NCBI RefSeq assembly: GCF_039888675.1
Contig: NZ_JBDQQR010000002.1
Location: 658,001 to 722,000 of the forward strand
Direction of reading: 5' to 3'
Length of the DNA: 64,000 nucleotides
Source: Mesorhizobium sp. CAU 1732
GTDB lineage: Bacteria > Pseudomonadota > Alphaproteobacteria > Rhizobiales > Rhizobiaceae
Each line of letters starts with the position of its first letter. Position 1 is the stretch's first letter. Positions 1 through 64,000 of the stretch are shown in pieces. Both the position numbers and the translations under genes were made by a program. Under the pieces are notes generated by a model. The model saw only the letters and a list, made by a program, of their open reading frames with translations. It made no database searches and was not told the DNA's origin.

Positions 1-218
1 AGATCAAGCAGATCTACGACAATTACGATTTCGACACCGAAATCCTGACGGCCTCGGTGCGCACCGTGAACCACATCAAGCAGGCTGCGCTGATCGGCGC
101 GCATGTCGTGACGGCCCCGCCGGCCACGCTGCGCGCGCTGGTCAAGCATCCGCTCACCGACAAGGGACTGGAGCAGTTCCTCGCCGACTGGGCGAAGACA
201 GGCCAGAAGATCGGCTGA
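1..218 (+). CDS. Fructose-6-phosphate aldolase / transaldolase-like protein (3' end only)
   Basis: The window opens inside this gene; the last 71 codons and the TGA stop at 216-218 are visible. The fragment reads as the C-terminal part of the small transaldolase-like (FSA/TalC) family, with the stretches [12 protein letters not shown] and [12 protein letters not shown] that form late beta-strands and phosphate-binding loops of the TIM barrel. These enzymes make or transfer dihydroxyacetone units in the pentose phosphate pathway. The Schiff-base lysine lies upstream of the window, so activity cannot be judged. The next gene starts 22 bases downstream on the same strand. Confidence 0.85.
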
Positions 219-240
219 TTCGGCAACCGGCAGCCTGACG

Positions 241-1041
241 ATGTTCCGCTATCTCGTGTCGATGGCGCTCGCCGCCATCGCATTTGCCTGCGCTAACCCC
301 GCGCAGGCGAAGACGCTCTGCACCGTCATCGCCGATGCGGGAAGCGGGCAGGTTCTCCTGCAACAGGGCGATTGCGAAAGCCGCGTGACGCCGGCTTCCA
401 CCTTCAAGATCCCGCTTGCGGTGATGGGTTTCGACGCGGGTTTTCTCGCCGACGAACGCTCGCCGAGCCTGCCGTTTCGCGAGGGTTATCCCGATTGGAT
501 CGAAGCCTGGAAGCGGGATACCGACCCGTCGGCCTGGATGAAGAACTCCGTCCTCTGGTATTCGCAGGAAATAACCCGCTCGCTCGGCGTTTCGCGACTC
601 GAAAGCTACGCATCCGCTTTCAACTACGGCAATGCGGACTTCGCAGGCGATCCCGGCAAGGACAACGCGCTCGAGCGCGCCTGGGTCAGCTCATCCCTGA
701 AAATCTCGCCGGTCGAGCAGATCGCGTTCCTGCGCCGGCTCTACAACCGCGATCTTCCCGTCAGCGACCACGCGATCACGATGACCCACCGTATCGTCGA
801 AACGAGCCTGGTTGGCGGTGGATGGAGCGTCCACGGCAAGACGGGGTCCGCCTATCCGAGGCAGGCCGACGGGTCGTTCGATAGGGCGCGGGGATGGGGC
901 TGGTTCGTCGGATGGGCGACCAAAGGCGAACGCACGGTCGTCTTCGCGCGGCTCGACCAGGATGAAACGCGAACCCAAGGTCCCCGAGGCATCCGCGCAC
1001 GCAACGCGTTCCTGAAGGAATTTCCGTCGCTGGTCGACTAA
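241..1041 (+). CDS. Class D (OXA-like) serine beta-lactamase
   Basis: A 266-residue exported protein. Residues 1-23 form a signal peptide ending in AQA. Class D landmarks occur in order: S53-TFK56 (nucleophile and the lysine that is carbamylated in this class), S103-V-L in the second-motif position, Y129-G-N131, and K200-T-G202. Trp149 is the candidate for the conserved tryptophan that stabilises the carbamylated lysine. The known role of the family is hydrolysis of beta-lactams in the periplasm. The third residue of S-x-V is Leu here, so the spectrum cannot be predicted. It follows the aldolase gene by 22 bases with no obvious ribosome binding site and no mobile element nearby, which suggests a resident gene. 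Confidence 0.88.
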   Translation: MFRYLVSMALAAIAFACANPAQAKTLCTVIADAGSGQVLLQQGDCESRVTPASTFKIPLAVMGFDAGFLADERSPSLPFREGYPDWIEAWKRDTDPSAWMKNSVLWYSQEITRSLGVSRLESYASAFNYGNADFAGDPGKDNALERAWVSSSLKISPVEQIAFLRRLYNRDLPVSDHAITMTHRIVETSLVGGGWSVHGKTGSAYPRQADGSFDRARGWGWFVGWATKGERTVVFARLDQDETRTQGPRGIRARNAFLKEFPSLVD

Positions 1042-1044
1042 GTC

Positions 1045-1938
1045 CTAGCGGCGGAACTCGGTATCCGGGTTGGCTGCAAGGCCTTCCACGGTGTGCTGCT
1101 GCAGCAGGGTAGCCACGTCGGCTGCCTCGCCATCCAGCAGGTCTGGCATGATCGCTCGTCCCACCGTGATGCGGAAGTCGTCGCCCTTCTTGTTCAGAAG
1201 CTCGTGGAACACGGTCATGTCACGCAGCTCGGTCGAATAGCGCGACATGAGATAGAACAGGCCGGAATTGCGGGCCGTGATGTTGGCCGGGATGATCGGC
1301 ATCTGATAGCGCCGCGCCAGCGCCACCACCGAATTCTGCCACGGCCGCTCGGTCAGTTTTCCTTCGTTCCAGAACGCGATGCGCCCGGAGGGAAACAGCA
1401 CAACCGCCTTGCCTTCGGAGAAGGCGCGCGCCGTCATTTCGAGCGTGTCGCGGCTCTTGGAATGGGTCTTCTCGCCCTGTCGCCATTCGACGGGAATGAT
1501 GAGGTCGCGGAAGCCTGCGGCGACCCGCAACGCGTCCCGGTTGGCGAAGATCGCCATGTCCGGGCGCCGCGACTTCAAAAAGTCGAACACCGCAATGCCG
1601 TCGGCGATGCCGGTCGGATGGCTGGGCGCGAGAATGAACCCGCCGGTCGCAGGCAGGTTGGAAGCGCCCGTAATGCTGACGTTCAGATCGAGCAGGCGGC
1701 TGAGATATTCCATCGCGTCATGGCCGGACAGCAAAGCCACGTCGTCGGCCATCCGTACGGCCTGCCGGTAGTGAAAGAAACGGTAGAGGACCGGACGAAT
1801 CACCGGCCATAGGGGATGACGCGACAGGCGCGTCGCACGCTCGGCGATCAACTGGTCGATGACATGCCCGGAACCGCCTGGCACGCTGTCACGCACAAGG
1901 GCTGATGTGAGAGAAGCGGGCATCATTCTCAAGTTCAT
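1045..1938 (-). CDS. PlsC-like lysophospholipid acyltransferase
   Basis: Predicted 297-residue acyltransferase of the PlsC/LPLAT superfamily, which transfers acyl groups to glycerophospholipids at the inner membrane. The core has the block APSHPTGIADG, with the catalytic His and Asp separated by five residues rather than the usual four, and a later FPSGR block corresponding to the FPEGT motif. The reading frame stays open upstream to 2013. I chose the ATG at 1936-1938 because GGAGGGG precedes it at good spacing and the upstream 25 residues look non-coding. It is convergent with the beta-lactamase gene. Substrate is unknown. Confidence 0.75.
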   Translation of the reverse strand: MNLRMMPASLTSALVRDSVPGGSGHVIDQLIAERATRLSRHPLWPVIRPVLYRFFHYRQAVRMADDVALLSGHDAMEYLSRLLDLNVSITGASNLPATGGFILAPSHPTGIADGIAVFDFLKSRRPDMAIFANRDALRVAAGFRDLIIPVEWRQGEKTHSKSRDTLEMTARAFSEGKAVVLFPSGRIAFWNEGKLTERPWQNSVVALARRYQMPIIPANITARNSGLFYLMSRYSTELRDMTVFHELLNKKGDDFRITVGRAIMPDLLDGEAADVATLLQQHTVEGLAANPDTEFRR

Positions 1939-2063
1939 TCGCAACCCCTCCGTCACGCCTGTCTGGGCCACAACGGTGACGTCCCTGTGACAGCCCGCAC
2001 TCGACCGAAACATTCAACGCGGAACGATCGGAAAGGTTCCGCGCGAAACGAGGCATGAAGCGG

Positions 2064-2720
2064 TTACCGCGACCGCGCGCCGACGGTTCCTTCGGCACGT
2101 GCGCTGTCTTCGATCTCTTCGGGGCTGGAGACGATTGCCGGCACCGAACGCGAGGTAGGCTTCTCGAGTTCCTGCGCCACGACGAGCCGCATCAGTTCCG
2201 CAAGTTCGCGTGCGGCCCTGTTTTCCGCGTCGCGCACGGCGCGAAGTGCGGCAAATTCCTGGCTCGGAATGTCGTAGGGCGCCTGCATCGAACGCACGCC
2301 GCGCGAGATTTCCTTTCCCGTCGCGGTCTCGATGAGACGATAGTTCGTCCGAACCGTCATGACACCCGAGGTCGGCTCGAGATTGACGCGGCTCGTGCTG
2401 ACTGCCGTCGCGCTCGACGCGATCGCAGTCGTTGCCAGCGTCAGCGTGTAGGCCGGACGCGACGGTTGGCCGGCACCGCCTGCCAGAAGGAAGATGAGCT
2501 GGTTGCGCAGTTCCTGCCCGACGCGTGTCGTCGCGGGCTTGATCTCGACGGAGGCCAGCGCGGCAGACGTGGCGCTCTGCGACGAGCCGGGGCTCATGTC
2601 GCCATACATCGGGCGCACGGTGCAGCCGGCCGCTGTGACCAGGGCTGCGAGCACGCCGATCACGACGGCGCGACCGAAATATCCTGCGCTTCGGACGCGG
2701 GCACGATCAGATGACGACAT
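2064..2720 (-). CDS. lptE: LPS-assembly lipoprotein LptE
   Basis: A 218-residue lipoprotein with a hydrophobic segment at about 17-32 and the lipobox LVTAAGC ending at Cys33. The body ([22 protein letters not shown], and an alanine/arginine-rich helix with many acidic residues) matches the rhizobial LptE type. LptE plugs the LptD barrel in the outer membrane and assists LPS insertion. The gene overlaps the 3' end of leuS by 14 bases, so the two are probably cotranscribed. In many relatives holA follows; here the next gene is an acyltransferase. Confidence 0.85.
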
Positions 2721-5346
2721 TGACGATCCTCTGCGGAACGATGATCACCTTGCGCGGCGATTGCCCCTCGAGCGCCTTCTGGACGAAGTCCAGCGCCAGC
2801 GCGGCAGCCTGTACGGAAGATTGATCTGCGTTTCGCGCGATTGTCAAATCGCCACGCTTCTTCCCGTTGATCTGCACCGGCAGCACGATCTCATCATCCA
2901 CGACAAGCGCCGCGTCGAAGCCGGGCCACGGCTGATTCGCAACCATCCCCGCGCCGCCGATGACCTGCCAGCACTCTTCGGCCAGATGCGGCATCATCGG
3001 CGCGATCATCTTGATCAGCGCTTCGACCGCCTCGCGCATGGCGGCTCTGGATGCGGCATCCGCCGACCCGGCATTCGCCACCTGCGGCGACAGCGCGTTG
3101 ACCAGTTCATAAAGGCGCGCCACGGCTTTGTTGAAGCCCAGGCGCTCGATGTCTTCGCCGACCGCCTTGATCGTCTTGTGCGCGATGCGCGAGATGGCGG
3201 CAGCCTCTCCGTCGCCAGAGGCAGCGGGTGCGACGCCCGTCAGCGCGGGACCGGCCTCGCCGATCAGGCGCCAGACACGCTGGACGAAACGGTGCGCGCC
3301 TTCGACACCTGCCTCGGTCCAGATCACGTCGCGCTCGGGCGGCGAATCCGACAGCATGAACCAGCGCGCGGTGTCCGCGCCGTAGCTGGCGATGATGTCG
3401 TCGGGGTCGACCACGTTCTTCTTCGACTTCGACATCTTCTCGATCGAGCCGATCTCGACGTCTTCCCCGGACGACAGAAGCGTGGCGCGGCGCTTGCCGT
3501 CACTCTCCTCGATCCGGATTTCGGCGGGCGTCACCCACGCGCCGTTCGCGCCGGAGCCGAGACGATAGGTCTCGTGGACGACCATGCCCTGTGTGAACAA
3601 GCCTTCGAAAGGCTCCTCGACCGTGTTGAGATGCCCGGTCGCCTTCATCGCCCGCGCGAAGAAGCGCGAATAAAGGAGATGCAGGATCGCGTGCTCGATT
3701 CCGCCAATATACTGGTTGACCGGCAGCCATCCGTTCGGCCCGTCCACATGCGCCAGGTCGGTCGGCTGCGTCTCGTTCCACGGATCGGTGAAGCGGGCGA
3801 AGTACCAGGACGAATCGACGAACGTATCCATCGTGTCGGTATCGCGCCGCGCAGCCTTGCCGCATTGCGGGCAATCGACATGCTTCCACGTCGGATGATG
3901 ATCGAGCGGGTTGCCGGGCTTCTCAAACGAGACCTCGTCGGGCAGCAGCACAGGCAGTTGCTCGGCCGGAACCGGCACCGCGCCGCAATCGTCGCAGTGG
4001 ATGACGGGGATCGGGCAGCCCCAGTAGCGCTGCCGCGAGATCAGCCAGTCGCGCAGGCGGAACTGCACCTTGCGCTCGCCCTGAGGACGATTGCCGAGCG
4101 TCTCGCCCGAAAGCCGCATCGCGACTTCGTCGAACGCCTGCGTCGGCTTCATGCCATCGAGGAAGCGCGAGTTGATCATCACGCCGTCGTCGGTATAGGC
4201 CTCTTCGGTGATCTGGAATGTCGCGGCATCGGCGCCTTCCGGCATCACCACGGGCACGACCGGCAGGCCGTATTTGTTGGCGAAGTCGAGGTCGCGCTGG
4301 TCGCCCGATGGGCAGCCGAAGATCGCGCCCGTGCCGTAATCCATCAGCACGAAGTTCGCGACATGGACCGGCAGCGTCCAGTTCTCGTCGAATGGATGGA
4401 CGACACGAATGCCGGTGTCGAAGCCCTTCTTCTCGGCAGTTTCCAGCGCAGCCGCCGACGTCCCCGTACGACGCACCTCCTCGATGAAGGCAGCCAGTTC
4501 GGGGTTGTTCTGCGCAGCCTTCCGCGCCAGCGGATGGTCGGCCGCGATCGCCATGAAGGACGCGCCGAAGATCGTGTCGGGCCGGGTCGTGTAGACTTCG
4601 AGTTCGGTTTCACCGTCAGGCGCGGTCGCCGGATCGAGCTTCCAGCGGATCTGCAGGCCCTCGGAACGGCCGATCCAGTTCGACTGCATCAGCTTGACCT
4701 TTTCGGGCCAGCGATCGAGCGTATCGAGGCCGTCGAGCAGGTCCTGCGCCATCGTCGTGATCTTGAAGAACCACTGCGTCAGGTCGCGCATCTCGACCGG
4801 AGCGCCGGAACGCCAGCCGCGTCCGTCGATCACCTGCTCATTGGCGAGCACGGTCATGTCGACCGGGTCCCAGTTCACCTTGGCGGTCTTGCGCTCGACG
4901 AGGCCCGACTTCCAGAAGTCGAGGAACATCTTCTGCTGGTGGCGATAATAGGACGGGTCACAGGTCGCGAATTCGCGCGCCCAGTCGAGCGACAGGCCCA
5001 TCGTCTTCAACTGGCCCTTCATCGTCGCGATATTTGCGTAGGTCCAGTCGCGCGGGTTGACCTTGTTGTCGCGCGCCGCGTTCTCGGCCGGCAGGCCGAA
5101 CGCGTCCCAGCCCATCGGATGCAGGACGTTGAACCCCTTGGCACGCTTGTAGCGCGCGACCACGTCGCCCATCGTGTAGTTGCGGACGTGGCCCATATGG
5201 ATGCGACCCGATGGATACGGGAACATCTCGAGCACGTAATATTTATCGCCCGGTGCGTCGTTCTTGGTGGCGAAAAGCTGCGCCTCGTCCCAGGCCTTCT
5301 GCCATTTGGGTTCGGATGCGCGCGGATTGTAGCGTTCGGTTGCCAT
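2707..5346 (-). CDS. leuS: Leucyl-tRNA synthetase
   Basis: Class Ia aminoacyl-tRNA synthetase charging tRNA-Leu, 879 residues from the ATG at 5344-5346. That start (MATERYNP) matches the family N-terminus; the frame stays open for 18 more codons to 5400. The HIGH-type motif is H50-MGH53 in [15 protein letters not shown], a CP1 editing domain is shown by [12 protein letters not shown], and KMSKS lies near residue 637. A Cys pair typical of a zinc element is seen in [10 protein letters not shown]. Length is normal for bacterial LeuS. It is divergent from the YggS-like gene and heads the leuS-lptE unit. Confidence 0.97.
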
Positions 5347-5452
5347 GATCAGGAATTCGCCGGATAAGGTGCTCGAATTTTCAAACCGGGTCTTCACCAC
5401 GGATAGGGTGAAAGATCAACCAACTGTTGAATAGGCCAATCTCGGAGAAACG

Positions 5453-6115
5453 ATGATCGACGCAGTTACGCGCCTCTCCGCCGTCAAGACAAACATCGCA
5501 CAGGCCGAGCGTGAGGCGAACCGCGCGGCGGGCGCGGTGACGCTGGTCGCGGTGTCGAAGACCTTCGAGGCGCACGAAATTCGCCCGGTGATCGAGGCCG
5601 GGCAACGCGTCTTCGGCGAAAACCGCGTGCAGGAAGCGCAAGGCAAATGGCCCGCGCTGCGCGAGGCGTTTCCAGACCTCGAATTGCATCTGATCGGCCC
5701 GCTCCAGTCCAACAAGGCCAAGGAGGCGGTCGCCCTTTTCGACGTGATCGAAACGGTCGATCGCGAGAAGATCGCAGCCGCGCTCGCGAAGGAGATCGCG
5801 GCACAGGGCAAGGCCCCAAAGCTCTACGTGCAGGTCAACACCGGCTTGGAAGACCAGAAGGCCGGCATCGATCCACGCGAGGCGGTCGCATTCGTGCAAC
5901 GCTGCCGCGACGTTCACGGCCTCGCGATCGAGGGCCTGATGGCGATCCCCCCCTTTGACGAGAACCCCGGCCCACACTTCGCATTGCTCGAAAAGCTTGC
6001 CCGCGAAGCCGGCGTCGAAAAACTCTCCATGGGCATGTCGGGCGACTACGAAACGGCGATCGCCTTTGGCGCAACCAGCGTCCGCGTCGGCTCCGCGATC
6101 TTCGGCAGCCGCTGA
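5453..6115 (+). CDS. YggS/PLPBP family pyridoxal-phosphate homeostasis protein
   Basis: A 220-residue PLP-binding protein of the YggS/PROSC family, which buffers cytoplasmic PLP and affects amino-acid and keto-acid pools rather than catalysing a known reaction. The PLP lysine is K36 in VAVSKTF. Other family blocks are FGENRVQEA, LIGPLQSNK, the late SMGMSGDYETAI phosphate-binding region and VRVGSAIFG near the C-terminus. GGAGA lies just before the ATG. It is transcribed divergently from leuS and converges with the DUF2235 gene three bases away. Confidence 0.92.
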   Translation: MIDAVTRLSAVKTNIAQAEREANRAAGAVTLVAVSKTFEAHEIRPVIEAGQRVFGENRVQEAQGKWPALREAFPDLELHLIGPLQSNKAKEAVALFDVIETVDREKIAAALAKEIAAQGKAPKLYVQVNTGLEDQKAGIDPREAVAFVQRCRDVHGLAIEGLMAIPPFDENPGPHFALLEKLAREAGVEKLSMGMSGDYETAIAFGATSVRVGSAIFGSR

Positions 6116-6118
6116 CGC

Positions 6119-7219
6119 TCAGTAATAGCGGGTCAGCCGTGGATGCCTCGAAAGCGTTCGTGGCCGGTAGGATGGCTGATGCTTGTCGAACCGCATCTCC
6201 ACATCACCGCACAGCGCATCGACATCGTGTGACATGCCTCGGATCGTCCGCTCGCCCGGAAGCCAGAGCGTACCCATGCCGGTGCGCTCGTCATGCGCGT
6301 TTCCGAGAATGTTGTCGGCGAGCGTCACCTGAAGCGGGATATGAAGCGTCGCCAGCTCTTGCAGCCGCTCGATCATCCAGGCGAGCGTGAGGTCCGCGAG
6401 CCGACCGTCCTCATAGCCGCCGCCGATATCCGAGTGTGCGCCCGGAAACCAGCATTGCTCGATGACCTGACCCGCCGCGATCGCATCGGCATCGGGATCG
6501 TCCCAGAGCACCGGCGCAAAGGTCTTGCGATTCTCGTCGATCGACAGCGCGTGCAGGCCGACCGGCACCCGGTTCGACAGTTCCGTGTCGTGAAACGCGT
6601 GCTTCCATGGATTGGCCATATCCATGATCCCCGGCAGGCCAAGCGCCTTGACCGTGTCGAACACGCCGACGACGTCCGGCGTCATCGGTGCCGCGCCATA
6701 ACGCTGCGCGAAGTCGCGGCCGGCGGCCTGCCGCTGCACCTGTTCCTTGATCTTGTAGGCGGCGACCGCCTCCTCGACGATTTTCCGCCGTCGTTCGGCA
6801 TTGGGGCCTTCCGCGTCGCGCGGGATCGGCGCGCCGCCCGCCGTCGTCGCCACGCCGCATGTCGAGAGAACTCCGCCGAGGCAGCGCACCGTGTAGGCCC
6901 CGCGGCTGAACCCGAACAGGCCGATCCGCATGCCCGGCTTCCACCGCACCAGGAGCGCCTCGTAGCAATCCACGATGTTGGCGGTGATGCCCCAGCCGGT
7001 CGCCTTGCTCCAAAGATTGCGAAACGAGCGCGTCCAGTCGTTGGAGCCGTCCTCCGGCGCGCCGAGACCGGGGTCGTAGAACGCCTCGAAACCGGGCTTG
7101 TCCTCCACCGCGACATACATCTGGAACACGTTCGTGTTCTTGACGTTCGCATCCTCGCGAACCCCGCGCTGGCCGGTTCCATCCGAAAAGATCAGGCACC
7201 AGGGTTCGGGGTTGGGCAT
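6119..7219 (-). CDS. DUF2235 alpha/beta-hydrolase
   Basis: A 366-residue protein of the DUF2235 family, the same fold as the Tle1-like phospholipase domain of type VI effectors. The N-terminus carries the family signature FSDGTGQ (residues 11-17). The nucleophile elbow is G103-F-S105-R-G107. A later block, GAHSDIGGGY, provides the expected acidic/histidine region. There is no signal peptide and no VgrG or immunity gene next to it, so I do not call it a secreted effector; a cytoplasmic lipase or esterase role is equally possible. The start at 7219 has GAGG about six bases upstream. Confidence 0.85.
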   Translation of the reverse strand: MPNPEPWCLIFSDGTGQRGVREDANVKNTNVFQMYVAVEDKPGFEAFYDPGLGAPEDGSNDWTRSFRNLWSKATGWGITANIVDCYEALLVRWKPGMRIGLFGFSRGAYTVRCLGGVLSTCGVATTAGGAPIPRDAEGPNAERRRKIVEEAVAAYKIKEQVQRQAAGRDFAQRYGAAPMTPDVVGVFDTVKALGLPGIMDMANPWKHAFHDTELSNRVPVGLHALSIDENRKTFAPVLWDDPDADAIAAGQVIEQCWFPGAHSDIGGGYEDGRLADLTLAWMIERLQELATLHIPLQVTLADNILGNAHDERTGMGTLWLPGERTIRGMSHDVDALCGDVEMRFDKHQPSYRPRTLSRHPRLTRYY

Positions 7220-7328
7220 GCGTGCCTCGCGAACTGGACAGGGCCATCATCCTCGGCATCACGACGCGCGTCAATTGGCCGGCGATGCCGCCTATGAGCC
7301 ATATGCGCCGGCGTAGCGCCGCCCGCAG

Positions 7329-7511
7329 ATGCTCACACGCCGAGGGAAACCCGCCGTCGTGGTTCTCTCTGCCAAGGAGTACGGTGAACTCACGGCAGGC
7401 AAGCCCAACTTTATCGAGCATCTCCTGTCAGGACCCGAATGGGACGACGAGATGCATGAGGAGGTCAATCGGCGGTCGAAAGGTCCAAGTCGCCCGCCGA
7501 TCGAGTTCTGA
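7329..7511 (+). pseudogene. Phd/YefM-type antitoxin, N-terminally truncated
   Basis: An ORF of 60 codons whose start region (LTRRGKPAVVVLSAKEYGEL) matches the middle of Phd/YefM-type antitoxins, from the conserved RRGKP strand onward, followed by an acidic toxin-binding tail. About 25-30 residues that normally form the start of the DNA-binding domain are absent. An in-frame TAG lies at 7314-7316, and neither of the other two plus frames between 7220 and 7329 supplies the missing part. No good ribosome binding site precedes the ATG. The stop overlaps the toxin start (TGATG). It may still translate and bind the toxin, but autoregulation is probably lost. Confidence 0.6.
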
Positions 7512-7912
7512 TGTTCGTTCTCGATACGAGTATCGTCTCGGATCTCCAGAAGCGCCGTCAGCCAGTGGTCGATTGGATCTCCGGAAAGACGTCGGAGCAA
7601 TTGTACATCAGCGTCCTCACGCTTGGCGAAATTGCGCGCGGTGTCGCCATGAAGGCGCGCCGCGACCCATTATCCGCGGAGGCGCTGGAAAGATGGCTCG
7701 AGCGAACGCGAACCGCATTTGCCGACCGCGTCCTCCACGTCTCGGAAGACATAGCCATCGAATGGGGCAAGCTGTCGTCGATCCGCACGCGAGGCGACGC
7801 CGACGGCCTTATCGCTGCCACGGCGGCGATTCATGGATTCGTGCTCGTCACGCGCAACGTCAGCCACTTCTCCGACGCCGGCCTCACCCTCATCAACCCG
7901 TGGACGATCTGA
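7511..7912 (+). CDS. VapC/FitB-like PIN-domain toxin
   Basis: A complete 133-residue PIN-domain protein. The metal-binding acidic residues are in place: D5 in LDTSIVSDL, E40 in TLGEIARG, and D96/D98 in GDADGLIAATA, followed by the conserved N116 in VTRNVSHF. PIN toxins of this group are ribonucleases that cut tRNA or rRNA and arrest translation. The gene overlaps the antitoxin stop by one base (TGATG), so its translation is likely coupled to the shortened antitoxin. The toxin is intact whereas the antitoxin is not. Confidence 0.88.
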   Translation: MFVLDTSIVSDLQKRRQPVVDWISGKTSEQLYISVLTLGEIARGVAMKARRDPLSAEALERWLERTRTAFADRVLHVSEDIAIEWGKLSSIRTRGDADGLIAATAAIHGFVLVTRNVSHFSDAGLTLINPWTI

Positions 7913-7921
7913 TCCTGCCTC

Positions 7922-8194
7922 TCAGTGCAGCACCAGTTCGCCGGACACGTTTCGCCATTCATTGGGCGCGATCAGGCGCTTGTGCGTGTAGCTCACCGAA
8001 TGCAGAGCGCCCTCGATTTTTTCCTGCCAGAAGTCGATGAATGTGTAGAGCGCCGGAAACTTTGGCGCGAGATCGTAGTGCTGCCAGATGAAGGTTTGCA
8101 GCAGGCTTGGATGATCCGGCATGCGATAGAGAATCTGCGCAGTCGTCAGGCCGTAGCCCTTCAGCATCAGTTCCAGTTCACCGTGTTCCCGCAT
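7922..8194 (-). CDS. usg: Usg family protein
   Basis: A 90-residue cytoplasmic protein matching the Usg family of alphaproteobacteria. The characteristic string is YGLTTAQILYRMPDHPSLLQ, followed by FIWQHYDLAPKFP and a Trp/Glu-rich C-terminus. Usg proteins were first noted beside tryptophan genes, but their function is not known; no trp gene is near here. GGGAG lies eight bases before the ATG. The gene is divergent from acs, separated by a 299-base region. Confidence 0.85.
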   Translation of the reverse strand: MREHGELELMLKGYGLTTAQILYRMPDHPSLLQTFIWQHYDLAPKFPALYTFIDFWQEKIEGALHSVSYTHKRLIAPNEWRNVSGELVLH

Positions 8195-8332
8195 CGGTCG
8201 CTCCCGCTACGTTTGACTCCTCCACGCAAGGAAGTGTGCAGCGAGTCTGACGCTTCGTCCACGGGATTTTCAGCGCTCACGATTGATTTACCGCACGATT
8301 CCAACGACTTGGCAGCCGCGAGATGCGAGTGC

Positions 8333-8416
8333 TGACATAACATGGCGTGTCATCGGGATGAGATGTCATCCGTGCCCATCGTCTAATGTTGTGGCCCGGC
8401 GCGAATTGGTAATAAT
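8333..8416 (+). promoter_or_regulatory. Candidate acs control region: TGTCA half-site array and promoter
   Basis: The 299-base gap between usg and acs holds three TGTCA-type half sites: an inverted one (TGACAT at 8333-8338) and two direct copies of TGTCATC at 8348-8354 and 8364-8370, 16 bases apart. A promoter-like pair follows, TTGTGG at 8389-8394 and AATAAT at 8411-8416 with a 16-base spacer. The regular spacing suggests a regulator binding one face of the helix. I cannot name the regulator, and the rest of the gap shows nothing else. Confidence 0.35.
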
Positions 8417-8493
8417 GCGCGCGATACAGGGCGGCGACAGTCCGCGCACCGGCTGGCGACAGGCCGGCAGAACGATCCGGGAAGGAAGAGTGC

Positions 8494-10449
8494 ATGTCCG
8501 AGGTAAAGCTTCATCGTGTCCAGCCTGCATGGAAGAAGGACGCGCTGATCGACAACGACACCTATCAGAAATGGTATCGCGACAGCATTTCCAACCCCGA
8601 TAAATTCTGGGGCAAGCACGGCAAGCGCATCGACTGGATGAAGCCCTACACCAAGGTCAAGAACACGTCGTTCGACGGCAAAGTGTCGATCAAATGGTTC
8701 GAGGACGGCCAGACCAACGTCTCGGTGAACTGTATCGACCGCCATCTCAAGAAGCGCGGAAACCAGGTCGCGATCATCTGGGAAGGCGACAACCCGTATG
8801 ACGACAAGAAGATCACCTATAACGAGCTCTACGAGCACGTCTGCCGCCTCGCCAACGTGATGAAGAAGCACGGTGTGAAGAAGGGCGACCGCGTCACCAT
8901 CTACATGCCAATGATCCCCGAGGCGACCTATGCGATGCTCGCCTGCGCCCGCATCGGCGCGATCCATTCCGTGGTCTTCGGCGGCTTCTCGCCCGACGCT
9001 CTGGCGGGCCGCATCGTCGATTGCGAATCCACTTTCGTCATCACGGCCGACGAGGGTTTGCGCGGCGGTAAGCCGATCCCGCTGAAGGAGAACACCGACA
9101 AGGCGATCGATATCGCCGCGCGCCATCACGTGAAGGTCGAGAATGTTCTGATCGTGCGCCGCACCGGCGGCAAGATCGGCTGGGCCGATGGCCGCGACCT
9201 CTGGTATCACGACGAAATGGCCTCCGTTAAGCCCGACTGCAAGCCGGAGAAGATGAAGGCCGAAGACCCCCTCTTCATCCTCTACACGTCGGGCTCGACC
9301 GGCAAGCCGAAGGGCGTGCTGCACACCACCGGCGGCTATCTCGTCTATGTCTCGATGACGCACCAATACGTCTTCGACTATCACGACGGAGACATCTACT
9401 GGTGCACCGCCGATGTCGGCTGGGTGACGGGCCACAGCTATATCGTCTACGGCCCGCTCGCCAACGGCGCGACGACCCTGATGTTCGAGGGCGTGCCGAA
9501 CTACCCGTCCGCCTCGCGCTTCTGGGAGGTCATCGACAAGCACAAGGTCAACATCTTCTACACCGCCCCCACCGCCCTCCGCGCCCTGATGGGCGCTGGC
9601 GACGCGCATGTGAAGAAGACCTCGCGCAAGAGCCTGCGTATTCTGGGCTCGGTCGGCGAACCGATCAACCCGGAAGCCTGGGAGTGGTATTACAAGGTCG
9701 TCGGCAACAAGAAGATTCCGATCGTCGATACATGGTGGCAGACCGAGACCGGCGGCATCCTTATCACGCCGCTGCCGGGCGCGACCGACCTGAAGGCCGG
9801 CTCGGCGACGCGTCCGTTCTTCGGCGTCCAGCCGCAACTCGTCGACGGCGAAGGCAAGGTTCTCGAAGGGGCCGCCGACGGCAATCTCTGCATCGCCGAT
9901 TCCTGGCCGGGCCAGATGCGCACGGTCTATGGCGATCACGAGCGGTTCATCCAGACCTACTTCGCGACCTACAAGGGCAAGTACTTCACCGGCGACGGCT
10001 GCCGGCGGGACAAGGACGGCTATTACTGGATCACGGGCCGCGTGGACGACGTGCTGAACGTGTCGGGCCACCGCATGGGCACGGCGGAAGTCGAGTCGGC
10101 GCTGGTCAGCCACGACAAGGTCTCGGAGGCAGCCGTCGTCGGCTATCCGCATGACATCAAGGGCCAGGGCATCTACTGCTATGTGACCCTGATGGCCGGT
10201 GAGCAGGGCTCGGACGCCCTGAAGAAGGAACTCGTGGCCCATGTCCGCAAGGAGATCGGCCCGATCGCCTCGCCTGACCTGATTCAGTTCTCGCCCGGCC
10301 TGCCCAAAACCCGCTCCGGTAAGATCATGCGCCGCATCCTGCGCAAGATCGCCGAGGACGATTTCGGCGCCCTGGGCGACACCTCTACACTTGCGGATCC
10401 GGCGGTCGTCGACGATCTGGTCGAGAACCGCCAGAACAAGAAGAAGTAA
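8494..10449 (+). CDS. acs: Acetyl-CoA synthetase
   Basis: AMP-forming acetate:CoA ligase, 651 residues, the usual length. It activates acetate to acetyl-CoA through acetyl-AMP, allowing growth on acetate and recycling of overflow acetate. The phosphate-binding loop [11 protein letters not shown] lies at about residues 263-273; WWQTETGG and YFTGDG follow. The catalytic lysine K610 is in [12 protein letters not shown], the site that protein acetyltransferases modify in characterised Acs enzymes. GGAAGG precedes the ATG. No terminator lies directly after the stop; the next strong one is at 10665, after a small ORF element. Confidence 0.97.
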
Positions 10450-10514
10450 GCCCATGCGCAGGGGGTTGCACTGCGACGGAAACCGACCCACATTGGGGTC
10501 GTGTTCAACGAACT

Positions 10515-10529
10515 GAAAGGAGGTGATCC
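10515..10529 (+). promoter_or_regulatory. Extended Shine-Dalgarno complementary to the 16S rRNA tail
   Basis: GAAAGGAGGTGATCC is the exact reverse complement of the last 15 bases of the conserved 16S rRNA 3' end (GGATCACCTCCTTTC). Ordinary ribosome binding sites pair over 4-7 bases. Its AGGAGG core ends seven bases before the ATG at 10531. It could also pair with GGATCGTCCTTTC at 10569-10581, inside the ORF it serves: seven pairs plus five pairs around a small internal loop. Confidence 0.8.
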
Positions 10530-10530
10530 A

Positions 10531-10599
10531 ATGTCGAGTGATTCCATGTTCCGTAGCGTGGTCCCGGCGGATCGTCCTTTCGGGAAGCAGTCTTCCTGA
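10531..10599 (+). CDS. 22-residue leader-like peptide with a 16S-tail mimic
   Basis: A short ORF encoding MSSDSMFRSVVPADRPFGKQ followed by SS, placed behind an extraordinary ribosome binding site and followed within 70 bases by a strong terminator. The peptide has no signal sequence or membrane segment. Codons 13-17 contain GGATCGTCCTTTC, close to the 16S rRNA 3' tail and able to fold back on the Shine-Dalgarno region. A second hairpin, GGAAG-CAGT-CTTCC (10583-10596), covers the end of the ORF and competes with part of that fold. I recognise this as looking conserved among rhizobia but cannot attach a name or function. The RNA may matter more than the peptide. Confidence 0.55.
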   Translation: MSSDSMFRSVVPADRPFGKQSS

Positions 10600-10664
10600 C
10601 AGGCGCGTGAGGCGCGGCTGGTAGTTACCTACCGCCACGGGTCGCGCCACGAACGGAAACACGG
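10600..10664 (+). ncRNA. Structured RNA segment between small ORF and terminator
   Basis: Downstream of the 22-codon ORF the sequence can form a closed structure. GGCGCG at 10611-10616 (a second copy lies at 10602-10607) pairs with CGCGCC at 10643-10648. Between them GGTAG-TTAC-CTACC forms a five-pair hairpin at 10620-10633. Together with the upstream ORF and the terminator this would be a compact RNA of about 180-200 bases. Whether it has its own promoter is unclear: TTGCAC about 40 bases upstream of the ribosome binding site is only a weak -35 candidate. It may instead be the 3' part of the acs transcript. Confidence 0.4.
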
Positions 10665-10695
10665 GGGCCGCTCTTCGGAGCGGCCCTTTGTTTTT
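10665..10695 (+). terminator. Intrinsic terminator of the small RNA element
   Basis: GGGCCGCTC-TTCG-GAGCGGCCC forms a nine-pair stem with a stable TTCG loop, followed by TTTGTTTTT. It ends the acs/small-ORF transcription unit before the convergent TadG-like gene. Confidence 0.9.
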
Positions 10696-10716
10696 GCGAA
10701 CCGTCGGCTTGCTGGA

Positions 10717-12105
10717 TTATTGTGTCAGAGCAAGGCGTTCGACGTTGCGGGCAATGGTCATGAAGGCGTCGTTCAACTCTTCGCCGCTGGATGTCTCGTA
10801 GTAGTGCTTCAACGAGCCGGTGTCGGCCGAGGCACAGTTCTTCATGACGTTCCGGGCATTGTTGCTGTCAAGCTTGAAACCGATCGTGAAGACCTCGATT
10901 CCGTCTGCCTTCATCCGATCGCAGAGAGATTCGGCATAAGAGCGCGACTTGCTGTCCTGCCTGCGCACGGCTTTCTCGTCTCCCGCAACATCCGCATGCG
11001 CCGTGTTGAACGCGCCATCGGTCATGAGGATCGCAATTTTCGCGACTTCCTTCGGATCCGCGTCGGCAGGGCCGTCTCCCAAGCCCGCCTTCTGGATCGC
11101 GGGCCGCCATTTCTGCGAAAGCATGTAGTAGGTCCACTGAACACCGATGGCGCCTGCGGTGTATCCAGCAACGGAAAAGTCGTCGATCTGCTTTTTCAAG
11201 GCCGTCGCATCGGGGCTTAGCGGCTTGAGAACAGCCTTGGCGCAACTGTTCAACCTGTCGTCGCGGTTTACCTTTGCAAGGTAACGCTGGCCGTCCTTGC
11301 GCTCGCGCACCGCGTCTGGCGCATCGTCACTGAAGTCGGCCTTCAGATTCACGTCCTTGCGTTCGGTCGCGCAATTGTTGTCCTGCTTGCCGGTGTTCGC
11401 GTCGATTTCCGCTTTCTTGGCATCCATGGGTGGCGGCAGGTCGGACCCGCCCTTTCGCTCAACGAAGACCACGTCCTTGGCAAGCGCACCGACATTGACG
11501 CCGTCCGAGTAAGGCACGAGTGCAATTCTTACCCGCGGATTGGTCTGGTTCTGCCCCTTGGTTAGCGCATCCACGGCGTTCTTCGCGGCAACTTTCAAAT
11601 CCTTGATCTTCTGGCCGCCCATGGAGTCGGTCACATCCAGCATCATCGCGATCTCGATCTTCTTGTCCGAATAGAGCGAAGCCGACTGCGCCGTGATCGT
11701 CTGCCGGTTCGCGGCCCCGAACAGCGGGAAGGCGACGTCGAGGATGATGCTCGCCTCGGCGCTGACCGTTCCGCGTGCCTTGTCGATCACGAGGCTGTCG
11801 AGCGTGATGCGGTCGGCATCGGCAAACGCACGGCCGCCATTGGCGAGCAGGAACGCTTCCACCATCCCCCTCGCATCCTTCTCGGCGATCACGCCCGTGG
11901 TAAGGTCGCGCGCGGTCGAGGTGACGGCGGAATCGAGCGCGGCCAGAAGGTTCGAACGCACGATCGTCATCTGCGCAATGTTCAGCCCGTATCCGGCCGA
12001 CAGCGCCAGAAGCGGCGTGACGATCGCCATCATCATGCCGAAATTGCCGCGCCGGTCGCGCCGGAACGCCTGTGCCGCTTTCATGATCGTCGTGCCTGCC
12101 CGCAT
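10717..12105 (-). CDS. TadG-like pilus protein with von Willebrand factor A domain
   Basis: A 462-residue protein with the Tad architecture: a short basic start, FRRDRRGNFGMMMA and a transmembrane helix at about 23-45 (TadE/TadG-like), then a VWA domain from about residue 150. The metal site is D157-V-T159-D-S161, a DxTxS variant of DxSxS, with a later MTDGAF strand. TadG-like proteins belong to Flp/Tad tight-adherence systems, but no other tad gene is in the window, so it is an orphan here. GGGAG lies six bases before the ATG at 12105, which supports that start over a second Met at residue 8. Confidence 0.85.
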   Translation of the reverse strand: MRAGTTIMKAAQAFRRDRRGNFGMMMAIVTPLLALSAGYGLNIAQMTIVRSNLLAALDSAVTSTARDLTTGVIAEKDARGMVEAFLLANGGRAFADADRITLDSLVIDKARGTVSAEASIILDVAFPLFGAANRQTITAQSASLYSDKKIEIAMMLDVTDSMGGQKIKDLKVAAKNAVDALTKGQNQTNPRVRIALVPYSDGVNVGALAKDVVFVERKGGSDLPPPMDAKKAEIDANTGKQDNNCATERKDVNLKADFSDDAPDAVRERKDGQRYLAKVNRDDRLNSCAKAVLKPLSPDATALKKQIDDFSVAGYTAGAIGVQWTYYMLSQKWRPAIQKAGLGDGPADADPKEVAKIAILMTDGAFNTAHADVAGDEKAVRRQDSKSRSYAESLCDRMKADGIEVFTIGFKLDSNNARNVMKNCASADTGSLKHYYETSSGEELNDAFMTIARNVERLALTQ

Positions 12106-12330
12106 CGCCTGTCTCCCTTCGAAACACCTGAACCCCGTTCACGAAGACAGGTGCAGAAGACGGGCCGGATGAAGCAGTGCCCGGCTCATGGCGCGGGCAC
12201 GCAGGCTTAAGCTATTGAAATGGCTTGATCGCGGCGGTTGCCATGGTTGATGCCGAGTTAACATCATCTGGCGCCCATCGCGTCCGCCGCTAAGCAGACG
12301 CCGGCGTGTCCCTGTCCGGCACAGCTTGCG

Positions 12331-12771
12331 CTATCCGCAACGGCTTTCGCGCTTTCCGCCGCCATAAGGGCGCACGACGGCGAGATCGAGCAGCGCCGGC
12401 GCGACCGCCGTGCCGCTCGCGGTCGATACATCCGCCAGCACCCGACCGTAATATTTGTCGCCGCCGATATTGGAGATCGAGACGGGTTCGTCGCCGATCA
12501 GGCGCTGGAGCACCTGCCGCGCATGCAATCCCGCCGCCTTCTCGGCCTCGCATCGGCTCCTTGTCTCCGGCGCGTCGATGCCACGGATGCGTATTTTCAC
12601 CCGCACGGAATGGCCGGGCCAGACACGCGCATCGGCTTCGAACGTGTCGCCGTCGAGAACCCGGACCACATGGGCCTCGACCGGTCCGGTCATGCCGTCG
12701 CGTCCATGCGCCGGTCCGAAAACCAGCATCACGAAAACAGCGGTCGCCACGAGAAGAATGCCTTGCCTCAT
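12331..12771 (-). CDS. Exported thermonuclease-family (SNase-like) protein
   Basis: A 146-residue nuclease-fold protein of the staphylococcal nuclease family. A signal peptide spans about residues 1-23. Catalytic blocks are VLDGDTFEA, RIRGIDAPE (Arg, Asp and Glu of the active site) and DKYYGRVLA (second Arg). Such proteins hydrolyse DNA or RNA in a Ca2+-dependent way, here probably in the periplasm. The frame is open to 12822, but the ATG at 12769-12771 starts a clean signal peptide. The promoter candidate at 12781-12809 would put the transcript start only a few bases before this ATG. Confidence 0.82.
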   Translation of the reverse strand: MRQGILLVATAVFVMLVFGPAHGRDGMTGPVEAHVVRVLDGDTFEADARVWPGHSVRVKIRIRGIDAPETRSRCEAEKAAGLHARQVLQRLIGDEPVSISNIGGDKYYGRVLADVSTASGTAVAPALLDLAVVRPYGGGKRESRCG

Positions 12772-12780
12772 GGCAAGGTA

Positions 12781-12809
12781 TATATTCCTATATCGCGTTC
12801 GTTTGCAAG
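12781..12809 (-). promoter_or_regulatory. Candidate promoter of the nuclease gene
   Basis: Read on the minus strand, CTTGCA (12804-12809) and AATATA (12781-12786) are separated by 17 bases, close to the housekeeping consensus of this order. Expected initiation near 12774 leaves almost no leader before the ATG at 12771, so translation might be leaderless, or initiation may differ. Confidence 0.45.
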
Positions 12810-12858
12810 CGGGGATGTGCAATAGCGGCTGTGCAGCGATGCCGTCGCGGAAACTTCC

Positions 12859-13080
12859 TCAGAAGTCGCAGGCCATCCCCTTGACCTCCCAATCGCCGTA
12901 GCGCACGGGATCCTTTCCGCCACGTCCACCAAGCTCCGTGGGCAGTTCCGCTTCGCGTTGCAGCGCCTCCCGACGACGAGCCTCCGCCTCGTCCAGCGCC
13001 CGTCGCGCGGCGGGCGACACGGTTTTGGATGACGTGTCGCGCACGATTTCGGTGGCCTCGGCGGTTGGCTTGGTGTTCAT
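12859..13080 (-). CDS. DUF1674 / SdhAF4-like succinate dehydrogenase assembly factor
   Basis: A 73-residue protein whose C-terminus, [20 protein letters not shown], is the signature of the DUF1674/SdhAF4 family. In eukaryotes and some bacteria SdhAF4 binds flavinylated SdhA and promotes its assembly into complex II. The N-terminal half is a charged helix ([17 protein letters not shown]). Length is normal. It is divergent from htpX across a 106-base gap. No sdh gene is in the window. Confidence 0.88.
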
Positions 13081-13099
13081 GGGCGGACTTCCGGAAACA

Positions 13100-13128
13100 T
13101 TGAATTTTTACATCGCGTTTCCCATCAT
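13100..13128 (+). promoter_or_regulatory. Candidate heat-shock (RpoH-type) promoter of htpX
   Basis: TTGAA at 13100-13104 and CCCATCAT at 13121-13128 are separated by 16 bases, resembling the RpoH pattern CTTGAA - CCCCATnT. It lies about 60 bases before the htpX start. htpX is a heat-shock gene in other proteobacteria, which fits, but the match is imperfect. Confidence 0.4.
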
Positions 13129-13186
13129 ATATTCCAACATGGCGGTGCATTCGAGCCCCGCGCCTTTTTTCGAACCGGAGACCTGG

Positions 13187-14257
13187 ATGAACCTCATCCG
13201 CACTGCGATGCTTCTTGCCCTCATGACGGCGCTCTTCATGGGCATCGGCTATATGATCGGCGGCTCCGGCGGCATGATGATCGCCTTCGTGATCGCCGCG
13301 GGCATGAACCTGTTCAGTTACTGGAACGCCGACAAGATGGTGCTGCGCATGCATCACGCCGTCGAGGTCGATGAGCGCAATGCGCCGGAATATTACGGCA
13401 TCGTCCGCGAGCTGGCCGCACGCGCCCAGCTTCCCATGCCCAAGGTCTACCTGATCGACAATCCCCAACCCAACGCCTTCGCGACCGGCCGCAACCCGCA
13501 AAATGCCGCTGTCGCCGCGACGACCGGTCTTCTCCAGCGCCTCACCCAGGAGGAAGTGGCCGGCGTGATGGCGCACGAGCTGGCGCACGTTCAGAACCGC
13601 GACACGCTGACCATGACCATCACCGCGACGCTTGCCGGCGCGATCTCCATGCTGGGCAATTTCGCCATGTTCTTCGGCGGCAACCGCAACAACAACAACC
13701 CGCTCGGCATCATCGGCGTGCTTCTGGCGATCATCGTCGCGCCGCTTGCCGCGATGATGGTTCAGATGGCGATCAGCCGCACCCGCGAATATTCGGCCGA
13801 TCGGCGCGGCGCGGAGATTTGCGGCAATCCGATCTGGCTGGCATCCGCGCTCGACAAGATCGCGCGCAGCGCAAAGGCGATCCACAATCCCGACGCCGAG
13901 CGCAATCCCGCGACCGCGCATATGTTCATCATCAATCCGCTCTCGGGCGAGCGCATGGACAATCTCTTCTCGACGCACCCCAACACCGACAACCGCATCG
14001 CGGCGCTGCAGGCGATGGAGCAGGAGTTCAGCGGCGGTGGCAGCGCGCCCCGGTCCGCGCCACGCCCGGAACCGCGCGCCGCGCCGCAGGCTTCCACGCC
14101 AAGCCCGCAACAGGACGAACAGGAACAAGGCGGTCCATGGGGCCAGGCCAAGGCGCAGCCGTCGCCGGAGTCTGAAGCACCCCCGGCCGAGCCGGAATCG
14201 AACCCGTGGGGCCGCAGCCCGACAGGGCCGAAAAGCCGCAAGGGCGGCTGGTCGTGA
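13187..14257 (+). CDS. htpX: Membrane zinc metalloprotease HtpX
   Basis: An M48-family protease of the inner membrane, 356 residues from the ATG at 13187, which has GGAG six bases upstream. Two N-terminal transmembrane helices (about 4-25 and 30-46) precede the zinc motif H130-ELA-H134; two more hydrophobic segments follow (about 146-160 and 180-200). HtpX degrades misfolded membrane proteins alongside FtsH. The last 60 residues are Pro/Ala/Ser/Glu-rich and low complexity, as is common in rhizobial HtpX. The stop overlaps the rsmB start (GTGA). Confidence 0.95.
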
Positions 14258-15639
14258 CGGCCGACCGCCGTCGCGCAGGCGGCGGGAAGCGAAACAGCGC
14301 GCCACGATTCGACGAATTTGCGGACATGCCGGGCCTTGCTGCCCGGCGGGCCGCGACGAGGCTTCTCGCAGCCGTGGTCGAAGCGAAGACGTCGCTCGAC
14401 GGCCTGACCGACCATGACAACGGACACCCGCAGTTCCGCGTGCTCGAAATGCGCGACCGCGCCCTCGTCCGCGCGATCCTGACGACCGCGCTGCGCTTCC
14501 GGCGCACCATCGAGGCGCTGATCGCGGCGCGCCTGGAGCGCCCCTTGCCGGGAAATGCCCACACGCTGTCGCATGTGTTGCATGTCGCGGCGGCTCAGAT
14601 GCTGTTCCTTGACGTGCCGGACAGCGCGGCCGTCGACCTCGCCGTCACCCAGGCGAAGTCCGACCCGCGAACGGCCCGCTTTGCAGCGCTCGTCAACGGC
14701 GTGTTGCGCGAGATCGCGCGGCGCAAGGATCGCGCTTTGCCAGCAGCGCTTGGCGCCACCACCGAAGCGCCGGACTGGTTCGCGGAGCGCCTGAAGGCCG
14801 CCTACGGAGACGACCACGCAAACGCGATCCTGGCCGCCCATCGCGTCGAGGCGCCGGTCGATCTGACCGTCAAATCTGATCCGGCTGGCTGGGCGGAAAA
14901 GCTTGGCGGCGTCGTTCTGCCGACCGGCGGCGTCAGGCTGGCCAAGCTCGAAGGCCCTGTCGTCGCCTTTCCCGGTTTCGAGGACGGCGAATGGTGGGTG
15001 CAGGACGCGGCGGCATCGATCCCCGCGCAGCTCTTCGGCGACATCAAGGGCCTGCGCGTCGCGGATCTGTGCGCCGCGCCAGGCGGCAAGACGGCGCAAC
15101 TCGCGCATGCCGGCGCCCGCGTGACCGCGCTCGAACTCTCGGCCAATCGCGCCAAGCGCCTTGCCGGCAATCTCGAACGATTGAAGCTCGACGCCGAGAT
15201 CGTCGTCGCCGACCTGATGGCCTACGAGCCCTCGGAACTCTTCGACGCGGTGCTTCTCGACGCACCGTGCTCCTCCACCGGCACCGTGCGCCGCCATCCC
15301 GATGTCCCATGGACGAAAGGCCCGGAGGATGTCGCCAAGCTCGCAGACGTGCAGGCGCGCATGCTGATGCGCGCGGCGACACTGGTGAAGCCCGGAGGCG
15401 TCCTGATCTTCTCGAACTGCTCGCTCGATCCGCTGGAGGGCGAAGGCCTTTACCGCGACTTTCTGTCGGAGACGACGGGGCTGGCGGCGGACCCGATCAA
15501 ACCGGGGGAGTTCCCGCTGGTCGATCCGTTCCTGACAGATGAGGGAACGGTACGCACGACACCGGCGGGTCTCGACATGGGTTCGCCCGCGCTGTCGGGG
15601 CTGGACGGATTCTTCGCCGCGAGGCTGCGCCGACGCTGA
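14254..15639 (+). CDS. rsmB: RsmB-type 16S rRNA m5C methyltransferase
   Basis: Predicted 461-residue RNA cytosine-5 methyltransferase. A NusB-like RNA-binding domain (about residues 25-165) precedes the SAM-dependent domain. The SAM motif is [14 protein letters not shown] (near 268), the motif IV cysteine is in LDAPCSSTG (near 337), and the catalytic cysteine of motif VI is in FSNCSL (near 389), where most relatives have TCS. I favour the GTG at 14254, overlapping the htpX stop as GTGA, with AGGGCGG upstream; an in-frame ATG at 14206 would overlap htpX by 52 bases. Confidence 0.9.
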
Positions 15640-15748
15640 AATCGGCGTCATATGCCTAAAAATTAATTCAACTTCGCACAAATTCTTGAATCATTTACCC
15701 TATCCGCACAATCGTCGGCCCGGGACGGCGATTCGGAGGTTTTCAGCT

Positions 15749-17446
15749 TTGGCGGTTGCGAGGGGCGACTCCCCGCAGATTTGGGCGCTTGTCGCCTCCA
15801 CGATGTGGCGAAGGATGCGCGGGCGACTGCGCGTCGGGCCGCTCTATCGTTGGCGCTTCACCGGCCGCACGCCCGAGCGCGTCCTGATCGCACCACCTGA
15901 CCTGCGCCTTGCCGATCCGCAGATCGCCCACGAGATTTACCACGGGCGCTTCCCCTTCGCGGGCTACATGGTCGATGCGGATGGCGCATCGCCCTTCACG
16001 ATGGAGGTGGTCAATCCGGCCTGGCTGTCCGCACTGCACGGCTTCCGCTGGCTCCGCCACATGCGCGCCGCAGAGACCGAGCTTGCCGCCGCCAATGCGC
16101 GCGCGCTGGTCAGCGACTGGATCACCATGCACGGCCGCAGGATCGGCGGCGTCGCCTGGGACCCGGCGATCACCGCGCGGCGCATCATCGCCTGGCTGCA
16201 GCATTCGGCCGTCGTGCTGCAAGGCGCGGAGTTCCCCTTCTATCGCGCCTTCCTGAAGAGCCTTGCGATCCAGATCCGCTATCTGCGCGCCATGACGCCG
16301 GAAATGGCGGATGGCGAGGAGAAGCTTCGGGCCCGCATCGCGCTGGCCTTCGCGGCGCTGTCGCTGCCCGCGCCGACATCGGCGCTGCGCTCGGCCTCCC
16401 GGCTGCTGTCGCTCGAACTCGACACGCAGATCCTGCCGGATGGCGGTCATGTCTCGCGCAGCCCCGAAGCCGTGCTCGAGCTTCTGGCCGATCTGCTTCC
16501 GCTGAGACAAACCTACTCGAACCAGGCGGAAGCGCCGCCCGAGGCGCTGATCGGCGCGGTCGAACGGATGCTGCCGTGCCTGCGGTTCTTCCGCCATCAG
16601 GACGGCACGCTCGCCCGCTTCAACGGCATGGGCGCGACCAGCCACGACCGCATCGCCGCTATCCTGCATCATGACGACACCGCAGGCTCGCCGCTCCTGC
16701 ATGCGCCGCATTCCGGCTATGAGCGCCTGTCGATGGGCGGCACCACCATCATCGCCGATACGGGCGCGGCGCCTGCACCGACCGTCTCGCAGGCGGCACA
16801 GGCGGGGTGCCTGTCGTTCGAAATGTCGTCGGGCCGTAGTCATTTCATCGTCAATTGCGGCGTCGACACCTATGGCGCCGACGATTTTCGTCCGCTGTCG
16901 CGCTCCACCGCAGCGCATTCGACGGCGACGCTGAACGACACGTCGTCCGCCCGCTTCGCGCTGCCGCGCGGCTTTGGCGGTGTCATCGGCGCACCCCTAA
17001 TCAACGGCCCGCAGCACGTGCCCTGCCGCCGCATGGATTCCAGCGGCATCCAGGCCTTCGTCGCGCGCCATGACGGCTATGCCGCGCGCTTCGCGCTCTA
17101 TCACGAGCGGGAGATTTCCCTGTCGGCGTCGGGCGCGATGATCGAGGGGATCGATCGTATCTTCCGCAAGGGTGGCGAGATCGCCAAACCCAACGGCCGC
17201 GACCTGGTGGTTGTCCGCTTCCATCTCCATCCTGAGATTTCGCTCTTCCAGAACCGCCGCAACGACCTCGTTCTCGGCGCGCCCAACGCCGATCGCTGGG
17301 AGTTCTCCTGCGAGGAGATCGCGGCTGAAGTCGAGGAATCACTGTTCTTTGCGGGCCTTGGCGGACCGCGAAAGAGCCGCCAGCTCGTGCTGTCCTTCAA
17401 GGCCTCGGAGCATCCTGAAATCCACTGGCGTTTCGTGCGGATGTAG
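15749..17446 (+). CDS. Heparinase II/III-like protein
   Basis: A 565-residue protein of the heparinase II/III family, with an N-terminal alpha/alpha toroid (about 1-330) and a C-terminal beta domain containing [20 protein letters not shown] and [17 protein letters not shown]. Family members act on acidic polysaccharides, but substrates of the rhizobial group are not established. No signal peptide is obvious. I chose the TTG at 15749 because GGAGG lies nine bases upstream; an ATG at 15803 is possible. The position between rsmB and purH is a conserved arrangement in this order as I remember it. The 109 bases before it are AT-rich and may hold a promoter. Confidence 0.85.
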
Positions 17447-17525
17447 CGCGCTTCGACGTTTGCATTCTGGCAGGCCTGTGCTACGGCCCCCGGCATCCCT
17501 TGGAACCTGCCGGAGACTGCCCGAC

Positions 17526-19142
17526 ATGGCCGTTGCGTCGAAGAAAATCCCCGCACCCGATCTCGTGACGATCCGCAGGGCGCTCCTGTCCGTCTCCGAC
17601 AAGACCGGCCTCGTCGACTTCGCCAGAGCGCTCGCCGATCGTGGCGTCGAGCTGGTCTCGACAGGCGGAACCGCCAAGGCGATCGCGGACGCCGGCATCG
17701 CCGTGAAAGACGTCTCGGACATCACCGGTTTCCCGGAAATCATGGACGGGCGCGTCAAGACGCTGCACCCATCGGTCCATGGCGGCCTGCTCGCGATCCG
17801 CGACGATGCCGAACACATGGCGGCGATGGACGCCCATGGCATCGAGAGCATCGATCTGGCCGTCATCAACCTCTACCCCTTCGAGGACGTACGCGCGGCG
17901 GGCGGCGACTACCCCTCGATCGTCGAGAACATCGATATCGGTGGTCCGGCCATGGTCCGCGCGTCGGCCAAGAACCACGCCTATGTGGCGATCGTCACAG
18001 ACCCGGCTGACTACAGCCGCGTCCTCGATACGCTTGGCGACCACGACGGCGCGACGCCCTACCGCTTCCGGCAGGAGCTCGCGGCCAAGGCCTATGCGCG
18101 CACGGCCGCCTATGACGCGGCAATCTCCGGCTGGTTCGCAGAGGCTCTGGAGATCGAGAGCCCGACATGGCGCGCATTCGGCGGCAAGTTGGAAACGGTG
18201 ATGCGCTACGGCGAGAACCCGCACCAGAAAGCCGGCTTCTACGTCAATGGCGACAAGCGCCCCGGTGTGGCCACCGCGCGCCAGCTTCAGGGCAAGCAGC
18301 TCTCCTACAACAACGTCAACGACACCGACGCGGCCTTCGAGCTGGTCGGCGAGTTCGATCCGGCGCGCACCGCCGCCGTCGCGATCATCAAACACGCGAA
18401 CCCGTGCGGCGTGGCCGAAGGCTCGACGCTCAGGGATGCCTATCTCAAGGCGCTGGCCTGCGATCCGGTGTCGGCATTTGGCGGCATCGTCGCGCTCAAC
18501 AAGCTCCTCGATGCGGAAGCCGCCGAAGAGATCGTCAAGACCTTCACCGAAGTGATCATCGCGCCCGAAGCCTCGGCGGAAGCTGCGGCGATCGTCGCCG
18601 CCAAGAAGAATTTGCGCCTGCTGGTCACCGGCGGCCTGCCCGACCCGCGAACCATGGGCATGATGGCGAAGTCCGTAGCCGGCGGCCTGCTCGTCCAATC
18701 ACGTGACAATGCCGTCATCGACGATCTCGATCTCAAGGTCGTCACGAAGCGCGCGCCCGGCGAACAGGAGATGGCCGATCTGCGCTTCGCCTTCCGTGTG
18801 GCCAAGCACGTCAAGTCGAACGCGATCGTCTATGCGAGGGGCCTCGCCACGGTGGGCATCGGCGCGGGCCAGATGAGCCGTGTGGATTCATCGCGCATCG
18901 CCGCGCGCAAGGCGCTCGACGCGACCGAGGCGGCTGGTCTCTCCGAGCCGATGACCAAGGGCTCGGTCGTCGCCTCCGACGCTTTCTTCCCGTTTGCCGA
19001 CGGGCTGCTTGCAGCCGTCGAAGCGGGTGCGACAGCCGTCATCCAGCCGGGCGGCTCGATGCGCGACGACGAGGTGATCGCCGCAGCCGACGAACACGGC
19101 ATAGCGATGGTGTTCACCGGGGTCCGCCACTTCCGGCATTGA
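17526..19142 (+). CDS. purH: Bifunctional AICAR formyltransferase / IMP cyclohydrolase
   Basis: PurH carries out the last two steps of IMP synthesis: formylation of AICAR and ring closure of FAICAR. The protein has 538 residues, the normal length. The N-terminal cyclohydrolase (MGS-like) domain begins [18 protein letters not shown] and includes STGGTAKAI; the formyltransferase part includes [12 protein letters not shown] and [15 protein letters not shown] precedes the ATG at 17526. It follows the heparinase-like gene by 79 bases and is followed by a palindromic repeat. Confidence 0.97.
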
Positions 19143-19150
19143 TGCAAAAT

Positions 19151-19280
19151 GCCCCCTCCGGCCCTCTGGGCCACCTCCCCGCTTCGCAGGGGAGGATCCG
19201 CCGTTGAGGCCTATCTCGACCTTAGATCCTCCCCCGTTTACGGGGGAAGGGGACCATGCTTCGCATGGTGGAGGGGGTGC
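19151..19280. repeat. RIME-like palindromic intergenic repeat, copy 1
   Basis: A pair of imperfect palindromes between purH and the convergent MFS gene: a left half rich in CCCCCTCC/CACCTCCCC with GCTTCGCAGGGGAGGATCC, and a right half with CGTTTACGGGGG, GCTTCGCATGGTGGAGGGGG. The same blocks recur at 47302-47431 and 62286-62416. The central 30 bases differ from those copies. The MFS stop codon (TAG, minus strand 19289-19291) lies just outside. This resembles the rhizobial intergenic mosaic elements described in the literature. Confidence 0.8.
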
Positions 19281-19288
19281 GGCGCCCT

Positions 19289-20659
19289 CTAATTCCTGGG
19301 CTGCGCTGCGGGATAGGGCGTGCGCAAGAGAACCAGAAAGCCGCCGATCAGGAAGATCAGGATCATCGACATGCCGAGGCGCGGCGACCCGCTGAGTGCG
19401 GTCACCGTCGCGACCATGAACGGGGCGAGGAAACTCGTCACCCGGCCGGCGAGCGCGTAGATGCCGAAATAGCGACCCGCTTCCTCGGGCTCGACGCTGC
19501 GCGCGAGATAGGACCGCGACGACGCCTGAACCGGACCGAATGCGATGCCGATCAGCAACCCGAACAGGATGTAGGCGATCTCGGCGGGCGTGCCGAACAG
19601 CCCGCCGCTGTCCTCTCCCGGCAGCATGAGCGCGCCGAAAAGCGTGAAGCCCGGTCCGGTCGAAATGATGCCGATCGTCGCGACCATCAGCAAGACGAGC
19701 GAGATGATCACGACCGTCTTCGAGCCCAGCGCAGTGTCGATCCTCGCCGCGATCCAGCATCCGAAGATCGCGACGATGTTGAGGATGATGCCGAAGATGC
19801 CGATCTCGGTGACGGACCAGCCGAACATCGCGGCGGCGAAGACCCCGCCCAGCGCGAGCAGCGCGTTGACGCCGTCCTGATAGATCATGCGCGCGATCAG
19901 GAAGCGCAGGATGCCGCTGCGCTGGCGCACCTCGCCAAGCGTGGATTTGAGTTCGGCCAGGCCGCTGCGCACGGCCGGGCCGATGGCCTTGCCCTTCGCC
20001 GCGTCGGGCGTGAAGAAGAACATCGGCAGGATGAAGATCAGATACCAGATCGCCGAGAGCGGACCGGTCGCCCGCGCGTCTTCGCCTTGTACGGGGTCGA
20101 GGCCGAACAGGGGATCGACGCCGATGATCGTCTTGCCGGTGTCTGGCGATGCCGCGAGCATCGCGACGACGAAGATCAGGACGATCATGCCGCCGAGATA
20201 ACCGAGCCCCCATGCGATGTTGGACACGCGACCGATCTCCTTCTTGGAGACGAGCCTCGGCATCATGGAATCATTGAAGACTGTCGAGAACTCGGCCGCG
20301 ATCGACGCCAGCGAGAACACCAGGATGACGGGCACGAGAGGTGAGTTCGGCACGGCGAACCACAGGGCGCAGAGGCACGCGATCTTGATGACCGCGAAGA
20401 ACGCGATCCACGGCTTGCGGCGGCCGGTCTGGTCGGCGATCGAGCCCAGGACGGGCGACAGGATCGCGATGACGAAACCGGCGATCGCGATGCCGTAGCC
20501 CCACGCCGCCTGCCCCATCGCAGGATCGCTCGCCATGCGCGAGACGACATAGGGGCCGAAGATGAAGGTGGTCACGACCGTGAAGAACGGCTGCGCCGCC
20601 CAGTCGAAGAACATCCATCCCCAGATGCCGCGGCGCGGCACGCGTTTTGTCTCGTCCAT
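19289..20659 (-). CDS. MFS transporter of the UMF1/Atg22-like family
   Basis: A 456-residue, roughly 12-helix membrane protein. The start, RRGIWGWMFFDWAAQPFFTV, and the segment SPVLGSIADQTGRRKPW (loop between helices 2 and 3) are diagnostic of the UMF1/Atg22-like branch of the major facilitator superfamily. Atg22 exports amino acids from the yeast vacuole; the bacterial substrates are unknown. It is convergent with purH and downstream, on the same strand, of the NAD-GDH gene, separated by a repeat. An amino-acid-related substrate is only a guess from that context. Confidence 0.85.
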   Translation of the reverse strand: MDETKRVPRRGIWGWMFFDWAAQPFFTVVTTFIFGPYVVSRMASDPAMGQAAWGYGIAIAGFVIAILSPVLGSIADQTGRRKPWIAFFAVIKIACLCALWFAVPNSPLVPVILVFSLASIAAEFSTVFNDSMMPRLVSKKEIGRVSNIAWGLGYLGGMIVLIFVVAMLAASPDTGKTIIGVDPLFGLDPVQGEDARATGPLSAIWYLIFILPMFFFTPDAAKGKAIGPAVRSGLAELKSTLGEVRQRSGILRFLIARMIYQDGVNALLALGGVFAAAMFGWSVTEIGIFGIILNIVAIFGCWIAARIDTALGSKTVVIISLVLLMVATIGIISTGPGFTLFGALMLPGEDSGGLFGTPAEIAYILFGLLIGIAFGPVQASSRSYLARSVEPEEAGRYFGIYALAGRVTSFLAPFMVATVTALSGSPRLGMSMILIFLIGGFLVLLRTPYPAAQPRN

Positions 20660-20694
20660 GATGTCCGTCCCCCCGGGCCGAAGCTGCCCTCGAT

Positions 20695-20801
20695 CTAAAG
20701 CGCTTCGCGATCTTTCAGATTCGCTTACCGCGCTTCAGGTCCCTGTTTTTATGCATGTCGTTGCCCCAAAACCGGTTCCCACTTCTGGGCGACATGCATC
20801 A
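20695..20801 (-). repeat. 107-base rhizobial-type intergenic palindrome, copy A
   Basis: The sequence from CTAAAGCGC (20695) to the palindrome ATGCATGTCG ... CGACATGCAT (20751-20760 and 20790-20799) is closely matched, in opposite orientation, by 59802-59910. Shared blocks include CCCAGAAG, GAACCGG, TTTGGG, GACCTGAAGCG and the terminal CTAAAGCG. Its palindromic end contains the stop codon of the NAD-GDH gene (TGA, minus strand 20799-20801). Confidence 0.85.
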
Positions 20802-23800
20802 ACTTAGATCAGACATCAGGCCGGACGCTACTGTCAGACGCGACACGGTGAGATCTCCGCCCTCCGTCAGCGCCTGGAGCCGGTCCCGCGTGCGTGCAAG
20901 ACGCTCGCCCCCGGCCTCCAGCCAGGCCTCGACAGGTTTGGCCTCCTTGCCGAAACCGGCAAGCGCCGACACCGCCATGCCGCGCCGCGCGGTGCCGATC
21001 GTCTCGGTAGCGCGCGAGAGCGCCAGCCCGTCGTAATAGTCGGCAGGCGTTATCGAGCGCGCTGCATCCGAAATCCGCCCGACGCGGAACGCATCCGTCA
21101 CGCCGAAGAACGCGTGCGCGGCGGCCACCAGATCGGCCTTCGCAAGCTCGGCCACCCGCGCGATGTCCGGGATCAGCTCCGCGATGTTGAGGAAGGCGAT
21201 GCGCTGGGCGAGCTTCTCGGGCACGCCCGCCTTGAACCACCCGTGCGCCCGATCGGCAAGCCGCTCTTTCGTGAAGTCGGGCAACATGGCGGGGATCTTG
21301 CCGTCCAGAGCCTTGCGCGCATCCCTGAGGCGGCCGATTCGCGTTGCGAGCGATGCGGAATTGTCGTCGTTTTTGAGGAACCAGGCGGTCGCGGAATGGA
21401 CCAGCCTGCCGACCGACGAGTAGAGCTCGAGCTGGACATCGCCCTCGACCCTGGTGTCGAGCGCATCGATCTCCGCATAGAGAGCCGGCAGGTCGAACCC
21501 GTCGCGCACAACGGCGAACGCCGCCACCACATCGGCGGCCGACCGCCCCGTCAAATCCTGCATGCGGCTGATGAAGGACGGCCCGCCCCGATTGATCGCG
21601 TCGTTGCCGAGCACGGTGGCGATGATCTCGCGGCGCAACCGGTGTCCCATGATCTCGGCGGCGTATTTCTTGGCCATCTTGCCCGGGAAATAGCTCATCA
21701 GGTCGGTTTCGAAATGCGGATCGTCCGGCAGATCGCTCGCCACCACGTCGTCGAACAGCACGATCTTGGCATAGGCGAGCAGCACGCCGATTTCGGCCCG
21801 CGTCAGCGGTTCGCCCCGCGCTTCTCGCTCAGCGAGCGTCTGCGTGCCCGGCAGAACCTCCACCGCGCGGTCGAGCAGCCCCCGCGCCTCCAGCGCCTGC
21901 ATGAAGCGTTCCTGATGCGCGAGATCGGCAAGTCCGCGGCGACGCGTCAGCGAGATGGCGAGCGTCTGCTCGTAATTGTTGGCGAGAACGAGCGCCGCCA
22001 CCTCTTCGGTCATGTCGGCCAGAAGCTTGTTGCGGGCGGGCCGCGTCAGCGATCCTTTCCGCATGGCGGCTGCGAGCGCGATCTTGATGTTGACCTCGAC
22101 GTCCGACGAGTTCACGCCGCCGGAATTGTCGATCGCATCCGAATTGCAGCGCCCGCCGGCCAGCCCGTATTCGATGCGGGCGCGCTGGGTCATGCCGAGA
22201 TTGGCGCCCTCGCCGACCACCTTGGCGCGAACCTCGCGCGCCGTGACGCGAATGGCGTCGTTGGCGCGGTCGCCGGCATCCGCGTTCGATTCCGCCGCGC
22301 CACGCACATAGGTCCCGATGCCGCCAAACCAGAGAAGGTCGATCGGCATCTTGAGGATCGCGTTCATGATCTCGCTCGGCGATGCGGTCGTCTTGCCGAG
22401 CCCGATCGCTTCCGCCGCCTGCGCGCTGAGCGACACCGACTTCTGCGTACGCGAGATGATCGCGCCGCCTTCGGAAAGCTTCGAGCGGTCGTAATCCTGC
22501 CAGTTGAGCTGCGGATTGTCGAAGAGACGCTGGCGTTCCCCGAAGGACGAGGCCGCGTCAGGCGTCGGATCGATGAAGATGTCGCGATGATCGAAGGCGG
22601 CGACCAGCTTGATGCAGGGCGAGAGCAGCATGCCATTGCCGAAGACGTCGCCCGACATGTCGCCGACGCCGGCGACGGTGAAGGGTTCCGACTGGATGTC
22701 CTTGTTCATCTCGCGGAAATGACGCTTCACGGCCTCCCATGCGCCGCGCGCCGTGATGCCCATCTTCTTGTGGTCGTAGCCGGCCGAGCCGCCGGACGCG
22801 AACGCGTCGTCGAGCCAGAAATCATGCGCCTGGCTGATGGCGTTTGCGGTGTCGGAGAAGGTCGCCGTGCCCTTGTCGGCGGCAACGACGAAATACGGAT
22901 CGTCGCCATCCCGGCGGATCACGTCAGAGGGGGGCACCACCTTGCCGTCATGCAGATTGTCGGTGATCGACAAGAGGCTCGACACGAAGTTCACATAGGC
23001 GCTCTTGCCTGCCTCGAAGATCGCGCCTCTGCTGGCGCCGGCCGGAAGTTTGCGCGGGAAGAACCCGCCCTTTGCGCCCACCGGCACGATCACGGCGTTC
23101 TTCACCTGCTGCGCCTTGACGAGGCCGAGCACCTCGGTGCGGTAATCCTGCGCGCGGTCCGACCAGCGAAGGCCGCCACGCGCGACGGATCCGAAGCGCA
23201 GATGCACGCCTTCCACCTCCGGCCCGTAGACGAAGATTTCGCGCCACGGGCGCGGCTCCGGAAGGCCGGTGATCGAACGCGAATCGAGCTTGATCGCCAG
23301 CGACCGCGGCGCGTCGGTCTCGCCCATGTAGAAGTTCGTGCGCAGCGACACCTCGATCAGGTTCTGGTAGCGGCGAATGATCGTGTCGTCGTCGAGGCTC
23401 GGAACCTCGTCCAGCGCATCCTTGATCGCGGCCTTGAGGTGCTTCGCGGTGACTTCGCTTTCCTTCTGGAGAGTTGGGTCGAACCGTGCCGCGAAGAGCT
23501 CGAACAGCGCACGCGCGATGTCCGGATAGCGGTTGAGGACGGCGGCGATGAAATCCTGGCTCTGCGGGATGCCCGCCTGTTGCAGATAGCGCCCATAGGC
23601 ACGCAGAAGCTGGATTTGAGCCGAGCGCAGGCCGGCCGTCTGGACGAGGGCGGCATAGCCGTCATTGTCGGTCTGGCCGCGCCAGATCGACAGGAAGACC
23701 TCTTCGAGCAATTCGCCGCCGTCGCTGAGATCGATCGGCTGCCCGAACGCGTTGGCCAGTTCCATGTCGTGGATGAAGACGGGCACGTCACCATCGCCGG

Positions 23801-25568
23801 GGCGGATCTCGAAGGTCCGTTCAGAGATGACCCGGAACCCCATATTCTCCAGCAGCGGCACGCGCCGCGACAGCGCCACCGGTTCCCCGCGATGGTAGAT
23901 CTTCAGCGCGGCGCCGGTCTGGTCGTGATCCTGCAGATGATAGAAGTCGATCGCGATCGGGCTCGCTTCGCTGATCGTCGCGATGCGGCCTGCATCGCGC
24001 AGGCCCGTTTCCGCCGAGAACGAGTTGCGATAGCTCTGCGGCAGCCGGTTGGCGATCGAGAGGAGATCGGGGACGGTCTGGCCGTCGGACGCAGCATCAC
24101 GCAGCGCATCTTCCCAGGTCCGCACGATGGAGCGCAGGCCGGCCTCGAGCGTCGATGCAACGACCTTCGGCGTCTTGCCGCCGGAACGCCCGATGATGAA
24201 ATGGACACGCGCCAGCCCGCCTTCAGGGAATGCGGGATAATAGGCCGACAGGCGCCCGTCGAACACCGTCTTCAGGAACGTGCCGATGCGTTCGCGCACA
24301 TGCGAATCGTAACGGTCGCGCGGCACGAACACGATGACCGACACGAAGCGGTCGAACTGGTCGACGCGAAACAGGACGCGGACGCGCGGGCGCTCGCCCA
24401 GCGCGAGGATCGCTTCGGCATGCTTGCGCAGGATCGGCACGCTGATCTGGAACAGCTCGTCGCGCGGATAGGATTCCAACACGTTCGTCAGCGCCTTGCC
24501 GGAATGGTCGCCCGGATCGAAGCCCGATTTCGCGATCACCGCATTCACCTTGGAACGCAGATACGGGATCTTCATCACCGAGCGCGTGTAGGCCGTGGAC
24601 GTGAACAGCCCGACGATGCGCAGTTCGCCCGTCAGCTTGCCCTTCGCATCGAACGTCTTGACGCCGATATAGTCGAGATAGATGCGGCGGTGCACCACCG
24701 ACTTGGCGTTCGCCTTGGTGACGATGAGCGGTTCCGGCCCATGCAGGAAGGCGCGGATTTCAGGCGTGGTGGTGACCGCCTCCGTGCCGCGCCGCAACAC
24801 CAGAACGTCCGGATCGGCGAGAATGCCGAGCCCCGTCTTCTTCGAGCGCTCCAGCGTGCCGCTTTTCTCGCCGCCCGAATATTTGAACTCGCGCATGCCG
24901 AGAAAGGTGAAATTGTCGTCGCGCAGCCATTCGAGGAACGCGATCGCTTCGGTCACGTCGTCCCGGTTGAGCGGCACCGGCGCATAGCGGAAATCGTGGA
25001 TCGCCTGGTCGAGCCGGGCAAGCATGTGCTTCCAGTCGGTGACCGCCGCGCGAACCTGCGTCAGGATATGCGCGAGGCGCGCCTTGAGCGTGCGTGCGGC
25101 CTCTTCGCCCAGCCGCCCGACATGGACATGGATCAGGCTGACGCGATCGGCATCCGGCTCCGATCGGCCGGCCGAACCGTCTCCGATGAGCTGCGCCACG
25201 CCGGCCCTGTCATGCTTGACGAGGATCACCGGATGCAGCACGAGCGTCGGCTCGCCCGCCGTCTCCGTGATCTCGCCCAGGATCGAATCGAACAGGAAGG
25301 GCATGTTGTCGTTGACGACGGTGATGACCGTCAGCGGCCTGCCCCTGCGCACGATGGTGGGATCGGTGTCGATCGCGATGACGCTGTCGCCGCGGCGATG
25401 CTTCTTCAGCGCGGCATAGGCGAGCGAGGCGGCATGCTCGACGACGGGCAGGTCGTATTCGGCGATGTCCTCGGCGGGAGCACGCGCCTTCAGGAGATCG
25501 GCGAGTTTAAGCGCAGCCGCGCCCTTCGCCTCCTTTGCGGATGACGACGCCTTCTTGCCCGCTGCCAT
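20799..25568 (-). CDS. NAD-specific glutamate dehydrogenase, large (180-kDa) type
   Basis: A 1,589-residue enzyme of the large NAD-GDH family, which deaminates glutamate to 2-oxoglutarate and ammonia during amino-acid catabolism. An N-terminal region with ACT-like parts occupies about the first 700 residues. The catalytic core follows, with FGSVARGGLRWSDRAQDYR, VIVPVGAKGGFF (substrate lysine region), VAGVGDMSGDVFGNG (nucleotide-binding) and NSGGVNSSDVEVN. I chose the ATG at 25566-25568 because GGGAGAGGG lies upstream; the open frame before it (to 25640) is not family-like. The stop lies inside a repeat element. Confidence 0.95.
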   Translation of the reverse strand: MAAGKKASSSAKEAKGAAALKLADLLKARAPAEDIAEYDLPVVEHAASLAYAALKKHRRGDSVIAIDTDPTIVRRGRPLTVITVVNDNMPFLFDSILGEITETAGEPTLVLHPVILVKHDRAGVAQLIGDGSAGRSEPDADRVSLIHVHVGRLGEEAARTLKARLAHILTQVRAAVTDWKHMLARLDQAIHDFRYAPVPLNRDDVTEAIAFLEWLRDDNFTFLGMREFKYSGGEKSGTLERSKKTGLGILADPDVLVLRRGTEAVTTTPEIRAFLHGPEPLIVTKANAKSVVHRRIYLDYIGVKTFDAKGKLTGELRIVGLFTSTAYTRSVMKIPYLRSKVNAVIAKSGFDPGDHSGKALTNVLESYPRDELFQISVPILRKHAEAILALGERPRVRVLFRVDQFDRFVSVIVFVPRDRYDSHVRERIGTFLKTVFDGRLSAYYPAFPEGGLARVHFIIGRSGGKTPKVVASTLEAGLRSIVRTWEDALRDAASDGQTVPDLLSIANRLPQSYRNSFSAETGLRDAGRIATISEASPIAIDFYHLQDHDQTGAALKIYHRGEPVALSRRVPLLENMGFRVISERTFEIRPGDGDVPVFIHDMELANAFGQPIDLSDGGELLEEVFLSIWRGQTDNDGYAALVQTAGLRSAQIQLLRAYGRYLQQAGIPQSQDFIAAVLNRYPDIARALFELFAARFDPTLQKESEVTAKHLKAAIKDALDEVPSLDDDTIIRRYQNLIEVSLRTNFYMGETDAPRSLAIKLDSRSITGLPEPRPWREIFVYGPEVEGVHLRFGSVARGGLRWSDRAQDYRTEVLGLVKAQQVKNAVIVPVGAKGGFFPRKLPAGASRGAIFEAGKSAYVNFVSSLLSITDNLHDGKVVPPSDVIRRDGDDPYFVVAADKGTATFSDTANAISQAHDFWLDDAFASGGSAGYDHKKMGITARGAWEAVKRHFREMNKDIQSEPFTVAGVGDMSGDVFGNGMLLSPCIKLVAAFDHRDIFIDPTPDAASSFGERQRLFDNPQLNWQDYDRSKLSEGGAIISRTQKSVSLSAQAAEAIGLGKTTASPSEIMNAILKMPIDLLWFGGIGTYVRGAAESNADAGDRANDAIRVTAREVRAKVVGEGANLGMTQRARIEYGLAGGRCNSDAIDNSGGVNSSDVEVNIKIALAAAMRKGSLTRPARNKLLADMTEEVAALVLANNYEQTLAISLTRRRGLADLAHQERFMQALEARGLLDRAVEVLPGTQTLAEREARGEPLTRAEIGVLLAYAKIVLFDDVVASDLPDDPHFETDLMSYFPGKMAKKYAAEIMGHRLRREIIATVLGNDAINRGGPSFISRMQDLTGRSAADVVAAFAVVRDGFDLPALYAEIDALDTRVEGDVQLELYSSVGRLVHSATAWFLKNDDNSASLATRIGRLRDARKALDGKIPAMLPDFTKERLADRAHGWFKAGVPEKLAQRIAFLNIAELIPDIARVAELAKADLVAAAHAFFGVTDAFRVGRISDAARSITPADYYDGLALSRATETIGTARRGMAVSALAGFGKEAKPVEAWLEAGGERLARTRDRLQALTEGGDLTVSRLTVASGLMSDLS

Positions 25569-25691
25569 GACGAATCCCTCTCCCGAACCTGCTTTTTGTC
25601 TGTATCGTAGCAGACAAAGGCCATTTAGCGACCCGCGCAAGGGCCATTCGCGGGCTAAACTGAAGCGAAACGATTAAAGGGTGATGACGCG

Positions 25692-25967
25692 ATGGACGAT
25701 CGAGTGACCGCGCTGGATCTCGCGCCAGCCGGCGACCTCTCCAGCGACACGAAGGCCTACTTCGCCAAGTGCGAGGAGAAGCTCGGCCTGGTCCCCAACG
25801 CGCTCCTCTCCTACGCCTTCGACGAGAAGAAGCGGCGCGACGCCGGCTTCACCGACCGCGACATCTGGGACATCGCCTCGACGGCCGCTTTCTTCAACAT
25901 GTCCAACCGCGTGGCCGCCGCCATCGACATGCGCCCGAACGCCGAATACCACGCGATGGCGCGGTAG
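25692..25967 (+). pseudogene. Peroxidase-related (AhpD-like) gene with internal in-frame deletion
   Basis: Both ends match the AhpD-like 'peroxidase-related enzyme' family: the N-terminal block KLGLVPNALLSYAFDEKK and the C-terminal block DAGFTDRDIWDIASTAAFFN with MRPNAEYHAMAR. Full-length members as I remember them have about 185-190 residues; this ORF has 91. The missing middle, about 95 residues after YAFDEKK, normally holds the redox-active CxxC and its histidine. The join keeps the frame, so a short protein could still be made, but it has no cysteine pair and cannot work as a peroxidase. Confidence 0.75.
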
Positions 25968-25971
25968 GAGG

Positions 25972-26588
25972 TCACTCGCCCCTCGCCCGCGCGGCGATTG
26001 CGGACCTGTCCGCTCGTCCGGATACGTCGAGTGTTACCCAGATTCCATTCCGCAGCGGCCGCGAAAGGGCTTTCCTGCCGGCATCCGCGATAACGAGACG
26101 CCCTGAGGATGCGAGGGCTTCCACCTCACCGCGCGACAGGCCAAGCCCGTGTGCGATCAGTCTGTCGGCCCGCCCGCTCGGTCCCGCAGCCAGTGCGATG
26201 TTGATGACCAGCACTTCCGGTTCCTTACAAATCGGCGCGAGCGCCTGCCTGAGAATGGTGGTTTCGGACCGGCTCACTCGCAATCCCGTGCCCGAGAGGT
26301 CGCAGGCGATACGCCCAGCCAGAACGGGATCATTGGCGTGCAGGGATTCGATCAGCGCCGGCTCGATCTCGCTCCGGCTTCTTCGTTCGAAGATGGAGCG
26401 GTTCCAACTGTTGTCACAGGCATCGCAACGATAGACGAGCCAGGCATCCAGCTTCTTGCCATTGGCGTTGAGGCGGAACTTGCCGCTGCTGGTGAAATGA
26501 CGGTCCCCGTCGCAGCGGCTGCAATGCAGGAGAAGTACGGGTGATGTGGTGGATACGATGTCCAGATAACAGTGAGGGTGCCCGACAT
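25972..26588 (-). pseudogene. DUF1062 gene with a frameshift near its start
   Basis: The main frame encodes a DUF1062 protein: zinc-like cysteine pairs HCSRC and YRCDAC, the block SSGKFRLNANGKKLDAWL, and a helical C-terminal half ending in NGIWVTLDV. In that frame the N-terminus is replaced by unrelated sequence. The expected start, MSGTLTVIWT, is present in another frame from the ATG at 26586-26588. The two join at the threonine codon near 26559-26561 if one base is restored, giving the family-like W-T-I-V. So a one-base deletion, or a sequencing error, seems to have split the gene. Function of the family is unknown. Confidence 0.65.
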
Positions 26589-26947
26589 GAGCGCTTGCCC
26601 TTCCCTTGGGGAAGTCCGGCAAGACGGCTTTTGTCGAGGGCCTCAATGGAGGCGCGGTGCGGCTGCGCTGAAAACGGCTTGATCTGAGGGATGCCCGGAG
26701 AAGCTCATGGCGATGCCATACCGGTCTCGAACCACCGCCCCGACGAACGATAACGATCTCCAGGCCACGTCTGTGCGCAGCCCGCATGGGGAATGTTGGT
26801 GAGACCGGTCGTTACTGAGGCAAAACGCGTCTATCCGTGCGGGTTTCGAGACCGCCTCAATAAATCGGGATCGCAGAAACGGCAAGACTCTGTGCTGATG
26901 CCCTCTGAAGATACCGCCCGCCGCGTTGCAGGAGCTCGATCTTAGGA
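26589..26947. other. 359-base stretch with no recognisable gene
   Basis: Frames on both strands stay open here because of base composition, but none shows a family motif, a ribosome binding site or a sensible start. A 31-codon plus-strand ORF from 26708 and the upstream extension of the DUF1062 frame are the best candidates, and neither convinces me. The stretch sits between a frameshifted gene and an unrecognised one and may be decayed sequence. Confidence 0.5.
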
Positions 26948-27376
26948 TCAGCGCGTCCTGCCCAGCAACGCATCCCGGTAAGCAGCGAATTCGAACCGAA
27001 ACGGTCCAACCGCGTCGATGGCTTCGAAGCCTTCCTCGTCGTGGCGATGGGTATCCCGAAAGTCGCTCCATACGATGTGGGGGCCCTCGCGCGTGATCTG
27101 AACCGAAATGGCGCCACAATCGAGGTGAGCACAATACGAGCAGACATACAGCGCCACCCGTCCGCTTGGATAATCGCCTGGTTCGACCAAGAGCAGCCGA
27201 TCAATGACGGCTGGCTCGAATTCGAGTCTCACTGATCCGAGGATGCAGACGTTGCCCGAGCCAAACGCGTGATAGAGAGACTGCCCGGAAACGATCATGT
27301 CCCAGAAGGAGATGTCGTCGGCATCTTGGGTGACCGTGGTCCATTTGAGCGTCAGATCATGCGTGCGGCTCATCAT
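26948..27376 (-). CDS. Hypothetical protein with cysteine-containing beta-rich core
   Basis: A 142-residue cytoplasmic protein I cannot assign. Visible features are a short hydrophobic run LLLVEPGDYP, then VALYVCSYCAHLDCGAISVQ (three cysteines, C-x2-C-x4-C) and HIVWSDFRDTHRHDEEGFEA, ending in FRFEFAAYRDALLG. Proteins with this YVC..CG..S...W.DF pattern occur widely as 'hypothetical' or 'oxidoreductase' entries and may be immunity-like, but that is a guess. It starts 22 bases after the LysE stop on the same strand, so it could be cotranscribed. Confidence 0.55.
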   Translation of the reverse strand: MMSRTHDLTLKWTTVTQDADDISFWDMIVSGQSLYHAFGSGNVCILGSVRLEFEPAVIDRLLLVEPGDYPSGRVALYVCSYCAHLDCGAISVQITREGPHIVWSDFRDTHRHDEEGFEAIDAVGPFRFEFAAYRDALLGRTR

Positions 27377-27398
27377 GCGCGGGTAACCCGTCCTCGCC

Positions 27399-28010
27399 TC
27401 AGCGCGTCGTAAACGCCAGGCGCAGTCCCAGAAGCGCGAAAGCGGCGGCGAAGCTGCGCCGCAGCCATGCCATCGCCGTGCGGCTACCGAGCACCTTGCC
27501 GCGCACCAGCGCCGCGCATTGGCCGTAGATAACGAAGACGACGAAGGTCATCACCATGAAGATGAAGCCCAGCCAGAGCATGGTGAGTGTCGGCGCGGGA
27601 TCGCCGACCGGGACGAACTGAGGCAGGAACGCCAGGAAGAAGATCGACAGTTTCGGGTTGAGGATGTTGGTCAGAACACCCCGCCTGATGATCGCGCCAT
27701 GCGAGAGCCGGGCGCGTTCGGGCTCGGCGCTCAGCATGCCCTTCTCCTTGAGCGTGTTCCACGCCATCCAGAGCAGATAGGCGACGCCCGCGAACTTCAC
27801 GATCTGGAACAGCACCGCGCTCGTGTGCATGAGCGCCGCAAGGCCGAGGATAGCAGCCGCCATATGCGGCACGATGCCGAGCGTGCAGCCAAACGAGGCG
27901 GAGACGGATGCGGCGGCCCCACGCCCCAGCGCCACCGCGAGCGTATAGATCACCCCGGTACCGGGCGAGGCGACCACGACGAGCGCGGTGATGAGGAAGG
28001 CCGGATCCAT
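27399..28010 (-). CDS. LysE-family exporter (first of two)
   Basis: A 203-residue inner-membrane protein with about six transmembrane segments, of the LysE/RhtB family of amino-acid and small-metabolite exporters. The family start is MDPAFLITALVVVASPGTGV, and the NPKLSIFFLAFLPQFV block near the middle is typical. The ATG at 28008-28010 has GGAG eight bases upstream; the open frame before it is not family-like. Substrate is unknown. It lies 86 bases after the DUF2007 gene. Confidence 0.9.
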   Translation of the reverse strand: MDPAFLITALVVVASPGTGVIYTLAVALGRGAAASVSASFGCTLGIVPHMAAAILGLAALMHTSAVLFQIVKFAGVAYLLWMAWNTLKEKGMLSAEPERARLSHGAIIRRGVLTNILNPKLSIFFLAFLPQFVPVGDPAPTLTMLWLGFIFMVMTFVVFVIYGQCAALVRGKVLGSRTAMAWLRRSFAAAFALLGLRLAFTTR

Positions 28011-28096
28011 GACGAACGCTCCATCGGATGAGGGTATCATCTCTGTCGCTGACGGCATGTCAATCCGCACCGGATGAGGCGAGGTCTGGGCGCCGC

Positions 28097-28357
28097 TCAG
28101 GCTTCGTCCGTGACGTCGCCCGGTTCGGGCGTCTCTCCATTGCGCCGCACATCCGCCAGAAGCGCCAGCGCATCACCCACGTCGGAACGATGCACCATGA
28201 CCGGCACCCCGGTGCCGCGCGCTCTGGGATTACCGGTGAGGTCGATGAAGCCGGCGGGAAAGTAGGCGTGAATGCCGTAAGCCCGGAGCATGGAGACGCA
28301 GATTTGCGCCTCCATCTCGGTTTCGAAGGTTTTCAGGCGAACGAAATCGCCATCCAT
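28097..28357 (-). CDS. DUF2007 small protein
   Basis: An 86-residue protein of the DUF2007 (putative signal-transducing) family, with the pattern FETEMEAQICVSMLRAYGIHAYF and a second strand-loop GVPVMVHRSDVGDALALL. These domains bind or sense something unknown and are often near housekeeping genes. Its start is eight bases after the typA stop, so it is probably in the typA transcript. It ends in an acidic tail. Confidence 0.82.
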   Translation of the reverse strand: MDGDFVRLKTFETEMEAQICVSMLRAYGIHAYFPAGFIDLTGNPRARGTGVPVMVHRSDVGDALALLADVRRNGETPEPGDVTDEA

Positions 28358-28365
28358 CAGCGTCC

Positions 28366-30195
28366 TCAGGCAGCGCCGGCGACGGCCTTGCTCTTTTCGA
28401 AGCGCTTGCGCTCGTTCGGGTCGAGGTAGAGCTTGCGCAGGCGGATCGTCTTCGGCGTCACCTCGACCAGCTCGTCGTCCTGGATCCAGGCCAGCGCGCG
28501 TTCCAGCGTCATGCGGATCGGCGGAGTGAGGCGAACGGCCTCGTCCTTGCCGGCAGCACGGATGTTGGTCAGCTTCTTGCCCTTGAGGACGTTGACCTCG
28601 AGGTCGTTGTCACGGCTGTGGATGCCGATGATCATGCCCTGATAGACCTTCACGCCGGCGTCGATGACCATCGGGCCGCGATCTTCGAGGTTCCACATCG
28701 CGAACGCGACGGACTCGCCCTGCTCGTTCGAGATCAGGACGCCGTTGGTGCGGCCCGCGAGCTCGCCCTTGTAGGCCTGGTAGGAATGGAACAGGCGGTT
28801 CATCACGGCGGTGCCGCGCGTGTCCGTCAGAAGCTCCGACTGGTAGCCGATCAGGCCGCGCGTCGGCGCGTGGAAGACGAGGCGCTGGCGATCGCCGCCC
28901 GAGGGGCGAAGCTCGACCATATCGGCCTTGCGCTCCGACATCTTCTGCACGACCACGCCGGAATGTTCTTCATCGACGTCGATGACGACTTCCTCGATCG
29001 GCTCCAGCAGATTGCCGTCCTCGTCCTTCTGCATGACCACGCGCGGACGCGACACGGCCAGTTCGAAGCCTTCGCGGCGCATCGTCTCGATCAGAACGGC
29101 AAGCTGCAACTCGCCACGGCCGGACACGTAGAACGAGTCCTTGTCGGCCGATTCCTCGATCTTGAGCGCCACGTTGCCTTCGGCTTCCTTGAGCAGGCGG
29201 TCGCGGATCACGCGGCTCGTCACCTTGTCGCCTTCGGTGCCGGCAAGCGGGCTGTCGTTGACGATGAAGGACATGGTCACGGTCGGCGGATCGATCGGCT
29301 GCGCCTGCATCGGCTCGCTGACGGACAGATCGCAGAACGTGTCGGCGACGGTGCCCTTGGAAAGGCCCGCGATGGCGACGATGTCGCCCGCCTGCGCTTC
29401 CTCGATCGGCTGGCGCTCGAGTCCACGGAAGGCGAGGATCTTGGAGATACGGCCGGTTTCGATCTGCGTGCCGTCATGGTGCAGCACCTTGACGGCCTGG
29501 TTCGACTTCAACGTGCCGGACGCGATGCGGCCGGTGATGATGCGGCCGAGGAACGGATTGGCTTCGAGGATCGTGCCGATCATGCGGAACGGTCCGGGCT
29601 CGACCGTCGGCTCAGGGACGTGCTTCAGCACGAGGTCGAAGAGCGGCGCCAGGCGCTGGTCCTTGGGGCCTTCCGGATTCTCCGAAACCCAGCCATCGCG
29701 GCCCGAACCGTAGAGGATCGGGAAGTCGAGCTGCTCGTCGGTCGCGTCGAGCGCGGCGAACAGGTCGAACACCTCGTTGACCACTTCGACGTGGCGCGCA
29801 TCGGGACGGTCGATCTTGTTGATGACGACGATGGGCTTGAGCCCCACCTTCAATGCCTTGCCGACGACGAACTTGGTCTGCGGCATCGGGCCTTCGGCGG
29901 CATCGACGAGCACGATGGCGGAATCCACCATCGACAGGATGCGCTCGACCTCGCCGCCGAAATCGGCGTGGCCCGGCGTATCGACGATATTGATGCGCGT
30001 GTCCTTCCAGTCGACCGAGGTCGCCTTGGCGAGGATGGTGATACCACGCTCCTTTTCGAGGTCGTTCGAGTCCATGGCGCGCTCGGCGACGCGCTGGTTC
30101 TCGCGGAACGAGCCCGACTGCTTCAGAAGTTCGTCGACGAGGGTCGTTTTTCCATGGTCGACGTGCGCGATGATCGCGATGTTGCGGAGCTTCAT
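28366..30195 (-). CDS. typA: Ribosome-associated GTPase TypA/BipA
   Basis: A translational GTPase of 609 residues, normal length. The P-loop is AHVDHGKT at residues 10-17; switch II is [11 protein letters not shown] and the base-recognition motif is [10 protein letters not shown]. Domains II, III and V and the TypA-specific C-terminus ([26 protein letters not shown]) follow. TypA helps ribosome assembly and stress or cold adaptation. The C-terminal tail has an extra Lys/Arg-rich end ([14 protein letters not shown]). It is divergent from the VOC gene across 251 bases, where I see a TTTCGC/GCGAAA hairpin but no clear promoter. Confidence 0.95.
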
Positions 30196-30446
30196 TCTTG
30201 TACCCGGGAGTTTTTGCGGCCAGCGCCCAAAGAAGGCACGGCGATTTCGTTGGCGCGCTCATACAGGCTTTTTCGCAAATGCGAAAGGGGCCTGCCGCAA
30301 CGGCGGCCGAGATCACGGCCGAGCTTCCGATACGTTGGGCGAAATCCCCGCTGTGAACGGATTGTTTTGCGCTCATCGTCGCTTCGGCATTTCGTACTCA
30401 CTCGAAACCGGTGCAAGATACGCGATCACGTTCCGGGGAGGACAGC

Positions 30447-31028
30447 ATGCAGAAGCTACAGTCACAGGGCGTACACCACATCACCATCGTTGGCGCCGAT
30501 CGCCGCACCTCGATCGATTTCTGGGAAGGCGTGCTCGGCATGCCCTTTATCTTCGAGCAGCCCAACCTCGACCGCGCCAGCGAAAGCCATCTCTACTTCG
30601 ATCCCGGCGATGGGCGCCTGATCACGATCTTCACCGACGAAACCCGCAAGCCCGAGCCGTCGCGAACGCCCACCGACATCGGTTGCGTGCACCACATCGC
30701 GTTTTCGGTGTCCCGCGTCACCTTCCTGCAGGCCGTAAGCCGGCTGGACGAGCGCGGCATTACGCATTCCGGCGTGAAGGATCGCGGCTTCATGGATTCG
30801 ATCTATTTCAAGGACCCGCTGGGCCTTCTGATCGAGCTCGCCTCGTATCGCTTCGATCCTCCGCACGGGTTCACCCACGCGGACGTCCTGATGGAAGCGC
30901 ATCATCTGCGTGTCGCGCGCGGCGATTATGCAATCGCCGAAACTCACCTCGCGGACGCCATCGAGTTGATCATCAAACGCTCACGTCCTTCTCTTTCGGA
31001 GGATCGCGTAGCGAAGAACCCTTACTGA
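30447..31028 (+). CDS. VOC-superfamily (glyoxalase-like) protein
   Basis: A 193-residue protein with two VOC repeats: GVHHITIVGADRRTSIDFWE at the start and CVHHIAFSVSRVTFLQAV near residue 80, followed by IYFKDPLGLLIELA. Candidate metal ligands are the histidines of these blocks and the Glu of LIELA. The pattern resembles ring-cleaving dioxygenase and glyoxalase relatives; the exact reaction is unclear. GGGGAGG lies five bases before the ATG at 30447, which decides the start over a GTG at 30411. The last 50 residues (EAHHLRVARGDYAIAETHL) form an added helical tail. Confidence 0.85.
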   Translation: MQKLQSQGVHHITIVGADRRTSIDFWEGVLGMPFIFEQPNLDRASESHLYFDPGDGRLITIFTDETRKPEPSRTPTDIGCVHHIAFSVSRVTFLQAVSRLDERGITHSGVKDRGFMDSIYFKDPLGLLIELASYRFDPPHGFTHADVLMEAHHLRVARGDYAIAETHLADAIELIIKRSRPSLSEDRVAKNPY

Positions 31029-31159
31029 CGGGGCTCCCCTGTTTCTGGACGTTGAATGCCAGGGTACAAGAAAATTTCGGTTCCACGGCCGCGAGATCGG
31101 GTCGTGTTGGAACATTGTTAAATCTTCGTCGTTACAGCTCCAATGTGAGAGAGGCTGTC

Positions 31160-31513
31160 ATGACGCGCCCGATTTGGATTCTGAAGCTTGCCGCCGCCGC
31201 CGTGATCCCGGTGGCGCTGGGTATGGGGGGCGCTGTCTCCGCACCGTCGTTCCTCGTCGAGGGCAACGATGTTTCGAGCGCCTTGATGGATGACGACTAC
31301 ACACCCGGCGAGTTCGGCGTGGATTACGCTGCCGTGACCGGGCCGATGGGTCCGTCCAATGCGAAAGCGCCTGAACAGGCAAAGCCGGGCGACAAGATCG
31401 ACGTGAATGACGCCAAGGCCCCCTGCGAAGACGCGACCTGGCCGTACATTCCGGCAGGCTGCCTCGACGGCGTCGAAGCCAGCCCGTCGCGCAACATTAT
31501 CCGGTCGAACTGA
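31160..31513 (+). CDS. Small secreted protein of unknown function
   Basis: A 117-residue protein with a signal peptide (about 1-28, ending AVSA). The mature part is acidic, with SALMDDDYTPGEFGVDYAAV and two cysteines, in CEDATWPYIPAGCLDG, that could form a disulfide. The CEDATWPYIP..C pattern is, as I recall, common in short periplasmic proteins of rhizobia, but the role is unknown. GAGAGAGG lies before the ATG. It stands alone, with a strong terminator 22 bases after the stop. Confidence 0.75.
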   Translation: MTRPIWILKLAAAAVIPVALGMGGAVSAPSFLVEGNDVSSALMDDDYTPGEFGVDYAAVTGPMGPSNAKAPEQAKPGDKIDVNDAKAPCEDATWPYIPAGCLDGVEASPSRNIIRSN

Positions 31514-31534
31514 TCCGGCTCCATCCGTAGCCAC

Positions 31535-31565
31535 AAGCGATCCGCCGAAAGCGGATCGCTTTTTT
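31535..31565 (+). terminator. Intrinsic terminator after the small secreted protein
   Basis: AAGCGATCCGC-CGAAA-GCGGATCGCTT forms an 11-pair stem followed by a run of six Ts. It separates this gene from the convergent M3 peptidase gene. Confidence 0.92.
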
Positions 31566-31572
31566 CGTGACC

Positions 31573-33627
31573 CTACAGCAGGCCGCGCTTTTCCATCATG
31601 GCATCCGGCGACGGCATCTTGCCCCGGAAAGTCGTGTAGAGCTCCTCCGGATCGCGTGATCCGCCGGCCGCGTAGATGTGCCTGCGCAGCCTTTCTGCGG
31701 TGGCCGCGTCGAACGCATCGCCGGTCTCCTCGAAGGCGGAGAACGCATCCGCGTCGAGCACCTCCGACCACATGTAGGAATAGTATCCCGCCGAATAGCC
31801 CTCGCCCGAAAAGACATGCAGGAAATGCGGCGTGCGATGGCGCATGGCGATCTCGGCCGGCATCGAGAGCGAAGCCAGCGTCTCCGCCTCGAACGCGGCC
31901 GGATCGGCCGGCGCTTCGGCTTGCGAATGATACGCCATGTCCACGAGCGCCGACGCGGTGAACTCGACGGTGGCAAAGCCTGCATTGAAGGTGCGGGCTG
32001 CAAGCATCTTGTCGAGCAGCGCCTTCGGCATCGGCTCGCCCGTCTTGAAATGCACCGCGTGCTTTTCCAGGATTTCAGGCACCGTCAGCCAGTGCTCGTA
32101 AAGCTGCGACGGCAACTCCACGAAATCGCGCGACACGGATGTGCCCGACACCGAAGGCCATGTGACGTCCGTCAGCATGCCATGCAGCGCATGGCCGAAC
32201 TCGTGGAACAGCGTGCGCGCATCGTCCATCGAGAGCAGCGCGGGCTGTCCCTTCGGCGGCTTCGCGAAGTTCATGACGTTGTAGATGATCGGTGACGCCC
32301 CATCGCCGAGCTTGTGGCCGCTTTCGAGCGAACTCATCCAGGCGCCCGAGCGCTTCGAGGGCCGGTTGAAATAGTCGGCCAGGAAGGTCGCACGGTGCGA
32401 GCCATCGGCATTCTTGACGTCGAACACGCGCACATCGGGGTGCCATGCGCCGATGCCGGCCTTCTCCTCGATGATCAGACCGAAGAGGCGCGAGGCGACG
32501 TCGAAACAAGCCTCGATGATCCGGTCGAGTTGCAGATACGGCTTCAGCTCCGCTTCATCGAACGCGTACTTTTCAGCGCGCAGCTTCTCCTGCCAGTAAC
32601 GCCAGTCCGACGCGGCGATCGCATCGTTGCTGCCAGCCGCGGCCGCGATCCGCTGGAGTTCGGCGCGGTCCGCCGCAGCCTTGCCACGCGCGCGATCCCA
32701 CACAGGCTCCAGAAGCTGCATGACGGCTTCCGGCGTCTTGGCCATCGTGTCGTCGAGCTTGAGCGCCGCATAGTTGGCATAGCCGAGCAGCTTCGCCTTT
32801 TCCGCGCGCAGCGCCAGCGTCTCCGTCACGATCGCGGCATTGTCGGTCTCGCCGCCATTCTCGCCGCGCTTGGTGAAGGCTTTGAAAGCCTGCTCACGCA
32901 GATCGCCGCGGGCGGAAAAGGTCAGGAACGGCTCGATGATCGAGCGTGACAAGGTGACTGCGAAGCGGCCCTTCTGGCCGCGTCCTTCGGCGGCTTCCGC
33001 CATCGCGTCGCGCAGAAAGTCCGGCAGGCCGGCAAGCTCGTCCCCGTCATCGAGGAACAGTGCCCACTCCGCCTCGTCGGCCAGCACGTTCTGCCCGAAT
33101 TGTGCACCCAGAGAGGCCAGCCGCTCGCCGATCGCGGCCAGACGCGTCTTGCCCGCCGGATCGAGCCTCGCGCCCGACTTGACGAAACCCTTCCAGCTTT
33201 TTTCGAGAACACGCCTGGTCTCGGCATCGAGGCCCAGCGTGTCGCGCGCGCTGTAAAGCGCGTCGATGCGCGAAAACAGCGTCGCATTCATGTAGATCGC
33301 GGAAAAGTGACGCGACATCTTCGGTGCGATGGCGCGTTCCAACGCCTGAATGTCTGGGTTCGTGTGGGCGCCCGACCGGCACCAGAAGATCGCCGAGACA
33401 CGGCCGAGCGCATCGCCCGCAAGCTCAAGGGCTGCAAGCGTATTCTCGATCGTCGGCGCTTCGGGATTGTCGGCAATCGCCGCGATCTCCGCATCGTGCG
33501 CGGCGAGCGCCATATCGAAGACCGGCGCGAACTGATCGTCCGACAGCGCGTTGAAATCCGGCAGGCCGAGCGGCCCGGTCCAGTGCGTCAACGGATGGGT
33601 GGCGAGATCGATCGCGCTATCGCTCAT
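31573..33627 (-). CDS. M3-family oligopeptidase (Dcp/PrlC-like)
   Basis: A zinc metallopeptidase of 684 residues. The active-site motif is H475-E-F-G-H479, with further M3 blocks SLESGHKLGDGASPIIYNVM, and SGEGYSAGYYSYMWSEVLDA near the C-terminus, whose Tyr and His residues bind substrate. Relatives (Dcp, oligopeptidase A) trim short peptides in the cytoplasm; no signal peptide is seen. Length agrees with the family. It is divergent from marR. Confidence 0.93.
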   Translation of the reverse strand: MSDSAIDLATHPLTHWTGPLGLPDFNALSDDQFAPVFDMALAAHDAEIAAIADNPEAPTIENTLAALELAGDALGRVSAIFWCRSGAHTNPDIQALERAIAPKMSRHFSAIYMNATLFSRIDALYSARDTLGLDAETRRVLEKSWKGFVKSGARLDPAGKTRLAAIGERLASLGAQFGQNVLADEAEWALFLDDGDELAGLPDFLRDAMAEAAEGRGQKGRFAVTLSRSIIEPFLTFSARGDLREQAFKAFTKRGENGGETDNAAIVTETLALRAEKAKLLGYANYAALKLDDTMAKTPEAVMQLLEPVWDRARGKAAADRAELQRIAAAAGSNDAIAASDWRYWQEKLRAEKYAFDEAELKPYLQLDRIIEACFDVASRLFGLIIEEKAGIGAWHPDVRVFDVKNADGSHRATFLADYFNRPSKRSGAWMSSLESGHKLGDGASPIIYNVMNFAKPPKGQPALLSMDDARTLFHEFGHALHGMLTDVTWPSVSGTSVSRDFVELPSQLYEHWLTVPEILEKHAVHFKTGEPMPKALLDKMLAARTFNAGFATVEFTASALVDMAYHSQAEAPADPAAFEAETLASLSMPAEIAMRHRTPHFLHVFSGEGYSAGYYSYMWSEVLDADAFSAFEETGDAFDAATAERLRRHIYAAGGSRDPEELYTTFRGKMPSPDAMMEKRGLL

Positions 33628-33716
33628 GGGGGGAACCTCTGGAAAATCACCGGGATGGCAGTGCTGATGCCTCGTGATTTAGGAGCATGGCGCGCCGTGT
33701 GCAACCGCCCCGCCCC

Positions 33717-33769
33717 TTGACGCAGTGCACCATGAACCATAGGTATCGCATATAATAAGGCTTACTTAT
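33717..33769 (+). promoter_or_regulatory. Promoter and candidate MarR operator
   Basis: TTGACG (33717-33722) and a TAGGTA box 17 bases later form one candidate promoter; a perfect TATAAT at 33751-33756 forms the -10 of another. The inverted repeat ATAAG-5-CTTAT (33755-33769) overlaps the TATAAT and ends two bases before the marR ATG. This placement is what one expects for an autoregulatory MarR site. Confidence 0.5.
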
Positions 33770-33771
33770 CA

Positions 33772-34245
33772 ATGCCCCGCAGAATCGACCCCGACACGAT
33801 CGGGTTTCTCATCTCCGATGTCGCGCGCCTGCTGCGTGCCGAATTCGACCGCCGCACCAGCGACGCCGGATTGGGCCTGTCGCCGGGCGAAGCGCGCGCG
33901 CTGTCTCACGTCGCCCGCGCGGGCTCCGTGCGCCAGTCCGTGCTGGCCGAACGCATGGGCGTCGAGGCCATGACGCTGTCGACCTATGTCGACAAGCTCG
34001 AGGCGCGCGGCCTCGTCGAGCGCACGCCAGACCCGTCCGACCGCCGCGCCAAGCTCGTCGGCATCACCGACGCCGCCGAACCTGTCCTTGAGGACATCAT
34101 CAGGATCAGTGCCGCGCTCCGGTCCGACATGTCGGGCGGCCTGGCACCGGAAAAGGTCGACGAACTGCGCGAGATGCTCAAGCAGATCCGCGCCAACCTC
34201 GTCGAGATGAAGCCCGAATGCTCCAGGAAGAGCAGCGCGGCATGA
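33772..34245 (+). CDS. MarR-family transcriptional regulator
   Basis: A 157-residue winged-helix regulator. The DNA-binding core covers about residues 35-105: LSPGEARALSHVARAGSVRQ, then the recognition part LAERMGVEAMTLSTYVDKLE and the wing TPDPSDRRAKLVGIT. Helices at both ends form the dimer interface. The gene overlaps the next one, an efflux MFS, by ATGA, so it most likely represses that pump and itself through the palindrome just upstream, with release by the exported compound. Confidence 0.92.
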   Translation: MPRRIDPDTIGFLISDVARLLRAEFDRRTSDAGLGLSPGEARALSHVARAGSVRQSVLAERMGVEAMTLSTYVDKLEARGLVERTPDPSDRRAKLVGITDAAEPVLEDIIRISAALRSDMSGGLAPEKVDELREMLKQIRANLVEMKPECSRKSSAA

Positions 34246-35516
34246 ACGTGCAATCCATCAAGCCCGCCACTGCCGAACCGGTGATGAGCGAGCGCAGGGT
34301 CAGCCTGATCGGCGCTCTGCTGGTCGCTGTGGGACCCATCTCGATGGCACTCTTCACGCCGGCCATGCCCGAGATCGTCGACGCGTTCGGCACCACGGAA
34401 GCGGCGGTGAAGATGACGCTGTCGATGTATTTCGCCGGCTTCGCCTTCGCCCAGCTCGTCTGCGGCCCGCTGTCGGACGGTTTCGGCCGCAAGCCGATCA
34501 CGGTCGCCTTCATGGGCATCTATCTGGTCGCATCGGCGATCGCGCTCATCTCGCCCACGATCGAGGTGTTGATCGCCGCGCGGTTCCTTCAGGGCGTGGG
34601 CGCTGCGGTCGGCGTCGCGATTTCGCGTGCGATCGTGCGCGACCTCTTCACCAACGAACGCTCCGCGCGGATCATGAACCTGATCGGCCTGATTCTCGGC
34701 ATCGGGCCTGCCTTCGCTCCGACGCTGGGCGGCATCACCATGCAGCTCTTCGGCTGGCATGCGATCTTCCTTCTGATGCTCGTATTCGGGCTCATCATCA
34801 TCGCGGTGACGCAGATCTCGATGGTCGAGACGGTCAAGCGCGATCTGTCGCGCATCCGTCCCGCCGCGCTGGTGAAATCCTACGGATCGCTCCTGCGCGA
34901 CGGCTATTTCATGACGTCGAGCCTCGTCCTGGCCGGTGCGGTCGGCGCGCTTTACACACAGGCGACCGTGTTGCCCTTCATCATGATGGACCGTATCGGG
35001 CTGACGCCGACGCAGTTCGGTGTCGGCATGCTGATGCAGTCGGGCATGTTCTTCGCGGGCTCGCTGGTGGTCCGGCAGATCATGGGCCGTTTCGGCGCGT
35101 ACCGCATCGTTCCCGTGGGGCTGGTCTTCATCTTCATCGGCAGCGCCGCCATGGCGGTCGGCCTGCGGATCTTCGACCCGACATTCCTCTCGGTCATGGG
35201 GCCGGTCGCGTTCTATTCGTTCGGCATCGCCTTCATCATGCCCGCGATGTCGACGGCGTCGCTCGCCCCCTTTCCGCATATTGCGGGCGCGGCGGCCTCG
35301 ATGGGCGGCTTCCTTCAGATGGGTGGCGGACTTGCCGGTGGTGCGGCCGCGGCCGCCTTCGGCGATCCGGTCCTCGCGCTCGCGACGATCATTCCCGCCA
35401 TGGGCATGCTGGCGGTCGTCTCATGGCTGGTTTGGCGGACGCTCCCCGAACCCGCTTTCGCCAGCGCGGTGCTGGCGCGAGAACCGCAAGTCCCGCCCGT
35501 TCCGCCCGCGGAATAA
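34242..35516 (+). CDS. Bcr/CflA-like multidrug efflux MFS transporter
   Basis: A 424-residue, 12-helix MFS protein of the drug:H+ antiporter group. The loop motif GPLSDGFGRKPI between helices 2 and 3 and the helix-5 motif GPAFAPTLGG (Bcr/CflA antiporter motif) are present. The ATG at 34242 overlaps the marR stop (ATGA); an in-frame ATG at 34218 is less likely. Substrate is unknown: bicyclomycin, chloramphenicol and sulfonamides are known for relatives. It ends near the convergent carbonic anhydrase gene. Confidence 0.9.
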   Translation: MNVQSIKPATAEPVMSERRVSLIGALLVAVGPISMALFTPAMPEIVDAFGTTEAAVKMTLSMYFAGFAFAQLVCGPLSDGFGRKPITVAFMGIYLVASAIALISPTIEVLIAARFLQGVGAAVGVAISRAIVRDLFTNERSARIMNLIGLILGIGPAFAPTLGGITMQLFGWHAIFLLMLVFGLIIIAVTQISMVETVKRDLSRIRPAALVKSYGSLLRDGYFMTSSLVLAGAVGALYTQATVLPFIMMDRIGLTPTQFGVGMLMQSGMFFAGSLVVRQIMGRFGAYRIVPVGLVFIFIGSAAMAVGLRIFDPTFLSVMGPVAFYSFGIAFIMPAMSTASLAPFPHIAGAAASMGGFLQMGGGLAGGAAAAAFGDPVLALATIIPAMGMLAVVSWLVWRTLPEPAFASAVLAREPQVPPVPPAE

Positions 35517-35537
35517 AGGATCGAACCGCGATCCCGC

Positions 35538-36182
35538 CTAGCCGAGTTCGGGCCGTTCGAAGTCGCCCGTCTGCGGGTCCATCGCCCACAATTCACCGGT
35601 CGAGATGTCGAACCAGGCGCCGTGCAGGGACAGGCGTCCCTTGCCCTCGAGTATCGACACGCACGGAAAGCTGCGCAGGTTCGCCAGCGAATAGCGGATC
35701 GATATCCGCTCCAGCGCGGTCTGGCGTTCTCCGGCCGTCATCATCGTGCTGCTGGTGACGGTTTCGGCCGCGGGCGCGACCAGCCCCATCCACTTGCCGA
35801 TGAAATCGCCGGGCGACAATGGCTTGGCGTCCGGATCGAGAGCCGCGCGGATGCCGCCGCAGCGGCCGTGACCCAACACCACGATATGCTTGACCTTGAG
35901 GCTCTGCACGGCGAATTCGAGTGCGGCTGACGTCGAATGGTGCTTGTCGTCGGGTTCGTAGGGCGGCACCAGATTGGCGACGTTACGCACCACGAACAAT
36001 TCACCCGGCCCGCAATCGAAAATGATCTCCGGCGCCGCGCGCGAATCGCAGCAGGCGATGACCAGTGTTTCGGGCGTCTGGCCTTCGCGCGCCAGTTCAC
36101 GATAGCGGTCCCGCTCGGTGGCATATCTGCCGTCCATGAAATTGCGGTAACCGGTGAGCAGTCTCTCGGGCAGATGGGTCAT
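35538..36182 (-). CDS. Beta-class carbonic anhydrase
   Basis: A 214-residue zinc enzyme interconverting CO2 and bicarbonate. Zinc ligands and the Asp-Arg dyad are visible: C44, D46 and R48 in ACCDSR, H105 and C108 in GHGRCGG. The later PCVSILEGKGRLSLHGAWFDI is the usual C-terminal strand-helix region. The frame is open to 36227, but the ATG at 36180-36182 gives the family-like N-terminus (LPERLLTGYRNF). It is the last gene of a minus-strand group with DUF429, pdxY and a small membrane protein. Confidence 0.94.
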   Translation of the reverse strand: MTHLPERLLTGYRNFMDGRYATERDRYRELAREGQTPETLVIACCDSRAAPEIIFDCGPGELFVVRNVANLVPPYEPDDKHHSTSAALEFAVQSLKVKHIVVLGHGRCGGIRAALDPDAKPLSPGDFIGKWMGLVAPAAETVTSSTMMTAGERQTALERISIRYSLANLRSFPCVSILEGKGRLSLHGAWFDISTGELWAMDPQTGDFERPELG

Positions 36183-36227
36183 GGCACTGCCAGTAACGCC
36201 AAAGTGCGGCCCGCGCAATCCGGTCAA

Positions 36228-36992
36228 TCAGGTCCAGATCGCGACCGGAATTCCGTACGCGTCGGCCAAAGGCGGATCGGGAAAGGGCACCGTTTCTCCA
36301 CGCGCGTGGCGCTCCGCCACCAGAAGCATCGCGCACGCGTCGAGATAGTCGTCCGACGCGGCCCCGCGCGGCGGCGCAGCCTCCAGAAACGCCCGCGACA
36401 GGCCGTGCCGCGACAGCAGCCCGCGCCGCTCCTCCATGCCGGGCGCGTTCACACCTCCCTTCACCTTCTTGGGCAGCGACATGGCTTCGGAATCGTTCAG
36501 CCGCCAGAAAGCAGCCTCCGGATGCGATTCGATCACCCGCATCCGCAATTCCGGCCGGGCGATCATCAACGCATCGATCTCTCTGATTTTCGAGAAGATG
36601 CCAAAAGCCTGGATCGACACGCCGCGCGGCGGGTCTGATGTCTCGCGTGCCACGGCGCTCGCGCGGCGGTGTGCTGCGTACCAGTCCTCGACACCTGAAA
36701 ACGGACCTGGCTCGGCATGAACCGCGCGACGCGACGGTATCGAGAACACGCTCGACTGCCGCTGGCCGAGATGCCGCCGCACCAGTGCCTCCGGCCCCCT
36801 GCCGCCTGCTCCCGCGCGATCCGGCAAGCCGATCGGCATGTCGACCGCAACGATCGCGGTATCCGGCAACGCGTCCAGCAATGCGGCGAAATCGGCGACG
36901 ACCCGCACCTCGGGGGCCTCACCTGGCGCCCGCCGAACGACCACCCAGCCGGCCTTGCAGCCATCGACGCCAGCGCAGACATGGCTGCTCAT
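36228..36992 (-). CDS. DUF429 protein (RNase H-like fold)
   Basis: A 254-residue protein of the DUF429 family, predicted from fold studies to be RNase H-like. The first strand VCAGVDGCKAGWVVV carries the first conserved Asp, and a second acidic block, VAVDMPIGLPDRAG, follows at about residue 48; late residues DDYLDACAMLLVA give further acids. Catalytic activity has not been shown for this group to my knowledge. The ATG overlaps the pdxY stop by four bases (ATGA). Confidence 0.85.
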   Translation of the reverse strand: MSSHVCAGVDGCKAGWVVVRRAPGEAPEVRVVADFAALLDALPDTAIVAVDMPIGLPDRAGAGGRGPEALVRRHLGQRQSSVFSIPSRRAVHAEPGPFSGVEDWYAAHRRASAVARETSDPPRGVSIQAFGIFSKIREIDALMIARPELRMRVIESHPEAAFWRLNDSEAMSLPKKVKGGVNAPGMEERRGLLSRHGLSRAFLEAAPPRGAASDDYLDACAMLLVAERHARGETVPFPDPPLADAYGIPVAIWT

Positions 36993-37876
36993 GCCCGCCT
37001 TTCGCCGTCGGGATGCATCAGGCGGCGCATCTGAACCATCGCCATGGGGTGAGAAAAACTCTGCGCGTCGGTTTCCAGCATCAGTTCGTCGGAGCCGCGT
37101 TTGGTCGCGCGCGCGATGATCTCGAACACCGCCGCCGTCGCCATCTGCAGCGCCTTCTCGGGCTTCATCCCGCTCATGAGGCGGGCGAGCAGCAGCGCGG
37201 CCGTCAGGTCGCCGGTTCCGTTGGGCGGGTTCGCCATCAGCCGATGCTCCGCCAGAACGACCTCGCGCGGCGTAACGAGCAGATTGCCGATGGACCCGGA
37301 CATCATGGCATGCGCGGACGTCACCAGCGTCGTCGCGGGCCCCATCCTCAGCGCAGCCAGCGCGGCGGCCTTGTTATCGGCAAGCGCGGTGCCGACCAGC
37401 CATTCCAGCTCGAAACGGTTCGGCGTCGCGATGTCGGCGAGCGGCAGGAGCGTGTCGCGCATCGCGAACGCCGTTGCCTCCGGCACGTAGAGCCCGCCGG
37501 CATCGCCCATCACCGGATCGCAGAGGTAGAGCGCTTGCGGATTGCGTGTCTTCACCGCCCTCACCAGCGCCGCGACGGCCTGCGCCTGACCGGCATCACC
37601 GAGATAGCCCGACAGCACGGCACCCACCTCGCCGAGCCAGGGTGAGCCTGCGAGATCCTGCATCAGGGAAGAAAATTGTTCCGCCTCCGGAACGATCCTT
37701 GTGGCGCGCCCGTGTCCCGGATGCCACGGCAGGATGACCGTCGGCACGGCCCAGACGGGATGGCCAAGCGATTCGAGCGCGAACACCGCTGCCCGGTTGC
37801 CCACGGAACCGCGCGCCACATGGCTGGAGATGACAATGACCGCGTTCGGGCGGTTCGCGTCCTGTTCGGCGCTCAC
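36989..37876 (-). CDS. pdxY: Pyridoxal kinase PdxY
   Basis: A ribokinase-like salvage kinase phosphorylating pyridoxal to PLP, 295 residues. Key blocks are ISSHVARGSVGNRAAVFALE at the N-terminus, CDPVMGD, TPNRFELEWLVG, and the anion-hole/catalytic motif NGTGDLTAALLLARL with the catalytic Asp. Length is typical. It overlaps DUF429 downstream and starts three bases after the small membrane-protein gene, so the genes form one operon. Confidence 0.93.
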   Translation of the reverse strand: MSAEQDANRPNAVIVISSHVARGSVGNRAAVFALESLGHPVWAVPTVILPWHPGHGRATRIVPEAEQFSSLMQDLAGSPWLGEVGAVLSGYLGDAGQAQAVAALVRAVKTRNPQALYLCDPVMGDAGGLYVPEATAFAMRDTLLPLADIATPNRFELEWLVGTALADNKAAALAALRMGPATTLVTSAHAMMSGSIGNLLVTPREVVLAEHRLMANPPNGTGDLTAALLLARLMSGMKPEKALQMATAAVFEIIARATKRGSDELMLETDAQSFSHPMAMVQMRRLMHPDGERRA

Positions 37877-37879
37877 GGG

Positions 37880-38110
37880 TCAGCCGCCCCGCATGAGGAA
37901 AGCGATGAGCCACCAGACGAGATAGATTAGCAGGGCCACGCCGAGCCACCGCCCGATGCGCGTGCCCCAGACCTCGACCCAGTCGTTTTCGTCGGCGTCG
38001 CGCGCGTTCATATGATTCTGCACGCGCTTGGCCATCGAAGGCTCCGTCTCCGCGCCGACCCGTCCGATGATGCGGCGGGATTCGCGTTCTTTCTCGTCGT
38101 CCTGGCTCAT
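37880..38110 (-). CDS. Small single-pass membrane protein
   Basis: A 76-residue protein I cannot assign. The first 45 residues are charged (MSQDDEKERESRRIIGRVGA, then DADENDWVEVWGTRIGR); one transmembrane helix follows (LGVALLIYLVWWLIAFLM) and the end is RGG. I chose the ATG at 38108-38110 because AAGAGG lies six bases upstream. It is the first gene of the pdxY operon and is divergent from lemA. Confidence 0.7.
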   Translation of the reverse strand: MSQDDEKERESRRIIGRVGAETEPSMAKRVQNHMNARDADENDWVEVWGTRIGRWLGVALLIYLVWWLIAFLMRGG

Positions 38111-38246
38111 TGTGCGCCTCTTGAAACCCATCGCGACCCTAGACGCTCAGCCTCCGCCCACACAAGCGGCGTGCGGGCGCGCATCCGCATTTTCATCTGC
38201 GGGAATTGCGGATAAGTTCACGCAGCCAACCTACGGGGATCATACC

Positions 38247-38876
38247 ATGTCCACACGGACTTTCGGCAGCTTCATGCCGCGCCGCTTCTTATCCGCCGCT
38301 ATCCTTATTGCCATGCTTCCGCTGCTCGCCGGATGTGGCTTCAACACGATCCCGACGAACGAGGAGAGTGCCAAGGCCGCGTGGAGCGAGGTGCTGAACC
38401 AATATCAGCGCCGCGCCGATCTGATCCCGAACCTCGTCGAGACGGTGAAGGGGTTTGCCGCGCAGGAGCGCGAGGTGCTGGAAGCCGTGGTCGCAGCCCG
38501 CGCCCGCGCGACGCAGGTTCAGGTAACGCCTGAACTGCTGGAGAACCCGGAAGCCTTCAAGGCATTCCAGGACAGCCAGTCCGGCCTGACGGGTGCGCTG
38601 TCGCGCCTGCTCGCCGTGGTCGAGAACTATCCTGACCTGAAGTCGAACCAGAACTTCCTCGCGTTGCAGGCGCAGCTCGAAGGCACCGAAAACCGCATCG
38701 CGGTCGCCCGTCGCGACTACATCGAGGCCGTCCGCGTCTACAACACCTCGCTGCGGACCTTCCCCTCCATGATCTGGGCGTCGCTCTGGTTCACCGACAA
38801 CGAACCCTTCCAGAACTTCACCGTCGCGGAAGACAAGATGGACGTCCCGAACGTGAACTTCGGAAACGGCGGCTAG
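38247..38876 (+). CDS. LemA family lipoprotein
   Basis: A 209-residue LemA-like protein. A signal and lipobox (LPLLAGC, Cys30) suggest anchoring as a lipoprotein. The coiled-coil LemA core includes WSEVLNQYQRRADLIPNLVE, ETVKGFAAQEREVLEAV and a region with FLALQAQLEGTENRIAVAR. LemA proteins bind membranes, but their role is unclear. It is followed by two TPM-domain genes on the same strand; LemA and TPM (YgcG) proteins commonly occur together, suggesting a shared membrane process. Confidence 0.92.
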   Translation: MSTRTFGSFMPRRFLSAAILIAMLPLLAGCGFNTIPTNEESAKAAWSEVLNQYQRRADLIPNLVETVKGFAAQEREVLEAVVAARARATQVQVTPELLENPEAFKAFQDSQSGLTGALSRLLAVVENYPDLKSNQNFLALQAQLEGTENRIAVARRDYIEAVRVYNTSLRTFPSMIWASLWFTDNEPFQNFTVAEDKMDVPNVNFGNGG

Positions 38877-38895
38877 GCGGCGAACCCCAGCCATC

Positions 38896-39726
38896 ATGAC
38901 CCTGATCGCAGGTCTACGCTTCGGACGGTTTGCGTCGCCGCTGGCGGCGATGCTCATGCTGTCGCTCGCCATCTGGTGCGCGCCGGCATTCGCCCAGACG
39001 TTCCCCCCGCTGACCGGACGCGTGGTCGACACCGCAGGCATGATCGACGATCAGGCCGAGCGCGATCTCGTGGCCAAGCTGGCCGCTTTCGAGCAACGGT
39101 CGTCCGACCAGATCGTCGTCGCCACGATCCCGAGCCTCGACGGCGAGGCGCTGGAACCCTATGCGAACCAACTGTTCCGCACATGGCAATTGGGACAGGC
39201 GGGCGAAGACAACGGCATCCTGCTGCTCGTCGCCCGAGACGACCGCAAGATGCGCATCGAAGTTGGCTACGGGCTCGAAGGCACGCTCACCGATCTCCAT
39301 TCCCGGCTGATCATCGAAAACACGATGGTTCCGGCCTTTCGCGCGGGAGACTTCACCCGCGGCATCGTCTCCGCAGTCGACGACATCATCCTGGTTCTGG
39401 AAGGCAACGCGGCCGAACTCGAAGCGCGCTCCAAGCGCAATCAGCCATCCGATCCCGGCGTCGACTGGTTCGGTTTCGTCTTCATTTCGATGTGGGTGGC
39501 CATCTTCGTCAACTCGTTCGGCTTCGCGCTCCTGGCGCGCATCTACGGCCGCAAGATCGGACCCGGCCGCTATCGCTGGCTCGGCATGGACATCACCTAT
39601 GGCGGGTCGGGCTCGTCCGGCAGGGGCAGGTCCGGCTGGTCGTCAGGCGGTCGCGGATCGTCAGGCGGCGGCTTTTCGGGCGGTGGTGGCTCGTCAGGCG
39701 GCGGCGGATCGTCGGGAAGCTGGTAG
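38896..39726 (+). CDS. TPM-domain (YgcG-like) membrane protein with Gly/Ser tail
   Basis: A 276-residue protein. A signal peptide (about 1-33) precedes the extracytoplasmic TPM domain (about 40-175), with VVDTAGMIDDQAERDL, DNGILLLVARDDRKMRIEVG and YGLEGTLTD. One transmembrane helix follows at about 195-215. The end is a Gly/Ser repeat (SSGGGFSGGGGSSGGGGSSG), usual for this family and of unknown purpose. It starts 19 bases after lemA. Confidence 0.92.
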   Translation: MTLIAGLRFGRFASPLAAMLMLSLAIWCAPAFAQTFPPLTGRVVDTAGMIDDQAERDLVAKLAAFEQRSSDQIVVATIPSLDGEALEPYANQLFRTWQLGQAGEDNGILLLVARDDRKMRIEVGYGLEGTLTDLHSRLIIENTMVPAFRAGDFTRGIVSAVDDIILVLEGNAAELEARSKRNQPSDPGVDWFGFVFISMWVAIFVNSFGFALLARIYGRKIGPGRYRWLGMDITYGGSGSSGRGRSGWSSGGRGSSGGGFSGGGGSSGGGGSSGSW

Positions 39727-39734
39727 GAACACGC

Positions 39735-40370
39735 ATGACCCGTACCCTCTCCAACGATGAACGCGAAGCTTTGTCCGGCCGCATCCGGGAGGCCGAAAGC
39801 CGCACCAGCGGCGAGATCTACTGCGTCGTGGCACGGTCGAGCGACAGCTATTTCTATCCGGCCGCCTTCATCCTCACGATCGGCATCGTGCTTGCCGGCA
39901 TTCCGGTCGCGCTCTGGCTGGACCGAACCTGGCTTGCCCTGCCCCATCTGATGGTGGTGCTGTCGCAGGTGGCGGCACTTGCCACGGCGCTGCTGGTCCT
40001 GTCGGTGGCGCCGGGCCTGCGCATCCTGCTCGTCCCGCGCCGGCTTCGCTACCGTCGGGCGCACGACAACGCTGTCCGGCAGTTTCTTGCGCACAACGTC
40101 CATGTGACGACACAGCGAACCGGCGTCCTGATCTTCGTGTCGCTTGCCGAGCGCTACGCCGAAATCGTGGCCGACGCCGGCATCGACGACAAGGTGTCGC
40201 AGGCGGAGTGGGACGGCATCGTAGGCCACATCATCGAACACGCCGCCTCCGAGCGTCTTGCCGACGGCCTGGGCGAAGCGATCGACCGCGCCGGCGCGCT
40301 GTTGTCCGCGCATTTCCCGGGCGGACTCGACAATCCGAACGAGCTCGAGGACCACGTCGTCGAGATCTGA
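39735..40370 (+). CDS. Second TPM-domain membrane protein
   Basis: A 211-residue paralogue-like protein. It begins with LSNDEREALSGRIREAESRT and GEIYCVVA, has two membrane segments (about 43-60 and 72-95), and then TPM sequence, THTTQRTGVLIFVS-like: HVTTQRTGVLIFVSLAERYA, EIVADAGIDDKV. There is no signal peptide; the membrane helices split the domain. It starts eight bases after the previous TPM gene and completes the lemA-TPM-TPM unit. Confidence 0.87.
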   Translation: MTRTLSNDEREALSGRIREAESRTSGEIYCVVARSSDSYFYPAAFILTIGIVLAGIPVALWLDRTWLALPHLMVVLSQVAALATALLVLSVAPGLRILLVPRRLRYRRAHDNAVRQFLAHNVHVTTQRTGVLIFVSLAERYAEIVADAGIDDKVSQAEWDGIVGHIIEHAASERLADGLGEAIDRAGALLSAHFPGGLDNPNELEDHVVEI

Positions 40371-40461
40371 CGCACGTTGAAGTTTCTGCCTGTACGGAAT
40401 GCCGGAACACGCACGCGGACTCTTGCCGATCCTGCCGACTGCGGTTTATGATTAACAAATC

Positions 40462-40968
40462 ATGAATACGATAAGCATCGACATCAGGAGAGCAGAGCCG
40501 CGAGACGCGGACGCGATCGCTGACGTGCATCATGAAGCATGGCAGGGCGCCTATGCGGGGATCATCCCCTACAAGGCCCTGACGTCGATGATTCACCGCC
40601 GCGGGACATCCTGGTGGTCGAACGCGATCAAGCGCGCCGCGAGCGTTCTCGTGGTCGAGATCGGCGGCGAAGTTGTCGGCTATGCCACGCTGGGGCGCAA
40701 CCGCGCCCGCGAATTGCCCCAGGAAGGCGAGATCTACGAGCTTTACCTCCGCCCCGAATATCAGGGCGTCGGCCTCGGGTCCCGACTGTTCAAGGCCGCG
40801 CGCGACAAGCTTGCTTCGCACGGGCTCTCGGGCCTCGTCGTCTGGGCGCTCGAGGAAAACACCAACGCACTCGGCTTCTATGAGGGAGCCGGCGGCCGCG
40901 ACGTCGCCGAAGGCGTCGAGGTCTTTGACCAGAAGGCGCTGCGCAAGGTCGCCTTCGTCTGGGATTGA
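40462..40968 (+). CDS. GNAT-family N-acetyltransferase
   Basis: A 168-residue acyl-CoA-dependent acetyltransferase. The acetyl-CoA site is in LRPEYQGVGLGSRLFKAARD (motif A, QGVGLG), preceded by the beta-strand EIYELY; motif B is ALEENTNALGFYEGAGG. The N-terminal block REPRDADAIADVHHEAWQGA-like sequence is typical of small-molecule or protein acetyltransferases. Substrate is unknown. It is monocistronic as far as I can see. Confidence 0.9.
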   Translation: MNTISIDIRRAEPRDADAIADVHHEAWQGAYAGIIPYKALTSMIHRRGTSWWSNAIKRAASVLVVEIGGEVVGYATLGRNRARELPQEGEIYELYLRPEYQGVGLGSRLFKAARDKLASHGLSGLVVWALEENTNALGFYEGAGGRDVAEGVEVFDQKALRKVAFVWD

Positions 40969-41102
40969 CGTCTTTCCAGCCTGAGCAGCATCGATCCCGC
41001 GCCATCGCCTGAACCGATTCCACCGGCCTCGGATTGCATTGTTGTGCGGCGCGGTATATTCGGCTGCGCCGGGAGGCCCCCGCGAAATACAGGAACGGAT
41101 TC

Positions 41103-41630
41103 ATGCGCATCGACGCCATCTCCATCGGCAACAACCCGCCAGAGGACGTCAACGTCATCATCGAGGTTCCGGTCGGCGGACAGCCGATCAAGTACGAGAT
41201 GGACAAGGAAGCAGGCATGCTGGTCGTCGACCGCTTCCTGTACACGCCGATGACCTATCCCGGAAATTACGGCTTCGTCCCGCACACGCTGTCCGACGAT
41301 GGCGATCCGATCGACGTTCTGGTGTGCAACACCCGCCAGCTCATCCCCGGCTGCCTGATCAATGTGCGCCCCATCGGCGTGCTTGTGATGGAAGACAATG
41401 CCGGCATGGACGAGAAGATCATCGCCGTGCCCTCGCCGCACCTGACGCGCCGCTACGAGAACGTGCACGAATATTCCGATCTGCCGGAAATCACGCTCAA
41501 GCAGATCGAGCATTTCTTCGAGCACTACAAGGATCTGGAGCCCGGCAAGTGGGTGAAGATCGGCGACTGGCGCAATGCCGAAGCCGCCCGGTCCATGATC
41601 GTCGAGGCGATCGAACGCGCCAAGCGCTGA
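41103..41630 (+). CDS. ppa: Inorganic pyrophosphatase (family I)
   Basis: A 175-residue enzyme hydrolysing pyrophosphate, essential for driving biosynthesis. The metal-binding signature is D66-G-D68-P-I-D71; [17 protein letters not shown] is the family block. Length matches bacterial hexameric PPases. The ATG at 41103 has AGGAACGG before it. A GC-rich hairpin follows the stop. It converges with the DUF167 gene. Confidence 0.96.
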
Positions 41631-41638
41631 GATACATC

Positions 41639-41669
41639 TCCGGCCGGCGTCGAACCGCACCCGGCCGGA
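41639..41669. terminator. GC-rich hairpin between ppa and DUF167
   Basis: TCCGGCCGG and CCGGCCGGA form a nine-pair stem around a 13-base loop between two convergent genes. No T-run follows on the plus strand, so termination here would be weak or factor-assisted. Confidence 0.4.
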
Positions 41670-41681
41670 ATCTCCATGATT

Positions 41682-41999
41682 CTATTGCGCAAGCGCGTCC
41701 AAACGCTGGACGATCTCGCCTGCATCGCCCGCGGCGAACACCGTCTTCAGGCGCGATGTTCCGCCACTGCGGATCGTCACGGTTGAGGACGGCCGGCCCA
41801 GCACACCCGCGAGAAGCCGGACGAGCGCGTCATTGGCCTTGCCCTTTTCCGGAACGGCACGCACCCGCGCCTTCAGATAGCTGCGCCCATCCGATCCCGT
41901 GTCTACGCCATCCACCGCGTCACGCGCGGATTTCGGCGTCAGCCTGACGGCGATTTCGACACCGCCCTCGCAAAGCCGGTAGACGGTGCCCGTCGTCAC
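41682..41999 (-). CDS. DUF167 (YggU-like) protein
   Basis: A 105-residue protein of the YggU/DUF167 family. The blocks [20 protein letters not shown] and [20 protein letters not shown] match the conserved fold; the function is unknown. I place the start at GTG 41997-41999, which overlaps the yggT stop as GTGA, giving the usual N-terminus. It is translationally coupled to yggT, as in many proteobacteria. Confidence 0.88.
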
Positions 42000-42286
42000 A
42001 GGATCGCGGGCGCGACCGTCGTCAGAAGGAACTGGCGGATGAAGAAGATCAGCAGGAGCAGGATGATCGGCGAGATGTCGATGCCGCCGAGATCGGGCAG
42101 GATGCGACGGATCGGCCGCAGCGCGGGCTCTGTCAGCCGGAACAGCATGTTTCCGATCGTGCCGACGAACTGGTTGCTCGAATTGATGACGTTGAAGGCA
42201 TAGAGCCACGAGAAGACCGCCGACAGGATGATGATCCACCAATAGATATCGAGCGCGAGCACGATGGTCTGGATAAGAGCAATCAT
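41996..42286 (-). CDS. YggT-family integral membrane protein
   Basis: A 96-residue protein with two hydrophobic regions (about 1-30 and 68-92). The family block [20 protein letters not shown] with [20 protein letters not shown] is present. YggT proteins are linked to osmotic stress and, in other phyla, to membrane organisation. The ATG at 42284-42286 has GGGGAG seven bases upstream; the open frame before it is not coding. It overlaps DUF167. Confidence 0.92.
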
Positions 42287-42434
42287 TGTGGTCTCCCCTT
42301 CAAAGCCTCGCGACATGTAGCCATTGAAGCCTTCTGCGGCAAGGCCCAACGGAACATCCGGCGTGCACGGTAAAGTGTCCGTGACCAGCGCGCCGGGCGT
42401 ATGAGGTCTCCCAACGGGAGCACGCGAACTGCCG

Positions 42435-42463
42435 CTTGACAGAAACGCGGCGCGGTTCATTAA
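42435..42463 (+). promoter_or_regulatory. Promoter of tRNA-Ala
   Basis: CTTGAC (42435-42440) and CATTAA (42458-42463) are spaced by 17 bases, an excellent match to the housekeeping promoter of this order. Initiation near 42470 would precede the tRNA by about 14 bases. Confidence 0.75.
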
Positions 42464-42483
42464 TGCCGGCCATCCGCTGGAAC

Positions 42484-42559
<76 letters not shown>

Positions 42560-42822
42560 GCGGATTTCTCGGGAAACGACCGGCTTCGCATCGTGCGGCG
42601 CACGCGCGAAAGAGACCGTGAGAAACATCGCTGGCACTCGTCTTTCGCGACGCTGTGCCTTGCCGCAGGCGGGGTTTCGGACACATACTCCCGGCAATGG
42701 CATTCCCGATGACATCCGTGCTCGCCGTGCGGGCAATTCCCAAACCGGTCGGCGCGGCCGCGCCGATGGCGCGATCATCCGCCTCGCCCCGCCTGGCGCC
42801 GCCGTCCGGTGCAGCCTAGCTC

Positions 42823-44454
42823 ATGCCGGACAGACCATCGCCTCTCCTGCCGCTGAAGACGAACAACGCCTACCGGGCCTTCTGGCTGGGCTTCGCGCTG
42901 TCCAGCTTCGGAACCATGATCCAGAGCGTCGGCGCGGCATGGCTGATGACGTCGATCGCCGGGACACCCGGCTGGATTTCGCTCGTGCAGGCCTCCGTGA
43001 CCTTGCCGGTGATGCTGTTTTCGGTCGCGGCCGGCGTCTTGGCGGACGTGTTCGACCGCAAGGCGATCATGCTGTCGGCGCAGCTCTTCATGTTCGCCGT
43101 CTCCATAGCGCTGGCGATCACCACATGGCTCGGCCTGATCACGCCGTCCCTGCTCCTGGCATTCACCTTCCTGCTCGGCTGCGGCACGGCGCTCAACAAT
43201 CCCGCATGGCAGGCCTCGATCGGCGATCTCGTCCCGCGCGACCAGGTGGCGAGCGCAGTGTCGCTCAATTCGATCGCCTTCAATGTCTCGCGCAGCGTCG
43301 GGCCGGCGATCGGCGGCTTCATCGTCGCCACGGCGGGCGTGGTCGCGGCCTTCGCGCTCAATGCGTTGAGCTACGTCGCGCTCCTCGCCGCCCTTCTGCA
43401 CTACCGCCCCGAAAAGCCTGCCGACACCTTGCCGCGCGAGCATCTCGCGTCGGCGATGACCACCGGCCTGCGCTACGTCTTCATGTCGCCGCGCATCGAG
43501 GTCGTCCTGCTGCGCGCCTTCCATTTCGGCTTTGCCGCCGTGTCGATCCAGGCGCTGCTGCCGCTCGTCGCGCGCGACATGCTGGGCGGCGGCCCGCTCG
43601 TCTTCGGCGCGCTTCTGGGCGCATTCGGCATCGGCGCCGTGGGTGGCGGCGTGCTGGGGCATGAACTGCGCGAGCGGCTGTCGAGCGAATGGTTCACCCG
43701 GCTGTGCAGCGCGGGCATCGCGGTCGCCATCGTCGTCGTGTCGCTGTCGACCTTCCTGTGGCTCTCGATGATCGCACTGATGCTGGCCGGCGCGTGCTGG
43801 CTGCTGTCGCTGTCCTATTTCAACATCTCGGTCCAGCTTTCGACGCCGAGATGGGTGGTCGGTCGCGCGCTTGCCGCCTACCAGACCGCCGCATTCGGCG
43901 GCATGGCGATGGGAGCGGCGTTGTGGGGCTACACGGCCGACGAGCTGGGCCTGTCGATGGCGCTCCAGATTTCGGCCGTCGTCATGCTGGTTGGAACCGC
44001 CAGCGGCCTGTTTCTCGCAATGCCCGACCTGGCGCGCGAGAACCTCGATCCGATCAACCGCTGGAATGCGCCCAAGATCGCACTCGACCTGCGCGAGCGC
44101 AGCGGTCCGATCGTCGTGCAGGTGGAATACGAGATCCGCGAAAACGACCTGACCGCGTTTCTCGAGGCGATGCGCGCCCGGCGGCAGGTTCGGCGGCGCA
44201 ACGGCGCCATCCAGTGGACGCTGATGCGCGATCTCGAGCGGCCGGACTATTGGATCGAGACGTTCCACATCGCCAACTGGACGGAATATGTCCGCCACCA
44301 CACCCGCACGACCTTTGCCGATGCGGAGGTCACGGAGCGGATCCGCAAGCTTCATGCCGGCGAGGAAGCACCCGTCGTGCGCCGCATGATCGTCCGGCCG
44401 CCCAAGCAGGCCGACGCTCCAAAACCGCTTCCCGACCAGAGCACCATAGGCTGA
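42823..44454 (+). CDS. MFS_3-type exporter with C-terminal ferredoxin-like domain
   Basis: A 543-residue protein. The first about 400 residues form 10-12 membrane helices of the MFS_3/EntS-like group, with AGVLADVFDRKAIML between helices 2 and 3. The last 120 residues are soluble (GPIVVQVEYEIRENDLTAFL, then RRRNGAIQWTLMRDLERPDY and FHIANWTEYVRHH) and resemble a dimeric alpha/beta-barrel (ABM-like) domain. That tail is a normal part of this family. Substrates are unknown; relatives export siderophores or drugs. The 263 bases between it and tRNA-Ala hold nothing I recognise. Confidence 0.88.
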   Translation: MPDRPSPLLPLKTNNAYRAFWLGFALSSFGTMIQSVGAAWLMTSIAGTPGWISLVQASVTLPVMLFSVAAGVLADVFDRKAIMLSAQLFMFAVSIALAITTWLGLITPSLLLAFTFLLGCGTALNNPAWQASIGDLVPRDQVASAVSLNSIAFNVSRSVGPAIGGFIVATAGVVAAFALNALSYVALLAALLHYRPEKPADTLPREHLASAMTTGLRYVFMSPRIEVVLLRAFHFGFAAVSIQALLPLVARDMLGGGPLVFGALLGAFGIGAVGGGVLGHELRERLSSEWFTRLCSAGIAVAIVVVSLSTFLWLSMIALMLAGACWLLSLSYFNISVQLSTPRWVVGRALAAYQTAAFGGMAMGAALWGYTADELGLSMALQISAVVMLVGTASGLFLAMPDLARENLDPINRWNAPKIALDLRERSGPIVVQVEYEIRENDLTAFLEAMRARRQVRRRNGAIQWTLMRDLERPDYWIETFHIANWTEYVRHHTRTTFADAEVTERIRKLHAGEEAPVVRRMIVRPPKQADAPKPLPDQSTIG

Positions 44455-44466
44455 CGACAGGATCGC

Positions 44467-45615
44467 ATGACGACCGACACTCCACAGAACACCGACATCG
44501 TCGTGGTCGGAGCAGGCATCGCCGGCGCGTCGGTGGCAGCGGAACTTGCTGCGACGCATCGCGTGGTCATGCTCGAAATGGAAGCCCAGCCGGGTTACCA
44601 CACGACCGGCCGCTCGGCGGCGCTGTTTTCGCTCACATACGGCCCACCGGTGATCCGCGCACTGTCGCGGGCGTCCGCGCCGTTCCTGCACGAACCGCAG
44701 CCCAGCTTTTCCGCCACTCCGCTCCTGAAGCAGCGCGACGTCCTGACCGTCGGTCGGGCGGACCAGCGCGCGTCGATCGATGCCGCGTTCGACGAACTTG
44801 CCGGGCGCGGCGGGATGCGCAGGATTTCGTCGCAGGAGGCGCGCGAACGCATGCCGCTGTTGCGGTCGCAGAGCGTGGACAGCGTCCTGCTCGACCCGGA
44901 CGCGGCAGACATCGACGTCCACGCCCTGCATCACGGCTATCTGCGCCGATTCAAGGCTTCTGGCGGGAAGATCGAGACGGCAAGCGAAGTGACGGCCATC
45001 GAGCGCGACGGCGCCGCGTGGCTGGTCGTGACCCGGAAGGCGACGTTTCGCGCGCCCATCCTCATCAATGCGTCAGGCGCTTGGGCCGACGGGATCGCCG
45101 CGCTGGCGGGCGTTTCACGCATCGGGCTGACGCCCAAACAGCGGACCGCGCTGATGATCGCAGCGCCGGACGGCAATGCCCCCGACCACTGGCCGATGGT
45201 GGTCGACGCGGACGAGGACTTCTACCTCAAGCCTGATGCGGGGCGTTTCCTGATCTCTCCCGCCGACGAGACGCCCTCGCCTCCATGCGACGCGCAGCCC
45301 GACGAGATGGATGTCGCCATATGCGTCGAGCGCATCGAGACCGCATTCGACATCGCGGTCACACGCATCGAGAACAAATGGGCGGGATTGCGAAGCTTCG
45401 TCGCCGACAAGACACCGGTCGTGGGTTTCGATAGCAGCGCCGGCGGCTTCTTCTGGCTCGCGGGTCAGGGCGGTTACGGCATCCAGACCGCACCCGCCAT
45501 GGCGCGCACGGCAGCAGCGTTGGCGATCGGTGCCGAGATCCCCGCCGACATTGCGGATCAGGGCGTGACCGCGGCTGGCCTTTCCCCCACGCGCCTTACG
45601 ACGAAACCCGCCTGA
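44467..45615 (+). CDS. FAD-dependent oxidoreductase (DAO family)
   Basis: A 382-residue flavoenzyme of the D-amino-acid oxidase/dehydrogenase family. The FAD dinucleotide motif is G15-A-G17-I-A-G20 with the acidic end MLEMEAQPGYHTTGRSAA. Substrate-domain blocks include LINASGAWADGIA and the C-terminal GFFWLAGQGGYGIQTAPAMA. It probably oxidises an amino or hydroxy acid, but the substrate is unclear. It starts 12 bases after the MFS_3 gene, so transport and oxidation may be linked. It converges with a GNAT gene three bases away. Confidence 0.88.
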   Translation: MTTDTPQNTDIVVVGAGIAGASVAAELAATHRVVMLEMEAQPGYHTTGRSAALFSLTYGPPVIRALSRASAPFLHEPQPSFSATPLLKQRDVLTVGRADQRASIDAAFDELAGRGGMRRISSQEARERMPLLRSQSVDSVLLDPDAADIDVHALHHGYLRRFKASGGKIETASEVTAIERDGAAWLVVTRKATFRAPILINASGAWADGIAALAGVSRIGLTPKQRTALMIAAPDGNAPDHWPMVVDADEDFYLKPDAGRFLISPADETPSPPCDAQPDEMDVAICVERIETAFDIAVTRIENKWAGLRSFVADKTPVVGFDSSAGGFFWLAGQGGYGIQTAPAMARTAAALAIGAEIPADIADQGVTAAGLSPTRLTTKPA

Positions 45616-45618
45616 GGC

Positions 45619-46185
45619 TCACCGCCGGCGGAAATTGCGCTCGGGCAGCGAGTCCGGATCGGGCGGCAAGGTTCTCCCGCCGTTCAGGCTGAGCTGCATG
45701 AAGGCGGTGTCCAGCCATTTGCCATGCTTGTAGCCCGTCCCTTCCAGAATGCCGGACGGCTGGAAGCCGAGCTTTGCGTGGAGTTTGACAGACGCGCTTT
45801 GCGGGTGGCCGTCGCCGATGACGGCGATCATCTGGCGGAAGCCGAGCGCCTCGACCTCCTGGATCAGCCTGCGCATCAGTGCCAGACCGATGCCCCGGCC
45901 TTTCGCCTGCGGTGATACATAGACCGAGTTTTCGACGATGAAGCGATAGGCAGGCCTCGGCCGGAATGCGCCCGCATAGGCGTAACCGAGAACGCTCCCC
46001 TCCATGTCCGCGACGATGTAGGGATAGCCGCCGTCGCTCAGCGTGCGAAACCGTACCTCCATCTCGGCGCGCGAGGGCGGTTCCAGTTCGTAGCTGGCGG
46101 TGCCGCTCAAGACCGCGTCTGCATAAATCTCCGTGATCGCGTCCAGATCGCCGGACGTCGCTGGGCGGATGGCCGGTTCGTTCAT
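45619..46185 (-). CDS. Phosphinothricin-acetyltransferase-like GNAT protein
   Basis: A 188-residue GNAT protein. The pattern IRPATSGDLDAITEIYADAV, TASYELEPPSRAEME and VYVSPQAKGRGIGLALMRRL (acetyl-CoA site QAKGRGIG) matches the Pat/MddA group, which acetylates phosphinothricin or methionine sulfoximine. GYKHGKWLDTAFMQLSL near the end is typical. A role in detoxifying glutamine analogues is inferred from the family only. Confidence 0.88.
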   Translation of the reverse strand: MNEPAIRPATSGDLDAITEIYADAVLSGTASYELEPPSRAEMEVRFRTLSDGGYPYIVADMEGSVLGYAYAGAFRPRPAYRFIVENSVYVSPQAKGRGIGLALMRRLIQEVEALGFRQMIAVIGDGHPQSASVKLHAKLGFQPSGILEGTGYKHGKWLDTAFMQLSLNGGRTLPPDPDSLPERNFRRR

Positions 46186-46200
46186 GTCCCCTCACAGGCA

Positions 46201-46243
46201 GCTTTTGTGCTTTGCAGCACGATACCGGCGGCGGCACAAAAGC
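46201..46243. repeat. Perfect 10-base inverted repeat beside a terminator
   Basis: GCTTTTGTGC (46201-46210) and GCACAAAAGC (46234-46243) are perfect inverted copies. The right arm overlaps the T-run side of the minus-strand terminator at 46238-46268, so the two structures would be mutually exclusive in a read-through transcript going into the GNAT gene. Confidence 0.6.
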
Positions 46244-46268
46244 AAAGGGGCGACCCGAAGGCCGCCCC
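46238..46268 (-). terminator. Terminator after the Bax-inhibitor-like gene
   Basis: On the minus strand GGGGCGGCC-TTCG-GGTCGCCCC is followed by TTTGCTTTT. The plus strand also has a T-run after the stem (TATTTTTG), so it may work both ways. Confidence 0.85.
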
Positions 46269-46293
46269 GTATTTTTGCTTGGTCCAGACGCTG

Positions 46294-47070
46294 CTATTCG
46301 CGGTTGCCCAGGAACTGCAGCAGGAACATGAACATGTTGATGAAGTCGAGGTAGAGACGCAGCGCGCCCATGATGGCCTTGCGGCCAGCGACGAGCGTGC
46401 CGTCGCCCTCGTAGTACATTTCCTTGATCTGCTGCGTGTCGTAGGCGGTGAGGCCGGCGAACACGAGCACGCCGATCGCCGAAATGGCGAACTGCAGCGC
46501 GGACGAGCCGATGAACATGTTGACGATCATGGCGAGGAGAAGACCCCAGACGCCCATGATCAGGAACGAGCCCATGCCGGACAGGTCACGCTTGGTCGTG
46601 TAGCCGAAGAGCGACAGCGCCAGGAAGCCGGTCGCGGTGATGAAGAAGGTCTGCACGATCGATCCGCTGGTATACACCAGGAAGATCGACGACAGCGAGA
46701 TACCCATCAGGGCGGCAAACGCCCAGAAGGTGGTCTGCGCGGCAGACAGGCTCATCTTCTCGACGCGGTACGAGAGGAAGAAAACCATGGCGAGAGGCGC
46801 GAGCATGACGACCCAGCGGAGCGGCGACGTGTACAGCAGAACGCCAAAATTCGTCAGCGAAGTGCCGTTCGGCAGCGTTGCCACGGCCGCGGACGGGTTG
46901 GTCGCGAACCACACCGTACCGAGCGCGGCAACGCCCGTGACGGCAAGGCCGAGCGCCATGATGTTGTAAACCTTGATCATATAGGCGCGGAGGCCCTGAT
47001 CGATTGCTGCATCGGCGCGCGTACCGGCGGTCGCCATGCGGCCCTGATAGTTGCGAAGGGGTTCAGCCAT
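46294..47070 (-). CDS. Bax inhibitor-1-like (YbhL/YccA) membrane protein
   Basis: A 258-residue protein with about seven transmembrane segments of the BI-1 (TMBIM) family. Blocks such as AYMIKVYNIMALGLAVTGVA, FWAFAALMGISLSSIFLVY and GLTAYDTQQIKEMYYEGDG (C-terminal Asp-containing part of the pH/Ca2+ sensor) are present. Bacterial members are Ca2+ leak channels or bind FtsH (YccA). AGAGGA lies before the ATG at 47068-47070. It has its own promoter and terminator. Confidence 0.92.
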   Translation of the reverse strand: MAEPLRNYQGRMATAGTRADAAIDQGLRAYMIKVYNIMALGLAVTGVAALGTVWFATNPSAAVATLPNGTSLTNFGVLLYTSPLRWVVMLAPLAMVFFLSYRVEKMSLSAAQTTFWAFAALMGISLSSIFLVYTSGSIVQTFFITATGFLALSLFGYTTKRDLSGMGSFLIMGVWGLLLAMIVNMFIGSSALQFAISAIGVLVFAGLTAYDTQQIKEMYYEGDGTLVAGRKAIMGALRLYLDFINMFMFLLQFLGNRE

Positions 47071-47154
47071 AAGTTCCTCTACTGCTTCTGTCCCGTCGGG
47101 TGTCGGGCATACACCCAGGCGCCGCTGGCGGGACTCCAGCATGCCTGACAGTGA

Positions 47155-47183
47155 ATATGATCATTCTTCGTGGCAAGGACAAG
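47155..47183 (-). promoter_or_regulatory. Promoter of the Bax-inhibitor-like gene
   Basis: On the minus strand CTTGTC (47178-47183) and TCATAT (47155-47160) are 17 bases apart, a strong match to the CTTGAC-17-CTATAT pattern of this order. It predicts a leader of about 78 bases. Confidence 0.6.
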
Positions 47184-47260
47184 ACCTGTTGCGACCTGCA
47201 ACGGCGCGTGAACGCGGCAAATCGTCCAATTTGGGCAATTTTTGTCCCTGATGGTTACGA

Positions 47261-47458
47261 CTAAAGCGGTTCCGAATGAGATAAAATCGCTTTTGCGCGA
47301 AACACCCCCTCCACCACTTCGTGGTTCCCCTCCCCCGCTTCGCAGGGGAGGATCCGGCGTCGCGGACGGCCGCAACCTGGATCCTCCTCCGTTTACGGGG
47401 GAGGGGAACCACGAAGTGGTGGAGGGGGTGTTTTCGCGAAAACCTGAAACGGTCTAGA
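47261..47458. repeat. RIME-like palindromic repeat, copy 2 (full length)
   Basis: A nearly perfect element. Arms of 35 bases (47302-47336 and 47397-47431) are exact inverted copies, starting ACACCCCCTCCACCACTTCG. The centre, GATCCGGCGTCGCGGACGGC onward, is shared almost exactly with copy 3 at 62259-62458, which is inverted. Flanks CTAAAGCGGTTCCGAATGAG on the left and TTTTCGCGAAAACCTGAAAC on the right also match copy 3. The right end, TCTAGA, contains the stop codon of the ABC permease gene (minus strand, 47454-47456). Confidence 0.9.
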
Positions 47459-50003
47459 GGTTGCGCAGCACCGGCGCCGCCTTGTGTCCGAGCACCCGCC
47501 ATGTGCCGATCAGGCCGAATCCGACCGTCAGGACCAGCGCGATCACCACCGTCGAAACCGCCACTTCCGGCAGGAAGACCGACGGCAGCGACATGATCCG
47601 CGAGATCACGAACCACGCCGCCACGCCGCCCGCAAGCAGCGCGAAGGTGGCGGTCGCCAGTCCGATGATCGTGTACTCGAGCGAAAAGGCACGGATCAAC
47701 GTGCCGCGCGTCGCCCCGAGCGTCTTGAGCACCACGGCATCGTGGACACGCGCCCGGTTGCCGGCGGCCAGTGCGCCCGACAGCACCAGCACGGAGGCGA
47801 TGAGCGCGACGGCAGCCGCCGCACGGATCGCGACCGCGAGCTGGGAGACGATGTCGTTGACGATCTCCAGCGCGTCCTTCACCCGCACGCTGGTGACGGC
47901 CGGGAACGCCCGCGTCACGGCATTGAGGATGCGCGCTTCCTCGGCCGTCGTGGAACCGGGATCGGACAGCGTCGCCAGCCAGGAATGCGGCGCGCCTGCG
48001 AAGGTGTTGGGCGAGAAGACCATCACGAAGTTGATGCCCATCGATTCCCACTCGACCTGCCGGAAATTCGCGATTCGCGCCGTCACGTTGCGGCCAAGCA
48101 CGTTGACCGTGATCGTGTCGCCCAGCTTGAGGCCGATCTCGCCGCCTTCTTCGGCGGCGAAGGACACGAGCGGTTCGCCGTCATAGTCGGCCGGCCACCA
48201 CTCGCCCTGCGTCAGCGTGGAGTTTTCCGGCGCGTTCTGCGCGTAGGTGATGCCGCGATCGCCGCGCAGAACCCACGCGCCTTCCGGCGGCACCTGGATA
48301 TCGCGAATGTCGACGTCGTTGAGCGCCATCACGCGCCCGCGCAGCATCGGCACGCGAATGAGCTTGCCGTCCGGCGCTTCGGTCGCGAGCAGTTCCGAGA
48401 ACGCATCGACCTCGCCGCTCTGGATATCGACGAAGAAGAAATTCGGCGCCTGTTCGGGCAGGTTGCCGGCGATCTGGCGACGCAGATTGCCGTCGATCAG
48501 CGCCAGCGTGACGAGCAGCGTCAGGCCGAGGCCGAGCGACAGGACGACCGAGGGCGTCAGCGCGCCCGGTCGATGGATGTTGCCGATCGCGAGCCGCAGC
48601 GCGGTCGAGCGCACGCGCGGCGCACGGCGCGCCAGCCACTGGACGCCGTAGCCCACCGCGCGCAGCACCAGAAATGCGAAGATCGCGGCCCCGACGAAGA
48701 TGATGGCGATGCGCCGGTCGGTCGATGTCCAGATCGCAAGGCCGGCGAGCGCGACCGCGATGCCGAACGCGCCGGCCACGTAGACAAGGCGCGGCCAGCC
48801 GCGCGCGTCGAAGCCGAGTTCGCGAAACAGCGCGGTCGCCGGCACGTCGCGGGCGCGGCCGAGCGGCAGGAGCGCGAAGGCCAGCGTGACCAGCAGCCCG
48901 AACAGTGCTGCCATGCCCAGCGCGCCGGGATAGATGCCGCCGGCGGTCGGAACGGGTAGGACCGAGGAGAGCATCGCGGTCGCCGCAGGCGGCATCAGCG
49001 CGCCGAGCACGAGGCCCGCGACGATGCCGACCGAGGCGATCGCAAGGATCTGAATCAGGTAGACCGTGAAGACGAAGCGGCCCGAGGCCCCCAGGCTCTT
49101 GAACGTCGCGATCACGCCGCGCTTGCTGTCGAGATAGGCCCGCACCGCGTTTGCGACGCCGACGCCGCCGACGACGAGCGCGGTCAGGCCGACCAGCGTC
49201 AGGAATTGCGAGAACCGCTCGACATTGGCGGACAGCGACGGTGCGGCGTTGTTGCGGCTGCGGATGCTCCAGCCGGCCTCGGGAAACTCTTCCGCCGCCC
49301 GGTCGCGAATCTGCGTCAGCGCGGCCTCATTCGACCCATCGGCGAGTTTCACCTTGTAGGAATATTCGACGAGGCTGCCGGGCTGCACGAGACCCGAGGC
49401 GCGCAATCCGTCCAGCGACACGAGCAGGCGTGGCGCGAGGCCGAAACCGTCCGAGATCGCATCCGGCTCGGAGACGACACGGGCGCGCAACTGGAAGTCG
49501 GCGTCGCCCAGACGGATCGTGTCACCGATCTCGACACCGAGGCGCGAAAAGAGGATGTCGGCCGCCGCCGCACCCTGCACGCCGTTCTCGACCGCGAAGA
49601 TCTGGTCCAGCGGCAGGTTCGGCTCGGCGGTGAATTCGCCATAGAGCGGGTAGGCGCCATCGACCGCCTTGACCTCGACCAGCGTCTGGTCCGAGCCGTC
49701 GCCAAGGCGCGCCATCGAGCGCATGCCCGCGCCCTCGGCGATATCGCCAAGCCCGGACAGGAACGCGGCTTCGCGCGCGTCTGCCTCGCGATGCGTGAAT
49801 TGGAAGCGCATATCGCCGCCAAGCAGCACCTGTCCCTGCGCCTCGACACCGCTGGTGATCGCGCGCGCCACGGAATTAACGCCGCCGATCGCCGCGACGC
49901 CCAGCGCGATGCAGGTGATGAAGATCAGGAACCCCGCCAGCCCGCCACGCATCTCGCGCAAGGCAAATCGAAGAGCGAGGCGGAAGGTGTCGGCGGTCGT
50001 CAT
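47454..50003 (-). CDS. FtsX-like ABC transporter permease (YbbP-type)
   Basis: An 849-residue permease of the MacB/FtsX fold. One N-terminal membrane helix (about 19-40) precedes a large periplasmic domain; groups of three further helices lie at about 240-370 and at the C-terminus (from about 730), with extra helices in the middle around 390-460. The start MTTADTFRLALRFALREMRG is typical. YbbAP systems are thought to act on the envelope rather than on import. The ATG at 50001-50003 fits the family; no strong ribosome binding site is seen. Its ATPase partner lies upstream, across a palindromic repeat. Confidence 0.9.
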   Translation of the reverse strand: MTTADTFRLALRFALREMRGGLAGFLIFITCIALGVAAIGGVNSVARAITSGVEAQGQVLLGGDMRFQFTHREADAREAAFLSGLGDIAEGAGMRSMARLGDGSDQTLVEVKAVDGAYPLYGEFTAEPNLPLDQIFAVENGVQGAAAADILFSRLGVEIGDTIRLGDADFQLRARVVSEPDAISDGFGLAPRLLVSLDGLRASGLVQPGSLVEYSYKVKLADGSNEAALTQIRDRAAEEFPEAGWSIRSRNNAAPSLSANVERFSQFLTLVGLTALVVGGVGVANAVRAYLDSKRGVIATFKSLGASGRFVFTVYLIQILAIASVGIVAGLVLGALMPPAATAMLSSVLPVPTAGGIYPGALGMAALFGLLVTLAFALLPLGRARDVPATALFRELGFDARGWPRLVYVAGAFGIAVALAGLAIWTSTDRRIAIIFVGAAIFAFLVLRAVGYGVQWLARRAPRVRSTALRLAIGNIHRPGALTPSVVLSLGLGLTLLVTLALIDGNLRRQIAGNLPEQAPNFFFVDIQSGEVDAFSELLATEAPDGKLIRVPMLRGRVMALNDVDIRDIQVPPEGAWVLRGDRGITYAQNAPENSTLTQGEWWPADYDGEPLVSFAAEEGGEIGLKLGDTITVNVLGRNVTARIANFRQVEWESMGINFVMVFSPNTFAGAPHSWLATLSDPGSTTAEEARILNAVTRAFPAVTSVRVKDALEIVNDIVSQLAVAIRAAAAVALIASVLVLSGALAAGNRARVHDAVVLKTLGATRGTLIRAFSLEYTIIGLATATFALLAGGVAAWFVISRIMSLPSVFLPEVAVSTVVIALVLTVGFGLIGTWRVLGHKAAPVLRNL

Positions 50004-50054
50004 CGGGCTACGCTCGCGGTGCGGGATGACACGGTGTCTGTGGCGAAGAACCCC

Positions 50055-50182
50055 CACCCTCTATCCCTCCCCACAAGGGGAAGGGAGGGCACCAGCGTCG
50101 CGAGCGATTTACCTTGCGCGGCGCTCGGAACTTTGTGACCGCGTGGGCGTCCCCCTCCCCCTTGTGGGGAGGGATAGAGGGT
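50055..50182. repeat. Palindromic repeat with 26-base perfect arms
   Basis: Left arm 50055-50080 (CACCCTCTATCCCTCCCCAC then AAGGGG) and right arm 50157-50182 are exact inverted copies, with 76 bases between them. It differs in sequence from the CCACCACTTCG family elsewhere in the window. It lies between the ATPase and permease genes of one ABC system, so it would be transcribed as a long hairpin within that unit. Confidence 0.88.
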
Positions 50183-50214
50183 GAGGGTCCGACCGAGAAA
50201 GCTCGGGTCCGCAA

Positions 50215-50913
50215 TCACGCGCGCACCGCCTGCAATTGCGGCGCAGTCTCGATCCGGCCCGACCGCATCGCGATCTGGCGCGAGCAGCGCGCCGCGAGGC
50301 TGGGATCGTGGGTGACCAGCACCAGCGTCATGCCGCGCTCGGCGGCCTTGTTGAAGAGCAAATCCGCGATCTGCTTGCCGGTCGCCTGGTCGAGATTGCC
50401 TGTCGGTTCGTCGGCAATGAGAATCTTCGGGTCCGGCGCGAGCGCCCGCGCGATCGCGACGCGCTGCTGCTCGCCGCCCGACAATTCGCCCGGATAGTGC
50501 GTCATGCGCTCCGAGAGACCCACAGCAGCAAGCTCGCGCTCGGCGATCTCGAACGCATCGCGCTTTCCCGCCAGTTCCAGCGGCACCGCCACATTTTCCA
50601 GCGCCGTCATGTTGGGGATCAGGTGGAACGACTGGAAGACGATGCCGACATTGCGGCCGCGAAAGGCGGCGATCTGGTCTTCGGTCCGGCCGGTGATCGC
50701 TTCGCCCGCGATGTGCACGTCGCCCGAATCCACGCGCTCCAGCCCGGCGAGCACCATCAGCAGCGTCGACTTGCCGGAGCCCGACGGACCGACGATGCCG
50801 GTCGCCTCGCCCGGCATGACCTCGAGGCTGACGCCCTTGAGCACGTGAACCGACGAAGCCCCCTCTCCGAGCGTCAGGGATACGTCCTTCATCTGGATGA
50901 CGGCTTCTGTCAC
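50215..50913 (-). CDS. ABC transporter ATP-binding protein (YbbA-type)
   Basis: A 232-residue ATPase of the LolD/MacB group. Walker A is G42-PSGSGKST50, the signature LSGGEQQR is at 144-151, and Walker B is ILIADEP from 164; the D-loop TGNLD follows. It partners the FtsX-like permease downstream. In many proteobacteria this pair sits divergently from a TesA-like esterase, as here, which suggests a shared link to lipid or ester release, though the substrate is not known. Confidence 0.94.
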   Translation of the reverse strand: MTEAVIQMKDVSLTLGEGASSVHVLKGVSLEVMPGEATGIVGPSGSGKSTLLMVLAGLERVDSGDVHIAGEAITGRTEDQIAAFRGRNVGIVFQSFHLIPNMTALENVAVPLELAGKRDAFEIAERELAAVGLSERMTHYPGELSGGEQQRVAIARALAPDPKILIADEPTGNLDQATGKQIADLLFNKAAERGMTLVLVTHDPSLAARCSRQIAMRSGRIETAPQLQAVRA

Positions 50914-50977
50914 GAGGCTATGTTCCTATATGGATGGAAGAGTTCGGGCGAACAGCAACGAATATGGGTTGGAAAAC

Positions 50978-51619
50978 ATGGCTTTCAAACGATTGATCAC
51001 GCTTTTGCTGGGCGCGGGAATGGGTCTTCTCGTCGCGGTGGCGTCGGCAAGCGCCGAGCCGTACCGAATCGTCGGCTTCGGCGACAGTCTGATGGCCGGA
51101 TACCAGCTTGGAGCGGGCGAATCGTTCCCCGAAAAGCTCGAAGCGGCGCTCAAGGCCAAGGGTCACGATGTCGTGATTGCCAATGCCGGCGTCTCCGGCG
51201 ACACCACGAGCGGCGGCCTGTCGCGGCTCGACTGGTCCGTGCCCGATGGCACCGACCTCGTGATCCTCGAACTCGGCGCCAACGACATGCTGCGCGGCGT
51301 GTCGCCATCGGTGACCGAAAAGAACCTCGTGACCATGATCGAAAGCCTGCAGGCGCGCGATATCGGCATCCTGCTCGCCGGCATGGTCGCCGCACCCAGC
51401 ATGGGGCAGGATTACGCCGACGCGTTCAATGCGATTTTCCCGCGCCTCGCACAGACATACGATCTCGATCTCTACCCGTTCTTTCTCGATGGCGTCGCCA
51501 CGGAGCGCGGGCTGCTGCTCGAGGACGGGATGCACCCGAACGCGGAAGGCGTCGACCGCATGGTCGAGCGCTTCGTGCCCACGATGGAGACGGTTCTGGG
51601 GGAAGTCGCCAGCCAGTGA
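50978..51619 (+). CDS. TesA-like SGNH arylesterase/lysophospholipase
   Basis: A 213-residue periplasmic SGNH hydrolase. A signal peptide covers about 1-26 (ending ASA). Catalytic blocks are FGDS37LMAGY, the glycine of NAGVSGDTT, GAND for the oxyanion hole, and D183-G-M-H186 for the rest of the triad. TesA relatives hydrolyse thioesters, aryl esters and lysophospholipids. A CTATAT box at 50926-50931 with CTTCTG upstream may be its promoter, located inside the start of the divergent ATPase gene. Confidence 0.92.
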   Translation: MAFKRLITLLLGAGMGLLVAVASASAEPYRIVGFGDSLMAGYQLGAGESFPEKLEAALKAKGHDVVIANAGVSGDTTSGGLSRLDWSVPDGTDLVILELGANDMLRGVSPSVTEKNLVTMIESLQARDIGILLAGMVAAPSMGQDYADAFNAIFPRLAQTYDLDLYPFFLDGVATERGLLLEDGMHPNAEGVDRMVERFVPTMETVLGEVASQ

Positions 51620-51734
51620 GCCGCCGCCGCTGCGATACGTTCCGTAACGGAATCGCCGCGCTGCACAAAACAACTTGCCCGGGCAGGCAAACGATGATTC
51701 GCTGAGGTTGAGTAGTCGATTCGAGGAGGTAGTA

Positions 51735-52331
51735 ATGCCGCGACTTTTCACCGCCCTCGAGATTCCGCGTGACGCCGCTCTCTCGCTTTCGCTGCTGCGG
51801 GGCGGCCTCCCCGGGGCGCGCTGGATCGACACCGAGAACTACCACCTCACCTTGCGCTTCTTCGGCGATGTCGAGGGCCATGTCGCCGACGAGATCGCCA
51901 ATGCGCTCGATCGTGTCCGCAGGCCGTCCTTCAGCCTGACGCTGTCGGGCGTCAGCGCTTTCGGCTCGAAGAAGCCGCACTCGGTCTATGCTGCCGCATC
52001 CGGCTCTCCCGATCTGTTTGCGCTCCAGGCGGAAATCGAGCGCATCTGCCAGCGCCTCGGCTTGCCCGCCGATCCGCGCAAATTCGTGCCGCATGTCACG
52101 ATCGCGCGGCTGCGCAATTCGAGCCCGCTGGATGTCGCGGGCTACCTCTCGGCGCGCGGCAACTTTTCCACCATTCCGTTCAAGGTCGGGCGTTTCGTCC
52201 TGATGTCGTCGCGCGATTCGGTCGGCGGCGGCCCTTACGTGGTCGAGGAAGCCTGGCCCCTGATGGGTGCCGAAACCGCCAACAGAGGGGTCGCGGCGGC
52301 TGCCTACGACGCCTTCCGGATCATGCGGTAG
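51735..52331 (+). CDS. thpR: RNA 2',3'-cyclic phosphodiesterase ThpR
   Basis: A 198-residue 2H phosphoesterase (formerly 2'-5' RNA ligase). Both HxTx motifs are present: H37-L-T-L and H120-V-T-I. The enzyme opens 2',3'-cyclic phosphate ends of RNA and also joins tRNA halves in vitro. A strong GAGGAGGT lies four bases before the ATG at 51735. It is the first gene of a possible unit with a tiny ORF starting seven bases after its stop. Confidence 0.93.
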   Translation: MPRLFTALEIPRDAALSLSLLRGGLPGARWIDTENYHLTLRFFGDVEGHVADEIANALDRVRRPSFSLTLSGVSAFGSKKPHSVYAAASGSPDLFALQAEIERICQRLGLPADPRKFVPHVTIARLRNSSPLDVAGYLSARGNFSTIPFKVGRFVLMSSRDSVGGGPYVVEEAWPLMGAETANRGVAAAAYDAFRIMR

Positions 52332-52338
52332 GGGCGTC

Positions 52339-52422
52339 TTGGCCAGGGAAAAGCGCGATGGCTGGACGCGCGAAGACGTCAAGCTGGCCGCCAGGATGAA
52401 CGCGTTTGCCGCGAAGGGCTGA
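52339..52422 (+). CDS. Possible 27-residue small protein
   Basis: A TTG-start ORF, seven bases after the thpR stop, with GGGG just upstream. The product would read LAREKRDGWTREDVKLAARM followed by NAFAAKG: hydrophilic, helical, basic. It could be a real coupled small protein, or the remnant C-terminus of a longer gene. I do not recognise it. Confidence 0.3.
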   Translation: MAREKRDGWTREDVKLAARMNAFAAKG

Positions 52423-52485
52423 CATGCCATCGCCCCGCATCGGATCGGTCTTGCAATCCGCCTTGCCGCCGCCCATCTCATTGCC

Positions 52486-52869
52486 ATGAAGAACCGTACG
52501 ATCGACACAGCAAAAATCGGTGAAATCCTGGCCCCGGTCGATGGCGCCGAAAACGATCGGCGCGAGCACCGGGTGCGCGAGGGCTTCTGGCGCACGACGA
52601 AGCGTGCCGCGCGGCACATTCCGTTCATGGACGAGGTGGTCGCCTCCTACTTCGCGGCAATCGATCCGAAAACGCCGCTGCGCGTGCGCGGGACGCTTTT
52701 GGCGGCGCTCGCCTATTTCGTCATGCCCGTCGATATCATCCCGGACTTCATTTTCGGACTTGGCTTCACGGATGATCTCGCGGTGTTGACCGCGGCGATC
52801 ACGGCGATCCAGGGCCACATCAAGCCGGCCCATCGCAAGGCCGCGCGCGCGGCCCTGTCCGAAAAGTAG
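52486..52869 (+). CDS. YkvA-family (DUF1232) protein
   Basis: A 127-residue protein with the DUF1232 signature YFVMPVDIIPDFIFG followed by GFTDDLAVL, which forms a short membrane-associated hairpin. The first 45 residues are charged. YkvA proteins have no assigned activity. No clear ribosome binding site is seen before the ATG. The 275 bases after it show no further gene; an imperfect TTCACC/GGTGAA repeat near 53038 lies upstream of ialB. Confidence 0.85.
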   Translation: MKNRTIDTAKIGEILAPVDGAENDRREHRVREGFWRTTKRAARHIPFMDEVVASYFAAIDPKTPLRVRGTLLAALAYFVMPVDIIPDFIFGLGFTDDLAVLTAAITAIQGHIKPAHRKAARAALSEK

Positions 52870-53144
52870 ACGCGCCCGCTACGGTTTTCGAAACCGCCCT
52901 CTCGTTTCAGTCAAACTCTCGCCTTTTTTGCCCTCTTCAACGGCGTGGAAGGGACGATGCCGTCGTCTTCCCCGGGCGCGCAACAGCCCAGGCTGGGTGA
53001 CGGGGGGTGGCAAAGCGGCGGGCGTGAATTGTATCGGTTCACCCTTTGGTAACCCTGATTAAATTAAGGTGAAGCGAATGGCACCTGAATTGGGACCAGT
53101 TCGATCACCCGTACACGACCACGGACAGGGATAACGCTATCAAA

Positions 53145-53648
53145 ATGCGCGGAACCATTTCGACCGTCACCTGCCTCGCAATGCTCGCGTTCGCCTCGCC
53201 TGCGCTCGCGCAGTCGGCGACCAAGATCGGCCAGCATAATGCATGGGGCACCTACTCATACGCGGCCAACAACGGCAAAGTCTGCTATGTGCTGACCGTG
53301 CCCACCGACAAGCAGCCGCCCAGCCTCAATCACGGCGACATCTTCTTCTTCGTCAGCCAGAAGCCGGGTCAGGCCTCGTCCTACGAGCCCCAGTTCATCG
53401 CATCCTACGATTTCCAGACGAATTCCAAGGTGCAGGTGAGCGTGGGCGACCGCTCGTTCTCGATGTTCACCCGTGGCAAGTCCGCGTGGATGGAGAACGC
53501 AGCCGACGAGCCACAACTGCTTGCGGCCATGCGCGCCGGCGCGGACATGCGCATTCAGGCGAAGTCCGGCCGCGGCAACGACACCAGCTACGTGTTCTCG
53601 CTTCGCGGCATCACCGCGGCGCTGAACTCGATCCAGACCTGCCAGTAA
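53145..53648 (+). CDS. Invasion-associated locus B (IalB) family protein
   Basis: A 167-residue secreted protein. The signal peptide is about 1-22 (ending ALA). Family blocks are WGTYSYAANNGKVCYVLTVP and DIFFFVSQKPG in the first half, and GAMR-like ADMRIQAKSGRGNDTSYVFS with SLRGITAAL near the end; two cysteines (CYVL and the C-terminal TCQ) may pair. IalB was named for erythrocyte invasion in Bartonella, but the family is general in rhizobia, where its role is unknown. It lies upstream of rlmN, with a terminator between them. Confidence 0.9.
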   Translation: MRGTISTVTCLAMLAFASPALAQSATKIGQHNAWGTYSYAANNGKVCYVLTVPTDKQPPSLNHGDIFFFVSQKPGQASSYEPQFIASYDFQTNSKVQVSVGDRSFSMFTRGKSAWMENAADEPQLLAAMRAGADMRIQAKSGRGNDTSYVFSLRGITAALNSIQTCQ

Positions 53649-53680
53649 GGTCTTTCGCGCACCAACTGCGCAACAATCGC

Positions 53681-53710
53681 AAAGAGGCCGGGTTCAGTCC
53701 GGCCTTTTTG
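53681..53710 (+). terminator. Intrinsic terminator after the IalB-family gene
   Basis: AGGCCGG-GTTCAGT-CCGGCCT forms a seven-pair GC-rich stem, extended by flanking GCAAA/TTTGC, with TTTTT after it. Confidence 0.9.
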
Positions 53711-53810
53711 CAATTCAGCCACATGCGTCAGACCGTGACGCGGCGTCCAAGGTCTGCTATGTGCCTGCAAAACTGGCGCGCGGCGATGACCGCACCTATC
53801 TTTCCCGACC

Positions 53811-55043
53811 ATGACCCTATCGATCGATTTCAGTATCCCCGAAACGCGCGCCGCTCTTGGCGCCCGCGCCCGTGCGCCCGAAAAGCTGTCCCTCATCGGC
53901 ATGAGCCGCGACGAGATGGCCGACGCGCTGGGCGTAGCGGGCGTGCCCGAGCGCCAGCGCCGCATGCGCGTCCAGCAGCTCTGGCACTGGCTCTATGTGC
54001 GCGGCGTGTCCGACTTCTCGCAGATGTTCAACGTCTCGAAGGATTTGCGAGCGGCACTCGATCAACATTTCACGATCGCACGGCCGGAAATCGTCGAGGA
54101 GCAGATTTCCAATGACGGCACCCGCAAGTGGCTGTTCCGCTTCCCGCCGCGCGGCGCGGGCCGGCCCGTCGAGATCGAAACCGTCTACATTCCCGAGGAG
54201 GGGCGCGGCACGCTCTGCATCTCGAGCCAGGTCGGCTGCACGCTGACCTGCTCGTTCTGCCACACCGGCACGCAGAAGCTCGTCCGCAACCTGACTGCCG
54301 AGGAAATCCTCACCCAGTTGATGACGGCCCGCGACCGGCTCGGCGATTTTCCCGATCGCGACACGCCCGACGGCGCGATCGTTCCCGCCGAAGGCCGCAG
54401 GATCACCAACATCGTCATGATGGGCATGGGTGAGCCGCTCTACAATTTCGAAGAGGTCAAGAAGGCCCTGCTGATCGCCTCCGACGGCGACGGGCTTTCG
54501 CTGTCCAAGCGCCGCATAACGCTGTCCACTTCGGGCGTCGTGCCGGAAATCTTCCGCACCGGCGACGAGATCGGCGTGATGCTGGCGATCTCGCTCCATG
54601 CCGTGCGCGACGATCTGCGCGACATGCTGGTGCCGATCAACAAGAAATATCCGCTGAAAGAGTTGATCGACGCCTGCCGCAACTATCCCGGCCTGTCCAA
54701 CGCCCGGCGCATCACCTTCGAATATGTGATGCTCAAGGACGTCAACGATTCGATCGCCGACGCCAAGGACCTCGTCCGGCTGCTCAAGGGCGTGCCGGCC
54801 AAGATCAACCTGATCCCGTTCAATCCGTGGCCGGGGACGAACTACCAGTGCTCCGACTGGGAAACGATCGAGAAGTTCGCCGACTACATCAACCAGGCTG
54901 GCTACGCGTCACCGATCCGCACCCCGCGCGGGCGCGACATCCTGGCCGCCTGCGGCCAGCTCAAGTCGGATTCCGAGCGCATGCGCAAGACCGACCGCCT
55001 GGCGCTCGAGGCGATGATGATCGCAGGACACGGCGAGGCGTGA
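53811..55043 (+). CDS. rlmN: Dual-specificity RNA methyltransferase RlmN
   Basis: A radical-SAM enzyme of 410 residues that methylates C2 of A2503 in 23S rRNA and A37 of some tRNAs. The 4Fe-4S cluster cysteines are C143, C147 and C150 in CTLTCSFC. The SAM-binding block is [14 protein letters not shown], and the methyl-carrying cysteine is in DILAACGQL near the C-terminus. Length is typical of the alphaproteobacterial form. The stop overlaps the next gene by GTGA. Confidence 0.96.
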
Positions 55044-55495
55044 GCCGCCTCTTCGTCTATCTCGGACGGCTTTCCGCTATCGTTCTTGGATACATCTGCG
55101 CGTCACTCGCCGCGAGCGCTTTCCTGCACGTGCTGATTCTGGGCGGGCAAAGCTGGAGCGCCGAAGAAACGCCCTATGTGCTCGCCGGCTCCGCGTTTGT
55201 ATCCGTGCCGTTCGTCGCGCTCTTCGTGTCCTATTTCGCCTTCATGCCGACGATCCCGGTGCTGATCGTCGCCGAATATCTCGGCCGTCGTGACTGGCTC
55301 TTCTTCACGCTCGCCGGTGGCGTGATCAGCCTTGCGATGCTGTTTCTCTATCGCTTTGGCGTGGAGACGAACAATGGTCTCGATATCCCCACGCTCGCAG
55401 CCGGGCTCGGAGCGACAGGCATGGTGGGCGGCATCGTCTACTGGCTGGTCGCCGGGCGGACGTCAGGCATGTGGCTGGAAGAAGCCTCGCGTTGA
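55040..55495 (+). CDS. Four-helix integral membrane protein of unknown function
   Basis: A 151-residue protein with about four transmembrane helices (approximately 8-33, 45-75, 87-107 and 122-140). I assign the start to the GTG at 55040 because it overlaps the rlmN stop (GTGA) and gives a clean first helix. No family is certain; proteins of this kind follow rlmN in several rhizobia as I recall. It converges with the second LysE gene four bases downstream. Confidence 0.75.
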
Positions 55496-55499
55496 ATGT

Positions 55500-56141
55500 C
55501 TAGCGTGCACTCGCCATCAGAATCCTGATCGCGAAGGCCGAGAAAATCCCTGCAAACAGGTAATCGACGACGCGCATCACGCGCGGCTTGCCGCGAAGCA
55601 GCGCCGAAAAGCGGTCTGCCGCGAGCACCATCGGCACCGTCACCGGCAACGAGATCGGGATGAACAGGAGCCCGAGAAAAAGCAGCTTCTGCGCGGCGTG
55701 AGGATCGTTGGCCGAAACGAATTGCGGCAGGAACGTCATGAAGAACAAGACGATCTTCGGGTTGAGCAGGTTGATCGCCAGCCCCATCGCCCAGTTGCCG
55801 ACGAGCGAGCGCTGCGAAACCGCCTTGCCATCGGGCGAAAAAGCCGAGCCGCGGCGGATCGCCTGGACGGCAAGCCAGATCAGATAGCCCGCGCCGAATA
55901 TCTTGAGCGCCAGAAACGCTTGCGGCGACGCGGCGATCAGCGCCGAAAGGCCGAGCGACACCAACAGCGTATGAACCATGATGCCGGTCATCGCGCCGGT
56001 CATGCAGGCAAGCCCCGCCGCGCGTCCCTGGCTGAGCGAGCGCCCGACGAAGAGCGTCATGTCCGGTCCGGGCGTGATGGCGATGATCAGCGTCGCGACG
56101 GCAAACTGCGCGAGGGTCGCAAGGTCGGGCAGGAAGGTCAT
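55500..56141 (-). CDS. LysE-family exporter (second of two)
   Basis: A 213-residue LysE/RhtB exporter with about six helices. The start is LAQFAVATLIIAITPGPDMT, with the block GRAAGLACMTGAMTGIMVHT and the later NLLNPKIVLFFMTFLPQFV. It differs clearly from the copy at 27399-28010. The start at 56141 is chosen by family alignment; no good ribosome binding site precedes it. Substrate is unknown, perhaps an amino acid such as homoserine or threonine as in RhtB relatives. Confidence 0.9.
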   Translation of the reverse strand: MTFLPDLATLAQFAVATLIIAITPGPDMTLFVGRSLSQGRAAGLACMTGAMTGIMVHTLLVSLGLSALIAASPQAFLALKIFGAGYLIWLAVQAIRRGSAFSPDGKAVSQRSLVGNWAMGLAINLLNPKIVLFFMTFLPQFVSANDPHAAQKLLFLGLLFIPISLPVTVPMVLAADRFSALLRGKPRVMRVVDYLFAGIFSAFAIRILMASAR

Positions 56142-56282
56142 GGAGGTGCGCTCGTTTCGATCGACTGACGCTTCGATAGAGCATTTCCACGAGCGGCGGA
56201 AGGTCCAGGAGCGACCGGTCATTGCCCAGCCATCTAATCCGAAAGTCTAATTAAACGAGACCTTTTGTCGCACTGCATCCCT

Positions 56283-56293
56283 GTCATAATGAC
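56283..56293. promoter_or_regulatory. Perfect 11-base palindrome upstream of the TRAP operon
   Basis: GTCAT-A-ATGAC is a perfect palindrome overlapping a CATAAT -10-like box, about 50 bases before the first TRAP gene. It is a plausible operator for a regulator of this operon. No regulator gene is adjacent. Confidence 0.4.
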
Positions 56294-56344
56294 CTCCGGT
56301 TGAGCCGAAAAAAAAGACGGCCGACCCTAACGGGAGGAAATAGA

Positions 56345-57469
56345 ATGACTGAAGCTGCGATTTCTCGCCGCAGGTTTTTGCGCGCGTCGACCATGGCCGG
56401 CGCTGCCGTGGCGACTGTGGGCACCCTTGCCGCTCCGGCGGTCCTTGCCCAGGCTCCGAAGCTCTTGCGCATGCAGACGTCCTGGCCCGAATCCGACGTG
56501 TTCCAGGACATGGCCCGGCAATATGTCGAGCGCGTACATGCGATGTCCGGCGGCCGTCTCAAGATCGACCTTCTGCCGGCAGGCGCGGTCGTCGGCGCGT
56601 TCCAGGTGCAGGACGCCTGCCATGACGGCACCATCGATGCCACGCACACCGTGCCGGTCTACTGGTACGGCAAGAACAAGGCCGCCTCGCTGTTCGGCAC
56701 CGGTCCGGTCTTCGGCGCCGACGCAAACCAGATGATCGCATGGCTCTACCATGGCGGCGGTCAGGAGTTCTATCGCGAGCTGACGCAGGACATTCTCGGC
56801 CTGAACATCGTCGGCTTCCTGTCTTTCGGCATGCCCGCACAGCCGCTCGGCTGGTTCAAAAGCGAGATCACCGACGCCAGCCAGCTTTCAGGCCTCAAAT
56901 ACCGCACTGTCGGCCTCGCCGCCGATCTCTTCCAGTCGATGGGCTGCTCGGTCGCGCAGTTGCCCGGCGGCGAAATCGTGCCCGCCATGGAACGCGGCGT
57001 CATCGACGGCTTCGAGTTCAACAACCCGACTTCGGACATGCGCTTCGGTTCGCAGGACGTCGCCAAGAACTACATGCTGGCGTCCTACCACCAGGCCTCG
57101 GAGTCCTTCGAGTACATCTTCAACCGCGACACGTTCGAGGATCTCGACCCGGACCTGCAGGCCATCCTGCAATATGGCGTCGAGGCGGCTCACCTCGCCA
57201 ACTATTCGCTGGCGATGCACCAATACTCGGAAGATCTCGAAAAGCTGTCCTCGGAACACGGCGTCAACGTGAAGCGTACGCCCGACTCCGTTCTTCAGGC
57301 ACAGCTCGATGCGTGGGACAAGATCCTGCCGCCGCTGATGGAAGACGCGTATTTCGCCAAGGTGGTCGACAGCCAGAAGGCCTGGTGCGAGCGTGTGGTG
57401 TACTACACGCTGCAGAACTCGCCCGACTACAAGCTGGCCTACCAGCATTATTTCCCCGACAAGATCTAG
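56345..57469 (+). CDS. TRAP transporter solute-binding protein (DctP family)
   Basis: A 374-residue periplasmic binding protein exported by Tat: the signal has R-R-R-F-L within ISRRRFLRAS and ends AVLAQA. The mature part follows the DctP fold: RMQTSWPESDVFQDMARQYV, then GLKYRTVGLAADLFQSMGCS and LPGGEIVPAMERGVIDGFEF. This last block matches the TRAP group that binds 2-oxo acids, lactate or chloroaromatic acids, so an organic-acid substrate is likely, but the identity is unknown. GGGAGG precedes the ATG at 56345. It heads a four-gene unit. Confidence 0.92.
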   Translation: MTEAAISRRRFLRASTMAGAAVATVGTLAAPAVLAQAPKLLRMQTSWPESDVFQDMARQYVERVHAMSGGRLKIDLLPAGAVVGAFQVQDACHDGTIDATHTVPVYWYGKNKAASLFGTGPVFGADANQMIAWLYHGGGQEFYRELTQDILGLNIVGFLSFGMPAQPLGWFKSEITDASQLSGLKYRTVGLAADLFQSMGCSVAQLPGGEIVPAMERGVIDGFEFNNPTSDMRFGSQDVAKNYMLASYHQASESFEYIFNRDTFEDLDPDLQAILQYGVEAAHLANYSLAMHQYSEDLEKLSSEHGVNVKRTPDSVLQAQLDAWDKILPPLMEDAYFAKVVDSQKAWCERVVYYTLQNSPDYKLAYQHYFPDKI

Positions 57470-57553
57470 GGGCCGCAAGTGGTTTGCCCGGCAGGCGCGG
57501 TTCTCGGATCGCCGTCTGCCGGGTCCATCCAGATGCCAAATGCGGGAAGCTAA

Positions 57554-58204
57554 ATGATCGCTTACATCCGGTTTGCGGACACGCTCTCGGCGTGGTTCGG
57601 CAAGGTGTTCGCCTGGTGCGTCATGGCGATGACGATCGGCGTGGGTTACGAGGTGTTCGTGCGCTATGCGCTGAACGCGCCGACGCCATGGGCCTTCGAC
57701 CTCTCCTACATGATGTACGGCACGCTGTTCATGATGGCCGGCGCCTACACGCTGTCGCGTGACGGGCATGTCCGAGGCGACTTCATCTACCGGCTCTGGC
57801 GGCCACGCACGCAGGCGACGGTCGAGCTGGTCCTCTACATCTTCTTCTTCTTTCCCGGCGTGCTGGCTCTCATCTTCGCCGGCTGGCGCTACGCCGCCCG
57901 CTCGTGGCGCTATCTGGAAGTCTCCAGCATGAGCCCCGCCAACATCCCGATCTTCCATTTCAAGTCGGTGATCGTGGCGGCGGGCATCCTCCTGTTCATA
58001 CAAGGCGTCGCGCAGGTCTTCCGCTGCGTGGTCTGCCTGCGAACGGGCGCCTGGCTGAGTGCCGACGACGACGTCGAGGAGACCGAAAAGGTCCTGATGG
58101 ATCAACTCGCCCGGGAAGACGCCCCGATCCATGGCGGGGAGCCGCTGGATATTCCCTCAGGCTACGAGCCCGCCGAACTGAGACAGGATCGCAAGGATGA
58201 CTGA
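57554..58204 (+). CDS. TRAP transporter small permease (DctQ)
   Basis: A 216-residue membrane protein with four helices (about 15-38, 52-73, 92-113 and 141-160), as in DctQ subunits. It has the family pattern GYEVFVRYALNAPTPWAFDL near residue 35-55. It forms a complex with the large permease to use the Na+ or H+ gradient. The 3' end is hydrophilic and longer than usual (about 50 residues). It overlaps the large permease gene by eight bases. Confidence 0.92.
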   Translation: MIAYIRFADTLSAWFGKVFAWCVMAMTIGVGYEVFVRYALNAPTPWAFDLSYMMYGTLFMMAGAYTLSRDGHVRGDFIYRLWRPRTQATVELVLYIFFFFPGVLALIFAGWRYAARSWRYLEVSSMSPANIPIFHFKSVIVAAGILLFIQGVAQVFRCVVCLRTGAWLSADDDVEETEKVLMDQLAREDAPIHGGEPLDIPSGYEPAELRQDRKDD

Positions 58205-59615
58205 CCCGTTCATTGCAGTCGTGATGCTGCTGATCCTGATCCTCGCGATCTTCCTCGGCTTTCCCGTCGCGTTCACGCTCATGGCGCTGGGCGTCGGCTT
58301 TGGCTACTACGCCTATTTCGACGATGGCCGGATGTGGCGCGCCTATGAGCGGGCGGTCGAGGACGGCGCCAGCACCATGACCCAGTGGGAGCAGTGGGTC
58401 GGCGGCTTCTTCAACAACCGCATCTTCGATCTCTTCGTGAACCAGACCTATTCGGTCATGTCGAACGACGTGCTCACGGCGATCCCGCTCTTCCTGTTCA
58501 TGGGCTACATCGTCGAGCGCGCGAACATCATCGACCGCCTCTTTTCCACGCTCTACATCGCGACGCGCCGCCTGCCCGGCGCGATGGCGGTCGCCGCACT
58601 CGTCACCTGCACGCTGTTCGCGACCGCGACGGGAATCGTCGGCGCGGTCGTCACTTTGATGGGCCTGCTGGCTCTGCCGGCGATGCTGAACGCCCGCTAC
58701 GATGTCCGCTACGCGACCGGCGTGATCTGCGCCGGCGGCACGCTCGGCATCCTGATCCCGCCCTCGATCCTGCTCATCGTCTACGCGGCGACATCCGGCG
58801 TGTCTGTCGTGCGCATGTATGCCGCAGCACTCATCCCCGGATTGATGCTCGCCGGACTGTATCTCGTCTACGTCATCGGCCGCGCAATGCTGCAACCGCG
58901 GCTCGCACCCAAGCCGCGCGACGAGGACATCGGCGAGCACACATCCGGCCAGGTCGCGTGGATGCTGCTGACGTCCTTCGTCCCGCTGGCATTTCTGATT
59001 TTCGCCGTTCTGGGCGCCATCCTGTTCGGCATCGCCACGCCGTCGGAAGCGGCCGCGATCGGCGCGATCGGCGGCATCGCTCTCGCCGCCGCCTATGGCG
59101 CCCTCACGTGGCAGCGGCTGAAGGAATCCGTCTATCTCACCGCGCGAACGTCCGCGATGGTGTGCTGGCTCTTCGTCGGCTCGGCAACCTTCGCCTCCAT
59201 CTTCGCCTATCTCGGCGGGCAGCAGCTCGTCAGCGAGTTCGTCACCGGGCTCGACATGTCGCCGCTGATGTTCCTGATCGTCGCGCAGCTCATCATCTTC
59301 GTGCTCGGCTGGCCGCTGGAATGGACGGAGATCATCGTGATCTTCATCCCGATCTTCCTGCCGCTGCTTGCCCATTTCCAGATCGATCCGCTGTTCTTCG
59401 GCATCCTCGTCGCGGTGAACCTGCAAACGGCGTTCCTGTCTCCGCCCATGGCGATGTCGGCCTATTATCTCAAGGGCATAGCGCCGAAACATGTGCAACT
59501 GCCGGACATCTTCATGGGCATGATGCCGTATATGGCGATCGTCATCTTCTGCCTGGTGCTGATCTACGTCTTCCCGCAGACCGTCTACTGGCTGCCCAAC
59601 CTGCTGTACGGCTGA
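58197..59615 (+). CDS. TRAP transporter large permease (DctM)
   Basis: A 472-residue permease with about 12-13 helices. Diagnostic blocks are AIPLFLFMGYIVERANIIDR, the GGTLGILIPPSILLIVYA substrate/ion region, and a second inverted half with the AFLSPPMAMSAYYLKGIAP region near the end. Together with the binding protein and DctQ it makes a complete tripartite secondary transporter for an organic acid. The family's usual length is 430-480 residues. Confidence 0.94.
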   Translation: MTDPFIAVVMLLILILAIFLGFPVAFTLMALGVGFGYYAYFDDGRMWRAYERAVEDGASTMTQWEQWVGGFFNNRIFDLFVNQTYSVMSNDVLTAIPLFLFMGYIVERANIIDRLFSTLYIATRRLPGAMAVAALVTCTLFATATGIVGAVVTLMGLLALPAMLNARYDVRYATGVICAGGTLGILIPPSILLIVYAATSGVSVVRMYAAALIPGLMLAGLYLVYVIGRAMLQPRLAPKPRDEDIGEHTSGQVAWMLLTSFVPLAFLIFAVLGAILFGIATPSEAAAIGAIGGIALAAAYGALTWQRLKESVYLTARTSAMVCWLFVGSATFASIFAYLGGQQLVSEFVTGLDMSPLMFLIVAQLIIFVLGWPLEWTEIIVIFIPIFLPLLAHFQIDPLFFGILVAVNLQTAFLSPPMAMSAYYLKGIAPKHVQLPDIFMGMMPYMAIVIFCLVLIYVFPQTVYWLPNLLYG

Positions 59616-59630
59616 ACAGGAACGCCCGCG

Positions 59631-59795
59631 ATGTTGCTATCGAGACTCTGCGCCGCCCTCGCCTTCGCCAGCTTCCTGGCGTTCATGTCCGTCTATGTCC
59701 TGCGTGTGAACCGGCTCGACCTGTGGGTCGTCATCGGCATCGCCATCCTGCTGGCCGTCTACAACCTTTTGACCGAAAAGGATTTGAGGCGCTGA
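59631..59795 (+). CDS. 54-residue membrane protein downstream of the TRAP genes
   Basis: A short ORF starting 15 bases after the large permease stop. It encodes two hydrophobic segments: LLSRLCAALAFASFLAFMSV near the start and DLWVVIGIAILLAVYNLL, ending in TEKDLRR. CAGGAA lies before the ATG. Spacing, strand and two clean helices suggest a real small protein of the TRAP operon, perhaps an accessory to the transporter. I know of no name for it. Confidence 0.6.
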   Translation: MLLSRLCAALAFASFLAFMSVYVLRVNRLDLWVVIGIAILLAVYNLLTEKDLRR

Positions 59796-59801
59796 GACGC
59801 G

Positions 59802-59910
59802 TTAAAGCATGTCTCCCAGAAGGGAGAACCGGCTTTGGGATAAAGACATACGTAAAAGACAAAGACCTGAAGCGTGGCAGGCGAACCTGAAGGATCGCGA
59901 CACGCTTTAG
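59802..59910 (+). repeat. 107-base rhizobial-type intergenic palindrome, copy B
   Basis: Inverted relative of copy A at 20695-20801: AAAGCATGTCTCCCAGAAGG, GAACCGG, TTTGGGATAAAGACAT and GACCTGAAGCG are shared in order, and the end CTTTAG (CTAAAG in reverse) is identical. That end supplies the TAA stop codon of the minus-strand gene at 59907-60872. Confidence 0.85.
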
Positions 59911-60872
59911 TCGCTCGCGCCACGAAGCCCGAGCGGCGGAGCCTCGGCCTCGTCCGGCAACTCGCGGTCGAACGCGTATGACATGCCCGTCCACCGCCAG
60001 ATTCGTCCCTTGTCGTCGCCGCGCGCCGGCAGCGTGACGATGTCCGGCCATCCCTCCGTCGCCGATCCGGGGTCGGTGTAGAGAACCACGTTCTCGGTGT
60101 CGTAGACCTGCCGCCAGCCTGCCTCGCCGTCATCGGGCGCGAAGCCGGTGATGTTGCAGCCGGTCGCCCCGTAATACCAGGACGAGCCGCAGAGCCGCGT
60201 GAAGAACAGCCTGCGTCCATCATCGCCCTCGATCATCGCGACGTCGAGCTTCGGCTGCGACGCGGTCGAGGTCGCAAACGCTGCGATGTCGTCCTCGCGC
60301 AGCGTGCGGGCGAGGTTCAGGTATGACGAGTAGGGCGTCAGCGTCACAGCGCGATAGGCCGACATGTCGCGCGGCGAGCAGCGTTCCTGTGCCGCATCGA
60401 TGGCCAGACGCGACCCGCGCAGCGGATAGGCGATGTCGCCGATCGTCTCTCGCAGCGCATCGGACAATTCGATCTCCATGCGCAGGCCGGCCTTGAGCGA
60501 CCCGATCGCGCGGCGCGGCACGGCCATCGTCAGCGTGCGCCCCTCACTCTCGACCGTCAGGTCGAAGCTGTTGCCGTCCACCACGAGCGCGCCGCCGCCA
60601 TCCGCGCCTTCGACGCCTTCGGCAAGGTCCAGGCGCAACGTCCAGCGCTGCGCCACGCATGACAGAACGGCGCGTGACACACGCGCTTCACCGCGCGCGG
60701 CGGGCAGGACGGCATTCGCCTCGGCCTCCTCGACCACCCAGCGATCCGGCGTCTGTGCGTGAGAAGGAGCAACCGCCCCGCAGGCGATGATCGACGCCGC
60801 CAACAGGCCGGGCAGGGCAGAGCGACCTGCAATACTCGTTCCGCCTCTCGCCAAGCCCCTGCCCCAATTCAC
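59907..60872 (-). CDS. Periplasmic protein of unknown function
   Basis: A 321-residue protein with a signal peptide (hydrophobic about 18-38, ending in SHA). The mature part has no family I can name: beta-rich sequence with SLKAGLRMEIELSDALRETI, a mid block FFTRLCGSSWYYGATGCNIT with two cysteines, and PDIVTLPARGDDKGRIWRWT near the end. I choose GTG at 60870-60872 because GGGGGAG lies seven bases upstream; an ATG at 60947 is open but less likely. The stop (TAA) lies inside repeat copy B. It is divergent from argG. Confidence 0.75.
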   Translation of the reverse strand: MNWGRGLARGGTSIAGRSALPGLLAASIIACGAVAPSHAQTPDRWVVEEAEANAVLPAARGEARVSRAVLSCVAQRWTLRLDLAEGVEGADGGGALVVDGNSFDLTVESEGRTLTMAVPRRAIGSLKAGLRMEIELSDALRETIGDIAYPLRGSRLAIDAAQERCSPRDMSAYRAVTLTPYSSYLNLARTLREDDIAAFATSTASQPKLDVAMIEGDDGRRLFFTRLCGSSWYYGATGCNITGFAPDDGEAGWRQVYDTENVVLYTDPGSATEGWPDIVTLPARGDDKGRIWRWTGMSYAFDRELPDEAEAPPLGLRGASD

Positions 60873-61038
60873 GTCCCGTCTCCCCCGAAGAATCACCCGG
60901 CCAAGTCTATTGGCAATGCCACGAGCGGCAAGGCCGCCCTCTGTCACAATCAGATGAGCTTGCCCGACAGGACATTCCTGCTAAAAGTGCCGCCGATCCT
61001 ATGGGGGCGCGCGCCCCCGAACCACAGCCGGGGACGAC

Positions 61039-62262
61039 ATGTCGAAGTGGAAAGACGTCAAGAAGGTCGTGCTCGCCTATTCGGGCGGCCTCGATACCTC
61101 CATCATCCTGAAATGGCTCCAGACCGAACTCGGTGCGGAGGTCGTGACCTTCACGGCGGATCTCGGCCAGGGCGAGGAGCTCGAGCCCGCGCGCAAGAAG
61201 GCCGAGATGCTCGGCATCAAGGACATCTATATCGAGGACGTGCGCGAGGAATTCGTGTCCGACTTCGTGTTCCCGATGTTCCGCGCCAATGCGCAGTATG
61301 AAGGCCTGTACCTGCTCGGCACGTCGATTGCGCGCCCGCTGATCTCCAAGCGTCTGGTCGAAATCGCCCGCGAGACCGGTGCGGACGCCATCGCCCACGG
61401 CGCTACGGGCAAGGGCAACGACCAGGTCCGCTTCGAGCTGTCGGCCTACGCGCTCAATCCCGACATCAAGGTCATCGCGCCGTGGCGCGACTGGTCGTTC
61501 AAGTCGCGCACAGACCTGATCGACTTCGCCGAAAAGCACCAGATTCCCGTCGCCAAGGACAAGAAGGGCGAGGCACCGTTCTCGGTGGACGCCAACCTTC
61601 TGCACTCGTCCTCCGAGGGCAAGGTTCTGGAAGATCCGTGGGGCGAGCCGCCGGAATACGTCCACATGCGCACCCTGTCGCCGATGGACGCGCCCGACAA
61701 GGCGACCGACATCGTCATCACCTTCAAGAACGGTGACCCCGTCGCCATCGACGGCAAGGCGATGTCGCCGGCGACACTGCTCGCCGCGCTCAACGATCTC
61801 GGCCGCGACAACGGCATCGGCCGCCTCGATCTGGTCGAAAACCGCTTCGTCGGCATGAAATCGCGCGGCGTCTACGAAACGCCCGGCGGCACGATCCTCT
61901 TGCAGGCGCATCGCGCGATCGAGTCGATCACGCTCGACCGGGGCGCGGCGCATCTCAAGGACGAACTGATGCCGCGCTATGCGGAGCTGATCTATAACGG
62001 CTTCTGGTTCTCGCCCGAGCGCGAGATGCTTCAGGCGCTGATCGACAAAAGCCAGCAGGACGTCGAAGGCGAGGTTCGCCTGAAACTCTACAAGGGCAAT
62101 GTCATCGTCACCGGCCGCCGCTCGCCGAAGTCGCTCTACTCGGATGCACTGGTCACCTTCGAGGACGACCGCGGCGCCTACGACCAGAAGGATGCCGAAG
62201 GCTTCATCCGCCTGAATGCCCTGCGCCTGCGCACGCTCGCGGCAAGGAAGCGGAACAGCTAG
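61039..62262 (+). CDS. argG: Argininosuccinate synthase
   Basis: A 407-residue enzyme of arginine synthesis, joining citrulline and aspartate with ATP. The P-loop-like motif is AYSGGLDTS (residues 13-21); [14 protein letters not shown] binds substrates in the middle. Length is normal. It is transcribed alone, with a repeat element directly after its stop codon (TAG at 62260-62262, within the element's CTAGAG end) and a bidirectional terminator about 220 bases later. Confidence 0.97.
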
Positions 62263-62458
62263 AGCGTTTCGGGTTTTCGCGGAAATACCCCCTCCACCAC
62301 TTCGTGGTCCCCCTCCCGTAAACGGGGGAGGGTCCAGGTTGCGGCCGTCCGCGACGCCGGATCCTCCCCCCCATTTCCATGGGGGAGGGGGACCGCCGAA
62401 GGCGGTGGAGGGGGCGTTTCGCAAGCAGCGATTCCACCTCATCCAGAACCGCTTTAAG
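62259..62458. repeat. RIME-like palindromic repeat, copy 3 (full length)
   Basis: Inverted copy of the element at 47261-47458. Shared pieces include CTAGAGCGTTTCGGGTTTTC at the left end, CCCCCTCCACCACTTCGTGG, the centre TCCAGGTTGCGGCCGTCCGC, and the right end with AGAACCGCTTTAAG. The left end contains the argG stop codon. The right palindrome arm has diverged (GCCGAAGGCGGTGG instead of CACGAAGTGGTGG), but the compensating changes keep pairing inside its hairpin. Confidence 0.9.
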
Positions 62459-62476
62459 ACTGTTACCTGCAGACAA

Positions 62477-62516
62477 AGAAAAAGGGGGCGCCACGACAAT
62501 GGCGCCCCCTTTTTTC
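62477..62516. terminator. Bidirectional terminator between argG and the transglycosylase gene
   Basis: AAAGGGGGCGCCA-CGACAA-TGGCGCCCCCTTT is a perfect 13-pair stem with T-runs on both strands (TTTTTT on plus, TTTCTTT on minus), placed between two convergent genes. Confidence 0.93.
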
Positions 62517-62558
62517 AAACCCTGGGTCATCTCGCCCCGCAAGCGCGGAGCGACGGTC

Positions 62559-63377
62559 TCAGTTGCCGTCGATGTCGGCTGCGATGATCGCGATTGCCTG
62601 CTGGTAGACGCCGGCGGCGTTCCAGCCCTGGATCGCGCCGAAATTGGCTTCGCCAGGCTGATAGCCGCGACCCGGACGCCATCCATGCGCACGCAGGAAG
62701 TTGGCCGTCGACGCAAGCGCGTCCGCGCGCGACCGGATCAGGTCGATATGGCCGTCCCCGTCGCCGTCCACGCCGTACTTCACGACATTCTCCGGCAGGA
62801 ACTGCGTCTGGCCGACTTCGCCATGCGCCGCGCCGATCGCGTTCGGCGACAGATCGCCGCGATCGATCAGCGTCAGTGCGCCGTAGAGCTGCCGCGTGAA
62901 GAATTCCGAACGGCGGCAATCATAGGCGAGCGTCGCCACTGCCGAGATGATGTTCTGGTTTCCGAGGAAGCCGCCGAAGCCGGTCTCCATGCCCCAGATC
63001 GCGAGCAGCGGACCGGGCGGAACGCCGTAGCGTGCCTCGATATTGGCGAACAGGGACGCATGCTGCTTCTTGAGCGACTTGCCCTTGCGCGCGATCGCGG
63101 CGCCGCCGCGACGCTCCATGAACTGGTTGAGCGTCAGCTTGAAGCTCTTCTGGTTGCGGTCGGCTGAAATGGTCTTGCTCGCATAGGTCGTGCCGTCGAG
63201 AGCCGCCAGCGCGCGCTGGCCGACGCCGCGAGACGCGGCTTCCTGCCGGAACTGCGCCTTCCAGGCATTGAAGCCGCTGGCATTGTTGCCGCACGTCGCG
63301 GCCTGCGCCGCGCCGGCCGACATGCCGGCAACGAGTACGATGGCAGAGAGCAACCCGCCCCTGAACAGACTTTTCAT
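62559..63377 (-). CDS. Lytic murein transglycosylase (MltB/SLT-2 family)
   Basis: A 272-residue periplasmic enzyme that cleaves peptidoglycan to 1,6-anhydromuropeptides. A signal peptide covers about 1-26 (ending AQA). The catalytic glutamate is E131 in AIWGMETGFG, with GAAHGEVGQTQFLPENV and an EF-hand-like DGDGDGHIDL loop after it, as in MltB/Slt35. It has no lipobox, so it is soluble. It contains no separate peptidoglycan-binding domain. Confidence 0.93.
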   Translation of the reverse strand: MKSLFRGGLLSAIVLVAGMSAGAAQAATCGNNASGFNAWKAQFRQEAASRGVGQRALAALDGTTYASKTISADRNQKSFKLTLNQFMERRGGAAIARKGKSLKKQHASLFANIEARYGVPPGPLLAIWGMETGFGGFLGNQNIISAVATLAYDCRRSEFFTRQLYGALTLIDRGDLSPNAIGAAHGEVGQTQFLPENVVKYGVDGDGDGHIDLIRSRADALASTANFLRAHGWRPGRGYQPGEANFGAIQGWNAAGVYQQAIAIIAADIDGN

Positions 63378-63711
63378 TCAATTCTCCTCGGTAGCGAGCC
63401 GATCCCCAAAAATGGAGATTGCCAATGAACTCCGGGTTTGTCACCCGCATGACGAAACGTTGATCCCGTGCTCGGGCCCGGTATGGGCGGATAGACTTGC
63501 ATAGTCTTCGTCCGTTACCGGGACCTTACTTGGGTGCCTGTGCCTGTCGATGGTGTCGAACTTGTGATCGCCGCGCACCGTCACGGTTCTCCGGATGTCG
63601 CGCGTTACCGCCTCCGTATCAAAGCTTGAAGCCCACGGATACAGGCTTTTTGGAACCTACCTGACACTCTACCGTTCTGGTTGCCAAGGGACCGTTACGA
63701 AGGAAGAATAC
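63378..63711. other. 334-base intergenic region
   Basis: This lies between the divergent transglycosylase and SH3 genes and should hold both promoters. A CTTGAA box near 63626 and a TTTTTGGAACC run near 63646 are possible elements, but neither has a convincing partner. I see no gene or repeat in it. Confidence 0.6.
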
Positions 63712-64000
63712 CATGAAGACGAGATTAATTCTGTCTGTCGCCGCTGGCGCTGTCATCGCCATGTCGACATCCGTATTCGCCCAGTCGATGGTCGTCGCGA
63801 CCACCGATCTGAACATCCGGTCGGGTCCGGGGCCGCAATATCCGGTCGTGGGCGCGATCACCGTCGATGGCCAGGCCACCCTGAACGGCTGCCTCGAAGG
63901 CAGCAAATGGTGCCAGGTCAGCTTCAACGGCGCCGAGGGCTGGGCCTATTCCGACTATCTGCTGGCTGACAATTCGGGCGTCGAGGTCGTCGTGACCGAG
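63712..64000 (+). CDS. Secreted SH3-domain protein (5' part)
   Basis: The window ends inside this gene after 96 codons. A signal peptide covers about 1-23 (ending VFA). A bacterial SH3 domain follows: TTDLNIRSGPGPQYPVVGAI, then GCLEGSKWCQVSFNGAEGWA and YSDYLL. Two cysteines flank the middle strand. In this order such proteins often continue into a DUF1236 domain; whether this one does cannot be seen. GAAGGAAG lies before the ATG at 63712. Confidence 0.9.

Follow-up and report, generated by a model that had tools for sequence, protein, structure and literature searches.

The window, a stretch of 64,000 nucleotides from Mesorhizobium sp. CAU 1732, holds a small element between the acetyl-CoA synthetase gene acs and a von Willebrand-domain gene of the opposite strand. 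The two neighbours and the parts of the element are the following:

8494 to 10449, plus strand: acs, acetyl-CoA synthetase (Pfam PF00501, PF13193, PF16177), the upstream neighbour, outside the element
10466 to 10494, plus strand: putative own promoter (TTGCAC at 10466-10471, a 17-nt spacer, CACATT at 10489-10494), between acs and the element
10503 to 10510, plus strand: leader GTTCAACG, unpaired in the predicted open fold
10515 to 10529, plus strand: extended Shine-Dalgarno sequence (SD) GAAAGGAGGTGATCC, full complement of the 16S 3' tail (16 nt with A10530)
10531 to 10599, plus strand: 22-codon ORF MSSDSMFRSVVPADRPFGKQSS, with ATG at 10531 and TGA at 10597-10599
10538 to 10564, plus strand: 5' strand of P1, a long-range helix of the predicted open fold, at the start of the ORF
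10569 to 10581, plus strand: 16S-tail mimic GGATCGTCCTTTC, predicted partner of the SD in the closed fold
10580 to 10599, plus strand: hairpin H2 with a CARY loop (CAGT in the window), seen by covariation; its 3' arm holds the stop codon
10602 to 10648, plus strand: closed stem H3 (GGCGCG/CGCGCC) of the predicted folds, its 3' arm in common with P1
10640 to 10662, plus strand: 3' strand of P1, ending in GAACGGAAACAC, a conserved block directly before the terminator
10663 to 10688, plus strand: intrinsic terminator from a terminator scan, with 11 pairs, a TTCG loop and a T-rich tail
10717 to 12105, minus strand: von Willebrand-domain gene, the neighbour beyond the terminator

The original prediction had placed a full reverse complement of the 16S 3' tail before a 22-codon ORF, and this is exact, with correct coordinates. 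The competing hairpin, closed stem and TTCG-loop terminator that it put after the mimic can all be located as well (10583-10596; 10602-10648, as predicted by folding; and 10663-10688). The competing hairpin is the core of H2, which can be extended to 8 pairs (10580-10599). A 201-base stretch here folds better than 200 of 200 shuffled versions (z -3.9), and a terminator-like hairpin is found by script in 238 of 251 distinct elements from other genomes, a set that comprises 280 elements minus 20 duplicates, 4 that were too short and 5 with an ORF of more than 40 aa (none of them of the MSS type to which the window belongs). A 759-codon open frame on the minus strand (8383-10662) spans acs and the element; it is probably a shadow frame of GC-rich DNA.

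Among 56 class-A relatives, CTTGC and CCCAC.TT blocks are conserved at the place of the putative promoter, where a generic sigma-70 scan gave nothing. Conserved promoter-like blocks between acs and the SD point to a transcript of the element's own, which would start near 10501 and is apparently stand-alone. Its leader has a recurring mark, since in 213 of the 251 elements the SD is preceded, at a distance of at most 16 nt, by CAAC.

The position of the element, about 65 nt behind acs, invites the reading that it is a 3'-UTR element or a regulator of acs, and acs does lie upstream on the same strand at no fewer than 62 of 119 MSS loci of the family (about 1.5 kb upstream being covered) and at 9 of 23 other MSS loci. 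It is missing near the loci elsewhere (0 of 13 in Rhodobacterales, 0 of 32 in sphingomonads, 0 of 7 in Bradyrhizobium, 0 of 30 others and 0 of 9 further loci of the order), save at 2 of 44 loci of the VSH type, where it is 3.6 and 5.5 kb away. Close upstream placement of acs is thus confined to the rhizobial, MSS-type lineage. With synteny so limited and promoter-like blocks lying between acs and the element, regulation of acs transcripts, which had been among the roles originally proposed, is unsupported; it was rejected on synteny, and we regard it as very improbable. No neighbour gene common widely across clades was seen in its place, in surveys where the ORF caller favours antisense frames in GC-rich DNA.

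The SD matches its 15 nucleotides (10515-10529) with zero mismatches, and the sequence occurs a single time in the genome of 5.44 Mb, its reversed-pattern control occurring 0 times. No 16S gene was found in the strain's own assembly. Of 22 genomes searched, just two, members of the window's family, had a readable 16S 3' end, GGCTGGATCACCTCCTTTC, and from these the complementarity comes to 16 nt when A10530 is counted. The scarcity of 16S genes in the assemblies probably reflects their being masked or collapsed. The predicted duplex of SD and 16S tail has an energy of -29.7 kcal/mol, versus -9.2 for AGGAGG. Some genera carry a AAAGGAAGG form of the SD. A variant 16S tail that would match such SDs was considered and rejected: the usual tail is present in G592, the sole such genome with a readable 16S end, so no covariation of SD and 16S tail is seen. 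Nine loci have an extra A in the SD (AAAGGAAGGTGATCC: L300, L301, L302, L305, L306 and L308; L264, L266 and L268). A copy of the tail itself also turns up: L101, from a Rhodospirillaceae genome, has an almost perfect one, GGATCACCTCC, in the 3' untranslated part of the element. L040 has ACCTCCTTTC in the same part.

Elements of this kind are widespread. DNA searches matched 63 of 100 relatives, many matches covering the SD block alone. At family level 158 of 394 genomes contain the exact pattern GAAAGGAGGTGATCCNRTG (the 15-mer with the start), and at class level 56 of 385 do, while its reversed control is present in 0 among the genomes listed. A covariance model built from 105 aligned elements (105 of 115 references listed) has matches in 87 of 109 genera of the family, with 189 of 247 genomes matched, or 180 of 229 when only good ones are counted; the homologues on which the original prediction had staked itself abound. 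There is one match per family genome, the sole exception being G669 with two. In an order-level draw 103 of 199 genomes match, 72 of them along roughly the whole model and 31 along just 31-46 nt, which is the SD block. Scanning named genomes gave at least 119 stretches. Among the 80 matches listed by title nearly all are alphaproteobacteria, the two exceptions by name being a Phycisphaerales and a betaproteobacterial metagenome bin, with three titled only Proteobacteria. The likeness to rRNA, taken alone, could suggest a chance resemblance or an rRNA-derived artefact; a unique genome site conserved in so many genomes refutes this, and we give it practically no credence.

The ORFs differ by clade. 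They have 14 aa from GTG in Bradyrhizobium, 18 aa in Rhodobacterales, mostly 18 aa in sphingomonads, 18-26 aa in the VSH type and 20-31 aa in the MSS type. The peptides look unrelated between clades, and MSS or VSH starts recur. Among the named loci, the window-type peptide is found in Mesorhizobium, Phyllobacteriaceae, Chelativorans, Corticibacterium and similar. Four extended-SD elements (L112 and L155; L073 and L171) have ORFs of 56-59 codons with signal-peptide-like starts (MSHGA... and VRISAF...), unlike the short ORFs elsewhere.

A lasting structural feature inside the ORF is H2. Candidates were sought 45-66 nt after the A of AUG, with the best pairing chosen, and one is present in 138 of 140 distinct MSS-type elements, which represent 103 different motifs. 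The arms pair in 709 of 824 cells, versus 559 (sd 11) with the arms shuffled and 601 in the highest of 2000 shuffles; the sequences being related, such shuffle tests overstate significance. In the alignment 95.4% of the cells are paired, with changes on both sides in 5 of 6 pairs, and RNAalifold also predicts the hairpin from 105 relatives. The loop starts 51-61 nt after AUG, and when the upper limit of the search is lifted 104 of 106 motifs fall in the same range. Its frame relative to AUG is 0 in 114 elements, 2 in 20 and 1 in 4. A held-out set was formed of 40 elements fetched that were absent from the alignment, of which 3 had no recognisable SD and 37 were usable. Here 33 motifs pair in 221 of 264 cells versus 174 (sd 5.5), in elements that had been found by a model containing H2; 2 of the 37 are without a hairpin candidate. 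As far as these alignments go, H2 covaries strongly and holds its distance from AUG whatever the reading frame, a feature that is new here. The four inner pairs almost always have a purine on the left and a pyrimidine on the right, while the outer pairs flip freely. This bias preserves the right arm's capacity for pairing with the SD, which several predicted folds display.

The mimic has fared differently. In the window its duplex with the SD is predicted at -14.7 kcal/mol, and ensemble prediction over 10501-10692 puts the pairing of its two stems with the SD at 0.70-0.81 and 0.94-0.97. Across 105 relatives, 81% of cells are paired in the GGATC half and 58% in the CCTTTC half, and the RNAalifold consensus of the same 105 is without the SD:mimic helix, having instead H2 and small local stems around the SD. 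When the three helices are scored as one structure, cells changed on both sides (109 versus 41) and the covariation score (0.273 versus 0.171) are above every shuffle, whereas pairs with both-side changes (7 versus 6.2) and further pair types (26 versus 24.6) are not above shuffles; the covariation signal of the three-helix structure, as read from these alignments, is that of H2. The original condition that relatives keep the mimic and its pairing thus holds in part only.

The GGRTY motif tells how far the mimic extends. It occurs in the ORF of 120 of 134 MSS elements (51 expected from shuffles), 27 of 42 VSH (14), 6 of 6 Bradyrhizobium (0.2) and 22 of 29 others (10), compared with 2 of 13 in Rhodobacterales (6.5 expected) and 12 of 27 in sphingomonads (11 expected). 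A single universal mimic was rejected for these last two groups, where the motif is not above expectation. The exact mimic is kept mainly in close relatives and seems to be a means of hiding the SD that belongs to one lineage. When the ORF alone is folded together with the SD, the predicted cost of opening the SD exceeds that in shuffles in 6 of 6 groups: 11.0 versus 7.1 kcal/mol in MSS (n=134), 11.0 versus 7.0 in sphingomonads (27), 9.6 versus 7.4 in VSH (42), 8.3 versus 6.0 in Rhodobacterales (13), 13.3 versus 7.4 in Bradyrhizobium (6) and 9.2 versus 6.8 in others (29). In the 37 held-out elements, mostly more distant ones, the SD is barely more hidden (7.5 versus 6.4 kcal/mol, mean rank 0.37), and GGRTY is present in 13. 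The lasting features are the SD, H2 and P1.

P1 is found in the consensus folds of several clades with differing sequences. It is stronger with the cognate pre-terminator block than with blocks of other clades or shuffled blocks, a preference that is least in the window's class A (mean ranks 0.25 and 0.26, versus 0.08-0.22 elsewhere). With the SD held open, P1 pairs at 0.34-0.58 versus 0.10-0.13 in shuffles in 6 of 6 groups, in a test for which 155 of the 251 elements were sampled and 138 measured with six shuffles each. Comparison of the groups thus shows a long-range helix likely to join the ORF to the pre-terminator block in all six, which is also new here. In the full-length RNAs covered by the same test, the predicted SD is freer than in shuffles in MSS (5.3 versus 6.7), sphingomonads (5.7 versus 7.4) and VSH (5.4 versus 7.1), because the long-range helix takes over; it is about even in the mixed rest (7.4 versus 6.6) and more hidden in Rhodobacterales (11.2 versus 6.7) and Bradyrhizobium (9.6 versus 6.6). 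The freer SD in the first three groups suggests that the SD may be hidden only while the RNA is nascent or once it is trimmed, or only in certain lineages.

In the window RNA the closed fold, with SD and mimic paired, is the predicted ground state, and opening the SD would cost 6.1 kcal/mol, the folding energies here and elsewhere being predictions that ignore kinetics and proteins. When the SD is open, the inner pairs of H2 are predicted to go from about 0.55 to 1.0, P1 forms, and leader, SD and AUG become bare. The SD:mimic pairing on one side and P1 with H2 on the other are therefore predicted, as another new result, to be alternative folds about 6 kcal/mol apart, and the extended SD could easily pay the opening cost by pairing with 16S rRNA. 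The switch proposed originally, between a self-sequestered form and one that grips the 30S subunit, agrees with the hiding of the SD in ORF-only folds of all groups and with the two predicted folds of the window RNA; it does not agree with the full-length RNAs of the three groups, out of six, whose SD is freer than in shuffles.

What the ORF contributes is best seen from its variation. Diversity at codon positions 1, 2 and 3 is 0.25, 0.31 and 0.25 in the group with 23 aa, and it is similarly flat in eight other groups; third positions are not more variable than first and second ones, the pattern by which a micropeptide gene would be recognised. Ratios of nonsynonymous to synonymous changes, uncorrected for transition bias or relatedness, run from 1.6 to 4.9, versus 2.6 to 3.2 for unconstrained sequence, and are clearly below expectation in 4 of 9 groups (for example, 2.12 versus 3.15), so mild selection on the peptide is possible in some lineages. 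The end of the ORF is another matter. In 159 of 163 elements, reading from AUG meets its first stop 5-21 nt past the point where the H2 loop begins, and the same placement is found in 25 of the 26 elements that have H2 out of its usual frame. The two other frames have it in 3 and 9 of the 163, and shuffles in 8%; the 40-aa filter on ORFs removed no MSS element. With stop placement conserved and codon positions flat, selection seems to be for translation and its end point more than for the product. Across these sequences, then, the codon signal is weak or absent while stop placement appears conserved, and the tiny gene seems to matter for being translated, its peptide sequence mattering little; this too is new here. 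A micropeptide gene like any other, except that its ribosome-binding site is very strong, would account for an ORF that is kept open, for the recurring MSS or VSH starts and for the somewhat reduced nonsynonymous changes of the four groups. It would not account for codon positions that vary alike, for H2 persisting while its reading frame changes, or for the unrelated look of the peptides of different clades; we set it aside on the first two of these grounds, as quite improbable.

The element had been said to match no named RNA family. At Rfam's own cut-offs nothing is found there, but with open thresholds RF01867, the Caulobacter sRNA CC2171, matches the window RNA over its full length (1-159) at 36.6 bits, which does not reach the curated cut-off of 75 bits. 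The match (E 8.4e-6) is the sole one at E 0.001 in the strain's own genome. In 14 control genomes the family is found in Caulobacter vibrioides only. Among 11 relatives, 3 are above the cut-off (a Caulobacterales bin, Brevundimonas and a Rhizobium-titled bin), a sphingomonad, a Bradyrhizobium, a Rhodospirillaceae and a Rhodobacterales genome have one locus each below it, and the other four, all of MSS type, gave no match at E 0.001 in a larger search. The RF01867 consensus begins with CAACAAUCGAAAGGAGGUGAUCCAGUGUCUCAU, the same leader and SD, followed by a GUG start where the window has AUG. Its layout recurs in the window, where the RNA opens with an extended SD and start, closes with a terminator and is predicted to form P1. 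In the structure line of RF01867, as in the window's P1, a helix links the ORF start to the segment preceding the terminator. Posterior values are low in the middle of the alignment, where resolution is poor. CC2171 is an sRNA in Rfam, and its first part reads as an ORF from GUG.

The rreB and rreR RNAs of Hahn et al. 2017 are reportedly stand-alone small mRNAs of about 165 nt with a tiny ORF and an SD of 16-17 nt complementary to the 16S end, found in alphaproteobacteria including Rhizobiales. rreB is said to co-sediment strongly with 30S subunits, to be weakly translated and to be more stable as RNA without its start codon. The Bradyrhizobium loci (14 aa, GTG) agree with what is reported of rreB, and the Rhodobacterales loci (18 aa) with what is reported of rreR. 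In the window, GAAAGGAGGTGATCCA before the 22-codon ORF gives the at least 16 nt of complementarity to the 16S 3' end that reportedly mark the kind, with the 16S end taken from two relatives. The window element is unlike rreB and rreR in its 22 codons, its AUG, its H2, its acs neighbourhood and its peptide, which is not that of either RNA; peptides, however, vary by clade, and with no clear selection on them the identity of the peptide does not, in our view, define the kind. We conclude that CC2171, rreB, rreR and the window element are of one kind, the window holding a rhizobial member. Because the SD block that they share accounts for much of the RF01867 score, the rest of the RNA is likely, rather than proved, to be of common descent. 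The kind of RNA was already known and, as far as our searches show, had not previously been matched to the window element. A literature link between the Rfam "sRNA" CC2171 and the "small mRNA" rreB/rreR was not found in a coverage of mostly open papers without Hahn et al. 2017 (RNA Biol 14:1353, doi 10.1080/15476286.2016.1256534), nor was a description of this RNA found in the accessible parts of PMC10783764, PMC5082802, PMC10117765 and PMC9373788.

The Rfam annotation of CC2171 raises the question of whether these RNAs act in trans, as base-pairing sRNAs with a target segment, such as the pre-terminator block, that translation bares or hides. The unit does have a terminator, and the block before it is conserved in the groups that were aligned. 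Internal pairing in P1 explains the block, however, and its sequence differs between clades, which makes action in trans rather unlikely.

Our preferred reading, to which we give somewhat more than an even chance, is that about 10501-10692 is a stand-alone small mRNA of the extended-SD kind that works as a ribosome-gated RNA switch. When no 30S subunit is free, the SD would pair with the 16S-tail mimic inside the ORF in the closed fold. In the open fold P1 and H2 would form, and leader, SD and AUG would be exposed. A free 30S subunit would capture the SD through 16 bp with 16S rRNA and lock the open fold, and a translating ribosome would melt P1 and H2 and halt on the 3' side of H2, a reset. 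As the ribosome melts these helices and stops at H2, the state of the RNA would report ribosome supply or initiation, with RNA stability, a target in trans or the holding back of 30S subunits as candidate outputs. The two folds and their energies are predicted, whereas refolding in the cell and 30S sensing are what we infer; putative ribosome sensing or decoy action is plausible. The results reported for rreB, in 30S co-sedimentation, weak translation and the effect of the start codon on stability, would fit the switch.

The long SD might instead merely titrate or park free 30S subunits, the ORF being incidental. The strength of the predicted 16S duplex would suit such a decoy, as would the reportedly strong 30S co-sedimentation and weak translation of rreB. 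The ORF does not look incidental, since the AUG frame runs open to its stop past H2 even after frame shifts, far above the 8% expected, and a single gene copy per genome, with its one exception, would need very high expression; we consider the decoy unlikely, if still worth weighing. Returning to the ribosome-gated switch, a bolder and more tentative version is that there is one class-wide alphaproteobacterial sensor of ribosome supply with two exclusive folds, set when the 30S subunit is captured by a perfect complement of the 16S tail and reset by translation of an ORF that is almost unconstrained in sequence but has its end pinned to H2, and that CC2171, rreB and rreR are all this same device; this is possible, and we would sooner doubt it than believe it.

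Bacteria balance ribosome number with growth, and to our knowledge a dedicated RNA that reads free 30S subunits is not established. The RNA kind is usually single-copy, spread through the class and readily accessible in harmless laboratory strains. Through comparison, what was a vague "small mRNA" becomes a device that can be tested, its helices named, and translation is told apart from peptide, two things usually merged in sORF annotation. It also ties an Rfam "sRNA", CC2171, to the published "small mRNA" kind of rreB and rreR.

Among known systems, leader peptides and attenuators such as trpL have RNA folding controlled by the act of translation. Unlike trpL, the window element has no controlled downstream gene, its terminator being followed by a gene of the opposite strand. 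The nearest analogue in print among the readable sources would be rpsU of Flavobacteriales, in which an SD lengthened to as many as 13 bp in some organisms reads the state of the 30S subunit, in typically one gene per genome with such an SD, like the window element (PMC9976891). rpsU encodes the ribosomal protein bS21 and autoregulates it (PMC9976891), whereas the peptide of the window's kind varies across clades; the likeness is one of analogy and not of homology. In Staphylococcus aureus, SD helices extending towards the start codon, as the window's does, are predicted at about 30% of initiation sites, where, unlike the window's, they serve start selection (PMC13009471). SorY (RF02651) was rejected as a match, at 28.6 bits versus a cut-off of 111 and over the 3' half alone (10601-10693, the closed stem and terminator). 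Elsewhere in the window, Rfam RF00520 (ybhL leader) matches 47086-47147 on the minus strand at 56.7 bits, with a cut-off of 50.
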